Assembly (NCBI GenBank): GCA_029641185.1
Contig: JAPWGK010000006.1
Coordinates: forward strand, 372,001 to 436,000
Origin: Pseudofabraea citricarpa
Lineage: Eukaryota > Ascomycota > Leotiomycetes > Helotiales > Dermateaceae
Direction: 5' to 3'
Length of the DNA: 64,000 bases
The notes under the pieces were generated by a model. It was not told where the DNA came from. It ran no database searches and was given only the letters and a program-made list of their open reading frames with translations. Positions 1-64,000 of this stretch are shown piece by piece. The first letter of the stretch is position 1. Each line of letters opens with the position of its first letter. Both the position numbers and the translations under genes were made by a program.

Positions 1-926
1 AATTCTTGCACCGGGTACATCACCCGTCGAAGGAATCTTCGATGCCGAGAAGGACAAAGCGCAGTTTCCCGGCATTGGTGCGGGAGCTGTAGGAGGAAAT
101 GGACATCCAGGCCAGCATGCCGCCATATTTGTAGACTTGGCCCTGAAAGCACATCATCAGGATTGGTATGCAGAGGAATTCTGTAAAAATCCTGCTTTGG
201 CGGAGTTTGTCGCTAAGTTTACGGGATGGGAGGAGAAAACCATGTCTTTTAAGAGGACTCTGTTGAGGAACAGCATCCCAGGATCGAAAGCTATTGGTGT
301 TCATTATGATCAGATCTTCATCCGTTATGGAGAGCCAACTAGTGTGACTGCATGGGTGCCTATGGGAGATATTAGTCTCAATGGTGGTGGATTGATCTAC
401 CTCGAGAACGGTAAGTATTCTAGCGATGTAGTTTCAACTGACTAGCGAGCTGACCCTTGAGCAGGTGCCCAGCTGGGTAAAGAGTTTGAAGATGAATTCA
501 CAAAGAAGGCTAAAGGAACCGGTTTGACAGACGAAGAGGCGAAATCTGCATTCAATCAGAACATGCTATCAACGGGGTTGCTAGCAGATGGCCCCGCTGA
601 GTTTGGAAGGACTCACAACCGACGATGGCTGGTGACCGATTATGAAGCAGGTGACGTTGTGCTTCACAACCCTTACACAGTGAGCCATCTTAAGCAATGT
701 TTTATGAATATGTTTTAATGATAGCACATTACAGATCCATGCTTCAACAATAAATCATGATCCAAATCATGTCATACGTCTTGCGACAGATTTGCGTTTT
801 GTTGACTCTTCTCGTCCTTGGGATACTGTAAGCATCTCTCTGGTTCTAAACTCGATAGATCAAATACTGATATTTATCTAATTTCAGAGATGGTCAAATC
901 ACTATACTCTTGATGATGGGGTATAA
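1..926 (+). CDS. Phytanoyl-CoA dioxygenase (PhyH) family protein, 5' partial
   Basis: The coding exons are 1-410, 465-679, 735-827 and 888-926 (stop TAA at 924); phases join cleanly. The product resembles Fe(II)/2-oxoglutarate-dependent dioxygenases of the PhyH family. The first metal-binding motif is seen as HYDQIF (His-x-Asp, about residues 98-103 of the visible part) and the distal His as IHAST at the start of exon 3. A conserved region around SVTAWVPMGD lies between them. Such enzymes hydroxylate small acids or secondary metabolites; the substrate cannot be told from sequence. The N-terminus lies left of the window, so the start is unknown. The gene converges with SER1. Confidence 0.85.
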
Positions 927-1278
927 TATCGAAAGTTTGCTGGATTTTGAGCATGAGAGTGCCTTGAAAGTGGTAAGTGGAGGACACAAGAGCTTTAAGT
1001 AGTCAGCTGGGCACCTTAGTTGTATTCCCTGGAATACGATCCATTTTTACCCAAAAACATCATATATCCTCCTTGGGCTCCTTAGGTTTAGGAGCCATGA
1101 GATGGGAAAGCAGATGCTTAGTAATGCTTGAACATAAGTGAAAGTATCTATCCATATTGTATATCTGCTGTTGTCGCGTCGTTTTTTATTCAATGTTATG
1201 AGATGCGCCAAACCAATGCTTTTCCCCGTGACCCTTCTTCACTTTGCTCTCTTTATCGGAATTCGTTTCATTGTCCCA
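927..1278. other. Intergenic, convergent 3' regions
   Basis: This 352-bp stretch lies between two convergent stop codons. It presumably contains both 3' UTRs. No RNA gene or repeat was seen. Confidence 0.5.
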
Positions 1279-2729
1279 TCACTTTGCCTCCGCAAAGGAC
1301 TTGATAAACCCGGCGAGTTTCTCAGCACCTTCCAAAGAGATGGTATTATAGTTGCTTGCTCGAATTCCTCCAACACTTCTGTGCCCTTTGAGTCCAGTAA
1401 GACCGATTTTGTCAGCATCTGCGAGGAACTGCTTCTCGGACTCTGCAATATCCTCAAACTACATAATTGGTTAATCTAGGCCATTCAAATGGTGGGACTG
1501 AGAACCTGCCTTGGTGACGCGGAAACAGATGTTCATTCTTGAACGGCTCCCTTTATCTGGGACGACCTAATTGATTGTCAGTAATAAAGCGTATATTACA
1601 CTCAACCCAATTCTAACTTACCCTGTAAACAGCAGGGAATGCATCTAATGCAGCATAGATCAGGCTGGCCTTCTTATCTGCAACCGCTTGTTGGCCATCG
1701 ACTTTGTCGCTGAACTTGCTCAGCAAGCTCTTCAAGACTTGCCCAGCGATATAGACACTATCATCATTAGCTTCTACTTTCAGATAAGTGTCTCTGGTAA
1801 TATTACTCAAAGATACTCAAAGTGTTGTAAAGACTGTTGTTCTTTGCAATGGTCTCATATGAGAGAACAATTGGTCCAATTGGTAGACCGAGCTTTCTCA
1901 TCAGAGATGGAGTGGGCGTAGCTACGGCGGGTGGGAGCAAACTCTTTTTGATGATGACAACTGTTATACCAGTGCAACCCAAATTCTTCTGGGCACCAAA
2001 GAAGATAACTGAGAAGTTCTTCACTGGTATCCGTCGAGACAGGATGTTTGAAGACATATCAGCAACCACGATTGGCTCGTCGTCGTTTCCAGTAGGCTTT
2101 AGAACCTCTGGAAAGCCAGGAAATTCAACTCCATCAACCGTCTCATTGTCGCAGTAATATACCATAGCAGGGTTTTTGGATAGGTTCCATGATTTCTCCT
2201 CGGGGATTTTGCCGAACTTGCCATCGTTGACCTTTCTCGCATCTGTGGCGACATTCACTAACTCTGGTCCCAATAATCTGGCGGCTTCTTGGCTCGCCTT
2301 TAAAGACCAGGATCCAGTGACAAGATAATCGACCTTGAGTTCCTCCTCAACCGCTTTGCGTAGCTCTGTGGCAATGACATCCTCGCTGATATCCTTCGAA
2401 TTTGTAATGCCCAGCTCTTTCAGAATCTTTTGTTTTCGTCTCTCCACCCATATTCCAACAAGGTTATAGACCGTGGCCGAGAATTCTCCACTTCCACCAC
2501 CTTGCATGAACAAAATTTCGTAATCATCAGGCACGTCGAGATACGTTGCCAAATCCTTCTTCGTGTTGTTGAGAATCTCCTCTGCAAGCTTAGAGCGATG
2601 AGAATGCTCCGCGAGACCGAGTCCAGACCCCTCAAAGTTTACCAATGCCTCAGCTGCATTCTGCAACACTGATGTTGGCAATAATGCCGGTCCGGCACCG
2701 AAGTATGTAATATCCTCACGCTGAACCAT
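1279..2729 (-). CDS. SER1: Phosphoserine aminotransferase
   Basis: PLP enzyme of serine biosynthesis converting 3-phosphohydroxypyruvate and glutamate to phosphoserine and 2-oxoglutarate. Four exons (1807-2729, 1622-1757, 1510-1566, 1279-1458) give 431 residues, the normal family length. It begins with the FGAGPALLP motif typical of PSAT. The PLP-binding lysine is in FFGAQKNLG (about residue 254-262), and the C-terminal LKGHRSVGGIRASNYN block is intact in exon 4. Exon 3 to exon 4 joins in frame only if the donor is GC (AAG|GCAGGT); a GT choice two codons upstream (CGC|GTCACC) is possible but poorer. A Gcn4/CPC1-type site lies upstream. Start ATG chosen as first in frame and family-typical. 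Confidence 0.95.
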
Positions 2730-4343
2730 AGTGAAAATCAGCTCGTAGAATATGCCTTCTTGTATGGGTATTGGAAGTTCTGAGGTGTGAATTCGGCTAT
2801 AGGAACTTTTGAGTGTCTTAGAGAAAGATCTCGGTATTGATTAGGAGAGTATAAACGTCCGAGTCTTCGTAATTGACTACTTAAATTACCCTGTCAGCTT
2901 TCTTACTAGCAGATGACCTATAGAGTTCGTCACAACTGTTTGCTTAATTTTACTCCGACTGCGGAGTGAAGGGACGGTCGCCACGCAGGATATGAGCTGG
3001 CAGGCGTGTATATGCGCTGTCTACAATCACTTACTGATATCAGTCAATTGGATCAAGGAACGTACAAGTTTTGCTAGAAAGCTGAGAGGGAGGCAAAGAT
3101 GTTGATGAGTCAAAAAGGCTTACCCCGGATTTTGCAAGTGGGATGTTTAGCGTCATCGTTGTGAGGGGCTGACTGAGCCAATCAGCTTTCGAGATTCGGT
3201 CACACATCGGCCTGCCAGAATCAACAATTACTGGATTTCTTTTGGCTGATTTGGCTTAACTAAATGCCCCAAATTGATAGTAAGTCAAAAGGCATTAAGT
3301 GGTTTGAAAAGTCCGCAGTCATTACCTTCGCGTGATCCGGAGACCTCGGGCCCGGACAACCTTCGATCATAACTTCACCTCTTGCCAGTCACCCTCGCTG
3401 GCTTAAGATCTTCTTATTGAGCTGCTTTAGAAAGTAAGCTCGAACTTTCAAGAGCTCTTGTTGATTTTCTTGAGTCGTGTTTGTGTTGACGTTCATCGTG
3501 CAATATGAAGCTGTCCAAAATCATACTGTACTCCCTCGGGCCGAGGCGTAGTCCAGCCATCTTTTAAGGTTGGTACCGGCTCTGTTGTTCTCAATGTTGA
3601 CATCCGATGAGGCAGAAGTAGTCCTTCTTTAGATGGAGTTGTGATAAAACGGAGTATTTTATCAGATGTTGAGGTGGACAGGCATCGGCAGTGTCATATG
3701 CAACGTTGTTGTTTGCCCTGGACGTTTGTGGGGCCTTTTCTTGCAACTCTCCCAGGGATCTGAATTCCAAGTGAACGAAATATAGTCTATTGAGAGCTAG
3801 GCTCTCTGATTTGCTTATTACATGTGGGGTCTTGTCGATGGGATGAACGCCTAGAGCTTTATCCTTGTCTTCCCCGCACTGTGCTCACGAAGCGAGGACA
3901 ATAGCACTTGTCACTTCACGAACATATACATTTTGCGTTTCATCTTCTTATAATCAACTTGCCATTACTTCATTTGCAGCAAGGTAGTTAGCTGGTTGAA
4001 GTGCAGTGAACGTTACCTGCGGTGCGTATAATATAAAGATTCAATGTTTAGCCGAGGTGGTTAAACTCTGATAAGCTGGAACTTCCCAAGAGGTTTCTTG
4101 TCTGCTTGAATTTAGACTTCAGAATACTGACAAAGAACTCATGTAAGATTCCTATTAAGAAAAATCTCTCAGAGCCCCACATGGATACTTTGGCCAGGCA
4201 CCAGAAGAGCTTCACCATAAGTAATTGAGTTTCCCCTCCCACCCTCTCACTACCAAGTTTTTCTCTCAGCTGTCAGTATCAATAACACATAGCTTTTGTT
4301 GTTTTCGCGGATAAAGAACGCCGATTTCACGCTTGCAAAAACG
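2730..4343. promoter_or_regulatory. Divergent intergenic region SER1 / acetate transporter
   Basis: This 1.6-kb region separates divergently transcribed SER1 and the Ato-type transporter. It holds no convincing ORF. The only motif I can support is a TGAGTCA near the SER1 side. Remaining sequence shows no repeat or RNA gene that I recognise. Confidence 0.5.
3106..3112. promoter_or_regulatory. Putative CPC1/Gcn4 response element (TGAGTCA)
   Basis: A perfect TGAGTCA heptamer lies 377 bp upstream of the SER1 ATG. In fungi this is the binding site for the bZIP activator of general amino-acid control, and serine biosynthesis genes are known targets. Function here is inferred from sequence and position only. 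Confidence 0.45.
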
Positions 4344-5467
4344 ATGTCTAGTGATCTAGAGAATGGACATGGAAACTCTCGGGAGGAGATCATGATGGAT
4401 AAAGATATGGAGCGAGGGCCAACTCTACAGCATAGTGTTTCCACCGGCACTATGCTTACCATGACTCCTGAAATGTTCGAAAAGGTAAAGGCGAAGCCCT
4501 TGGAGAGAACTCTTCTTCATACAGGACTCAAGATTGCACAATCGATATTAGAAGATAGTGCATATATGGCTAACCACAAGATATTTCTTAGTTGTACTTG
4601 ACACCAAAGACTCCACGAGTTGGCAATAACATCAAGCGATTTGCAAATCCGACTCCGATCGGATTAGTTGGGTAAGTACACCATAAAAAATTGAATGAAC
4701 GTGCTAAGGAATAATGAAGATTTGTGATTTCAACTATGACGTTCTCCATGATATTGATGGGCTGGGGTGGAGCAAATGGATTATATGGTGTCGCGTAAGT
4801 AAAAGCAGGTCATCAAACACAAGGCCCCCGACTGATACAAGATTCAAAGGGGTATTTTCTTCTTCACAGGTCCTGTCCTATTGATCTTAGCTTTAATATT
4901 TGAGTGGATCATGGGTAACTTCTTCCCAATGATGGTGATGGGCCTTTTCGCAGTCTTCTGGCTCTCCTTCGGCATGATACAGCTTCCTACACTTGGTCTT
5001 GCGGCTGCATACTCGCCAACAGGAAGCATGGCTGAGGGCCTAGTGTCGAAAGAATACAACACGGCCATCGCCCTCTACTGCATCGTGTGGGGCTTTGCAC
5101 TCTTGACTTTCTTCGTCTTCACCCTGAGGACGAACCTGGTTTTCGCTGCTATCTTTGGTTTGGTTACTGTCGGCATCTTTGTGTTATCTGGAGCCTATTT
5201 CAAGGTAGCGCAGGGAGAATTTGACGATGCTGAAAAGCTACAAAAGGTTTGTTGTTACTGATATCTGTTGTTGACATAGAGCTTTTCCGCTAATATACGT
5301 TTGCGTTACAGGGCGGAGCTGCTCTTCTTTTCGTTGTCGGTTTGCTTGGTTGGTACATGACACTAGTCATAATGTCTTTCGAGATGCGAATGGGGTTTAC
5401 CCTTCCTGTAGGTGATCTGAGTCACTTATGGCCCAGATCAGATGTCGAGGCAGGAAAGACCGACTGA
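4344..5467 (+). CDS. GPR1/FUN34/YaaH (Ato) family acetate/monocarboxylate transporter
   Basis: Five exons: 4344-4484, 4592-4671, 4720-4794, 4850-5246, 5312-5467. The protein has a hydrophilic N-terminus, then LYLTPKTP and the family signature NPTPIGLVG at the start of TM1. About six hydrophobic segments follow, including the GIFFFTGPVLLILALIFEW region, and a hydrophilic C-tail. The family moves acetate or ammonium across the plasma membrane (yeast Ady2/Ato, Yarrowia Gpr1). The ATG at 4344 is the first in frame after a stretch reachable only by non-ATG codons. All exon phases agree. Confidence 0.93.
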
Positions 5468-6073
5468 GAAAATGGAGATTGACAGATTTGATGTGGCTGG
5501 TTGCAAGTGCTCCTCGCAATATACCTCTTGGTTTGGCTTTATGAATCTTGACAGAAGCAAATGAGATTAAAATTAATCTAATACGATTTAAATGAGAGAA
5601 CGGATCAATCATTATATTGTAGTCACTACTGCAGGTACAAAATACCTAATCCATCTCATAAATTGCGTGCTCGCTTAAAATGAAGCCCTACAGACGGGGC
5701 AGTCTTCACTCGAGGATAACGAGCCCTTTTACATGTTAAGAATGGTAAAATACCTAGATTGGCTACGACTGTGATGCAGCGAGATTGCGCATAAGCTAGG
5801 TAGGTACAGAAAATCAAAAGTCATGCCACAATCATCGGATCTCCGTCCCGAATCGTCGGCACGCGAGACCCCCGCAAGCCGACTCACGAATGGCATCATC
5901 AAAAGGTGGGATGTTGACCAACGTCTGCAATTTAAGTGGCTGGACCTTTTGACCTACTCTCCCCTTCATTCTACCAGTACTCAGACATACCTAGGTCCCG
6001 GTACACTTCCCATTCAAATACCAGAAAAGAACATTTTTTCCCACAGCTCAATTCGGTATTTCAATATCCAACC
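5468..6073. other. Intergenic between transporter and cytochrome c
   Basis: A short reading frame at 5823-6125 overlaps the probable 5' leader of the cytochrome c gene and shows no family resemblance. Nothing else was seen. Confidence 0.4.
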
Positions 6074-6714
6074 ATGCCTCTCGCACCTGGTAAAGTTGCC
6101 CTCTGTCCCTCGTCCCCTTCAATAAGAATACCTCAGATCCTATGATTGAATTATTATGCTCTGCTCTAAGAAGTTCATTGGAGATAATCAATCTAATACA
6201 ACCCCCGAGTAGGAGATGCCACCAGAGGAGCCGAGCTCTACGTAAAACAATGCGAGCACTGCCATACGCTCGAAAAAGGAGGACCGCACATCTTCGGTCC
6301 CAATCTATATAGCATATTTGGCCAGAAATCAGGTCAGATTCCTGGTTCGAAACCTAGTCAGGTGTATAAGGACAAGGCTATCACGTGGACTCCAGGTACA
6401 ATGGTAAGAACACAATCTAGCTTCCCTTGGTCTTTCTATCTTTTGGATACACTATTTTTGTTTAAGTCGTTGGTATTACTGTCGCTGACTGAGGGACTTT
6501 GTTCTTGTTCTCAATAGTTCGAGTACTTAGCAGATACCAAAACGCCTTTCCCTGGCTCGAAGAAACCATACAAGGGATTGCCGGATGAGCAAGATAGAAA
6601 CGACCTTATTGCGTAAGTGCTAGGCCTAGAGAGAATAATTTATACTGAACTAAAAATTGCTTTAGATTTCTGGAGACGCAAAAAGACAAGCTAAAATGGT
6701 TCGGGATTTGGTGA
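6074..6714 (+). CDS. Divergent cytochrome c lacking the Met80 ligand
   Basis: Four exons (6074-6089, 6213-6403, 6518-6612, 6666-6714) encode about 116 residues. It starts MPLAPGDATRGAELY, like fungal cytochrome c. The heme motif CEHCH is present with the proximal His, and ITWTPGTM plus the C-terminal EQDRNDLIAFLE helix align without gaps to ordinary cytochrome c. The loop that normally reads PGTKMAF reads PGSKKPY here, so the axial Met80 is replaced by Lys; Phe82 is Tyr. The intact frame, correct splice sites and conserved length argue against a pseudogene. It may be a paralogue of the respiratory protein with altered heme ligation, redox potential or peroxidase activity. The first exon codes only five codons plus one base. 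Confidence 0.88.
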
Positions 6715-7689
6715 AGATGTTGAGTGAAAATATTAAAAGATTCGTTATGTTGAACTTTGAGAAAGCAAGATGTGTATACACTATGAGAAAAACATACTCA
6801 ATCAACCATTCTAGAAGTGGTATGAAGCAGGATCTGTATGAAGCTGTGTTTGGAAATACACAAACGACTTGTAGGGAGCGAAACAAAAAGCCCTTTCATT
6901 CTAGCCATAAATTTCTATTCAAGTAACAAACCTAAAGTCCCTCCTTATTCCACTTGATTGAATAATGACGAGGGATATGTAAGGAGGATGGAAACCAAAT
7001 AGAGGATCTGAAAGTCTGGACACGACAAAGTGACACATGTGTTAAGCGAGCTGCTTGACCATGAATGCAAAATTAGTCCTGAATAAAACACAGCAAGTGT
7101 AGATAAAGCTTGGAATTAAGTATTATCATCAAACTATATACAGCGAACTAACAATATCTGCTTACTATGAAGTTTAAACAGTCTTTGCTATATATACTCT
7201 CCCAAAGCATACTAAATAAAACGTTTCATCCTGTACAAAGACTGCGCCCTAGTTACAACAAGCCTTGCCCGCCTAGAGAAATCCATGGACTTGAATATGT
7301 GTCCCGTAATATGTACTAGTACTTGAACGCACACCCCTCACGCTACCTTTGAATGACAGGATAGTAGATGGAGTGATTCATGCCCTGAATCTTCATGCCT
7401 CCTTGACTTTCAGTAGTGTATCAGATAGCAGGTTTTAACTTGAAGTACGCAACACTGTCGTAAACACCCGATCTAACTTGTCCCAGGACAGCAGCTTTGC
7501 TTGTGCTAGACAGTTGGTCGCGGCCTAAACAAATTCTTTTCATAATGAGCCACTTGGCCCATACCATCACGACTGCACTTTGCAATGCTATCGCCTCCAG
7601 CTTCCTCTGTAACCAGAAACTACTTCATAATAATATGAGGATATCCATATGCCCTGTAAGCCTGAAAAATACCAGCAACCGCGGAAGAA
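6715..7689. other. Intergenic, no gene seen
   Basis: AT-rich stretch between the cytochrome c stop and the stop of the opposite-strand BLOC-1 gene. Small frames at 6662-6926 and 7497-7748 lack coding character. Nothing supported. Confidence 0.4.
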
Positions 7690-8340
7690 TTAACTTGCTA
7701 TGGAAGCAGATGTCGACACGAGAGAAGGATCGCTCGCAGATCCCGTAGCGGTCGAAGAACCAGCAAGATCTAATTGTGCATCTTCATGAATAGAAACGGC
7801 TTTAGCCTTCCCCTTATCCGTAGCAGTATCTGCAGTATCCATGTTTGTATCACCATCAGGGTCCAGTCGTACTTCTTTTGTGTGGTCTTGAGTTGTGATA
7901 CCTCGATGCACAATGTCGGCCCCCTCACTCTCACTCCCACTCTCGGTGTCCCATTCACTATCACCTTCACTCCCCTCCTCCACCAACCTCAGCGTCTCCT
8001 CGAGCAACAGGAAGTCCCGCTCCAGCATCTCAGCCCAGTTTTGCACGTTACCCAGCTCTTTAACCTTGCGCGCGCCCTCGTCGGCCACCTTCTTCAGCTT
8101 GTCCGTCTCCTTGCGCAACCCCTCTGTCTGCTTCACCACGTCCTTCTGCTGTTTTTCAAGTGCCGTCGAATTGGCGTGAAGGTTGGATGCGCGCGACTTG
8201 AGCGAGTTGTCAAGAGACGATCCTATGTTTAGAATCGATGCTTCGAGTACGGCGCGCGCTTCGGCGATCTGCCGTGTGGTTTCTGGGGAGTGTGTCGTCG
8301 TAGGATGAGGAGTTGAGGGGTTGGGAGAGGATGCCGACAT
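7690..8340 (-). CDS. BLOC-1 subunit 1 / GCN5L1-like protein
   Basis: Single-exon 216-residue protein. Residues about 25-120 form a coiled-coil-like helix region containing KQTEGLRKETDKLKKV and KELGNVQNWAEMLERD, which matches the GCN5-like-1/BLOC1S1 core (compare the family pattern EIGDVENWA). The C-terminal half is acidic and Ser/Thr-rich with no fold. BLOC-1 subunits act in endosomal sorting; in fungi a reduced complex regulates endosome-vacuole traffic. The ATG is the first in frame, directly preceding a Pro/Ser/Thr-rich leader. The assignment rests on the helix motif only. Confidence 0.7.
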   Translation of the reverse strand: MSASSPNPSTPHPTTTHSPETTRQIAEARAVLEASILNIGSSLDNSLKSRASNLHANSTALEKQQKDVVKQTEGLRKETDKLKKVADEGARKVKELGNVQNWAEMLERDFLLLEETLRLVEEGSEGDSEWDTESGSESEGADIVHRGITTQDHTKEVRLDPDGDTNMDTADTATDKGKAKAVSIHEDAQLDLAGSSTATGSASDPSLVSTSASIAS

Positions 8341-8746
8341 CTTTGATAGTGGGGTACGTTTATTGAAAAAGGACCTTCGGTATGGGAGTAATCAAGATGT
8401 ATTGATTTAATATTTGATGGGGTTGTTGATGTTTTGTACTACAGGAGGAAAAGTTATCTCATCAAAGGTGTTATCAGGTCGAGTATAAGTGTGAACTTGT
8501 GATCAATCAGTCTTGTCAAGGTCTCACGCTTGCAGGGTCAGGTGAAGCTTGATCTCGACTTTCATTCACACCAATCATCACTTCCATTTTCAGGTCATAA
8601 TTACAAAATGCACAAAACCTTGCTTGGTACTCCTTTTAATTGTTCATAGCTTCCTGAGGCTTATCTCAAAAGTAGCAGTCGGCAAATGCAATCCCATGCC
8701 TTGAATCCACAGAAATACACGCCCATACCAAACCCAGAGAAAACAT
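8341..8746. other. Intergenic between BLOC-1 subunit and RPS8
   Basis: Both neighbours are on the minus strand, so this contains the RPS8 3' UTR and the promoter of the BLOC-1 gene. No motif was identified. Confidence 0.4.
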
Positions 8747-9421
8747 CTACTTTCGGAGTTGGCGTTGGTAGAAAGCCAATTCCTCACCCTCCAAGATATA
8801 ACCATCACAACGTCCACTCTGTCCAGGTCTGGAGGAGATGACGGCGAAAAGACGACCGGCCTCGAATTGCTTCTCCAAAGCTGGCTCAACCTTTCCTTGA
8901 GCAGCGAAGCGCTCAGCGTGCTTCTTCTCGACAGCCTTGCTCTTCTTCTCTGGCTCAGTGTGCTCCTGGCCAGCCTTTTGTTGACGTCTACGTCCCAAGT
9001 TTACACCGTAGTGAGCCTCATACCACTGTCTGAAAGGAGCGGCATCGATTTGGACAACGGCGGATCGGGTGAGGGTGTTGGTTCGGACAAGTTCGTTGTT
9101 CGAAGGATGGAAGGCAACGACGATAACACGGACCTTGCGGGCGATACCCTCAGAACCCCAGGAGAAGTTACCGGCTTCGAGACGGAGAGCACGGAACTTG
9201 CGGTTACCACCACGGGTGCGGACAAGATGGATTCTCTTGGAGCCGATACGGGTGTTGGACTCTTGTCGGCCGGCTTCAAAAGCGCGCTTCTTCCCTGTAA
9301 ATTTCTCAGTACAGGTTGGAACATATGTCAAAGACACATGGGCTTTTTACTACGCACGGTAATAGGCTCTCTTTGCGCCAGAGGCGGAGCGCTTGTGTCT
9401 GCTGTCACGGCTGATACCCAT
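8747..9421 (-). CDS. RPS8: 40S ribosomal protein eS8
   Basis: Two exons, 9358-9421 and 8747-9294, give 203 residues. Exon 1 encodes MGISRDSRHKRSASGAKRAYYR, the invariant eS8 N-terminus; the junction restores YRKKRAFEAGRQ. Family blocks HLVRTRGGNRKFRALRLE, SAVVQIDAAPFRQWYEAHYG and a C-terminal SSRPGQSGRCDGYILEG are all present. The protein sits on the small subunit near 18S rRNA. A long frame on the opposite strand (8759-9454) is an antisense shadow. The intron near the start codon is usual for fungal ribosomal protein genes. Confidence 0.97.
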
Positions 9422-11019
9422 GATTGCGGTTTCTGGAGTATGAGAAGAGGTTAGCAGGTGTTGAAAAATGTGCAAGGGAAGATCCAAGCCGTAAAGCCAC
9501 GCAAATAGTCGCAAGACCAGAAGAGCGAGAACAGATCCGCAGAAGTATGAGAGATCGAGGAGTTGGTATTTGAATTGCGCAGAAGATATTCTCAGCCATC
9601 ACAATCCATTCCAAGTCGATCCCATCTCTCAACCGCACTCTGCTGTCCAACTTTTCCAATTGTGCTATTGTGTGTGGCTTCGACTCGAATACTGGAGGGC
9701 GGGTCGCGAAATGCAGAGTATGGTACTGACCTGATGAATTCGAGGATCACCAGTGCAATCTTTTGTTAGTTGTCGGGGAAAGTTGGTCGTGCTTCAAAAA
9801 GATCTCGGAAGAAATTGAAGAATATTGAGAATGGATTGATCGTGTGGCCCACTAGTCCTTAGCGAGATCTCCACTGACAGTGATGCCTGAGGCTTAGATT
9901 TACCTCTAGCATCAGGCACGTGCACTCCTCTGCTCTGACGACCTTGCGACGACCTTGCCCTGGGCTCGGTGGAACACTTAGTCATGGCAATCGTGGTCTA
10001 TATAATCCTGCGAATCCTTTCTTTTCCTCCCTCGCGATGTACCTCACATTTGCTTCAATGTAGGTCACATTCCTCCCGCTGCTCAGGTTCAATCATCAAG
10101 TGCATTTTGCATTCTTGGTCGCTAAAACTCTCGACCGAGAATTCTTCATGCTCGGCCGGTAGTAAATCGTGACAATTATTAGTATTCCAGCAATGCAGTA
10201 TCCGTGAATGTGGCCAAATTTTGTATCTCACGAATTTATATTTAAGACCTTAGATCAGCATCTAGATAACCAAATGAATATAGTGTTGAGAGGGAGGTTG
10301 CCCCGTAAATAAACCAAGTACCTCGATCACTCGGTTGACCCTTAGCGCTCTCGGCCGAGTCTCATATTTTGTGTATCTTACTCTCGGATATATCATTAAT
10401 TTCTCTCCTCAGCATTAAATTAGCCCTAGTAATATTTTAGAGCCAGATGTATGAATGGGATTGGTCGCCGGTACGAGGACACGGCATAACATTAAACGAA
10501 TCCCCTTTCAGTTTTATATCAACATTATCATACTTCAAGCCTGTTCAACATGATCATGAAGGCCTACATGATGGCATATCGCTATCATGTTAGCCAAGTA
10601 GTGCTCATGTCATCAATGGTCCTTAATTCACCAGTTTTGGCTTATGTCATGTGACTTGGGGAGTTGATGCAGCATGGCTATTGGTCATTCCAACCTGTTG
10701 GTATGGCGCTTTTGGCTAATTATGCAGATTGTGACATTTGAACCTAGCGTGATGTGTACCTTTTGTCTGTTTCACGTAGGTGCGTATTTCAAATCATATG
10801 TATCATTTTATAAGCAAGTGCGACATCACAGATGCCTGATCCAGCTCGCGTGAGGGGGAATGCTCTTGCTCGCGTATAAATACAAAGAATTCATTATCTG
10901 CAGAGCTTCTTACTTCCTACAACCACTACAACATCCGATTCACTATCTCCCTTCTCCCCCTTGAAAACAAATCCCAACACAACACATCTCCAAACACAAA
11001 CCTATCCAATTCAATCATC
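9422..11019. promoter_or_regulatory. Divergent intergenic region RPS8 / FMN reductase
   Basis: 1.6 kb between divergent starts. The RPS8-proximal part should carry its promoter and 5' leader. A TATAAA lies close to the reductase. Several short frames here have no coding look. No RNA gene found. Confidence 0.45.
10875..10880 (+). promoter_or_regulatory. Possible TATA box of the FMN reductase gene
   Basis: TATAAA in the context CGCGTATAAATAC, 145 bp before the ATG at 11020, followed by a C/A-rich leader typical of highly expressed fungal genes. Confidence 0.4.
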
Positions 11020-11679
11020 ATGGCTTCAACCGGTGCCAAGAAAGTCGCCATCATCACGAGCAGCACACGTCCTGTTCGCGTTGGACCTCACGCAACCTCG
11101 TTCATTCTCAAGACTCTCCAGGGCTCCAGCTCTACTCCAGCTCCCGAATTCACTGTCATCGACGTGGCCACATTCAATCTTCCCGTCTACAATGAGAAGG
11201 TTATCCCTGCCAATGTCCCAGCCCGAGGCAGCTTCGAGCACGAGCACTCCAAGAAGTGGTCCGCTGCCATTGCTCCCTACGATGGATACATCTTCGTCTC
11301 GGCTGAGTACAACTTCGGTGTTCCCGCAAGCGCCAAGAATGCCATCGACTATCTCTACAACGAATGGATCGGAAAGCCCATCTTGATCGTTACCTATGGT
11401 ATCCAGGGTGGTAGCACGTCTAGCTCAGCTCTCAGCACAATCTTCACAGGCATGAAATTGAAGGTTATTGAGACAAAACCCCAGCTCAGTTTCGCCGATA
11501 TGGGTGATGCGATGACCGCTATTGGCACGGGAGATCTAGGCGAGAACACAGCAAAGGCTTGGGAGGAGACTGGAAAGGAACCATTACTCAAAGGATTCTC
11601 TGAGTTGGTTGAAAAGCTCAATGCTGTGGAGGAAGTTACCGTCGAGGAGCCTGTAAAGGAGCAAGTTCATGCTGAGTAA
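11020..11679 (+). CDS. NADPH-dependent FMN reductase (flavodoxin-like)
   Basis: Intronless 219-residue protein. It opens with a beta strand and phosphate-binding loop KVAIITSSTRPVRVG, then DVATFNLPVYNE and the family block SAEYNFGVPASAKNAIDYL, which contacts the flavin in NADPH_FMN_red (PF03358) proteins. The TYGIQGG segment is the second flavin loop. A Glu/Val-rich tail of about 25 residues extends past the domain. Members reduce FMN or quinones with NAD(P)H and act in redox defence; the substrate is not predictable. The leader is C/A-rich and the ATG context (atcATGGC) is good. Confidence 0.93.
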   Translation: MASTGAKKVAIITSSTRPVRVGPHATSFILKTLQGSSSTPAPEFTVIDVATFNLPVYNEKVIPANVPARGSFEHEHSKKWSAAIAPYDGYIFVSAEYNFGVPASAKNAIDYLYNEWIGKPILIVTYGIQGGSTSSSALSTIFTGMKLKVIETKPQLSFADMGDAMTAIGTGDLGENTAKAWEETGKEPLLKGFSELVEKLNAVEEVTVEEPVKEQVHAE

Positions 11680-11873
11680 ATGTTCAAACTTCGGGGCATG
11701 ATTGTGCTGAAGGGGCATATCAATACGGCGTTATCTGATTTGCAGGATTGGCATTGAGCTCGAGGTTCTTCGATATTGCTCTCAGGGACATCTGGAGAGG
11801 ACAAGTTTATGCTGCATAGATGTTCGGAGCATGGTTATGTTAAAGAAGCATATCAATTCGATTTGCAGGGTTG
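11661..11873 (+). repeat. Imperfect direct duplication spanning the end of the reductase gene
   Basis: Sequence 11661-11750 (from GCAAGTTCATGCTGAG to TTTGCAGGATTG, including the stop codon) recurs in decayed form at 11801-11873 (from ACAAGTTTATGCTGCA to TTTGCAGGGTTG). Matching blocks include ATGTTC, GCATATCAAT and GATTTGCAGG. The copies differ by substitutions and small deletions, suggesting an old local duplication of the C-terminal codons and 3' UTR. Confidence 0.6.
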
Positions 11874-12266
11874 ACTTTGCTGCCCATGAGGTCCTTTAGT
11901 ATCACTTTAGATGAGCCTAAGAAATGATATGAAAGGAGAAACCTGCTTGCTACTCGCCCCTGATTGAGCTCGTGAAAAATAATATTGACTTTATTAAGCA
12001 CGAAATAAACCAGCCAACTGAACTGCACTCTTCAAGCTCAAAGCAAAAGATGAAATTGTGGACTAGCTCACAAGAGAGATATAAAATTATCTTCCGCATA
12101 CTGATCTCTTCAAATCTTTGAGATTTGACCTCAGAAATCAGTTGGGATTCGCTTTCAAAGATTGAACGAGCGTATATTAGTTAAAACTAGGTACCTAGGT
12201 ATGTTATGTACAAATCTAACAATTCGATATTGACAAGAAACTCCTCATTTTCAACCTCGAATCAAT
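11874..12266. other. Intergenic, convergent 3' regions
   Basis: Lies between the duplicated reductase 3' region and the endoglucanase stop. No feature seen. Confidence 0.4.
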
Positions 12267-13536
12267 CTACTTGGGAACATAGGTCCTAAGGGTAGTATCA
12301 TAGTAGTTATAGCCAGTACTCGCCGGGGGCTCGAAACCATAGATATAGCTTCCCCACCATGGTCCACCACCCCACCAGAGAGCACCCTTCCATACATCCG
12401 AGTTAGAACTGAGATGATCCAGTAATCCCTTGACAGCGGTCAAGCAGACATCATTTGCACCGCCAGCATATTCTCCAATAATGCCGACCTTGCCATTGGC
12501 TTTAAGCCAAGCAGTGGCACTCTGAACACGCTCCACACCGATTGTCGAGGACACGCAGGTTGAGCTGGTGCCAGATCCGTCACTGTCGAGATACTGGTGC
12601 ATCTCGTAGACGATCTTGTTCTGAGGATCGGTTAGTGCTTTGAGGTTATCGTTCACGGTTGTCCATGTCCAGGCACCGGACCAGGAGTTTCCTTCAACGA
12701 AGATATACTGCGACGTTGCTCCAGTGCTGCGGATACCGTCGATGGCAGCTTGGTTGAGGTTCAAGACCAAGGTCTGATCCATCTCATGATATTCGTTGTT
12801 TGTATCGAAGATCTGCAAATGTCAGCTCAATCGCTTATGAGGAGATTTGTGGTTGAACCTACAACTCTTGAATTGCTCTTGAAAGGAGTAGCCATGTTGA
12901 CCCAGAATGTCTTGAAAGCATTGACATCTGAGATGATTGCACCGTTGTACCGACCAAAGTTGTGTGGGTCAACAACAGCATAGCCTCCTTTGCCAGTGAT
13001 GTAGTTGATAGTCGCAGAATAATTGGCCAAGTACGCTTGGCTGAAAGACCCTCCAACGCTACCAAGAGCCATGCGTTCCATCATGAATGGAACACGGAAG
13101 GTATTGAATCCCTCGCTCATCAGAGTCTACATAATTGTTAGTCAAGTCACGAAGGTAGATTCTGAAAGGCACACACATCAATAGCGGAGTTTGCAGGGAA
13201 AATGAAATGTGTGCCGTAAACTCCAGGAATAGTCTCTTGTCCAAACTCAGCACCAGACTCGTTGATTCCAACCCATTGGAGGCCTGTAGCGGCTGGCGCC
13301 TTGGTTGTGCTCGTTGTAAGTGTTGTCCTTGTCGTAGTCGGAGCAGCGGTCGTTGTTGGGTTTGCACTACCTGGAACACATTGAGAGTAGTAGGGATTTG
13401 AGTAAGTACATGTGTATCCAGAAACACATGTAGTTACTCCTGCCCAGCCTTGTCCTCCACATTGTGCCCATGCTGGTTGCTGTGCCTGAGCAGCAACAGC
13501 AAATAAAGCTGTGCTTAAAACCTGAGAAGCCTTCAT
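12267..13536 (-). CDS. Secreted CBM1-GH5 endo-beta-1,4-glucanase
   Basis: Exons 13177-13536, 12863-13126 and 12267-12812 encode 389 residues. A signal peptide ([18 protein letters not shown]) is followed by a fungal cellulose-binding module (CBM1: [14 protein letters not shown], ending SQCVPG), a Thr/Pro-rich linker and a GH5 catalytic domain. NNEY is the acid/base region and GIIGEYAGG carries the nucleophile Glu; [17 protein letters not shown] is typical of the EGL2/Cel5A subfamily. It should cut internal beta-1,4 bonds in cellulose outside the cell. The ATG at 13536 is preferred over an upstream in-frame one because it starts the signal peptide. It is divergent from the mannanase. Confidence 0.95.
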
Positions 13537-14679
13537 CTTGCCAATCGAATGGTTGCTACCTTTCCTGGAATTTTCTTGGGTTGTCTGAAAGATATGAAGG
13601 CCCAAAATACTGAGAATACATGGCTCATTTATACTTGGCTTGCAAAAGCAGTCGGCAATTCGTCAATAAGCACGATAGTACTTGATCCAATTGTATGCGG
13701 AACAGCGGACCGCGCATTGATTGCCATCTGGTTATGCTCGACGAAGTCAATTTAAATCGTGGTCTTTGACGCGAAAAGTGAACCTGTGACCAGGGCGTTA
13801 CCAGACTTTTTGGATTTTAAGCTTGTCTTTTGTGAGCAGATAAACCAACCTAGATGCTGGTAACGGAGACATCGGCTAGAACAATAGTAGCTCCCTTACT
13901 TCCTAGTCTATTAAATCTTTAACAGATCCACTGGGATTATCAAAGAGCTCATATCATGGACTACAGAATTCTTGCTTAGTTGAAAGTGCCGATTGCCTAT
14001 TAGGCACTCTGACACGTGGAAATAACTCGATGATAAGACCAGCCGTTCGTCCGCGCAGATATTCTCTAAGAGAAGGGCTCGGTCTTGTGACAAAGGACAG
14101 ATGTGACATAAACAATACACTTACGTCTAGAGTTTTAGCGCGAAAACAAAGAAATTAGCCGACGGAGCAGATGACTTGACTGCCGACTGGGATAACATCT
14201 AGCCAAGACGGCTCAATAAATTAGAGTGCTACGCTAGACCCAAGGTAACACGACCGGAGGCTTACCGATCGAGTTATGGGCCTTTTACAATTATGATTGT
14301 ATTCATTTTGCTATCATCCAGGTTCCGCGGAGCTGCATCCTCCGAACTTTAATTTGCTAACCGAGGAGCATCTACCATGTCGAGCAACCAGCAAGATGCA
14401 GTCCAGGAGCTACCCCGCAAAACCTTGAAGAATTCTGTGCCTGTACCAATGATGCAGGAACTCGATGGAGTAGCGTATCGACAATGGAAATTTTCAATGT
14501 CATCTCGGCTTCGGGCTGCACCCCCTGTTCTTGTGGCTCTTGCCCCAAGACGGAGCAATATTTTTGTGTCTCCGGATATTGCCCCAATATTGTGCTTATA
14601 AAGTAGCTGTGAAATTCTTTCGCTGTTTGGTTCGATCCATGCTTGCTCAGGTACCGGCGTAGATTCATCCGTAGCAACC
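13537..14679. promoter_or_regulatory. Bidirectional promoter region of endoglucanase and mannanase
   Basis: A 1.1-kb region between two divergent cell-wall hydrolases. It contains GGCTAG (13874-13879), TTAGCC (14155-14160, inverse of GGCTAA) and CTAGCC (14199-14204), which fit the GGCTAR core bound by XlnR/Xyr1-type activators. The motif is short, so chance is not excluded. Confidence 0.4.
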
Positions 14680-16008
14680 ATGAAGTTTCTCGTGAAAACA
14701 GCATTTGCTCTTCTAGCGACCACTGCGCTTGCATCACCGGTGGAGGAGGTACGGAACACAAAGCCAAAGCACCCTAAAGGTGTACCATATACCGAAGGAT
14801 GGAAGTTTATGTTGGATGGAAAGCCGTTTCTATTTGCCGGGACGAATGCCTATTGGTTGCCATTCATCAATGTGAGCACATCCCTCCCACCTATATTATA
14901 TATACCATCTATACTAATTCCGATCAAGAGCCCACCAGATGTGAAGATTGCTCTCACAAAAGCTAAGGAGGCTGGCTTGAAAGTCATACGAACATGGGCT
15001 TTTAATGATAAGAATGAGACTTTTGTACCAGGAGGACTACCTCAATATGGCGGAGAAGGAGCAGGTGCATCACCAGTTTACTTTCAGTCATGGAAGAATG
15101 GGACAGCAACTATCAACTATGGACCTTCTGGTCTGCAAGCCATGGATAAAGTTGTCAAGCTTGCTGAGGAGACAGGTATTAAACTCATCATGGCATTAAC
15201 GAACAACTGGGCCGATTATGGCGGTATGGATGTTTACACAGTTAATCTCGGTGGAAAATATCACGACGACTTCTACACAAATCCCAAAATTATTCGAGCA
15301 TTCAAGAAATATGTCTCGGCTGTTGTCAATCGATATAAGGACTCCCCAGCTATTTTTGCCTGGGAACTGGCCAACGAACCACGTTGCGGTGCCGATGGTG
15401 TTCGAAACCTTCCTCGTTCTGCAGGAACAAAATGCTCTTATGTCGTGCTTGACAAGTGGATCGCAGACATTGGCAAGTTTATCAAGGATATCGATCGGAA
15501 TCACATGGTGACGTGGGGAGGAGAGGGCGAGTTTTATGAACCTGGAAATGAAGACTGGGCTTACAGCGGAGCCGACGGTGGTCACTTTTATGAAGAGCTG
15601 GGCTTGAAAGAGATGGATTTTGGTACATTTCATTTGTACCCAGATTGGTGGTCCAAAACCGCAGAATGGGCCAATCAATGGGTACATGATCACGGCGAAG
15701 CACAGTTCAAGCTCAACAAACCGGTATTATTTGAAGAGTTCGGTTGGCTCAATCCTGAAGATAGGCTTGCTTTTGTCAACAGGACTGTGCCAGCTGAGCA
15801 AACTAGGGTTGCCGTCATGAGTGAGTGGCAGAAAATATCGCTTGATTATAAGATGAGCGATATGTATTGGCAACTTGGTCTTTGTGGCTTGAGTTTTGGC
15901 TGCAGTACCAACGATGGCTTCACGATTTTCCTTAACAACAAGACCGAGAGCGAGCCGCTGATCTACCAGCATGCCGCTGCTGTAAACAAAGTTAATTCGA
16001 GGTTGTAA
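14680..16008 (+). CDS. Secreted endo-beta-1,4-mannanase (GH5_7 type)
   Basis: Two exons, 14680-14871 and 14929-16008 (423 residues). Signal peptide MKFLVKTAFALLATTALA. The domain shows FAGTNAYWLPFIN, VIRTWAFND, the acid/base motif FAWELANEPR (Glu in NEP), FGTFHLYPDWW and the nucleophile motif VLFEEFGW, all GH5 mannanase hallmarks. The 57-nt intron has no stop and is a multiple of three, so it reads through as 19 extra codons; GTGAGC, the branch ACTAAT, a terminal AAG and family alignment mark it as intron. Several N-glycosylation sites (NVS, NGT, NRT, NKT) are visible. It degrades mannan or galactomannan of hemicellulose. Confidence 0.95.
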   Translation: MKFLVKTAFALLATTALASPVEEVRNTKPKHPKGVPYTEGWKFMLDGKPFLFAGTNAYWLPFINVSTSLPPILYIPSILIPIKSPPDVKIALTKAKEAGLKVIRTWAFNDKNETFVPGGLPQYGGEGAGASPVYFQSWKNGTATINYGPSGLQAMDKVVKLAEETGIKLIMALTNNWADYGGMDVYTVNLGGKYHDDFYTNPKIIRAFKKYVSAVVNRYKDSPAIFAWELANEPRCGADGVRNLPRSAGTKCSYVVLDKWIADIGKFIKDIDRNHMVTWGGEGEFYEPGNEDWAYSGADGGHFYEELGLKEMDFGTFHLYPDWWSKTAEWANQWVHDHGEAQFKLNKPVLFEEFGWLNPEDRLAFVNRTVPAEQTRVAVMSEWQKISLDYKMSDMYWQLGLCGLSFGCSTNDGFTIFLNNKTESEPLIYQHAAAVNKVNSRL

Positions 16009-16429
16009 ACAATTTTTAGTGCAAAATAATAAACACTTACAGCCAAGTGCGGTATTATGATGCAACGAAGGTCTCGTTAAAACTCAAAATTAGTACTCCC
16101 AAAGCACATTGTTCAACAGTGACAGCCACCTAGTATCTCACATTTGATTCCATAGAGTTGGATATGAACATGCATATACAGCTAACCGACTTCCCCTTTC
16201 TTTTCATCTCGCGTACCTCCTTTTCTGGCTCCGAGCGACACCGGAGAAGAGAACAATCCACACCCAAACACGTGATCTTATCGCTGATAAACAGGGGTAG
16301 GCCACGCGTCATGCGACGCAGCAAGAGACCCAACACGAGTTCCATGATGAGTCTTTTCTTTCTGATCCTTTATATGAAGAGCCTGCAGTCTCTTGGCTAG
16401 ACAGGACTCTTGTCTTCAACATAGCTACC
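16009..16429. other. Intergenic between mannanase and secreted protein
   Basis: Contains the promoter of the next gene. No motif identified with confidence. Confidence 0.35.
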
Positions 16430-18022
16430 ATGCTTCTTCGACTACTCCTCGTTTCCCTACCGCTAGCGACCGCTGCTCCGCCTCAAAAGCCTATTGTTAC
16501 CCAGGCCGATGATCGCTATAACTCAAATGTAGATAGCGCCAAGGAGAACGCCAACCTGGTTTTCAATGCTCTTCACTCTTCCATGAGACAATGGGGCTCT
16601 TCTTTACAGCACAATGGAATGTCATTCTTCCCGGTCACTATCCCCGAAGGAACTTTGTTTTACCATGGAACTTCAAGTGCTGAACGAGCAAAGGGTCCGG
16701 AATGGCTTGCTTTTGAGATAGAGCATGCCGAGGTGTTCGCCAGATCTAGAGGACCTAGAAGACCTCCGGGAAAGGACGAACCACCAAATATGCTTGATGA
16801 TGACCATAGAGGGCCACCGGAGGACCCAGGGAAAGGACCAGGTGGTGGTAGACCACCGGGAGCACCTGGACCACCTACAGGAGAGCCTGGATTCCTTCAC
16901 GTTTACCAAGCGACAAAACCGATGACAAGAATTCTCTATGTTGATGGGATGTCAGCTGGAAAATCCGATCTGGGGACACTAGATACGCAAGATCTGGTTC
17001 TCTTAGACAACTTCACTGGAAACACTATGAGCGACTGGCAAAGAGCTAAAGAACTCTGCGACTTGGGTAGAGAGTGGAATGTTGAAGGATTTCTAAGAAT
17101 GGAAGCAGGATTTGAAATCATCAAGTGTGATTTTGAGGATGGATTAGATTTCGTGTCGCATAACCAACGACCGGTTCAGGATAATCCAGAAGGATATTCT
17201 GAATTATCCCAATTCGAGTATATGCGAGCGGTCACCTCTCGTTATCATGGTATAGATGGAGGTAGAGTAGTGGTCGATTACTCTTCTATGGTCTCAGCAT
17301 TCTTCTACCCAACGAATCTCACCAACCCGAGCAAGGACCCGAGGCAAAGCTTACCACGATTATCGAGCGCAAACGCTCCACAGATATCACGCATTAAGGC
17401 AGACGTGAAGGAAGTCATGGACAGGGAACGGCCAGAAAATAGTATGGACTGGCAAGGTGTGGTGGATATGATTGTTACGCGATACTCGGACCGTCTTCAG
17501 TATATGGCTACTCGACCACCGATAAAGTCATTCCTGTCGGAAATTAATATGCTTCTCAATATTTATATCGACTACAGCAATCCTTCCATTAAAACCTCCG
17601 TCGAGACGTGTGCCAACCACTATTTACGGCCGGTCCAGCTGTCCACCGACCAAGATAAACTAATCCACGCTTCCATCTCTACCGTCACGCACAAAATTTG
17701 CAAAGCCCTTTTCGAGATTCGCGAGGATCTACTCGAGAAAGAAGGAGCACTCCCAGAAAACGACCTTGCAGGACCGACTGAGAGCATCCGCACGATTCGT
17801 GAGCTGAACGAGTGGTTGGATTGGAACACTTTCAGGACCTGCGGGACCTGTAAGTACGACGAGGTGTGTTACGTGGCTATCTGGCCGTTTGGCAGTGCCG
17901 AGGATCATTATCATCCGCGTTGCAAGAACAACACCGAGATAGGACAGCGCGATGGTGAGCAGTATTGGCATATGGGTCCAGGGAGGGGACGGGGTCCTCC
18001 ACCGTCGAGGATTGAAGATTGA
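16430..18022 (+). CDS. Secreted protein of unknown function with YHGTS motif
   Basis: Intronless, 530 residues. A signal peptide (MLLRLLLVSLPLATA) is followed by a globular region with EGTLFYHGTSS at about residues 73-83. A Pro/Gly/Arg-rich insert covers about 106-155 and interrupts the fold. The region resumes with GFLHVYQATKPMTRILYVDGMSAGK, and a mostly helical region follows to about 480. The C-terminus has four cysteines (CGTCKYDEVC and a later Cys) and ends in a Gly/Arg/Pro tail. I do not recognise a named family. YHGTS followed by helices is reminiscent of the HGT motif in ADP-ribosyltransferase folds, but no matching catalytic Glu is evident, so this is only a hint. It sits beside two secreted hydrolases. 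Confidence 0.8.
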   Translation: MLLRLLLVSLPLATAAPPQKPIVTQADDRYNSNVDSAKENANLVFNALHSSMRQWGSSLQHNGMSFFPVTIPEGTLFYHGTSSAERAKGPEWLAFEIEHAEVFARSRGPRRPPGKDEPPNMLDDDHRGPPEDPGKGPGGGRPPGAPGPPTGEPGFLHVYQATKPMTRILYVDGMSAGKSDLGTLDTQDLVLLDNFTGNTMSDWQRAKELCDLGREWNVEGFLRMEAGFEIIKCDFEDGLDFVSHNQRPVQDNPEGYSELSQFEYMRAVTSRYHGIDGGRVVVDYSSMVSAFFYPTNLTNPSKDPRQSLPRLSSANAPQISRIKADVKEVMDRERPENSMDWQGVVDMIVTRYSDRLQYMATRPPIKSFLSEINMLLNIYIDYSNPSIKTSVETCANHYLRPVQLSTDQDKLIHASISTVTHKICKALFEIREDLLEKEGALPENDLAGPTESIRTIRELNEWLDWNTFRTCGTCKYDEVCYVAIWPFGSAEDHYHPRCKNNTEIGQRDGEQYWHMGPGRGRGPPPSRIED

Positions 18023-18691
18023 AGAGCAGACATGATGAGCAAACAGGACTTGCACAAAGAAAATGAGACCAGCATCAACTCACTGAGATGGAGAGAGAAT
18101 AGGTGTGGGGAGGAATATAAGGAGATATATCGAAGACGAAAGTAGACTGTTGCAGGGGAGCAACATATGTCACGCTTCGCAGAGAGAAGCACGCCCATAT
18201 TTTCAGAGATCTCATTTGTGAATATACCCTTTTATTGTCAATTTGGCAGTTATATAGCTAGCATGAGCGTATATAGTATAGGAAATTAAAACGAAAACCA
18301 CTCCAACTTCAACATCGCCGTCATTCGTTACGTTAGCGCTTTGAATTTTCACAAATAAGTCTGCACAACATCATAGTGTCCATGACTGAAGTTACTAATC
18401 AATCTTACTGTTTAAACCTTGATGTTATTTAAAGTTTCATCAGTACAAGGAAACTTTACATTTTCAGCATCGTGCTAGAAGCAAGTGAAGCAAAGTGACA
18501 AAACTGGCATGTAATCCAAATTAATAGATTTTCTTTCAGACATCCCAGTATTTACAACAGCCAAAAGTCTTAGCAGGGCTACGCATCCCAGTACACACAC
18601 TCAGAACAGTGCAAAAGCAACATGTTGCAAACCCATGCCCATCAGCATTCCAATCATATGCGCAAACATGCGGTTTGAACTCCACAAACAT
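18023..18691. other. Intergenic upstream of tRNA-Ser
   Basis: AT-rich with no ORF or repeat of note. Confidence 0.4.
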
Positions 18692-18805
18692 GTCGAGTTG
18701 CCAGAGTGGTTAATGGGTATGACTTGAATGATTGTTCCTCATCGAGGAATGTCAAATAGACATCATATGGTTTCGGCCGCGTAGGTTCAAATCCTGCACT
18801 CGACG
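18692..18805 (+). tRNA. tRNA-Ser(UGA) with a 33-nt intron
   Basis: Acceptor stem GTCGAGT pairs perfectly with ACTCGAC (18798-18804), followed by the discriminator G. The D arm is GCCAGAGTGGTTAATGGG. Anticodon stem TATGA/TCATA encloses loop CTTGAA|A with anticodon TGA at 18725-18727. The intron 18729-18761 sits at the canonical 37/38 site and forms a TTCCTC-GAGGAA hairpin. A long variable arm (GGTTTCGGCC) marks class II, and the T arm is GTAGG TTCAAAT CCTGC. It decodes UCA and wobble serine codons. Confidence 0.95.
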
Positions 18806-18810
18806 AATTC

Positions 18811-18815
18811 TTTTT
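18811..18815 (+). terminator. Pol III terminator of tRNA-Ser
   Basis: T5 run five bases after the discriminator base of tRNA-Ser. Confidence 0.7.
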
Positions 18816-18835
18816 GCTGATCCCGCATCCGAGCT

Positions 18836-18861
18836 TTATTTTTATTTTTATTTTTATCTTT
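18836..18861 (+). repeat. (ATTTTT)n simple repeat
   Basis: About four tandem TTTTTA-type units directly downstream of the tRNA-Ser terminator. Confidence 0.7.
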
Positions 18862-19367
18862 TTGCGTCGTCTGCGAGGCGGGGGCTTTTTCGCTTATCAT
18901 GCATGGTGCCTTTTCCGCACGGCTCAGCTTTCCTTTTATAGAATGCCGCTATGTGCGTCTGTGGAGTGGTGGAGTGGTAGAAACGTGTTTGCTGTATGAG
19001 ATTCGAATGGAAAGCGGAGTCTTGCTTCTGTTAATCTGGATAGAGTGTAAGCACTCTTACTAATATATTATCAAATGGCTCAAGCGCTCCTGAAGTATTT
19101 GCTGCGCTTAAAAGCTTAAACATTCTAGCCATGAATTATCCAAGTTGGAAATGTATTATGTGATAGGAAAGTCATAAAAAGATAAGTAGATGATATTATT
19201 TGAGGTTTATTTATATCTGATACAAAATTACAAGCAGAAGGCGAGGCGTGTAATTTAAGCGAGATTTAGAACCGAAAGGGGGAACTGGTCTCAACTATGC
19301 CAGAACGCCAGCCACAACAAAATTTTCCTCAGCTAGCTTATCGAAATAAAAATAAGAGTACAAAAAA

Positions 19368-19486
19368 ACATACAACAGTTGGTATTCGCTGGTGGTCACC
19401 CACCCAACTACTAATCAACCGATCTGGTGTTTATGTATGGCAGAGCGGACGGGATGCCCAGTTCTCACCAGTCTATGGTCGTATGT
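19368..19486 (-). rRNA. 5S rRNA, diverged dispersed copy
   Basis: A 119-nt gene on the minus strand. It begins ACATACGACCATAG and ends CTGTTGTATGT, pairing as helix I. It contains the hallmark GTAGTTGGGTGGGTGACC and ACCAGCGAAT blocks and is followed by a T7 terminator. Compared with the usual ascomycete 5S, the helix II strands are changed on both sides (CTGGTG with CACCAG), keeping the pairing. That suggests a structurally constrained variant rather than a decayed copy. Single 5S genes scattered through the genome are normal in filamentous ascomycetes. Confidence 0.92.
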
Positions 19487-19697
19487 GTCTGTTTTTGAGT
19501 TAATTTGATTTATGGCACTCTTGTTTCAAGTAGCTCTCATCCTGAGAGTATTTAGAATAGTATATTATAGTGGAAATAACAAGAGGAATAAAATTACAAG
19601 CGAAATTAATAGAAGTAGAAAATGCATGAAACAGATCCATAATACGTGAAATCATGAAGATTTTAAGCTTTGGTTCAAGGGAGACGACTCTAGAAAT
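19487..19697. other. Spacer between 5S rRNA and NLR gene
   Basis: Includes the 5S upstream region and the NLR 3' UTR. No other feature. Confidence 0.4.
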
Positions 19698-22600
19698 TCA
19701 AGACATGAAATTCTTCCACTTGTTCTTCAGCCCAGCAGCTGCCTCGTCGAACTGCTGTGAACCCACTGGTTTTTGAACAAACCCCTGCAACCGGCCCATT
19801 CCAAAACTTCCCTGGGAATTACTAGCAGAAGAATTATCATAGCTGGGTGCCGAATAGCCAGTGTTATAACCTGGAGCAGGAGGATTAGGCTGTGGTGGTT
19901 GAGCATAATATGCTGGCTGTTGCGCATTGGGTGGGCTGCTCCACTGCTGGCTCCAATTCTGACCTTGGGTATTCGGTGCTGGGTTGTTGTAAACCTGGGG
20001 TTGGTAGTTCTGGTTGTAAGGTACATTTTCAGGGATTTTTGCTGGTATTAATGGAGGATCTGAGGGAGGAGATAAGTCTCCAGGTAGCCGACGTCGACCG
20101 ATTTGTAGTCCAGGAGGAAGTGAGTTCCTGATAGAAGATGGGGCTTGCTCGCCATTGTCAGCTTCGGTTGGAGGTCGACTTCCAAAGCTTCCTGCTACTT
20201 CCTTTCGTGGAACGGAGTATCTTTGAGTCACTTGTGGTCGTTCGGGTACATATACGTTTTGTTGCATCGACATTGGGCGACTAGAGTTGGAGTTTTCGGT
20301 TGTTCCGACAGGATCAGAATTGAATTGCTGCTTGAATCCCTGATACATTGAGGAGAAATGCTCATTCAGCTGTCCGCCTGAAAAGCCCAAAGACGAAGAA
20401 GGGTTGTTTTGAGAAAATAATCCTGGGTCCGAATTATTTTGATGTGATGATTCTTCACTATATAGATTTCGAACTTGGCCCTGTGAGATTATCTTGTCAG
20501 TCAACTCTTGGAATATCTTGGAATGACCTCTTTTACCTGTGTCATACTGGGCCTTGACAACTTAGCAGTCTCCAAAGCATCTGTCAGTATTTGTTTGATA
20601 CCCTCATAAACCTCAATAGCTTGAGCTTCTTCGACATCAACTTCGTCATCTTCCGAATCGTTATCATCGTCATCTTCATCTTCATCTTCATCGTTTTCAT
20701 CGTCGTCGTCACTTTCAGCTTCGTCTTCATCTTCATCCTCGTCGTCCTCATCGTCATTATCTTCATCGTTGTCGCCTTCGTACTCATTCTGTGCAATTTC
20801 TGCTTTTGATAATGGTGTCTCCAGGGCGTCCAAAATGGATTCGTATCGTTCACTCTTAGCGTCAACGTCCGCGCCATTCTCGAGAAGTAACTTGACAGCA
20901 TCAGGGTGTCGGAAGTGAACTGCGTTATACAGTGCTGCTGAAATCATTTGCGGTGAGGGCTTCTTCTCCTGATCCAGTAATACTCGCATCAGCTCCAAAT
21001 TACCCATCGAGGCAGCGGCCCCAATTGCACTTCCATAGTAACCACCCTCGAAAGTTGGATCGGCGCCGTGTTCCAGCAACATTTTGACTTCTTCTTCCGA
21101 TTCCGTGTAACATGCGACCTGGAGTACGTTGTCATACTTGCCACCTCGAAGGTTAACATCGCCCCCACTTGCAATCAAGCTCTCTAGCACAGGTATGTAG
21201 GCTTTAAGAGCAGCCCATGTTACAACACTTCCGTAATTTTCACTGACTGCGTTAACATTTGCTCCGCGTGATACTAAAGCATCCACTAGCTCTTGAGAGT
21301 CGCGGCCGACAGCGGCATGTAACGCAGTTCCGTGTTTGCCTCCTTGAGAATTTGTATCTGCATCACGGCCCAGCAGTAGCTCAACGATTTCTAGCTCTCC
21401 AGAATGTACTGCCGCTTGCAAAGCCGTGTGGAATGTGCCGCCGATAATGTTAACATCTGCTCCGTGCTCTAATAGGAGTTTGACCACTTCAATGTTGCCG
21501 TATGATGCGGCGAGCTGTAGAGGAGTATTCTTTTCGCCACCTTCCTGGTTGACATTTACGCCACTCTCAAGAAGCACTTTTATACACTCGCAATTCCCAG
21601 TCTCCGTAGCTCGGTAAAGTGCACCACCCCATTTCCCGATGACTTGAATGTTCGAACCCTTTTCGATCAAGAGCCTTACACTGTCTGTATCACCTGATGC
21701 AGCAGCCATAGTAAAAGCTATGTCTCCATCATCATCAACATAATGAACGTCAGCTCCCCGATCACAAAGGAGCTCAAGTGTTGACCGAGGCAACTCGAAT
21801 GCTGCGTGCACAAGTGTTGAACCGTTGGCGTCTCCACCTTTCACATTAACCTCTGCATTGTGCTCCAAAAGAAGTTCAAGAATATCTCCATGCCCGTAGT
21901 TTGCAGCAGCAATAAGTGGATAAGAAAGTGCGCCACCTTCGACATTTGGATCGGCTCCTTTAGAAAGTAGAAATTTAGCGATATCGAACCTGTTGGCACA
22001 ACATGCGGCCTGGAGGGGATTTCCGTATTGTCCAGATTTTGGGGCATTAATGGCTGCTCCGCGTTCAACAAGAAGTTCCACGTTAAGAAGAGACCCTTGG
22101 AATGCAGCAGCTTGAAGAGCAGTACCATAGGTATGGTCCCCATAAACTTTGTTTGGATCCGCATTGTGATCAAGAAGCATCTGCACCATCTCTTCATTGC
22201 CATCATAAGCAGCAGCTTGGAGCGCATTTCCGAACCTGTTTGTATGTTAGCTCTATTTTTCCTATGGGCGCCGTCAGATATTTTTCACGTACTCTTGACC
22301 TTCGGCATTTGGATTCGCACCCATTTCGAGTAAAACACCGACAGTTTCCACATGTTGAAAATCAGCGGCTTCGTACAAAGCATTACTTATTTCTTCAGGT
22401 GTGATATCTTTGTTGCCCAGAATCTTCAAAACATCAGGGAAGCCATTGCTAGCTGCGTACGCGAAAGCCTTGTTTCGCTTCAGAGCTGGGCATCTCTCAA
22501 CAAGTAGTTTCACACAATCAAGCTGATTATGCTCGACTGCATAGTCCAAAGCTTGGTCGTGAGAAAGCGGATCCCTGTCATGCTCAAGAATTATCTCTAC

Positions 22601-25600
22601 ACATTCCGGGTAGCCTTCCTGGGCGGCTAGTGCTAGTGGATACATGCCGTCTGAGTCTGCTATGTCAAAACGGCAACCTTGTTCAAGGAGGTATTTGACT
22701 ACTTCAGGATGGCCTTGGTAAGACGCGACACCAACTGCATTTCCAAGGTCGTACTTTCTTTCGGGGTTCAACTCAGCTCCTTTGGATAGCAGTAGTTTGA
22801 CAATCTCGAGGTTTCCAACATCTGCAGCAGCATTGAGAGGCAAATCTTCGTCGCCTCCAACTGAGTTTGGATCTGCTCCTCTGTTTAGCAGAAGCTGTAC
22901 TACAGGTAAGAATTCTTCCTCGATGGCAATGTACAATGGTGTACCACGAGCTTTGTTCAAAACATCAATCGTAGCACCCTTATCCATCAGGTACTCAGCT
23001 ACCTCAACACTTCCCGATGAGGCAGCACCATGCAGTGGCGTAAACCAAGTAATGCCATCTTCTGCAGTTCCATTGGGATCGGCACCTTCTTCACAGAGCT
23101 TTTGCACCATGTTCATACGTCCTCTTTTACATGCCCAGAACAGTGGCTGATGACCATTACTATCTGCCATGCTTAGCTCGACCCTGTGCGCTTCATCACG
23201 TAATAACAAGTCTGCAAGAGGTACATAGCCGAAGTAAGCCGCAATGTGAAGAGCTGTGAACTTGACATCGAACTCGGCCTCTGCATTCAGATCTTGATAT
23301 GATTTGGACCATTCAGCTCGTTCCTCGGATCCCAAAACCCAGAAAACTTCTTCGAGGCCGAAGCTCTCAACAATATCTGGAGTAGCTTCCAGAGCATGCT
23401 CAATCCATTTCGTATATGGATAGGTCAGTGGCATCAGAATCTGTTCATCTTTTTCTTTTTTGGATTCTACTGGCTCCAGGACCACGGTTTCGTCGGCTTC
23501 ATCTGCATCTTTATCCTCGTCATCTGCATCCTCATCCTCATCATCTGTATCTTTGTCTTCATCTTCATGTGCAGTTTCGTTTTCCACATTAGCTTTCCGC
23601 ACGGCAGCCCTCACATACTCAAAGCAACGAAGCGCAATGATCCCATGTTGAATCTGCTCGGATGGCATCGAAAGCCAATCATCGGCTTTTGATTTGAGGT
23701 AGTCTCGAACCGAATTATAACTCAGCTGAACCTTCAATTTGCCGTCATCGTTGGTAATTTGAGTGAAGGCGCCACATCTCCGCACGTGTTTCATAATAGC
23801 TTCTTCATTGTTTCGTTCTTCTTCAGGAAGATCTGCAATTATGGCAAGTTCGAACAGTGTTGGCGGTTGATAGACGAGGAGTAGAGAACGTAATATTTCC
23901 TTACTGCACTCAACATCTAGGCCCGACACGCTCAGAACCTATATGGATAAGTTAGACACGAACTAGATTTTGATGAAGACAAACAAGTATGGTTCACTTA
24001 CCCGTCGAGAAAGCTGGTCATACATAGGTCCCAGGTCAGACGGCAGGCTCTCAAGGTGTTGTCGAATAGTGCTATAGTTCGAATTGTCATATTCAAGCTC
24101 CAAGCAGACAAGATTTACCCAATCTAAATTCGACTTTCCCTCGGCTCTGAAACTTATATAACTCTTAGCATAATACTCCAACGAGCGGCTATAGCCCTTT
24201 CTATTGGATACTTCGCCAATCCTTTCAGCAACAAGTTTGCGTAGAGCATCATTCTGTTTCGTCGAATTACTTCCGTCGTCCAGATTGATACGCTCTGATC
24301 CTTGCAAAGCTTTCTGGATGTCTTGCCGTGATACACTTAGGAACAACCATTTTACGACAGGTGCACTTCCATCTTCGTCCTCTAGAACCGGAGGCTTCCA
24401 CGATTCAAATAGTTGGAGAAATTCTTTCCGAGACTCAGAATCGATCTGGTCCAGGCCACTGATCAGAAAGTAGACGGTCCCAAGTGACGGATCAACTAAT
24501 GCAGACTGTAGACAGTTCCATAAGAACGAAAGAGAACTGAAATCGAATGGCTGTGAGCCCTTTTGGCCTGGTTTAGATCTGTTTTCCTCTGTGAAGAAAT
24601 GGCGAATAAGAAAACGCTTCGTTTTCAAGAGCTGCCAGACTAACGTCTTGAGAACATTAATAGCTTTACTCTTGTTTCTATCCTGCTCATCACAGAAGAA
24701 GTATGCGAAGGCTGGCGAGTCATCTCTGTTGCGATCGACATTGGCTATTTGATCCAAGTCATCTACCATCGAGACAGCGGCCTTAGTTTTCCCCATTCCT
24801 GGACTTCCTGAGATCCAGAAGTTAAGGTGTTCTTTGGTTTCTTTCCATACTTTGTACTTTTTATCTTCCAGGATCCAGGAAGGACTTGTGCCCTGAACAG
24901 ATCTAATAGCATTGAGATCCTTCTTGAGGTTGAGAACCTCTAGGCTTTCTAGGATACGCTCTGTTCTAGAGTCGTTTAGATAATCTTGTCGTACAGCTTT
25001 TAAGATGTTATTATAATATCCCACTGCTTTTCGTTGACCAACTTACAGTCTTGTCGTGATTTCATAAGCTTGAAGGCTTTCATAAAAAGTTCCTTTAGAG
25101 TACCCGAAACATCTTTGTACTGAACGTCTTTTGGGCCTTCGAATTTGTTCATCTGGCTATGGGTGCGAGCCCAAGGGTGGTTTGGATAACCTTCGAAAGT
25201 TGATGACTTTTTGCTCGCAATAACTACCTGTTCAAGTATCAGTAAAAGCTACGCCGGAGATCATGTTACTTTCTCCCGTTTTGAATATCTTTCCAACGTC
25301 CCATTCTGGCTTTGACATGGTATTCTCTGTTTCGTAGTAACATATGAGCTCGATCGATGCCTTCCTGGCATCTCCCAGGAAGTCGTTAGCAAGATCATCG
25401 AGTTCGATCGATCCAGACTTCAAAGAGCGAAGAAGGTCATTGTATTTAGCAAGGCCGATCGTATCCCCAGCCATACTAATTAGATGAGCGAATGGCTGAG
25501 CATCTGATCCTCTGAATGGAGTTCCGAGAAATATGCAGGAGGTTATACAGCTAAATATTCCCGGATAATCCTCCGGTCGACGCTTGGCTTCCGAGACCGC

Positions 25601-26203
25601 CTGTCAACGTTAGGAATAATCCATCGACAAGGACGATTAAAACTTACTTTAGTAACCACGAGACCACCCAAACTGTGACCAAGGAATATTATCGGTCGCT
25701 TGCTATTTTTCTACACTCGACTTTAGTGACAGATTTCCTGGTATTTGATATGTTGCTTACACCGTGTCTCTCAAGATGGATATGATGGAGCAAGTCGTCG
25801 GCAATGGATGAGATGCGAGTTTGGACTGCATCAGGTCCATACCATTGTGACCTGTACCCAAAAACGCTTATTCTTGCATCCGGAACAACTTTTTGAAGCA
25901 TGCTTTCATCTCTCAACCAATGTACGTTCTGAGACATCCATGTTCGTGTCATGTCTGAGCCCAGCCCAGGAACGGCAATGATGCTTTTTATGTTTAGCTA
26001 AATCTTGCTCATGGACTCAAATAACTCACTCAATACATGCTGCAGGATTTTTCACGAACGAAGGAGGTGTATAGAGCACATTCAACCCTTGAGTAACTTC
26101 CTATACTTATTGTTACTCGGGTACTTACACAATTGAATATCTAAAGACTTCTTTTTACCTGTTTATCAAATTTGGAGTGCTTCTTCGCTGGAACTGTAGC
26201 CAT
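19698..26203 (-). CDS. NLR-like protein: alpha/beta-hydrolase, NACHT NTPase, ankyrin repeats
   Basis: Ten exons: 26159-26203, 26030-26100, 25761-25983, 25648-25710, 25270-25600, 25047-25223, 24002-24996, 22293-23938, 20537-22235, 19698-20480 (2010 residues). Residues 1-300 form a serine-esterase/lipase-like alpha/beta-hydrolase domain with IIAVPGLGSD and the nucleophile elbow FLGHSLGG (Ser about 126). A NACHT-type STAND NTPase follows, with Walker A GSPGMGKT at about 367-374. Ankyrin repeats run from about 860 to 1650, with an acidic insert near 760-790 and a longer acidic tract near 1655-1715. The last exon adds a Pro/Gln/Asn/Ser-rich tail. This architecture is a fungal NOD-like receptor, a class linked to heterokaryon incompatibility and non-self recognition. 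The gene is divergent from a membrane protein. Junction of the last exon is in phase but least certain. Confidence 0.85.
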
Positions 26204-26751
26204 TTTGGAGAAGGCCAGTCACGCTAGAGCCAGCGAGCCAAAATCATAGGAATACTCAGTGCTTAAGAGAGCGAAGAGAAAAGTCAATCAATGCTTTGTG
26301 ATTGTAAGAGGAAAAGAAGGAAGGAAGGACGGACCATCTGATCATATAAGACCAGAAAGTTGAAACGCTGACATAGCTTCCACTGGTACCGACCCGCCGG
26401 GGGACGAAGGGACATTGATCGGCACATGCGCCACGCCTTAAAGTCGTAATTTACGACTCCAAATTGTCTAACTAAGCGTGGCCCAGGCTTTTGAGGCTCC
26501 CGTGCCCCTCGGCGAATAGCAAAAATCATTTTTGGCCCCCAGTGTGCCCACTTACATGGTTCGTCCCGTGCCACACACTAGTGCTTATCTCCACCCCCCT
26601 TGCTGGTTGCTCAGCTGAAAGTCTTGACAACATCAATATGCATGATCCTTTCTCTCCAATAATTGAATCCACTATTCCTTCGAACATGTCACTATTTCAC
26701 CACTCTTAATAGCTGTGTCTGCTGCTTCTGCAATATTATCAGCGTGGCCTC
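26204..26751. promoter_or_regulatory. Divergent promoter region of NLR and membrane protein
   Basis: 548 bp separates the two ATG codons, so both genes could share control elements. No specific site identified. Confidence 0.4.
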
Positions 26752-27795
26752 ATGGACTTACCACCGGCCTCAGCACCATCGAGATCTATCTTTGATTCTC
26801 GGCCAGGTTATTTTCAGCCCCCATTCTCAAGAGACGCCGGCCAAGTTCCATATCCCCGGATCCAATGCGAGGATGCACTTTCTCAACTGTCGGTTAAGCG
26901 ACTTGATACTATTTGCGAGCATCTCTGGCTTGCTGGTCGCCCCCAATCAGACTCTTCGAGAAAGGCATCGCTGTACCGCCTGAAAGCAACCGGATCAAGT
27001 TTCATTATTTATGAGCAAGCAGACCTACATCTATTGTGGGGTAATGGGGTGATATATATGAAACCTTTACCTAGCTGTTTGCTGAATTTCGACTTTTGGC
27101 AAGCTACTTTATGCTTTTCGGCTGCTAAGTGGAGTTCTGATCACGAGGGTATGTGATTCCAAAGGAACCCAGGCAAGCGGTCGTAATAATGACTGTGCAA
27201 TACAGATATCGTCAACGGAGCACTTGGTTTGCTTTTTTCTTATACTTGGCTCATCAGGTGGGAGAGTGATCTTCGAATCGCCCACGCCGAGGGGCTTATT
27301 AGCACAGACGTCGACTACGATACTTGGATGGCACTCAGATCCTCATTTCTTTCTACTTTCGATCGGAACCAGTTACAACTACCGTGGCTAGCATGGCGCT
27401 ATGATTTTGCGGAACTCAGGGTAAACCGAATCAATCTGATATGGCGCCTCAGACCTCGAATTCCGTACGATTTGTCCTCTCTTGTCCGGGGATATCAGAA
27501 CCCCTACCACTTTTACACGAGCTTCTTCGAGCAGAATTTCAGCATCGTGATAGTTATCTTTGTTTATATCACAGTGGTATTGTCTGCCATGCAAGTGGGA
27601 TTATCGACGGATAAACTTCAATCAAGTGGCAGTTTCCAGCAAGCCTGTTTGGGGTTCACTGTTTTCTGTATCATATTACCTGTCATAGTACTTGTGGTTG
27701 TGATGGTTCTATTCGTTACTCTGCTGTTTTTCAATTGGTGGATAACGCTAAGGCATCTGAAGTCCGTGGAACCACCTGGGTCTGACCACAGCTAA
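26752..27795 (+). CDS. Fungal membrane protein with two C-terminal TM segments
   Basis: Two exons, 26752-27148 and 27206-27795 (328 residues). The N-terminal part has SIFDSRPGYFQPPFSRDAG and VKRLDTICEHLWLAGRP, a pattern I associate with a conserved but uncharacterised family in Leotiomycetes; this is recollection, not a search. The middle is soluble with many Trp and Arg. Two hydrophobic segments lie near the C-terminus (FSIVIVIFVYITVVLSAMQ and FCIILPVIVLVVVMVLFVTL), ending in a short hydrophilic tail. It is divergently paired with the NLR gene. Function unknown; a membrane effector or sensor partner of the NLR is a possibility only. Confidence 0.8.
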
Positions 27796-28167
27796 TTAAA
27801 GAAGCATTTTGTGTTAACTAGCCTTATCCCATGTGACATTATACTTCATGTTACAATCCCATCTAGTACAAGTCTTCGAGTTGATGTATTATTCGCTTGA
27901 AAGCTCCTAAATTAGGCTCGGGCATAGCTCTGTGTGCTTCTTATCTCCCTAATGACAATAGTAAATTTTTAATATGAAAACAGTTTTAACAGTCCAAAGG
28001 TAAGAAGAAAATATATAAATTTCATGTAGAACAAATAAACATAAGTTATTAGTATTGTTTATAGTTACATGAGTGAACCTTACAACATATTGATTTCGCT
28101 TAACCCACAAGCGGGGCGCGGGGTAGAATGCGCACACAGTCACCGAGGCATTGTAGAAAAAAATGGC
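27796..28167. other. Intergenic downstream of the membrane protein
   Basis: AT-rich. The octamer CACCGAGG at 28141-28148 repeats the 5' acceptor strand of the adjacent tRNA-Tyr; probably chance. Confidence 0.4.
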
Positions 28168-28173
28168 AAAAAA
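28168..28173 (-). terminator. Pol III terminator of tRNA-Tyr
   Basis: On the minus strand a T6 run starts six bases after the discriminator A; a second T7 run lies at 28157-28163. Confidence 0.75.
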
Positions 28174-28199
28174 GATAGTCCCTCAGGCGCGAGTCGAAC

Positions 28200-28261
28200 C
28201 TGGTACATGTGTTAGCACATGTCTGAGAGAAATTTGTTTGTTGATTGGATGAGGCACTTAC
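28200..28261 (-). other. tRNA-Tyr intron D (62 nt, GTAAGT...TGCTAAC...CAG)
   Basis: Interrupts the 5' strand of the T stem between its fourth and fifth bases. It has donor GTAAGTG, branch TGCTAAC (CTAAC at 28211-28215) and acceptor TACCAG. The branch point sits in the loop of a perfect 7-bp hairpin (28205-28222). Confidence 0.85.
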
Positions 28262-28276
28262 GCGCGACATTCCGGT

Positions 28277-28290
28277 GATCTGAATCACAA
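28277..28290 (-). other. Canonical tRNA intron at 37/38 of tRNA-Tyr (14 nt)
   Basis: Located one base 3' of the anticodon, as in nearly all eukaryotic tRNA-Tyr genes. GTGAT pairs with ATCAC across TCAG, extending the anticodon helix as in normal pre-tRNAs. Confidence 0.82.
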
Positions 28291-28296
28291 TTACAG

Positions 28297-28350
28297 CTGG
28301 AGAAGGATGTTAGTGAGAGCTTGAGAGAGAGGAGATTGAGGAGGACTAAC
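28297..28350 (-). other. tRNA-Tyr intron B (54 nt, GTTAGT...CACTAAC...CAG)
   Basis: Interrupts the tRNA between bases 31 and 32, at the 5' edge of the anticodon loop. It is pyrimidine-rich, with branch CTAAC (28309-28313) and acceptor CTCCAG. Confidence 0.85.
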
Positions 28351-28375
28351 CCGGACGCCATAAACCAACTAGACG

Positions 28376-28435
28376 CTATTGAAGATGTTAGAAACCGTTA
28401 CAAACGTGGACGTTTGTGGTGTTGTGTTAACTTAC
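28376..28435 (-). other. tRNA-Tyr intron A (60 nt, GTAAGT...TTTCTAAC...TAG)
   Basis: Interrupts the tRNA between bases 8 and 9. It has a consensus 5' splice site GTAAGTT, branch-like CTAAC (28387-28391) and terminal AATAG. A 7-bp inverted repeat (28401-28416) lies in the middle. Confidence 0.82.
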
Positions 28436-28443
28436 ACCGAGGG

Positions 28444-29847
28444 TTTTTATTTGTTGGCGCTGTTTTCGTTATTCGACCTTTTATTATACAGCCCGGTTCG
28501 CACCAGTGGTTGCAGTGACTTTAGTGGGGCACGGCCTTCGCAATACTCACATGAAAACAATGGGAAGCATGGATTGCACTAATACTCTGAAGGCTTCCCC
28601 ATTCTGTTCCGTCCCTGATACCTCAGCCGATATCTTTAATTCTATATTTTCTTTTAGCTAGCAAAGTCGGAAGTAGGAAGACGACACCACACACAAAAGT
28701 TATCATAGCTTCTGAGCGAAAAGTAAAGTTAAGCGAGCAATAATCCAAATCAACTTGTGTTATTAGTGAATTATAAGTGTCAAGATCTATAGATCCGGTA
28801 CTATAATCAAGGAGTGTTTATATTAATAGAGAAACTATAACACTTCAAACAATCTATAGCGCAACTTAGAATTATGTACACGTATAAGGCTTTCCAAACC
28901 ATATAGTTGTATGTATTATAGGCATGCTCAGTAAAGGAACACTTAGTACGGTAGACAGTAGAAGTATGTTCAGAGTATATATAGTACAGGGTATATATAA
29001 TACAGGTATATTTGGCACAGCCACGTATCAAACCTCTAATTGAAGCCCTGCTATTACAGGATTGAACGCTTGTCAGGTGGTGTTGAAGGTTACATAGCCC
29101 GATCCTAGATTTGCCTTCTCTCATACAAGATAGCCAAGAAATTCCAAGCTGACCATGTCAACATAATATTCAAAAAATATTAATTAATTCTATTGAAAAT
29201 CATTAAAGGCACTACAATAACTAATGTCTATAAATCAAAAAGAATGGTGCTTAAGGATAAGCATAGGGTGGCATTGAGATCGAGCTTAACAAAAAAGATA
29301 ACTTGCATTTAGTTTTGAAATTGGTGGTATAAGCTAATGGGGCACTATACATAGGAACCTTTTGATTCTGAAGGGGCCCAGCTTCTCAATTTCATATGAA
29401 ACAACTGCTGAGAATACTCTTTCCACTAAGAGTTTCTACTGAAGCCACTTATGCGGCGCTTGAAAGGAAAGAAGTCGTGCTTGGGTGATGGCGGAACAAC
29501 GTGACTCCGACCCGGAAAGCACAAGACGAGGTTAAAGAACTCCGATACACACAACTTTCCTCAAACTTCTCTTTACAAACTTGTTTGCGCAAGGAAAGCT
29601 ATTTCAGTGGACAACTGTAGGCTCCAATACTATGTGCAAATCGCATGATGTTTTTGCTTCCCTTAAAGCTACATTTCTCACGGCATCCACGACTACCCCT
29701 CTATGCTCTGACGGCTAACATTTTCCGCCCTCGAGCTAATCCAGGTATGTCAAGCATAGGTAGGCCTAATAGTTTCCGTCATCGTGGTCAATTTCCCCAG
29801 CTTTTCAAGTCTATTATCACAATAAGCTAGATATTTCTCTACCCTCA
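28444..29847. other. Intergenic, AT-rich
   Basis: 1.4 kb without a supported gene. Short frames near 28807-29124 and 29645-29830 have low-complexity composition and no recognisable product. Confidence 0.45.
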
Positions 29848-30579
29848 ATGCCTTCTCTCTTTGTTATCGGGCACCTCAAGACCTCAGGTGGGGAAGCACG
29901 CCAGAGAGTTGTCGAAGCACTTACAAAAGTATCGAAATACTCCGAGGCACAAGAACCCGGCGTACTCAAGTTCTGTATAGCTGTACCGAGAGAGGGAGAT
30001 GATAAATCGGTATTCGCGATCGAGGAGTATAACACCAAGAGTTATTTACACAGCTAAAGACGATACTGATTCCCGGACAGATATGAAGACCAAGCTGCCA
30101 TGGACGGACATATGGACTCCGCAGCTGTCGCAGAGCTAATCAAGACCTTTGGTTCAGACGAGTCACTCTTCGCAAACGAGCCAGCAATATACGGCCTCCC
30201 ATCCAAACTGTCCACGGGCGCGAGCTTCACGCGACCAACACTTTCTAAGATTCCCGATCCATTTATCATATTTGCAAATTTTGGGTACAAAGAGGGAATG
30301 GCTTCGCAGGCAGCGAAAGGCTGGGATGAACTGGTCGGGAGCGTGCAGAATACTGAGGAAGGCACCTTGACGTATTCGATTCTGGAGGACAAGGAGAAGA
30401 GCTTTATTAGGACGGTAGAGGCGTATGACAGTTTGGAGTTTCTGCAACGCACACATATGAAGAGTCCTGCTCTTGCGGCGAATCAGAAACAGAACGGGGA
30501 TATGAGGACGGGTGAGAAGGAGGTATACAGATTGAGGATGGTGGCAGGGTATTTATATAAGGAGACCTCGAAGGCGTGA
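29848..30579 (+). CDS. Antibiotic biosynthesis monooxygenase (ABM)-like protein
   Basis: Two exons, 29848-30026 and 30081-30579 (225 residues). The sequence has two dimeric alpha/beta-barrel-like halves. The first begins MPSLFVIGHLKTSGG, with VFAIEEYEDQAAMDGHMDS at its end. The second begins PDPFIIFANFGYKEGM, followed by FIRTVEAYDSLEFLQRTHMKS. The EEY...DQAAMDGH pattern is typical of ABM-fold proteins, which include cofactor-free monooxygenases and heme or quinone-handling proteins. The intron joins GA|A TAT in phase. Substrate unknown. Confidence 0.8.
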
Positions 30580-31800
30580 GTTTTATTGGGTATTACTGCT
30601 TGGACTCATGCTAATGGTCTGCAGTCGCTTATGAGGAAGGCATAGTCATAGCGAAGAGTAAATATTTCACCCTCTCTTTTATTAGAATGATTTGACAGAT
30701 AGAAAAACTAATCGTCCGTTGAAAAGTGTGGTAAAACTGCTTCCTGCTCGCAAGTAGACGAATGTTTATCAATACTTCCTTCGCGCTGAAGAGAAATTAC
30801 GTACTGAATTTGTGCCTCCGGCTCTGTAGCCAGGATTTCGAGGAGTCCTTTTTTCGTTACTTCCATAGATTTTGAAAAATTCCATATCTGTTACATGAGC
30901 AGCATGGACCCTGGACCACAAACAATCCATGTTATTATGATCAGGATCGTGCTCTCGTAGTTGTTATGGTTGTCATTATAGAACTTTTGGGGGTTTTTAA
31001 TTTGTTCCAGGGTGAGGTCTTCGGGAGGAATCATTGTAAAGGTGTTGGCTGGGAAAGAGGTTAAAAGCGGTAAATAGGCTTATGTTGGGATCGTTGATTG
31101 AGACGCGAAATAAAAAATGAATTCAAGGTCTGTAAAGTTTTACCACTTTCCACATTTACTATGGTTTATTTTTGAGTCCCAACCAGAAAATCTCTGTTAA
31201 CTTAGTCCCACGACCACTACTCATTATCCCATCTGAACAATCGACGGATAGACGACTACCTACCTAGTTTATTAACTCTGTTTGAGAAATCCTACTTGAC
31301 TTACTTTATACTGTCTATCCAGATACTCGAAATATAAAAGCACGTACTTAATCTCTCCAGAACAGCTCCACAGTCGACTGCATAGCAGATCCAGAGTCCG
31401 TCACGCAAGAAAATTATGTTGGTGCCTCCTGGCGTAACACAACAAGACAGTATCACTATGCCACCGACTCGAGCTAGCATCTTCCATATACCTACCTGAC
31501 TACAAATTGTGCACAGAATAGAACGACAGCAAGGGGTCATCATCACTCAAAAGTCTCAAACCTCCCTATGTGAAGAGATGAAAAAAGAGAATTTTATATC
31601 GCACGCTATAAGAATAGAAAGAATAAAAGAAGACGCTTGCGAGAAAACCTGTCGCTGTAGTCCTATACTACTAAGAGAAAAGAATATATATACCAACCCA
31701 TGTCCTCAAAGGCGACATGTTTCTGTTCTGTCAAATCAGATCCAGATAAAAACCCCCATCTATTTCCGTATCTCATCCAACAATGTTTGGAATATCCTCT
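30580..31800. other. Intergenic, with one weak small ORF
   Basis: 1.2 kb between convergent genes. Apart from the weak minus-strand frame described separately, nothing was seen. Confidence 0.4.
30708..31034 (-). other. Possible small gene or gene remnant
   Basis: From the ATG at 31034 a frame reads MIPPEDLTLEQIKNPQ and then a hydrophobic stretch (TILIIITWIVCGPGSMLL). An in-frame TAA follows, after which the same frame stays open to a TAG at 30708. A GTAACA...AAAAAG intron could bypass the stop with a different downstream frame. It may be the remnant of a membrane protein. I cannot decide between a small spliced gene and a pseudogene. Confidence 0.25.
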
Positions 31801-33096
31801 CTACATGTTCACTGCGATCGCTGCAGCTCCACCGAATAATGCTGCGGCGCCCATGGCACCGAGTGTTTGTCTTGGAGCAGCGCCGGTGCTGGTAGCTGCT
31901 GGGCCAGTGGTAGTCGCGCTGATGCCGGAGGTGAATGGGACAACACTTCCAGAAGCAGCACCGGAGAAGGCTACGGGCTGGGTTGTGGCTGTAACAACTG
32001 GTGTGGCGGTAGCATTTGAGGGATTAAGAACGCTGAGGCAGAGAATGTTAATTAAAGTTCCTTCAAGACGGCAAATGTTTTGGTATAAGCATAAATGAGA
32101 GAACTTACTTGTTAATGACGTGCATGACTCCGTTGGAGATGATAATATCAGTTATGGTTACCTGAGCAGCATTGACGAAAACTTTGTCATCTTCAACAAG
32201 AACAGCGAGAGATTCGCCGTTGACGGTTGGGAAGCTCTGGTTGGCAAGTCCAGTGACCAGAAGAGTGCTATAGCCCACAGTAGGAGTAATAACGTGATAT
32301 GTAAGAATGGAAGAGAGCTGCTGAGTAGTGAGGGTCTCTGCAGTAGCACCGATAGCCTGGAAAGCAGCATTGGAGGGAGCAAAAATGGTAACATCCTTGA
32401 GACCCTCAACAGTCGAGACGAGATTTGTCTTCGTGAGAGCTCCTGCAAGGCCAGTGAGTTGAGAATCAATCGCCGATTCGGCATCTGATAATGGAATAGT
32501 AAGGACTGTATCAACGATATGCATAACACCTCCTTGGAATGCGATATCCTAGACATTGTTAGGCTAGGTTTGAAGTACATGTATGTAAACTTACAGCTGT
32601 GAGAACAGTTGACTTTTCCTTGAGACCAGTAGTCACCTCTACCTTTCCATTGTTGAGCTGGCCTTGTACAACTTGACCACCGGTAACATTGGTATATGTG
32701 GCATTTGTAAGAAGTGTAGGCACGAATTGAGCTGTTGCAGTGAATGCTGAGCCTGGAACACTGGCGTTCAAAACATGGTAAGAAAGAAGAGCAGCAACTA
32801 CATCAGGTTTTGCTGATGCAGCCTTGCCACCGTCAGTGGCGAGGAATTTGGAGAAAGCATCATTGTTGGGAGCAAGAACAGTGATGCCGGTTGCTGTTGA
32901 AAGCACTTGCACTAGACCTGGCTGGGCAGAGAGAAGTGCTATTTTGGTCAATATATTTTAAAATGAAGACCGGATTAAGATCCTTACTCTGGAGTGTTGA
33001 AAGCGATGATTGACCGGCAATGGCTTGTACCAAAGTCTGGCTCTGTGCAGATGCAATGGCGGCGAAAGCCACAGGTAGGATGACTTGAAGAAGCAT
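31801..33096 (-). CDS. Secreted fasciclin (FAS1) domain protein, likely GPI-anchored
   Basis: Exons 32988-33096, 32595-32938, 32109-32548 and 31801-32032 encode 374 residues. A signal peptide (MLLQVILPVAFAAIASAQ) precedes two FAS1 domains. The first has ITVLAPNNDAFSKF and LLSYHVLNA; the second has VTIFAPSNAAFQAIG, ILTYHVITP and ISNGVMHVIN. A Ser/Thr/Ala-rich stalk and a hydrophobic C-terminus (GAAALFGGAAAIAVNM) suggest a GPI signal. Fasciclin proteins act in cell adhesion at the wall or membrane. All four junctions keep phase. Confidence 0.93.
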
Positions 33097-34284
33097 TATG
33101 GGAGGTTATTCTTTGACAAACTATTGTAGAGGAGATACGGAATTCAGAGGTGATTGAGCTGCTAACTCTAGAGTGAAGGGTAGTCACCTACATATAGGGC
33201 TCAACTGCTTGAAAGCAATGCATGCACGATGCAGGTTCCGAGGTCCAGAAAAGCCGGTCAAACCATGCCACGATAAGCACAGACTTCATAGAAGCTGTAC
33301 TAAAAATTTAAAGCCAAGTGACAAGCTTTTGAACGGGTATCATGTTTCGAAACAGACAAAGATCGTGGCTGTGCGGGGCTCCAAAACCGTAAAGTCGGAT
33401 ATTGAAATAGTCCAAGCAATGTCGGAAGAAGGTTTATTGGTCTGGAGAACCCATAAAGATTCACTCGAACGACCAGAAGCAGCTAGGTTAGCGATCGACG
33501 GTATGCGGAGAAAGCGGTAGGAAACCAGTAAGTGTTTGGTTGCTGTCGCATACTGGCAAAACACTCCATCGCTTAAGGGTGTCACTCCTTTCTGCCATCT
33601 TGGGACAGCTGGGCGGTGTCAAACTGAATTATTCATCAATCAGCTAACTCAATAGGAACTCATGGCATCTAATCCGGAGATGTGAGCAGTTCGTGGGCTG
33701 CAAAGCCTGAAACACTCCGTGAGATGCGAGTGCTGTTTGGACCGTCACGTGTGAGAGAACGACAGGACTGCCATAAGCGACAACTCCTGGCCATCATCCT
33801 AGGAACCTGTCACTGTCACTAGGACCTCCAAGAACGATTGCAAAACTCAAGATCCTCAGCCAAAATGTTCACGTATAGAGAGGTTTCTGCACCCTAGACT
33901 CATTAGGACATGAAATGAATGTGTCTTGGATGATAGCCAGAGGGTAACTCAAATAGATGACTTCCTACCAACAGAACCCAAGGGATGGAGCTTTACTTGA
34001 AGAACCGAGCAGCATATCATCCACTTGAATTCAATAGCAGCTCGAGCTTCAAGGCGTTCAGTCTTCAGAAGTTTGAAATCAAGAAAACTGCTGCAAGAGA
34101 GTGGCCAATTAGCAACAAAGAATATGAAAGTGATGAAGAAGGCATAGGCAGAGGCTTTTTCAGGGTTGATCCGAGACTCAGAAGCCTCTGGCCAAAGCTC
34201 TGTCTCAACCTCCGATTTTCTGTGGCTAGACTTGCCCGCAAGAAACGCATTTCCTAAGTGAGATATGCTAATCGGGTGCCAAGA

Positions 34285-34470
34285 TCAATGGCAGGCCGAT
34301 CGCTCTTCCACAACACTGGCAGCTCTCGAAGTGATGAACCCCAGCGGAAAGGTAACAACCGAGCTGAGAATGATGGCCATCAAGCGAAATGCTTCCCACG
34401 GTGACAACCGACCATCTCCCGAGTAGTTCTTTTCAGCTAGATTCTGAGATTCATAGTAATGGATTTGAGG
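34285..34470 (-). other. Candidate terminal exon of an unrecognised protein
   Basis: A 61-codon open frame ending TGA at 34285. It includes AEKNYSGDGRLSPWEAFRL followed by a hydrophobic MAIILSSVVTFPLGFI segment. The amphipathic-then-TM pattern and codon usage look coding. A possible acceptor (TCTCAG) precedes it, but I could not find convincing upstream exons. Confidence 0.25.
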
Positions 34471-34923
34471 TCAGAGAATTACTCCGTGAGTAACTGTATC
34501 GATGCGGTACTTGTCGAAACACAGCTAGTTGATTGGGAGTAGACATGTCCTTCAATCATTTTGCTAAAGATGGGATTGGCAGTGGACTTCTGTTGCGAGC
34601 ATTATTGATACGAAGACCGGGTATAAGACTGAGGCGGAGAGTGTCTTTGAAACGAATTCTTTACTTCTCAGCTGCAGCTCTGCACAAGAATAGGTTCGTT
34701 TGTAGTTCGCCAAAAATCGACAAGACGTTTCGATGTGGGGCATCATCCCATATCACGTGGCTCTCGCATGGGGTTAGGTCCTTTTGCCTGGTGAGTGAAG
34801 GTGAAGCTGCTTCAAGGTCTTCCTCTCATCGCAAGCAACTAAGCAACCCTCACCATCTGCGCCATTTTTAAAAGGACCGGTACCGTATCCGTATCGGCTT
34901 CCTCTCACTTGCAAGTAAGCCAG

Positions 34924-34950
34924 CAAGTAGGATCGAACAAGGATCGAACA
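34924..34950. repeat. Short tandem duplication (GGATCGAACA)
   Basis: Two adjacent copies of a decamer-like unit, GGATCGAACAA then GGATCGAACAG. Its complement resembles a tRNA box B, but no cloverleaf can be folded around it. Confidence 0.4.
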
Positions 34951-35646
34951 GGAAGCAATCAATTGCACCTTAAGCTCTTGCCGCTTGATCCACATTGTAG
35001 GTCGTTTCTCTCCTCACTCCGAGTCTGCGCGAATCTTGATCTCGTCTGCAGGCTCGTCAAAGCTCTGATGTGTAGTATGCACACTTTTCACCTGACTGGC
35101 AGCCTGGTTTCCAAAGGTGTAAAGACTGTCTGGCACCTACACACATACATACAAGCCTCTTGGATGATCAGGAAACTGCAGTACAAGTCTCCGAGGCAGT
35201 GTAATGTTAGGTGAGTATCTACACAAAGACGTTCAAGCTGTGCTACCGACTCTACTATACCAGCCTTCGCATCTCTGATCCCACAACAACCTTCATCGGT
35301 GGACGAAATTAGCATTTTGACATGACGCGAATACGACGACCTCGAGGATTGCTGGCCCTTCTTGATGTGTTAGGGTTTGGCTAGGTCGATAATGAGGGAA
35401 GAGAGCTCTGAAGGGGTAGATATACTTGGAGTGAGGGGTTGTTATGTTGGTACGGAGGGAATGATGACCCACGATATCGGGAGCTTCGCAGCCGATCTGC
35501 GACGGCAAGGGAGCGTGCGTGGGGGAGATCGCTCCGGCGGGGCGCAGCTGTGCGGCTAGAAATATTAATTTCTTAGAGCTTCATCTCGCGCCCTCCCAAC
35601 GAACTTTCCTTCCTCCCACAGTCTTCGATCCTCACACAATCCCCTC

Positions 35647-37020
35647 ATGATGGATTCTCTATCTCAAGCGCTCCACCTCGACCGAAAGGTTACCATAGAT
35701 GTTTTCACCGCAGTTCTGGGTGTCCTTGTGGTTGGGACGGGCCTAAAGGCTACGCACATGATAGTAAGGAGAAAGGAGGGCAAGATTGTTCGCAGTCCTC
35801 GGGAGACAGTTCTTTCAAAGCTCAGTGCTGTTGAGCAGAGTGCTCTACCTTACCCACCAGACGCATTGCCTGGAGGAAGAGATGTCGACAGTCCGGTATG
35901 TTCGGACCTCACAGATGTTTCACAATCAAGTACTTATCGCAGATAGTATGGTTCACTGCGAGTCTTCGAATGGGGACCAAAGGATGGTAAGAAAGTCATT
36001 CTGGTTCATGGGATTACGACCTCTTGCGTAGCTCTAGGTGCTGTTGCTCAAGGCATGGCAGATAGGGGATGCCGCGTGATGCTTTTTGTGAGTGACCTAT
36101 AATCTCCAATGTGATTGATTGCCGTGAAGTGCATTTGTATATCGAATTTCTTCCGTCTCCTCAGGAACTAATAAATTTATGACTATTACTGACATGAAGT
36201 AGGACCTTTGGGGTAGAGGTTACAGTGACTCGCCTGACTTGCCACATGACGAGAGACTCTATGCGACACAGATTCTCCTTGCGATTACTTCATCTCCTCT
36301 CTCATGGACAGGTGATAAGAGTGGTGGCTTCAGTATCATTGCATATTCACTTGGTGGCTGTATTTCAACGTCATTTACTGCCCATTTTCCAAACCTTGTG
36401 AACTCTCTTGTATTGCTATGCCCAACCGGGTTAATACGCTCTAAACACCTAGGTCGCCAGAGGCAAGTACTCTTCGCCGCCGATTATGTTCCTACTTGGG
36501 CCATGGAACAGTTTGCCAAGAAAACGTTGCAGAAACCAATGTACGCAGATGAAAACCAGGAAGCCACTATTGAAGACCTAGCCAGAGGAGAACTGAAAGA
36601 AGGCTCAACTATGTGAGCACTTAAAATTATGTTAATCTTGACGAGAGCTGACAAGTATATAGTTCTGCGCAACCTGTCCCTGTTTGCAAGAAGTATCCAA
36701 ATGTTACTGTGATGGGAGCCGTCCAATGGCATCTCCAAAGTCATCCGGGATTTGTTCGGTCCTTCCTGTCCACTTTGCGATATGCACCCATCTCAGGCCA
36801 GTCTGAAGAATGGAAGAAACTTGGTCTTCGAAAAGAGAAGACAATGATCTTTGCTGGGACAACCGATCCAATCATCATTCCTGGGGAGCTCAAGGTGGAT
36901 GCAGAAGCTTTGATAGGCAAGGATAAGATTGACTGGCACTTGATTGATGGAGCCCACGACATCCCTGTGACTGAATCAGAAAAGATTTGCGATAGAATTG
37001 CAAAATCCTGGGGCCTCTAA
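35647..37020 (+). CDS. Membrane-anchored alpha/beta-hydrolase
   Basis: Exons 35647-35895, 35947-36087, 36203-36612 and 36663-37020 give 385 residues. A single N-terminal hydrophobic segment (VFTAVLGVLVVGTGLKATHMI) probably anchors it. The oxyanion region is VILVHGITTSC, with DLWGRGYSDSP after the next strand, the nucleophile in IIAYSLGG, the acid near GTTDPIIIPG and the histidine in DGAHDIPVT. This is a complete Ser-Asp-His hydrolase set. The substrate (ester, lipid or epoxide) is unknown. All introns keep phase. Confidence 0.9.
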
Positions 37021-37461
37021 GGAAACCCTGTATTATTATGTACGATATATTGCTCTCAGACTTATAGATGGCGGGGTAGCACTAATTTATGTCTTTTAAA
37101 TGTCACATACAGATCAAATTTTATTTGAAATTGCAGTGATAGTGGACATAAAGCTACAGAGGGGAAACAAGAGTTAAGATAGAAGCGCACGACATCAATT
37201 TGGCACAAAATACGCACAACACTAATACCTAGGCACCAGTTAATTTCAATACTTGGGAGGTTAATTCTTTTTATCCCGATACTCCAATTTACGCTTTGGT
37301 CTATGCTACTGCTATAAAATAAGCTGTAGGTTGATAAACCTGTGACAGCAAATCATGCAAAGAGGAGCTACAGTAGGTCACAGCTGAAGAGCATCGAACT
37401 TGTAGACCAGTGAAGAAAAATCAGTCTACACAATCTCGAGTGCCTACTAAAAAAGAGCAGC
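37021..37461. other. Intergenic, convergent 3' regions
   Basis: Between the hydrolase and GH131 stop codons. Nothing seen. Confidence 0.4.
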
Positions 37462-38603
37462 TTAAGCAGTTAGACTAACACACCCATCAACGCTATCCTC
37501 CACAAAGATGCCACCATACACAATACCCTCGTCGATACCGGCCTCTTGGAACCCATCAACGCTGGCATCCTTCACGACCCCAGTAGATTTCTTCAGAATC
37601 CCGAAATGGTACTGGCCTTGGCCACTAACATCATTCTGGACAGCATCTGTGACAGTAGCGAGAGGGTTTGTACCATTAGAGTAGAGCACTTGAGTGGTAC
37701 TAACAACTCAATATTAGCAAATCTTCATCGTCCATTGATGCAATCGTCACGTACAAAAAATGAAAGAAAAAAATGAAAAGACTCACTTCTTATCAAAATC
37801 CAACGCGAAGGCAAAATTATGCCAGCCCTCCGTGAAAGCCGTCACGAACAGGTTACTCAGGTTCTGGCCATTGCTCTGCACCACGAGGGAATCCTGATCG
37901 ATCTCAGGAAACCCAGCTTGCACGCCCGTCTGGATGCGGAATTGGTTCGTCGCCGAATTCTCCATGAACACCATCTGGTACTCGTGGCTCTGGTTCAACG
38001 GACGCGCTGTGTCTTTTCGCAGACTTACGTGCACCGTCTTTAGCCCCAGTGTCGAGTCGTCCGTGCCGGTGTTGTTGACGTGCAATAACTCGGCGCGCCG
38101 GAACCCTGTCTGCTTGACGGTTGGGTTCGGTGAGAAGATGGATGCATCGCTGAAGGTTGTCACGTTAATCATTGATGAGGCATGGCTTTTCTAAAGTGCT
38201 GGTGCGGCGTACCTGATCGTCACTTCAAACGGGATCGTCCCTTTTTGGGCATCGAACTACGTCTCTTGTTAACTTGCTGTGAACATATTTTCCGGGTCTT
38301 GTCAGTCATCAAGCATACAAGAGAACTTTCCACCTCGGGTCCTGGAATCTTGACTATATTGCTCCAAGTCAGATCTAAGGCACTTGGTCAATTCATGGTT
38401 TGATTTCCCTTGAAGGGCAATGATCAGAAACACCACTTACTCTGTCCAAAGACAAACTTGCTATTGAACGGGCTCGCACTCGCGTCGTCAAATGTTGCCG
38501 GGGTACTATTTGCTGCCAGCCGTCCGTCAAGCTTGATGGGACATTTCTGGGCGTCGACGGTAAAAGCTGCGGCCAGAACGAGAGTGGAGTAGAGGAACTG
38601 CAT
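37462..38603 (-). CDS. Secreted GH131-type beta-glucanase
   Basis: Exons 38441-38603, 38319-38374, 38213-38256, 37787-38149 and 37462-37699 give 287 residues, the usual GH131 size. A signal peptide (MQFLYSTLVLAAAFTVDAQ) is followed by CPIKLDGRL and SPFNSKFVFGQNLTWSNI. Then come PFEVTISDASIFSPNPTVKQ, TGFRRAELL, a TVHVSLRKD strand, LNQSHEYQMVFME and NQFRIQTGV. These follow the GH131 order closely. GH131 enzymes cut beta-1,3, beta-1,4 and mixed glucans. Two internal exons are only 56 and 44 nt. The first Met of the signal peptide was preferred over an upstream frame. Confidence 0.92.
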
Positions 38604-39664
38604 GGTAATGCCAACAGCTCGTTTTGAAAATTTACAATTCGGGAGATACAGTTTCTCTACTGTAGCAATAAAAGAACGGAAGTAGAGATCAACTCTGAAA
38701 AGAATGTGGAGTGTAGAAAAACACAATCGCAGAGAAGAATAGTATAACAGTCAAGTGAGTTGGCGAGCGGTGGACATGTTATTGAGTTTATATACATCCG
38801 TCCACATCGCACAGCAATTCCTTTATATTATTGTGGAGTCATCTTCCAATTGGAAAGTCCGTGGGAAAGTAGGATTTGTCTCAAGATAAACCTTATTATA
38901 CTCAAAGTCATTGTGCTCCCTCCCCTTGAAATCTGTGCTGTTGTAAAATATCGGCTTTCCTCGGATCCCGAGTCCTTTCTGTCTTAGAAGCTTTTGCCCC
39001 TTGTGCGGCCCGCTATATAACGTTTTGTTTCCGCTATCATCTTCGTCCCATGTACTGAGGATTTTTATGTATTTAACAACAAGTATTATCATCCGTACTT
39101 AGTGTAGAGAAGGTTTACAAAGAAAAAGAAACAAGATATTTCAGTATGTACAAAGCCAATGCTCTAATTAAGCAATTTCCAGGCGAAGATATGAGACGAG
39201 CACAGTCGGTAATGTTCGTTTACCGAGGCGATAAAAAGCTTAATCTCTAAGGGCAAGTAGTTACCAACCTTAGAACATAGAGGAAGAAAAGACTAGCCCA
39301 TTTAAGAGTGTTTTTACTATTCCAGTATAGCAATACTATACTATAGCGATTCCCTTCTACTTTATACGAGTCTTTATGTACTAAGTTGTAAAGTTATGGA
39401 TGTGCTGCAAGTATAGGAAGCGCTAACTAATATCTAGCTTTGAACGGATACTATGCATAGGCTTGTGTATAAATAGAAAGTCTTCTATTACGCAGCGCAG
39501 TAGAATATTTGCCTCTTTGGATTTCATTACCATGAAATCGTTCTTAGCAGCAGAGCAAAATCCAGAACTGTCTTCGAATTTATCTAAGGGTTTTCTGAAA
39601 GAAACTTATCGCTAAACAGCTCGAATGCAAGCAAGGCATTTCCCACCAACAATCAAATCAGCAA
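38604..39664. other. Intergenic, AT-rich
   Basis: 1.06 kb containing the GH131 promoter and the 3' side of the phosphoribosyltransferase. A minus-strand frame at 38823-39092 lacks a recognisable motif. Confidence 0.4.
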
Positions 39665-40598
39665 TCAAGTCCTAACATCCCATCCACCCTCAACCATCTT
39701 AAGCAGCGGGCTCTCAAACACCCAAACCACCTTTCCCTCCCTGTCCTTCCCTAGGAGCTCTCTCCATCGATCACCCTGTTTCATCGCCACAGCCGCTGCG
39801 AATACCTCGCATCCTACATGCTCGCTCTCCAGTAGATCCCAAATAGCTTGCAGCGTCTTACCAGAACTCACTGCATCGTCGACAATGACGACTTTCTTGC
39901 CGCGTAGCAGAGGCAGTTGATTGGGGTCCAGGAAGGCGCGTTTGAGGTTTTGTCCTGGTGAAGTGATGGATGACACGGCGGTGGAGAGTAATGGGTCGTA
40001 CCAGAATTTCTCAGAGTAGCCGAGGGGGACGTAGCGCTCTGTTTTGGAGGTTAGATGAGTATTGCTGCCAAAGAAGAGGAGAAGTGGGAGGGATTGAGAT
40101 AATGAACTTATAATGAAAGAAGGCTAGGACAAACTTACTCAGTCCTAAAGTCTTGGCTACTAAAGGAGCAATGCTCAATCCCAAAGTCGGCAATCCTACC
40201 ACTACTACATCTTCGTTCCCCCCGTTCACCTCGGCAGCAGCATAAGAAGAAGAAGAAGAAGATGATGATGATGCCGATGACGAAATGAACTCTTGGACCT
40301 TCAAGCCGAGCATAGTCCCAAGTTCATCCACAACCTCCAAACTGCCATGGTAGATCAAGAGCGAAGCGACAGCTTCCTGGGGGTTACTCCACAGCTGCCG
40401 GATCGGTAGCATCAATACACGGGCATCGGGTAATACAGCCGGGACGCGATACTGCCATGGTGCCTTCTTTGACTTTTCTGGCGTCGTGCTCGGCAAGATG
40501 GTTTGCCAGTAGGCTGTTGTGGGTTCGGTGAAGTGCGTGTGTTCGATTATCTTCTTGGGAGCCGTGGGGGATTCTGTTTTAGAAGCGGATTCTGCCAT
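39665..40598 (-). CDS. Phosphoribosyltransferase-domain protein
   Basis: Two exons, 40139-40598 and 39665-40038 (277 residues). The C-terminal half carries the PRPP-binding loop VVIVDDAVSSGKT, preceded by RYVPLGYSEKFWYD and a DPNQLPLLRGK turn. The N-terminal half has VVVVGLPTLGLSIAPLVAKTLGL, the usual PRTase strand and helix. A polyserine insert (about residues 107-119), coded by a trinucleotide repeat, lies in between. It belongs to a fungal PRTase-like family; the base accepted is not predictable. The exon join gives LKRYVPLG. Confidence 0.85.
40244..40273. repeat. Trinucleotide repeat encoding polyserine
   Basis: A (GAA)n tract followed by (GAT)n on the plus strand, reading as Ser codons TCT and TCA-type on the minus strand. 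Copy number is likely polymorphic. Confidence 0.75.
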
Positions 40599-41039
40599 TT
40601 TGGATGTATCGCGGATGTATTTTGTGGTATTGGAGACGGGTTTGACACCAGGGAATTTGATAGGGTGGGTAAGAGTGGGTTGGACTGGTCTAACTTTAAA
40701 TAGTAAGCACGAGATCTTGTTGAATGAATCATGCAGAAGATTCTTTGCGTGATGAATAAGTTCAACGCGCCATCGGTTATCAAAGGTATGATGGTTGATA
40801 GGTAGGCAGTTCTTGTCAGTGGCTTGAGAAACATACCTTTATGTTTGTGTGACTCAGTACAAGAAAGTAGTTTCGGGGAACTCTTTGAAAGCTATTCTGA
40901 TTTGGTGTTTGCTAAAGATGAAGTACTTCTGGTTACCTACCTAAATCCAATCAACTCACCATTTAAGTGGTTATAGGTTGGTCACCAAACAGATTTTAGG
41001 AGCCAGTCTCTTTCCAGTATCAAGAATATTATTCAATGC
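40599..41039. other. Intergenic between PRTase and cupin genes
   Basis: Holds the PRTase promoter. No motif or gene recognised. Confidence 0.35.
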
Positions 41040-41669
41040 TCATTGGCCATGTGAGCCTCCATTTTGATCAAATGCTCCTCCAGTCGCCTCTTCCCACAGC
41101 TTGACCAAAGGCCCTTTACTACCAAATATCGGGTCATATTCAGGAATAGGCACAGCTCTGGCCTGGCTTGCCTTCAACTGCGTTTCCTCCTCATCAGCTT
41201 TGCAGAAGTTGTTGTCCCAGTGCGGACTCCCCTATCACAGCTCAGCAATCTAGCAATACTCTGAAAATATTCAACCTACTTTTGGATATAAGCCGACATA
41301 TTCATAATCATGGGTGCTTCTCAAAGAGCAATGAGAAACACCTGCCGGCAATACAATAGCATCACCAGCAGACAGCTCAACCTTTATATCATTCATAGAA
41401 TCATCGAGTGGTCCTCGACCGAGTAGCAATTGACTGCTTCCCTTGAAAGCCGCATAGCATTCATGTGTGACACTATGAAAATGGTGGGTTGGATAATGCT
41501 TGAATACCCCGCCTCTCATCCACCTATTCGCTTCTATCACCGCGCATGGTGTTGTTGGAGTGCCATCTACAACGAAAGCCGATCGATAGATGAGGACAGG
41601 AAGCGGTGAATTCGGGACATGAGGTGTAGGTTTTGCAATGTAATAGACTTCTGGAGAAGTGTTCGCCAT
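41040..41669 (-). CDS. Cupin-domain protein
   Basis: Two exons, 41280-41669 and 41040-41231 (193 residues). Cupin motif 1 is KHYPTHHFHSVTHECYAAFKG (written here in brief as H-x3-HHFH...H-E). Motif 2 is AGDAIVLPAGVSHCS. The C-terminus has PHWDNNF and a DPIFG segment. Cupins of this type are often metal-binding enzymes or sugar-modifying proteins. The chosen ATG (MANTSPEVYY) is internal to a longer frame. The longer start at 41762 would overlap the CTF8 stop region and adds a non-conserved leader. Confidence 0.8.
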
Positions 41670-41758
41670 GTTGCTGACAAGTTCGAAGCAAGTCGAGATT
41701 GGGAGAATGGCGGGGTATAAATTCGCTTGCCTAACCATCGTCATGATCAACGCGATCT

Positions 41759-42274
41759 TCAAACCACAGGTTCAATAGGCGCGACTCGTGTTCCAACAGG
41801 CTCTGGTCGGGTTGAAAATAGAATCTTCCACTTGATAATCTCCACAACTTCAAGCTCGTCTGGTATCTCCCCTCCTTCTCTCTCATCCATGGCATCCTCA
41901 TTGCGGATCTTCTCCAATCCCTCAACCCTCTTGCGTATCACAGCAATAGCCTTAGGAAGCTTCTTCACTTCTCCCGATAGCCTCTGATGCTTTCCGACGT
42001 ATAGGTAAACTCGCTTCATCCATGCAGTGCTCTTTGAGTCTTGAGGATCGTATTCTGGAAAGATCAATCGGCCGATCGGAGTCTCCTGCGCTGCCGCACC
42101 TCCAACGTGGTCTGTGGTCGTTATCGCATCCTCGTCATCGTGTTCGGGAAGATTGATGGTGCCTTGCATTTCGAGGAGGGCGAGCCCCGAGGGGGTCTGG
42201 AGAAGTTGTGGGAGGGGGTTCTTCTTGGAGACTGGAATTCGCCTTGATTCGGGATGCAGAGGTATCGGGGCCAT
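41759..42274 (-). CDS. CTF8: Chromosome transmission fidelity protein 8
   Basis: Intronless, 171 residues. It contains PSGLALLEMQGTINLP near residue 30, a GRLIFPEYDPQDSKSTAWMKRVYLYVGKHQRLSGEVKKLPKAIAVIRK core (quoted in parts: GRLIFPEYDP, RVYLYVGKHQRLSGEV) and an EVVEIIKWKILFSTRPEPVG end. These are the defining Ctf8 blocks. Ctf8 joins Ctf18 and Dcc1 in an alternative clamp loader acting in sister chromatid cohesion. It lies 89 bp upstream of the cupin gene, on the same strand. Confidence 0.88.
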   Translation of the reverse strand: MAPIPLHPESRRIPVSKKNPLPQLLQTPSGLALLEMQGTINLPEHDDEDAITTTDHVGGAAAQETPIGRLIFPEYDPQDSKSTAWMKRVYLYVGKHQRLSGEVKKLPKAIAVIRKRVEGLEKIRNEDAMDEREGGEIPDELEVVEIIKWKILFSTRPEPVGTRVAPIEPVV

Positions 42275-42569
42275 GATGAAACTCGAACGATATCTAGGCC
42301 AGCAAATACTAGAGGTGAACAGAAAATGTGAGCTGCAACTTATTGTGAAGCAGAAGACTGTTGGCGGGCATAATTTGTCCCGCTGAACGCGTTCAACGCG
42401 TCGCTTATCTGGTCGTGTATCTAAATTGATAAACTCACCCCAACTTAGTAACATCTGTAGAGACAACCTGAACGCAGCATCTTACATGTGAAAATATAGC
42501 CCCCTACCTGCAAGGAAATCTTATTTTCATATCAGAACAAGGGACAGGCAATAAAAAACAACATCATTG

Positions 42570-42996
42570 TCAGATATTCCTAGCAATCTTCCACTCCCCT
42601 TGCACTCTCTGCAACACAAAAAGCTCCTGGTTTGAATGCGTCTCCTCGCCACCTTTCAGGAAAGCCTTGGTGCCAGCAGCTGTCGTCCTTGCAAATGCCC
42701 ATTCGGGAGACATATTTACAATCTCCAGGATATCAAAGTCGATCGTGAGTTTTATGCTCGAGAAGACACGGTCATATGATGACTTGAGTGCTTCCACACC
42801 AACGCTTGCCGGGAAATTTGGTGCCATGAATACGCCATCCTCAGTATAAAACGACAAGACTTCGGATGTGCTGCAGTTCTTTAATGCGGCTCCATATGCG
42901 TGTAAAAGTGCTGTGATGGCAGGGATCTCAGAAGACACTGGAGAAAATTAGTGGCTAAAGGATGGAGAGCTTGGTTTCATTACCTCGGTACTTACT
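42570..42996 (-). CDS. SnoaL-like (NTF2-fold) protein with intron-split start codon
   Basis: The coding sequence is base 42996 (A of the ATG) joined to 42570-42937, giving 122 residues. The product starts SSEIPAITALLHAYGAAL and has SFYTEDGVFMAPNFP, WAFARTTAAGTKAFL and a final ELFVLQRVQGEWKIARN, typical of DUF4440/SnoaL-like proteins of the NTF2 fold. The only ATG in a family-typical place forms across a 58-nt intron (42938-42995) with donor GTAAGT, branch CTAAT and acceptor CAG. Small size and fold allow many roles, so function is unknown. Confidence 0.82.
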
Positions 42997-44211
42997 GGCT
43001 GAGTGTGTGAGTGAACAATGTGATGTATTGGAATGAAAGTACTTGCTGTGTACGCAATTTTTAGGGCAAATACTTGCCTTATATATTCTTGGCTAGGTGG
43101 GGGAATCCTTCTTCCCCAGACGCTAATGTTATGCTGCAGTGGGGGAGCTGGTTAGAAAGGGTGGGGTATCTAATCGCAAGAGTGGAGGAAGCTGTATCCT
43201 CAAATACAACGTGCTCGAACATACTTCTAGGCTTAGCTGAAAACCGAGACAAACAACAGCATTGTGAGTTGTGTAAGTAGGCTAGTTATGCGTAGATGAA
43301 GTGACAGAGATTGCTGTCTATCCCAGGTAGAGTAAGGTGGCTGGCAGCATTGAGTAGAAGGAGGAATTAAGCGAGCATTTTCAAAGCTCATCTAGGGAAG
43401 CTTCTAATCTTCTAAGAAGGTCTACTAGATCGAGAAACACATTTGCTTCCTTGTTGGGGTTTAATACCATGTTGACTGGATAGCAAAATAACCTTCTCCT
43501 CAAGTGAAACTTCAGAAAGTCTACAAAGGAGACAGAGGTCGCTTAAACCATGGCCTATTTTTGGAGTTTTCTTCTTCCACGCTCTTTGTTTCTCAGTCCG
43601 TAAAACTGATGTATTAATCATTGCATCGATAATATCGAGAGCAATTGTGGCTTATTTCATATGCTCGAGTTATCATTCATATGTGTCAAACATCATTGAG
43701 TTAAAAGAGAATGTGCTTTGTTGAAATGTATCTAAATATTTTCTTCAATTTTCTTCAAGTTCTATATGTAACTAACCCGCCTTAGTTAACACTAAGCGCA
43801 TTCGCACAGCATTTAAAGGCCCTGCGATACAATGTTTACCTAGGTAGAGAATGAGCGATGCATTATCACGTGGGATAACATCGCCAAGAACTAGAATGTG
43901 TCGGCCAGAAAAGAGCATAGCAAGTATGACAATCAATTTTATGTATCACTAGGTACACAATGTGTTATTTTGCTTTTGCGCCTGTGATATTATGAGAACT
44001 ATAAACTCAAGTGTGTCTGTCAACGCTCACGGAAGAAAGTCATTTGACACGTGATTGATCGGCTATCGATCCTAGCGTAAGTTTCCACCGCTAGTGGACT
44101 CGCTTAGCTCAGGGCATCCAGCTGGCTCCCACAAAATTTCTCAATATTATTTTGCTCGATCAACGACGACAATTCCGACAACCTTGACCTTCGCCCAACG
44201 CCGACGTCAAG
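42997..44211. promoter_or_regulatory. Divergent intergenic region SnoaL-like gene / RPS6
   Basis: 1.2 kb with AT-rich centre and a pyrimidine-rich leader just before RPS6. No other feature. Confidence 0.45.
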
Positions 44212-45266
44212 ATGAAGTTGGTAAGAATTCTAACGTTCGCTGGATGCTCGAGTATTATCTGCTAACACAATCTGCTTTTAGAACATCTCTTTCGTATGTG
44301 GAATACACCTTTCGAACTGCTCGAATTGCGCGAACCCTCGAAACTAACAAATCCTCCCACAGCCTGCCAATGGCAGCCAGAAGCTCGTCGAGATTGAAGA
44401 TGAGAGAAAGCTCCGTGTCTTCATGGACAAGAGGTACGATACGACGAAGCAATTGCAAGTTGGGCAGGATTTGACATTTTGTGTAGAATGGGCGCCGAGG
44501 TCCCAGGTGACAGTGTTGGAGACGAGTTCAAGGGCTATATCTTCAAGATTACCGGGGGAAACGACAAGCAAGGTTTCCCAATGAAGCAGGGAGTTATGCA
44601 CCCAACCCGTGTTCGCCTTCTCCTCGCCGATGGACACTCCTGCTACCGACCCCGCCGCACTGGTGAGCGCAAGCGCAAGTCCGTCCGTGGATGCATCGTC
44701 GCCATGGACCTCTCTGTCCTCGCTCTCAGCATCGTGAAGCAGGGTGATAGCGACATCCCCGGTGTTACCGACGTCGTCCACCCAAAGCGTCTTGGTCCCA
44801 AGCGCGCCACAAAGATCCGCAAGTTCTTTGGCCTCACCAAGGATGATGATGTACGTTTGTATATCCTCTCATCGCCTGTATTCCGTCCCCTACAGGCGGT
44901 GCAGAGTGTGAGTTGAAACCATCAGAGCTAATGATGGAATGTTGGAATTTAGGTCCGCAAGTTCGTCATTCGTCGTGAAGTCCAGCCAAAGGGTGAGGGC
45001 AAGAAGCCATACACCAAGGCACCAAAAATCCAGCGCCTGGTTACCCCCCAGCGTCTGCAACACAAGCGCCACCGTATCGCACTCAAGCGCCGCAACTCAG
45101 AGAAGACCAAGGATGCTGCCGTAAGTTTGGAGAAAATACGCCTGTCTCGCCAGTAACTAATATATCATAGAACGAGTACGCCGCTACCCTCGCCAAGCGT
45201 GTCACCGAGGCCAAGGCACAAAAGGCCGATCTTCGCAAGCGAAGAGCCAGCTCTATGCGCAAGTAG
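44212..45266 (+). CDS. RPS6: 40S ribosomal protein eS6
   Basis: Six exons: 44212-44220, 44282-44293, 44363-44433, 44487-44850, 44953-45120, 45171-45266 (239 residues). The first two exons code only MKL and NISF; exon 3 continues with [18 protein letters not shown]. Conserved eS6 blocks include [33 protein letters not shown] and [22 protein letters not shown]. The C-tail [10 protein letters not shown] contains the S6-kinase target RRxS. The 12-nt second exon is a true microexon: skipping it would drop NISF. Convergent with PRS. Confidence 0.96.
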
Positions 45267-45807
45267 ATCCAGAGCTAATATCTGGTTTATATTCGCAAAT
45301 GAAAATGGGGTTGGGCCGATGGACAGTAAATGGAATGTGACATTGGTTTCATGGTCACTCTGGGCATTAGCTGTTCATGCATCTACAATTCATGACTATT
45401 TGCATGTGGCACGGCGTTTCCTGGTGATGTAGAGACGAAGAAAAATGCTCAATTGATTTCCCAGGTGTAGTTTTTAAGGTTGGCAGAATGAATGGATCAC
45501 TAGTATTTTAATGATTCTTTCACTTCTCGTCATTGGTACAGTGATGTGAATGCCCAGAAGATTTTTAATCCTGGTTTTTCTTTCTTCTGGTAACTGAGTT
45601 GACTACACTCCTCTATAGCCCAATCATACTGGTATATTCCCAAGCCCAACGCCATAAACCCCTGCACTACTAACTTTGAATCCCCACTTCTGTTTTCTTT
45701 TCTCTCTAACATACTCAACCACAATCCTTTGTAACTCGAACATGCCATTCTTCCTATACCCAACGCCCTAAACCCACAGCCTTGTAGTTCTGCTTGACAG
45801 GATTTCC
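45267..45807. other. Intergenic, convergent 3' regions
   Basis: Contains the RPS6 and PRS 3' UTRs. A reading-through frame at 45530-46390 is explained by unspliced PRS intron plus 3' UTR. Nothing else seen. Confidence 0.45.
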
Positions 45808-47013
45808 TCACTCTGTTGGAGCATGGGTGAACAAGAAGCTCACACTCTCTAGAAATCACATTGTCAGTTCTGCTTTCTTGAAAACTCAGACTAGATATGT
45901 ACGGACCTCCATTGTGAGTTCTCCGGATAGCCTCAGCCAAAGTGGGGCTGATATCAATCGTCTTGATACGATCACACTTTTCCACCTTCTCTCCCAATGG
46001 TACTGTATTGGTGACAACAATTTGGCTCAGCTGGCTCTTGTTCAAGGTCTCGATAGCATTGCCACTTAGGATGCCGTGAGTAACAAGGGCTACAACTTCG
46101 CGTGCATTGTGGGCCATAAGGGTTTCTGCAGCTTTGACTAGCGTTCCGCAAGTATCCGCCATGTCATCTACAAGAATGGCAATTTTGTTGGAGACGTCAC
46201 CGACAAGTACCATGCGAGAGACCTCATTAGGTCTTGCTCGCTCCTTGTGAATCAAGGCAAATCCGAGGTCGAGCCGGTCTGCAATTGAGGTTGCTCTATT
46301 GGGCAAAAGAATCAGTATTTTCTCAGCTGTGTCTGGGCTCGTACAACATACCTTTTGGCACCACCAGCATCGGGACTGACAATCACGCAATCCCGCACAT
46401 TCAAGTTCTCCCTGATCCAGCGCAAAGTACTTGGCTCCGCATATAAATTATCTACGGGCACATTGAAAAATCCCTGGATCTGACTGGCATGCAAGTCCAT
46501 GGTGATAATGTGATTGCAGCCCGCAGTTTGCAGCATGTTTGCAATCAGCTTTGCAGAGATAGGTGCTCTGGACTTGTCCTTCTTATCCTGTCGCGCGTAA
46601 GGGAAGTTGGGGATCACAGCGGTGATTCGTCGAGCTGAAGCCGTCTTGCAGGCATTGATCATGATGAGCAGTTCCATGAGGCCATCGTTGATTTCGCCCG
46701 GGGCGGTGGATTGAAGGATGAAGACTACATGACAGGTAAACATTAGCCCGTGAAAATTTCCGTCTGCGCCGGCTAGAACACGTACCATCCTCGTCTCTGA
46801 CAGATTCTCCAACTGTGACGCTGGTTTCCTGGTTGGAGTAGTTCAGACTCATGGTCTTCGCAAGCTCAATCCCCAGTCTGCAGATATCCCCCCGATTAGC
46901 TTTGTCCAGCCAACCTGTGTGAATCGTGCGCTAGGTACCGACCTGTCTGCCACCAGCTTTGCAAGCTGAGGATGGCTGTTGCCAGTCAATAGCTTGATCG
47001 AATTGGTCGCCAT
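45808..47013 (-). CDS. PRS: Ribose-phosphate pyrophosphokinase (PRPP synthetase)
   Basis: Five exons (46943-47013, 46786-46877, 46352-46724, 45907-46295, 45808-45848) give 321 residues, the usual length for the short PRS type. Starts [21 protein letters not shown]. The ATP and ribose-5-phosphate parts show [20 protein letters not shown] and [13 protein letters not shown], with DAGGAKRA next. The PRPP-binding loop is [17 protein letters not shown], and the end is RRTHNGESVSFLF. It makes PRPP for purine, pyrimidine, His and Trp synthesis. The last intron uses a GTCCGT donor, less common but in phase. Yeast has five PRS genes; I cannot say which one this matches. Confidence 0.95.
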
Positions 47014-48162
47014 GTTGATTTGCGAAAGGGGCCGCTATGAGAGGAGAATGAGCAGAGGGAACAAGAGATAGAGAGGCTTGCAGCGAGCTTGTTCTTGTAA
47101 GGGCAGACGAGGAAGAACTGAAGGTTGTCAAGAGGTTGCCGAGGGAGAGAAGAAAGGAACAAAGATGAGGCGAGGTGGGAATATTTTTTTATAGTTGCGA
47201 GCTAAGTTACCCAGGTACTCAGGTAGTAAATTAAAGTATTTTTTTTATAGCTGCCTTGCAATATACTATTAGATTTAGATGAATCGCTACACCATTTTTT
47301 TCTTCTAAATTCAAGATTTGATTTGGTTTCCTTCTTGAGAGTTAAAAGCGGTCATTAACAAGGTGGGGTTCGAGGTGACCAAAAAAAAAAAACGTTTCGA
47401 AGCCTGACTTGATGAGGCATCAGTACCCGTGTGATTAGAAAAGATAGCCGTGAGATTAACGAAAGCGCGGGACCCACCAACTTGTCCCAGCAGAGCCTCA
47501 CAACTTCATCTTCTTACTCTTCATCTACCACGAATAAGTAAGTCTCAGCATACGAACGCATTGATGGTATTGGGCGCCAGAAGTTATTTTCTTTTCTTTT
47601 CTCTAATATTTTAACGGTTGTAAAGTACTATGGTGTTTCTAAGTAGCAAATGTTCTCTGATTACTCAGTGTTTTTTATTGACGAATAAATAGGTATGCTG
47701 CTGTTATTGCGGACATGATCGGCGATCGCTCAAAGTTCTCTTATGAATCCTCACGTTGTGGCAATGCATCCTGTCCTTGACCGAGCAGGCGAATCATCGA
47801 GAAGCGTTGCACAACCTCGAACGCAGACTGCGTATCGAGGAAATCCACTGATATGTCATTTGATCATGACCTTAGGTCAGACAGCTTTAAAATCATTGGC
47901 CACTATTTCTCACTCGTGCAACATGTCGTTTTGTTGGTGATTGCACGAGGATCACGTTGCCGAAACGGGTGGTTGAGTTTGATTCGGTGTGTTCAGCTCG
48001 CCAGGATTATAACGCCTCATCTGATTCCGCCCCTCCATTACCTTTTATTTGCCTGTAGGCAACGAATTGGTAATTTTGAGCCTCATTAAGCCGTATAAGT
48101 GTGGGAAACAATCCAAAAATGCGAAGCCCTAAGTCGGAGAACTTCTATCAGCAAGGTGTATC
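47014..48162. promoter_or_regulatory. Divergent intergenic region PRS / ankyrin-CorA gene
   Basis: 1.15 kb with an A12 run near 47381-47392 and no supported gene. Confidence 0.4.
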
Positions 48163-51100
48163 ATGACTTCCCCGAGGATTACTTATGCCGCAGTCGCTGG
48201 CACTCAATCCATGAGAGATGGGGAGACCCACGGATCTGGACCACTGGGCTATTCTGTAAACAGGCAGAATACTGCAGGTTCTACTTCGTCGACAGAAAGA
48301 AGACCTTCAAATCACTCCCTGGGACTCCAGCGGCCCACAAGCCCTCTCCGTCAAATCTTTAGTCCCAGTTTTACTTCTTTTCCAGACCAATTTTCTCCTC
48401 GTCCCTCAATTGTACGCGACTTATCCCGAGCATCGGTATCTTCAAGTGTTACATCTGACATTTTATCACCTGGCTATCGTTCAGATGCTTCTCTACAGCC
48501 GAGAAAGCAAAGAAAAAGAGCTCATCATCATCGAAATGTCCAAACCGCCACAGTAAAAGAGTCAAGCCCTCTGTTAATGGCCATATTGGATAAGAATCTT
48601 CCTCAAGTCGAGTCGCTTATTGAGCAGGGAGCAAATATTCGAGGCGAAAATAACCATTACGATAAGCCACTCCAGACCGCAGCACTTGTGGGAAGCGAGG
48701 ATATTGTCAACTATCTCCTGAATTTTGGAGGTTTAGATATTAACTCTCGAGATCCTCGCTCAAGAACTGCAATGTTTGCCGCAAAGTCACGAGGAAATGA
48801 CAATATCGTGAAATTGTTACGCGACAAGGGGGCGAAGCCACTGTCATCCGAGGAAGAAAGGATTGCTAAACGAGAGTTGAAAGAATGGAGCCGCTGTGAA
48901 TCTCTCATTGGGCCTCATGATCAAACAGAGATTGAAAATATCCAGCCGTTCCAGCCGGAAGCACCCATCACGAACGAGCCAGAAGAAGAGATTGTTGAAG
49001 AGGGGGATATATCACCAGGCTCAAAGCCACATCAGGGCGAGGATAATTTAGCTGATGGGAAACTCACGTCTGTGCTTGAAGCTGGTAGCCTAGAAAGAAT
49101 CAAAGAAAAACAATCTGAAGCTAATAAGAAAAGACAAGACCGTCAAAGGAACGGGGAATGGATTAAAGGACCACCTAAGTCACAGGAACAACAACCCCCT
49201 CAAGAAGAAATCTTACCCCAAAAGCCAAGATATCCTGGGTTTGGCTTCAATGTGCCAACAGTTGAGTTCGACTTCACCGATGAAGGGGGACACCGCATTA
49301 TCTCTCCTGTACCAACAGTTGATGACCTCATATACGGCAGAGGACCTGATAATATTGCGAAAGAGAAAGATTCGCCATTTCAAGGGACCTGTCGGTGGTA
49401 TCATTTGCCAGCAAACCATGTAGGTTCTATTGTTTTTTATTTGTTTGTATCAGTTGACGTAAACAGACTGACATTACTAGCTTGGATGGGTGAAGGTGAG
49501 AAAACTGCCAAAGCTGTTTTTGTTTTGTTTTGTTAACCATTGAATAGGATCTTATCACCAAGATCTACGAGAAGAGGAGCAAGGAAGAAAAACGGAAAAA
49601 AGACATACTCTTCTGCCAAGAACCATTTTCTACTGGAGGGATGGAGCATGCAAATCCAATGTCTCTCGACCCGAGTCCTCAAGCTCGAGCTCTTCGACCG
49701 AAATTCCGAAGCGTAACTTTAGGTCAGTTGATGATATTTCAAGAGATCAGAGTGGATTTCTCTCTCTGTGTTCTATTCTTTCCACCATGAAAATATTCAT
49801 TCACAAGTTCCAATTCTTCCAATTTCTCTTTTGATATCAGTTCTTTGCAAGACACCAATCCAAGCCAAAACAAGTGTATGAAATCCAAATCAAAGTCCTT
49901 GATTTGGAACGAAATAAGCTCTATATTGCATTATATAGTGTACCACCTTGTTCATTTCAATAAGCTTGAATTGATTATGAGTCACGGAAAATGACCGATG
50001 CCTGGCAGATTGACTGCCAGCTTCCAAATTTTTGTTTTTCTCACGCTGACAAACTCGGAAGACCGTTTAGGTGCAAAGAGACTTTCGACTGCGATGGAAT
50101 TACGAGTTAGTATGTCAGTTGCTGGGGAAATGATTACTAAATAAATTGTTGCAGATACCCTTTGTCCATTGGGAGACGGAGAAACACCGAGCAGAGATGC
50201 ATGACTTTATGAATTCAGTTCGACGAAGGCGGAAACATGATATTGAATATAGCGAGCATGCGCATCCTTCAATTCCCGACATGAACACAATCGACCAAGA
50301 CCTGAAATTAAGTAAAAACAAAAAACTATTGTTAGCATATCTATACAACAATCCACCCTTACATCCCCGACGAACGCTAGACCAATTTTACTATCACATG
50401 TTAGAAAACACCCAGTCGCGAGATAAAGATCAGGTTATCGACAGATATTATCAAAATTCCAGGAATCGCAATGCTTTGGGAGATGTGGGTAGGGAAGAGT
50501 GTCAATACTGGACATCAACCGATACTCTAAACGGCCCGACTTTAAACATCTCTACCGACCAGCAGACAGCACTGGATCCTCAAACGGGCCAGCATGATTC
50601 AAATGTTCCCAGGAAGGTGGACGAACTTCCACTAAATCCGACGACAGAAGGAGTGACACTGCCTGAACAGAGCGAAGAGGCAGCACATGTCGGTGAGATC
50701 GAGGACGATGATGCATATGTGATGATGATAGACCAGCTTTGGATATGGATTCTTGATGAAAGTAAGTGCTACAGCTCTTCTGTTGATCCTGCTCATAACC
50801 CCTTATGTGAATAGATACTATCATCACAAGTTTTCCACAGAATTGGAACCACGACGATACTAATCCCCAACGCGAAGCTGATGAAATGGATGTGTTACAA
50901 AACATCTATAGTTACCTGTCTCTGCAGAGCAGAACGCCACTGGAATCTGTTTACGATCTCGCTCAATTGATTGTAGCAAAATGCCTCGCAACGTTTTGCA
51001 CACAGCCCACACCTTATGGCCCAATGCGAATCCTAGATGTATATGAAAGCGCTATTGCGGCTGTGGTATGTTTTTCTCTTGAGTAATTGAGGGCAATTAC

Positions 51101-52057
51101 TTATTTTTGAAAAGACAGATAACGAGACAAAACTTTTCAATGATTTCGCAGACAGATCAAAGAAAAGTAATAATCAAGAGGGGCCTGATACTCAAAGGCT
51201 TCACGCGGAGGATTTATACTCTATAGATGCAGAGATTGAGCAGCTGAGAGAAATAAAGGATATTCAGGACGAGCTCCATATTATCTCTGTTTTACTGGAC
51301 AATCAAAAGTCGGTTTTTGAAAAGGCCAAGAGTACTTTGAAAACAAAAGATTCCCAAGAGAGCTGGAGTCGGCCTTCTACGGCACGGAGACGCGAGACAA
51401 GTGATCCTCCTCTAGCAGGCGATTCATCATCGCCAAACCAGTTCGAGAGATTATCCATCTTGGTTGATGAGCAAGATAAGCGTAGAAAAGCCATAGAGTG
51501 GCAAGCTGAGCAAGCTAACAGAGCTGTTGGTGCCCCTTTGTCTCTGAAATGGTCAGAATTCTGCTGATTGTTTAGCTTAATCACCTACTTGACCTGAAGC
51601 AAAAACAAGCTAATGTGTCGGAAGCTCGCTCCGCAAGATTAACTTCGGAATCAACGAAGCAACAAGGCAATATCATGGTTCTGTTCACCCTTGTAACCAT
51701 TATCTTCGTAAGTATTGCAACGACCACTACATCATCTAACCTAACACTGTGATGTAGGCTCCTCTCTCTCTTATGGCAACAATGTTCGGCGTGGATATTG
51801 TTGAATATCCAGATAACCTACATATGGAGTATGTTCTGAGATACATGTTCGCCGTATCTGTGGCGGTTACTGTACCACTGATCGGGTTAGTGGTTTACAC
51901 TACGAGATTAACGATCCAAAAAATATGGATCAAGATCAAACGATGGTGGAGGAACAGCTGGGGGTTTTTCAGCCCCATCTTACGACCCCCACAGGTTAAC
52001 AAATTAACCGACAAAAGAGAGCGAGGCGTGGTTGACGAGGAGAAGGCTCAAGGGTGA
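48163..52057 (+). CDS. Ankyrin-repeat protein with CorA-like Mg2+ transporter domain
   Basis: Nine exons: 48163-49419, 49481-49495, 49548-49722, 50071-50105, 50155-50761, 50815-51065, 51115-51525, 51576-51707, 51758-52057 (1060 residues). A Ser/Pro-rich N-terminus of about 125 residues is followed by about three ankyrin repeats (residues 130-230) and a charged linker. A long helical region typical of fungal CorA-like proteins comes next (TCRWYHLPANHLGWVKDLI, IPFVHWETEKHRAEMHDFM, LDQFYYHMLENTQSRDKDQV, MMIDQLWIWILDE). Two C-terminal TM segments end it. The loop after TM1 reads MATMFGVDI, where classical CorA has GMN. Exon 2 is a 15-nt microexon. Exon 4 (35 nt, after a 348-nt intron) is supported by phase only and is the least sure part. 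Confidence 0.83.
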
Positions 52058-52320
52058 GGATATGCTTATGAAATGGCATTTCTCGATAAATGAAGTGCAG
52101 CAGCGAGCCTCCCCAGCAATTAATTTCCACCGCCGCGTATGTCGCTCAAGACTCCATCATCGAAACCGGAGCAACCTGTAGGCCGCGAACCTCAAACTGA
52201 TCGACGCGGTTTCGTCTAATCTCGTCGTCGCTTACGAGGTAGATCTTTCTACATGCGCCCAAAGCCAGTTGGACGAGGTTGAATTAGAGTTTTCTCCAAG
52301 ACATTTGAAGTGCTTGACTT

Positions 52321-52343
52321 CAGTTGACACGAGTTGTCAACTG
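52321..52343. repeat. Inverted repeat, 9-bp arms
   Basis: CAGTTGACA, a 5-nt spacer, then TGTCAACTG. It lies about 730 bp before the protease ATG and could be a dimeric factor site. Confidence 0.45.
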
Positions 52344-52697
52344 GCTTGTTGTACTTGTCAAGGTGTCAGGGTTTGACGGGACGAATCCATCCGGCACGCA
52401 CGTGATTTCGTCCCATGTTGACATGGCCGCAACTCACTGAGCCTGAGTTTCACATTTCATCCCCGATGTTGGCGCGCGAGATGAAAGCCGCGGCGCGCAA
52501 GTCTTGTGGCCTTGGTTATGTCTGTGTTACGAGGCACATTCATCCTGTGGACATTGCAAGACGAGAGATCTATTCCAAAGGGGTTTGATTAAATCGCATT
52601 CGCGGCCGTTCGTTTCAAGCACTGGAAAGCGTCACATCTAGATTCTAACTGGTGTCAAGACTCAAAAAATGATACCGCAGCAGCGTACGGCGCAAAT

Positions 52698-52724
52698 TGG
52701 TCCGTGGTCAAACTGGTCCGTGGT
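52698..52724. repeat. Direct repeat TGGTCCGTGGT
   Basis: Two exact 11-bp copies spaced 16 bp start to start. Confidence 0.6.
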
Positions 52725-53075
52725 GAGATGACCCCAGAGCCACGAATACCAATGATCGCCATCAGTGCAATGGTGTTTCGGATTCCGTGTCTGAACCTTG
52801 AACGGGCCATGCCACGACTCCATGACTCCACGACAACTCGTCGTGCGCCTTATCGAGCGCGGGGCCCCTGTCAAAGCTAATCCGGGTGAACGATGCGATC
52901 CTGACAGGATTTCGGATGGCTTTGCCAAGCTGTCAACCTTGTCTTCCCACCATTGTATAACATCTAGACTTCTTTCTCGTGGAGGGCTACCGAGAGAGCA
53001 TTTTCCACGTCGTCTTACTTAGTACCTTTAAGCTCGCCAAGGAACGTCTTCATTGATTGAAGTGTTCAACCAAAT

Positions 53076-54363
53076 ATGTTATGTAGTTCTATCGCTTTCT
53101 TCTTCGCTACCGTCGATAGCGTCCAGAGCCTGAAGGTCATCGAGGCTCCAGTACTACGGATGAGAAATGGAGATTCTTTCATTCCAGCACTCAATATAGG
53201 CGTAGGCACACCACGTCAAGATATTCTTTCCATCCTCGATACCGGAAGCAGTGATCTCTGGGTTCCTCAAACGGGAAGCCTTCTGTGCAACGACATCCAG
53301 CAGCAATGCACGGGCGGAAGTTTTTCGACCAATTCTTACAGCCCAGAAAATTCGTCGACATTCTGTGAGATAACATCTCCAGAATTCTATACAGAATATG
53401 TAAATGGGGTGGGCATCAATGGATCATTCGTCAGCGAGTCGATAGCTTTCGGTAACACAACAGTCACTTCGACTCAGATTGGCCTGGGTACAGATGGTAT
53501 TTTGCCATCTCCTCTGTTCCCTATCGCCGGGCTCGGGTATTCAAGCTTTGAGGGGATCGTAGCAAATGGCGAGAAGCCATATGAGAATACCGTGGAAGGC
53601 ATGAAGTCAAGCGGGTTGATCAAGTCTTCATCGTATGGATTATATTTAAACGACTTTCGTAAGTAAAGAACAAAATTTGATGATTTAAGCATACAAGTGC
53701 TAATTACTATCAGGCGCAGATGAAGGCACTATCGTCTTCGGAGGCTACGACACAGCAAAGATCAACGGAAGTCTGAAAGCGGTGCCACTTGTACCCGACA
53801 AAAACGGTGGATACACAACATTCTATGTCAAGTGGACATCCTTCGACTGGGAAGCCGGCGAGAGCTACAACAGCAGTCTGACCCCAAGATCCCATGTCAG
53901 CATCGCACCAGCCCAAGGCCTACCAAAGGTACTGATCGACTCGGGAGACCCGGCGTGGACGCTATCCAAAGAAATCCTAAACCAGATGGGCGAGGCGCTC
54001 GATCTGAAAGTTGTTGATGGGACTCTAGAGTCACTAAAGTGCGACGTGGGAAACAACGGATCGAAATTCGTCTTCGGCTTCAACCACAACGTGAAGATCG
54101 ACGTGCCTATATCGATGTTGATGGTCCCCCTGACGAACATGGACGGGACGCCAGTTATAGATAGAGAGGGAGACGCGATGTGCCAGCTTCCAGTCGAAGT
54201 CAGCGACGTCGAGGGACGAGGGACCCTCGGCTCCCCGTTCTTGCAAGCGGCCTACGTCGTTTTTGATATGGATCGGAACCAGCTCCTCATGGCGCAAGCT
54301 ATTATGAATGTCACGACGTCACGGATTGAGGAGTACAGCACCAGCGAGAGGGTGGATATCTGA
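53076..54363 (+). CDS. Pepsin-like aspartic protease, secreted
   Basis: Two exons, 53076-53658 and 53714-54363 (410 residues). A short hydrophobic start (MLCSSIAFFFATVDSVQS) acts as signal peptide. The first catalytic motif is ILDTGSSDLWVP, the second LIDSGDPAWTLS (DSG form). FGGYDTAKINGSL is the conserved pepsin turn before the second lobe, and GRGTLGSPFLQAAYVVFDMDRNQ (in brief LGSPFL...YVVFD) is the usual C-terminal block. Several N-glycosylation sites exist. The tail is short and polar, so no GPI anchor is evident. It likely works as an extracellular or wall-linked protease of the yapsin/OPSB-like group. Confidence 0.93.
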
Positions 54364-56060
54364 ACATTTCCCCTGTGTGGTTTCTTTCGGTTTTTGATTT
54401 TGGGGATCTGCAGGCGCGAGGGAGCGGTCGGCGCAAGAAAGCAAGCGGTTCGTTCATCCTGCTCGTCTTAGATAGATCTTCATATTCCCAACGGACAACT
54501 TTAATTCTAATCCTCTAATACCATACCATCACATCACATCATGCTGCTTCATTTGCTCCTTCGATCTTCCCTACTCGCTTGCTTTCTTGCGCAATCGTAA
54601 ACCGTTGTCGTATGGGTATGGGTAGCTGTCTGGCGTATCCTGACCCTGTTGTTGTTGTTGGACAAGCTTAAAAGTAAGAAGCATCGTCTCAGAAAATTAA
54701 GCTTGCTGTCTTGTCTGTCTGTTGCACAAGTCGGAACCTAGTTGATCGGATGGGTCCGAGCCGATACGCCATGGTCCGATCAGCGAGAGCGAGCAAGGGA
54801 GTCGTCGTCGTCGCTCAAGGAGTCAAGGTTAAAGGAGCAAGTAAGTAAACCTTGTGGGAAGTCAACGACAGCGGTGCGGTACAGCAGAGAGTTCACTTCG
54901 GTTGAACGACAATCCCGAACTGTGATACAGCACTTGACACGTGGATCATCTGACGAACACGGCATCCTGCTGAGGAGATTCCTTATTCTATGAGATTTCC
55001 TTTGCCTCGTCGTTGTACCGAAGGAGGAGGCTTAACCCAAAGAGACTAAGATGCTGTTTGAATGGCGCTTTCTGGTTCGTTGGACAGACGTCGAATTTTC
55101 AGAGACCTATCTTCATACCTACCTACCCTACCTCCCCGCACATATAGATCTCACAACTCCTCCCCCCCTTTAGAAAAAGAAACACTAAGATAAAACATTT
55201 TCCCCACTTCCTGTCCAACTCTCTAGTATCGTATATCACATCACCAATACTCTAGCACGAATTAAACTCCATGTGCCTCACAGGATCCAATATCCATCAC
55301 CATCAGCCACCAAACTCAGAGAACAGGCATAAAACATTCAACGGGACTGCAGTAATTGTCCTACGACCAGTATCTCGTTCCTATTCGAAATCTTGTCGTC
55401 TCCTCTACCTCGGAATGTGTACTTGTAAAGGTGCGCCTGTCTAATCTTTTTTGGTCTACGGTTATCATTATCGTAGAGGGAAAACGGTGCATGATTCTAC
55501 TCCTCTCAGCACAGAGTTATTTCTTGGATACTCTCTTGGCCTTTCGCAAAAAATAAAGAAAGAACGAGGAGAAAAGAAGAATGTCGTAGGGGAAATGAGG
55601 AGGAAAATAGAGACCTGCCTATAGCCACGCAGAACCAATCAAGTCTCTCACGTCTAGTCAAAATATAGTGCGAGAATTATCTTAAAAAGCTTCGCATAAG
55701 GCTAGCTATCTACTGTACAGCACGAAGAGAAACGCCTTCGCCATATTTATTTTTTCGCTTCCCCCATTTCCAGATAACCCAAGGAACGTCTGTTTCCAAT
55801 GGCTCGAGGACGACCTGCACTTCGCCAAGAGACCATCTGCCACAAGATGAACCATAGAGTATCTCTGCTTCTCAATCTTTGACCCAACTTACGTAACCAG
55901 CCAGAGTAATGAATTGAATCTGTCATTGGCAATGACACCCACGTTTCAAAAATTAAAAACGAAAATAACTATCGACGCCACCAAATGCTGATCAAAGCCT
56001 GTCTATGCATGAGAGCTCGTAAATCGAAGAGAAAGAAGACGTATGCAAATTTAGGCAAAC
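54364..56060. other. Intergenic, convergent 3' regions
   Basis: 1.7 kb between the protease and TOM1 stops. Pyrimidine-rich near 55130-55210. Small frames at 54742-54993 and 55356-55556 show no family resemblance. Confidence 0.45.
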
Positions 56061-59000
56061 TTAGGCAAACCCAAAGTATTCGCTTCCGGCAGTAATAGCG
56101 GTAAGGACTTGTTGACGGAGTGCTTCGTAGCTCTCGTATTCGGGGAGGTCAAGCTCTGCGTTGTGGTCAGTACTAATTCAAACAAGAAGAATAATGTGAA
56201 CTTACGGTTGAAACAAGTATGTGAGCTCGGAAGACGGTCTTTATTACCATAGTCGCGATGAATGTTGAAGCGACTGAAACCGTTCATGCCCTCTAACTCC
56301 TTGAAGCCGTTCAGAGGTACCTTGCTAGTTCCTGTAACGAATTGCAGTAACTTGGCACGCTCTTCTTTGTCATAGGAACGAACGGCTCTCCAGAACCACT
56401 GGATCTGAGGAGAAGAGCCAGAATAGTTATGGTACTCAGTATTACTCTTCCAATCATCAACATCGATTTCAGGCAGACCGGAGATGAGTAACTCGAGTTC
56501 CTGCTCATTGAAAATTGCCACAAGCTCGGCAGGAATGATTTCGTGGAAACCTTTCAAAAAGTTAGCATATGGGGTAACCAAAGATGATGATGAGAACTTA
56601 CCTTTTAAGAACTCGTCCAACTGCTCCTTAACAGATCCAGTGAGCTTGAACTCAACCATCAAGCGAACATATTCTTGCTTGTTCTCCTCAGTTACAGGGA
56701 TGTTGCGACCATTCTCGATGAAATCAATGGTTTCCACAACACCAAACTTGTCGTTGTCAACAGAGAAGGTTTCAGTAATAATGTCGGTGATGTCGTTCTC
56801 TAGCATCCAAACAAGAGACTTGTAATAGTCTGGGTCTAGCGATTCCATGTCTTTGAGAGATACAGATTTGCCCAATATGCGCTTGTAGACTGCGCGACTG
56901 AAATGACAGTCCAGCACTCGGCCTTCGTAAAGAGCCTTGCCAATAATGCGACCAATGAACTTAAAGAACATCAGATGCTCTTCATTAATGCCACTAAGTT
57001 GATTGGGATGGAAAGTAGTGCGATCTGAGGAGACTGGGATGAAAAGAGCATAGCCAGGGTCAAACATCTGTCTTGATAGGACCTGGAACCATTCTCGTGT
57101 GACACCTCCAGCATCAACACCCTCCTCGCCATGAAATCGAATACTGAGCTTGCCATATTTCATCTGATCACCCGTCTGGAAATAAAGTGACTTGAAAGAG
57201 TCGTGGAAGACTTGGTCGCGGCGTACCGACAGTTGCAGTGGAGGATAAGATTGTCTGGTCTGAAGACTTCGACTATGGATGCTTCGGCTGAAGTAGTTAC
57301 GCTTGTTGTCAAATTCAAGTACCTTTGGATTCTTGACGAGCAAGGAGAAAGTACCAGACATAAGCTTAGGTGTATGCCGTACGAGGTCATTTAGAATCTT
57401 GCGATGTTCCTCCGTAAAAGTAAAGAACAGACTCTCCATTCTAGATTCCGGAGGGGGGCTGGTGAGCATCATCTCTTTGCTTGATTGCGATTTTGAGGCT
57501 GGCGCATCCTTGAGGGTCGTGTTCTTGCAAACGACCATTAAGGCCTCAATCAGTGGTAGGAGGATCGTAGCCACATTAAGCATGTGTTCACGTTGTCTAA
57601 TGGCACTAAGGCAAGCACTGAGCTTCTCCCACATGGGTCCGAACGTTGAGTTTTCGTAGAGAGAAGACAGCAGATCTTGCTTCTCGGATGACTCATTGTC
57701 ACCCTCCGGCTTCTTGTCTTTGTTTAACTTTGGGTCGAAAAGGTGGTCTAGGGCGGTAAGAACACGAAGGAGCTTGTTCTGATCAGAACCACCTGGGGAG
57801 AATTTTGCGAGTGCAACTCCTTGAATTTCAGTGCCCGTGGATGCTTTTTGAATCTGTGGAAGAAGGTCTTCAAGATCAACGAGAATGACTTCTCCGAGCT
57901 CTTGTGCTTTGATAATAAGCTCGCGGCCGAATACTGCCTTGGCACCGGGGATGGTGGAGAGATTCTTGATAGTTGAGATTGTTTCGCGGAATGTCTTCGA
58001 GCTACATTCACGAGCAACAAAAATGTTGATCACAAGCTTGAGGTTGTGGTCTGGAACAACAGGTGGTGAGAGTGGTCGAGGCTTCTTCTCATGTTCTTTC
58101 TTCTCCGCGTCGAGCTTTGTTGCAGACTCGGGAACAACAGCACTAGGTTCTGCCTCGGCAGATGGTTCAATAGTCGATGCAACTGGAGGGTCCTGTAATT
58201 CCCCAGCAGTTTGCTCGGATGCTTGCTCATTGTTGGCTGTCTCCGTATCATTGGGTTGGGCTTCAGAAGCCGCAGCCGTAGCGGCAGCTTCCTCGGCCTT
58301 CTTGGCCGCCTCTTCCTCTGCCTCTTTTTGCTTACGTTCCATAGTTTGAAGAGGTTGTGTGATCATACTAAGCAAGGTCGAAAGAGACTCCATCACCGAT
58401 GAGCTTTCCATTATGAGGCCACGGTCCAAAAGGCTGAGTAGAGAATTGATTGCGTATCGGGTGGCTTTTGACTCCTTTGACTCCTTCAACTCCTTGCCTT
58501 TGCCCTTCTTGCTTAAGCTACGCTTCAAACTAAGTGTGGCATCATGCTCGGTCAAAAAGAACGAGGCGACATGTGGATTCGCTTGGGCAAGATTAAACAA
58601 AGCGAGCAGGCACTGCTGGACAAGCATAAGGGGGGATGTCTCAGAAGTGATATGGGCGACGGTCGAGGGTGCCGCAGGTACCGGAGTGCCAGTGACTGTT
58701 CTCTTCAAGGTGCTTGGTGTCTTGGCATGATCTTTGGGTTGTCTGGCTTTAAGTGACAGTTGTGCAAAGCTACGCTCGACGGCACTCATATCAGCGCTGC
58801 CATCTTGGAGAATATGAAGAAGCGTGCTGATGACTTCAGCTCGATTTTGTTTATTGGTGGAAACATGCTGGAGAACTGAAGTGAGTGTATTACGAAGAGT
58901 AGTGTGCTGGAAAATAAACATCAGGCGCAACAGAGTAGCAACACCAGCCTTGTCGAGCATTTGAACCACAGGTCGTCGTATAGGTCTACTGGCTTCCGCG

Positions 59001-62000
59001 GGTGGTGGACCTCCAGAACGGCGGGCCAGATGGCTGGTTCTACCTTGATGGGCTCGATCCTCTCGCTGGAAAGCACGAGCTTGAGCTGCGAGATCAGGAG
59101 GAAGTTGAGCGATTATCTCCTCATCTTGCTCCATAAGGACTTGCTGTCGCAATGCTGGGGGGAAGGTCGCTAGAATGCTGGCAGGATCCATGTCAAGTGC
59201 TGGGTTGCCACCGCCATTTGCAGCTGCCTGTCGACGTTGCTCATCGCGTTCACGGCGACGTCGGTCTTGTCTCTCCTGCTGGATGATTTCGTCACGAATA
59301 TCATCAGGTAGGGCATCCAGGAATTCTTGGTCGATCTCTGAGGGTTGGGCACCGGTTGCGGCAGCTTGTGAACGTCTTTCAGCGACGGCAGACATAATAA
59401 CCTCTTCCCGAATCTCTTCTGGCAGTTCAGCAAGGAACTCAGCATCGATGCCAAGATCGGTGATGTCGAAGGGGTTTCCGCGAATAATTGTAGTCACCCT
59501 AGGTCTGTCCTCAGTAGAGGATTCTCCTGCATCGCCAGAAGGTCCACTGTCACTCGCGGTATCCATTGCGTCTGTTTCTGTCTCGGTCACGATAGGCTCT
59601 CCAGATTCGTGGTTGGAGTTGTTGGCACTTTGGGCAGCAAGCTCTTCGGCAGCAGCTTTCTCGGCGGCTTCCCGCTCTTCGGCCTCCTTCTTCTCTCTTG
59701 CTATCTTCTCTTCAGCCTCTCGGGCTTCTCGGGCGAGACGGTCTTCTTCTGCACGCTTCTTGGCTTCCTCTTCGGCCTTCCGAGTTCGTTCGGCCTCAGC
59801 TGCCTTCAATGCCTTGTCTGCCTCGATCGCCGGAGGAACCAACACAGCTTGAATGGCATTTATGACATCCATAGCACGCTCATGGTGGTTAACACCAAAC
59901 AAAATCTTAGCTTCATCAACCCATCGAGCGGCGGTAGTTTGTGGGGCAAAGGCAATAGCAGAGGCGGGGTCAACCGTCTCTCTTCGTGGCTCATAACGTG
60001 TACCTCGAGGCATGCCGAACATGGCTTGGAGATCTCGTGGGATCTCTCCGGAGCCGCTAATGTGGAATTGTAGAGCTTGCCCACCACGGGTCGTTAGAGT
60101 ACCTGGGAGCGGTAAGGTTCTGATCAAATCGTTCAGGAGAGCAGCGGGGCCCTCACCGAAACCATGTCGCCCACCAAGATTAAGGTCTAGAAGATCTGGA
60201 GCATGGATCCAGCCACCGGGGACAGAGATACGCGCAGCGCCTTGACCGTTGGCACCAGTAGAGTTATCTCGTTGAAGTAGGGGGTTGACACCGTCGTCGG
60301 CGGTTCGTGGAGGAGGCCCAGGCCTATGCGAGCGATACGAGGGCCGATAATCCGGAACTGGATTGCTGAGGTTAGCTCTGAATCTAGAAAGTGATTCTTC
60401 AATGGAGCGGATATCTTCGGTCACAGCGGCAATTTGGTTTGACAAGCTGTTGACGGCGTCCAAAAACTGAGCTTCACGCGATTGGGGAGACATACCGCCT
60501 AGTGGATCGCGTGGACCCCCAGGGAAAACAGGGAAGGGGTTTAAGCCGCGTGGTCTACGATGACTGATAATCATAGGTTGATCAGGTTCACCTTCCCAGG
60601 CGAAAGCGCCAGGTGGAGGACCATCTTGAATAGCATCAATCACCATCCTTATAGAGAAACTAACAAAAATAGCTTACCTGGATAACCGTCGAAAAGCATC
60701 TCATCGTCCATTTCATCTTCTTCGTCTTCCTCGTCTAAAATCGAATTAATGGGTAGAACAAGCAAATCTGTGTCACGGATTACTGACCTTCTTCATCAAC
60801 CTCTTCCAAATACTCAGCTAGCTGCTGGTCTTCGTCTCCTAGGCCCTCAGCGTCCATACGCTGGAAAATTTCCATAGCATCATCGTGATCATCAACGCCG
60901 AGAGCTCGGACAAGATTACCCAAGGGGCCATTTTGCATAACGTCCATAGCCTGACGGGCTTGCTCGTCCTCGTCGCCTTGACCTTCATAATCTTCCTCGT
61001 CGTCTTCGTCACTCTCCCAGCCTTCTGCTTCGTCGTCCTCGCCGACTTCATGGACGTTACCAAGCTCATCGATGATTTCAACACGGGCATCGTCGTCTTC
61101 CATATCGTCCGAGTCTTCTTCATCCTCATCGTCATCTGACGCTCCGGAGGATCCTTCAGTGTCTTCATCGTCGTCCTCAACCATAACTTCAACGTCCATA
61201 CCATGATCACCATCAAGGCCTTCGATAGGACCCATTCCATCAATGTCTTCTTCATCACTGATGTTGTCTTCGTCATCGTCCTCTATCTCTTCATCATACT
61301 CCATCCCTTCTTCATCGTATTCGCCCTCGTACATTTCCTCGTCATCTATTATTATTATTAGTAAAAGATTTTGTATTTGATATCATGGGGCTAACTACCG
61401 TCTTCAGAGGATGAGGACTCTTCATCTCTACCAGCTTCAAACATGCCAAGGGTCGAGTTTCTGAACAAATCGGGCGTTTCCTCACGTTCATCTTCGTTAT
61501 CAGATACAGATGTTGCAGACAGGATCTCATCCGCATCGTCTTCGCCTGGTGGGGTAGAGATGAGGCCGTGCTCGCTTAGAATCTGGGCTGTTGATGTGAG
61601 AGTCTTGAGCGGACGCAGGATGTATTTCACAGCTCTCTTTGCTTGAGGGAAATTAAGATCGATGTCTGCGATTGAACTGGTAAGGGCTGCAATGTAACCC
61701 TTTTCAAACATGATCCGCTGCAGTTGCGTCTGGTTTCTGAGATTTAGTGTGTCGTGTCTGTCCTGTCTCTCTTTGCCAGTCATGATATGATTCATAAGTT
61801 CGGAGAGGGAAAGCATTCGGGCATACTTGGCATCGAGAGGCTCGGGTGAGATGCTAGCTTCTTTGTATGCCTTGAGAATGTTCTCTAACACGAAACGTCG
61901 GACAAACTGAAGGTCAGGTTCATCGTCGCCATCTGAGCTGTCGCGATCTTTGTCCAGCGGCATTTCCCCGGTCTTGGTAAGTAGTGCAGTGATAACAGCA

Positions 62001-64000
62001 TCGGCCCACGAGGAGGTAGCGGCTCTCTTGCGTTGGCTCGTAGTTTCTGCATGTTCCAAAGTTCCAACTGGAATCAAATCAAAAAGCAGATAATTTATAA
62101 CATTCGAGCGTGGTCGAGAGGGAGTAACTGCTTGTTGAGGAGCGCTACGTTTGAAATTGATGAACTCAATCTTGGTACGATTGTAAGATGATAGTAATTC
62201 AGTAAGACACTGTAGTATGAAGCAACGATAGACGTAAATTGGGTGCTCTTCTGGCTTAAACTCTTGCTTGCTTGTTGATTTCGTAGTCTTTTCGTCTTTC
62301 TTAGGTGGCTTCACTGCATCTGTACTTGATGTATCAGGCATGTCAATATCACCCATCCCAGATGTTCCAGGCTTTTCAGCAGATACTAAAGATGGGTCTT
62401 TGTCTTCTACATCTTTATAATTGAGAAGTTCACAGAGCAAGAAGTGGATGACGCCATCTGTGTTCTCAACAGCAGGTACTTTGTGTTCCGGAGCCGCATG
62501 CTTGGAAACGTCAGTCATCTCACTGTCCTGGTTTTCAGTAGAGGGTTTGACATCCTGAATTGAGAGATCCTCAGTAGCCTGGACAGTAGGTTGGACAGAG
62601 TCATCAAGGTTCTTCTCGGCAGAGTCCACATCTTTCAGAACCAAATGCGGTGCTCGCCCAGGTGCGTCTGGATTGTGGAAGGACCAGCGACCAAACTTGA
62701 CCAGCCCGTTGGTCACCTCCACAAACAGTTCTGGACCTCGAATGATACTAGCTGACAGGGTACGGATGTATGTGCTGGTATCAAGGTTTCTCGAAGCGCG
62801 GTTTGTCTCAAAGATTGCTCTAATCTCCGATCGCATGATCTGTTTTATTGTCTCATCATCTTCGATTATATGACGGAGAACTAGCATCAATTGGCTTTGA
62901 ATCCTAGCTGAGCTGGTGCCCGCAAGTTGCTTAGCCATCACGAACAGTCTTTGAATGTTCTTCTTCTCGCCCATTGCTTGAGCTATTGAGCGAGATCTAG
63001 TAAGAATGACGAGGATCCGTAAGACGGAGAGAGCTAGTAACTCTTCCTTACCTATGCGAGGTAGGATGTCTAGGAGAGACTCGAGCAGCTGCGCTCTCTC
63101 TTCAATTGGCAGTAAAGGATCAACAGTTTCCAACACAGGAGCCTCAATTGCTTCAGTTTCGTTCTTAGGAACTGCCCACTTGGTTCTTCTCGGTCGTGCA
63201 TCCTCCCTCAAGAGCGTTTCTATGATGAGAAGGACCTGAGCAATCCAAGGCGATGGTTTTTCGAGCGAATGGGTAGGAGATAGCTTCACATACGCGAGTA
63301 GGGTTGGGAGACTATCTCTGAGAGAGCTTGCGGTAGCTGTATAGAATTGTCGGTCTTGTATCATCAAGGCGAGTAGATGAGCGGCGGCTGCCAATTCCTT
63401 GCCCTTGTCACTGATATCATCTTCAGATGCGAAAGACTCCAAAACAGAGAGAATACTACTGCCGATGTCACTTCGAAACTCTGTTTGATCATTCGATTTA
63501 TTGACAAATGTGGTAATCAGATCAGCCACGTCAAATGTAACCTCACCGTGCGCATTGATAATGTCCAGACATCTGTCGACAAGACCAGCCCTAATGGATA
63601 GACGCTGCTCGTTCAAGTCGTCTACAGTGACTTGCTTGCGCTTGGATTCCTCTGTAGTCTTGGGACGCGATGATGGTTGATTAGAAGAGCTTGTTGGGGT
63701 ATCGCGGGTGTTTTGTGTAGCTTGTTGCAAATCAGACTCTCTAGATGGATTGGTAGTGGAGGTGAGATTGAGATCCGGATCTGTAAATTGATCAAGTCCC
63801 ATGGTGTGGTCAGGCTGGTCTGGGGTTGCCGAGCCCGTAGAAGTGCTCGTCTGAGGTCTTGAAGTAGCTGTACCTTCCTGACCATTTGCGATGTCACTAG
63901 CTGGGATGGGGTTGCGCCCAGAATTGCGCTCAGCCCTCATATCACGAATATACTCTCTTGCAGAGGTCATGCTATTGTTGCATCGGTAGAGGGCCTCCTT
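56061..64000 (-). CDS. TOM1: HECT E3 ubiquitin ligase TOM1/HUWE1, C-terminal part
   Basis: Six exons in the window: 61399-64000, 60788-61345, 60678-60734, 56602-60624, 56206-56550 and 56061-56155, about 2559 residues; the N-terminus lies past the right edge. Exon 61399-64000 is an armadillo-like region typical of the family (DUF913 neighbourhood). An extended Asp/Glu-rich tract follows. Paired DAEFLAELPEEIREEV and DQEFLDALPDDIRDEI motifs match the ubiquitin-binding region of HUWE1 (DUF4414). The HECT domain ends in LPSSHTCFNQLDLPEY, with the catalytic Cys two codons from the last intron, and the chain ends EYFGFA. The ligase polyubiquitinates unassembled ribosomal proteins, histones and other proteins. 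A 51-nt stop-free intron (56551-56601) would add 17 residues if read through. Confidence 0.95.

Follow-up and report, generated by a model that had tools for sequence, protein, structure and literature searches.

The excision of tRNA introns and the removal of spliceosomal introns are normally the work of separate machines, and an ordinary eukaryotic tRNA-Tyr gene carries one intron, located between positions 37 and 38. The locus described here raises the question of whether the spliceosome can take part in making an essential tRNA. It lies in a stretch of 64,000 nucleotides, which we will call the window, and the initial annotation of this stretch described a tRNA-Tyr gene broken by three introns of the spliceosomal type in addition to the usual one.

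The neighbors of the gene give some indication of its host. A HECT protein encoded at 56051-60673 is 94% identical to a protein of Phlyctema vagabunda over 92% of the part searched, and the PRPP synthetase of the window finds its best match in Coleophoma crateriformis; on these matches we take the host to be a fungus of the Helotiales. The window also harbors a tRNA gene with a long variable arm and a 33-nt intron at 18691-18806 on the forward strand, called Ser-tga by ARAGORN, and a dispersed 5S rRNA gene at 19367-19486 on the reverse strand. A region with NACHT-like (NPHP3_N) and ankyrin-repeat sequences is divided among three long open frames (581, 554 and 359 codons from stop to stop) at 20501-25042, also on the reverse strand.

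Anatomy of the interrupted tRNA-Tyr gene

The tRNA-Tyr(GUA) gene occupies 28179-28443 on the reverse strand, where 265 nt of unspliced sequence give a 75-nt tRNA once the introns are removed. Exon 1 (28436..28443, 8 nt) supplies tRNA positions 1-8, namely the 5' acceptor strand and U8, and is followed by a GT-AG intron at 8/9 (28376..28435, 60 nt, GTAAGT..CTAAC..AG). Exon 2 (28351..28375, 25 nt) supplies positions 9-31, the D arm and 5' anticodon stem, and ends at a second GT-AG intron at 31/32 (28297..28350, 54 nt, GTTAGT..CTAAC..AG). Positions 32-52 come from exon 3 (28262..28296, 35 nt), which itself holds a 37/38 intron of the ordinary tRNA-endonuclease type (28277..28290, 14 nt according to ARAGORN, and 11-12 nt in the paralogues). 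The third GT-AG intron, at 52/53 (28200..28261, 62 nt, GTAAGT..CTAAC..AG), precedes exon 4 (28179..28199, 21 nt), which provides positions 53-73 with the T loop, the 3' acceptor strand and A73. A run of six T residues, a candidate RNA polymerase III terminator, is found 5 nt past the mature 3' end (28168..28173), and the motif CAACAAA is present in the 5' flank (28450..28456). Position numbers and intron sites in the tRNA-Tyr genes were assigned by hand.

With the three GT-AG segments of 60, 54 and 62 nt taken out, ARAGORN recognizes the joined exons as tRNA-Tyr(gta), of 75 bases once the 14-nt intron is also cut out, and so reproduces the assembly that had been proposed. The identity elements listed for it, C1-G72, A73, a five-base variable loop and the GUA anticodon, are all present in the joined exons. 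The accompanying statement that every helix is paired is slightly too strong: it stands for all other pairs, but position 13-22 of the D stem is a T-T apposition, the sole unpaired helix position in the ARAGORN fold. Together with a C at position 9, this mismatch counts against the gene. In a profile made from sequence only, which is not a covariance model, the joined exons score 19.5 bits, lower than the 36 other tRNAs of the genome from which the profile was built (30.6-54.1 bits, these being scored in-sample) and higher than the unspliced gene (3.3) or any of 200 shuffles (at most 6.7).

Chance assembly and visibility to tRNA finders

Since GT..AG segments are common, we asked how often they assemble a tRNA at random. 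A splice-aware scan collected segments of the form GT[AT]NG..CTRAY..AG, 40-120 nt in length, on both strands, joined the flanks of compatible sets of one to three segments and passed the spliced products to ARAGORN. In the window, 404 segments gave 539 sets, and a single tRNA emerged, the tRNA-Tyr at 28179-28443. When 150 samples were drawn from a first-order Markov model of the window, their 102,875 sets, including 6,877 triples, gave no tRNA. These two results rule out assembly from random GT..AG segments and bear out the earlier judgment that chance is very unlikely.

The prediction that standard tRNA finders would overlook the gene also proved right for the window, as neither ARAGORN nor Rfam reports it. 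ARAGORN returns no tRNA from the unspliced 265-nt gene, and Rfam gives no tRNA match at 28000-28600 even with E values up to 10. In the available text on tRNAscan-SE 2.0, noncanonical introns are sought with the archaeal model. Finders that permit only an intron at 37/38 can thus call an essential tRNA missing in some fungi.

Four interrupted tRNA-Tyr genes

A 21-nt probe covering the T loop and the 3' acceptor strand matches the 44-Mb genome at four places when up to three mismatches are allowed, and a DNA query with the whole gene returns the same four. All four of these tRNA-Tyr loci are interrupted, by three, three, two and two GT-AG introns, respectively. Besides the window gene, which is located on contig C40, there is a copy on C2 (814562-814815) with introns at 8/9, 31/32 and 46/47, and two copies on C23, one near 2207075 and one near 2233220, each with introns at 31/32 and 46/47. 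The 31/32 intron is therefore common to all four, and the 8/9 intron is shared by the window and C2 copies and missing from both C23 copies, which read straight through the site, so that the first exon junction of the window gene can be seen in uninterrupted form. From the joined exons, ARAGORN obtains a cloverleaf with GUA, C1-G72 and A73 in every copy.

The mature tRNA is identical in three of the copies, and in that of C2 both bases of one T-stem pair are replaced, a compensating substitution. Over the 75 positions the exons differ at zero to two, while intron identity ranges from 49 to 90% and flank identity from 33 to 54%. The 31/32 introns are 49-71% identical, with several pairs falling within the range of shuffled sequences (mean 0.44, maximum 0.58, 60 shuffles). 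This contrast between conserved exons and diverged introns and flanks is consistent with selection for the spliced product. In the window gene, the last intron lies six bases further on than its counterparts at 46/47 with the exon sequence unchanged, and resembles them at 36-41 of 52-56 ungapped columns; the shift from 46/47 to 52/53 looks like intron sliding.

Several further features were noted within these introns. In all four genes the last intron places its CTAAC branch site in a predicted hairpin, with a CTAA loop and a stem of 6-7 bp (28200-28261 in the window), that still pairs despite base changes; covariation is suggestive yet weak, with two pairs changed on both sides among three sequences and 56 of 500 shuffles doing equally well. 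The two 8/9 introns have a predicted hairpin in common, in which ACAAA[C/T]G pairs with C[G/A]TTTGT. Hairpins of this sort, one of which surrounds the branch point, may be adaptations that help such short and structured transcripts of polymerase III to be spliced. The 37/38 introns of all four genes contain TTCAG, a possible alternative spliceosomal acceptor whose use would delete the anticodon. An exact scan of viral contigs for relatives gave no match.

The class of the introns

Across the seven interrupted tRNA genes that were seen in the genome, all 14 GT-AG introns begin with GT[AT]NG, contain CTAAY (CTAAC or CTAAT), end with AG and measure 50-62 nt, and in each the branch A is found 11-14 nt before the intron end. 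For the tRNA-Thr and tRNA-Cys genes the scan itself demanded GT..AG and the branch motif, whereas the tRNA-Tyr and tRNA-Lys genes were found by exon probes with no such demand. The mRNA introns of the window's own protein genes are similar: the six of them, four from the PRPP synthetase and two from the HECT gene, are 50-65 nt long, with CTRAY and a branch A 11-18 nt from the end. Five of these are pinned by protein homology, and the upstream HECT intron was placed by eye. In fungi the branch site is close to CTRAY and is located 6-36 nt before the acceptor, the distance being that given in PMC5832005.

The introns are also present or absent with precision, the 8/9 intron being found in two of four tRNA-Tyr genes and both GT-AG introns in one of two tRNA-Lys(UUU) genes. 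The assignment to the spliceosomal class made in the initial annotation is strengthened on several counts, as GT-AG introns recur in three paralogues, at identical or shifted sites of the same tRNA, the 8/9 junction is intact in two paralogues and three other tRNA identities are also affected.

Two other classes were considered. Self-splicing introns are out, as Rfam finds no group I or group II intron in the window at the gathering threshold, nor any at 28000-28600 with E up to 10, and the tRNA introns are no longer than 62 nt. Mobile introns of the ‘introner’ kind are likewise out: the whole-gene search of the genome matches only the four tRNA-Tyr loci, which means that copies of their introns elsewhere are not detectable by the search used.

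The search for an uninterrupted tRNA-Tyr

Several intact copies elsewhere had been named in the initial annotation as part of what would speak against the gene. Listing the nuclear tRNA-Tyr genes of the 44-Mb genome with the 21-nt probe (up to three mismatches) and the whole-gene DNA query yielded no uninterrupted gene among the four loci found. A pattern running from the D arm to the anticodon of an intact tRNA-Tyr, with up to two mismatches, gave 19 matches, all inexact, compared with 11 in its control; the best of the 19, the sole one fetched, contains no tRNA. With a query that included yeast tRNA-Tyr, the genome was matched only at the tRNA-Phe part of that query. The mitochondrial contig, C36, has a tRNA-Tyr of its own. 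A tRNA family search of the genome produced 1716 candidates, of which 63 were scored. The case for the absence of an intact nuclear tRNA-Tyr is strong but not complete, because the searches cover the genome in part and leave room for a divergent intact gene or one in an assembly gap.

Interruptions in other tRNA genes

The T-arm probe finds two genes for tRNA-Lys(UUU). One, at C41:413037-413127, has only an intron of the 37/38 type, and the other, at C2:586477-586674, has the same exons with GT-AG introns at 9/10 and 46/47, so the C41 gene displays both exact junctions of its interrupted sister without a break. In a tRNA-Thr(AGU) gene at C10:275566-275692, the D loop is interrupted by a GT-AG intron of 55 nt and the T stem contains one mismatch. 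A tRNA-Cys-like gene on C39, from 2203705, has a 50-nt GT-AG intron at 61/62 and a C at position 33, given which it may be decaying. Both the tRNA-Thr and tRNA-Cys genes were chance finds, in sequence that had been retrieved for another purpose. Contig C39 also carries a tRNA-Ser (L118) that is partial, its 5' half being absent within the stretch, and it looks truncated.

In all, the analysis came upon seven tRNA genes with GT-AG interruptions, compared with 74 distinct ARAGORN calls in the fetched nuclear loci, although this is no unbiased rate because tRNA-Tyr was sought on purpose. Identical copies are counted once in the 74, and three of the calls are interrupted genes misread (two tRNA-Tyr and the tRNA-Thr). 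A pattern of branch site, AG and T arm matched the genome 43 times, compared with 60 for the reversed-pattern control. Eight of the 43 are known tRNAs, namely three tRNA-Tyr, the tRNA-Lys and four genes judged by their location to be ordinary tRNA-Ile or tRNA-Glu; 20 of the other 35 were retrieved, and there is no tRNA among them, spliced or unspliced. The corresponding D-arm pattern matched eight times against 45 in the control, with only the tRNA-Lys convincing, and three of the other seven (L117, L124 and L125) were fetched and yielded no tRNA. Among 100 listed B-box places of a total of 325, 31 lie inside 30 fetched stretches, which gave four further ARAGORN calls, none interrupted by a GT-AG intron. 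These outcomes suggest that interrupted tRNA genes of this kind are few.

Other features of the tRNA gene complement were also observed. ARAGORN places an anticodon-loop intron in 45 of the 71 distinct ordinary tRNA calls, even in those for Asp, Glu, Gln, Phe and His (L071-L075, L113, L132-L136, L156 and others). A tRNA-like gene family (L021, L055, L059 and L063) has GTGGTACAGTTGGTTA in common and anticodon loops that are unclear or odd. Four clustered B-box places at C7:80000-82900 (L081 and L082) include two tRNA-like genes whose variable arm is long and whose identity is unclear. A tRNA-Arg array of three TCG genes and one ACG gene occurs as mirror-image copies at C12:2624-3940 and C12:113956-115272, about 112 kb apart and one of them near the contig end; these arrays form an inverted duplication.

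Transcription and processing

All seven interrupted genes are followed by a run of six or seven T residues, with no run of five before it. For six of them it comes within 24-38 nt of the last intron, and for tRNA-Thr within 74 nt; runs of five are expected 0.03 times per 25 nt. Each gene also has CAACAA within 90 nt upstream of its first intron, where 0.04 occurrences are expected per 70 nt. In the window copy the A box is split by intron 1, and a contiguous B-box-like GGTTCGACTC is found at 28191-28200, its first G being contributed by the intron. The initial annotation had offered two options, a spliced tRNA precursor or an RNA polymerase II transcript. The terminal T runs and the lack of internal ones favor the former, as a product of RNA polymerase III, and the latter is disfavored. 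One point against is the tRNA-Lys gene, in which TTTT occurs twice, within an intron and at the anticodon.

The locus is very probably a working nuclear gene for tRNA-Tyr(GUA), one of the four found, all with spliceosomal introns. RNA polymerase III would make a precursor that stops at the T6 run, and the spliceosome would take out the two or three GT-AG introns, allowing the cloverleaf to form. The tRNA endonuclease and ligase would then remove the 11-14-nt 37/38 intron, and the ends would be trimmed. These last two steps, endonuclease and ligase action on the 37/38 intron of tRNA-Tyr followed by end trimming, are established elsewhere. As every nuclear tRNA-Tyr gene found in this filamentous fungus is interrupted, the cell apparently must rely on the machinery that splices its mRNAs for the production of a tRNA.

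Three other explanations have to be set against this one. Spliceosomal introns usually occur in polymerase II transcripts, and no internal element other than a B box is clearly identified here, so the introns could be spliceosomal and yet reside in an RNA polymerase II transcript, or the tRNA could be processed out of a longer host transcript. The T6-T7 ends and the upstream CAACAA of all seven genes speak against this, as does the occurrence of T4 in four of the six mRNA introns but in only one of the 14 tRNA introns, and we consider it improbable. The tRNA splicing endonuclease might instead cut the introns at bulge-helix-bulge motifs, as it does with the ectopic introns of archaea and of the red alga Cyanidioschyzon merolae; multiple and ectopic tRNA introns of the endonuclease type are described in the available text of two reports (PMC3978253; PMC9602550). 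The 37/38 intron of the present genes is itself most likely of the endonuclease kind. None of the 14 GT-AG introns forms the central helix of 4 bp where it would be expected, in a crude test with assumed offsets, no bulge energetics and no positive control, and the best candidate forms three of four pairs even when both sides are allowed to slide by one. Moreover, all 14 possess GT, CTAAY and AG spaced as in spliceosomal introns, signals for which the endonuclease would not select, and this makes its involvement very improbable.

It could also be argued that the interrupted genes are pseudogenes or silent, and that an intact tRNA-Tyr exists elsewhere, missed by the searches or absent from the assembly. 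The partial coverage of the genome, the decayed look of the tRNA-Cys copy and the truncated look of the partial tRNA-Ser lend this something. Against it, the same 75-nt product is kept at four loci with diverged introns and flanks and one compensating pair change, the T-arm-and-acceptor probe finds only those loci and the best of the inexact matches to the D-arm-to-anticodon pattern, the one fetched, holds no tRNA, and of the three alternatives this is the least probable. The reading of a working gene, transcribed by polymerase III and spliced, is the one we retain.

Comparison with known systems

Spliceosomal introns are known in the U6 snRNA genes of fission yeast and some basidiomycete yeasts, and introns of the mRNA type also occur in nuclear rRNA genes of fungi. 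The U6 introns, like those described here, place an mRNA-type intron in an RNA polymerase III product, but U6 is no tRNA, and here there are two or three introns per 75-nt product together with an endonuclease intron. The rRNA introns similarly lie within a structural RNA gene, but rRNA is a long RNA transcribed by RNA polymerase I. With the ordinary eukaryotic tRNA-Tyr gene, the present genes share the tRNA and the 37/38 intron, and they differ in the additional GT-AG introns at 8/9, 31/32 and either 46/47 or 52/53.

The introns of fungal U3 snoRNA genes, as given in the available text of PMC5832005, are of the GT-AG type with RCTRAC, occur in the vast majority of the Pezizomycotina analysed, nearly always singly and mostly in one 5' stem-loop, slide, and are found in genomes that hold both intron-bearing and intronless paralogues. 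To that extent the tRNA genes resemble them, with GT-AG introns, interrupted and intronless paralogues in one genome and apparent sliding, and depart from them in that the host is a tRNA and that tRNA-Tyr has two or three GT-AG introns rather than nearly always one. The nuclear tRNA genes of C. merolae and those of archaea can likewise carry several introns outside 37/38 in one gene, but these are described, in the text available, as cut by the tRNA endonuclease at bulge-helix-bulge motifs (PMC3978253; PMC4090602), in contrast to the spliceosomal signals found here. Among the matches listed in a search of open-licence literature, the text available describes no nuclear tRNA gene with spliceosomal introns, and the novelty is provisional to that degree. 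The class of intron is ordinary; its location in an essential tRNA is the unusual part.

An essential tRNA that, as far as can be seen, is makeable only via the spliceosome would cross the divide between tRNA splicing and mRNA splicing. It would show the spliceosome coping with exons of 8-35 nt in a polymerase III transcript that is folding, and would make the gain, loss and sliding of introns visible in a molecule of known structure. It is likely that in this lineage the supply of an essential tRNA is wholly dependent on the spliceosome, with every cytosolic tRNA-Tyr passing through two machines, the spliceosome and then the tRNA endonuclease, and with introns gained, lost and slid in genes for Tyr, Lys, Thr and Cys tRNAs. 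If this is true, translation would be directly tied to splicing capacity.
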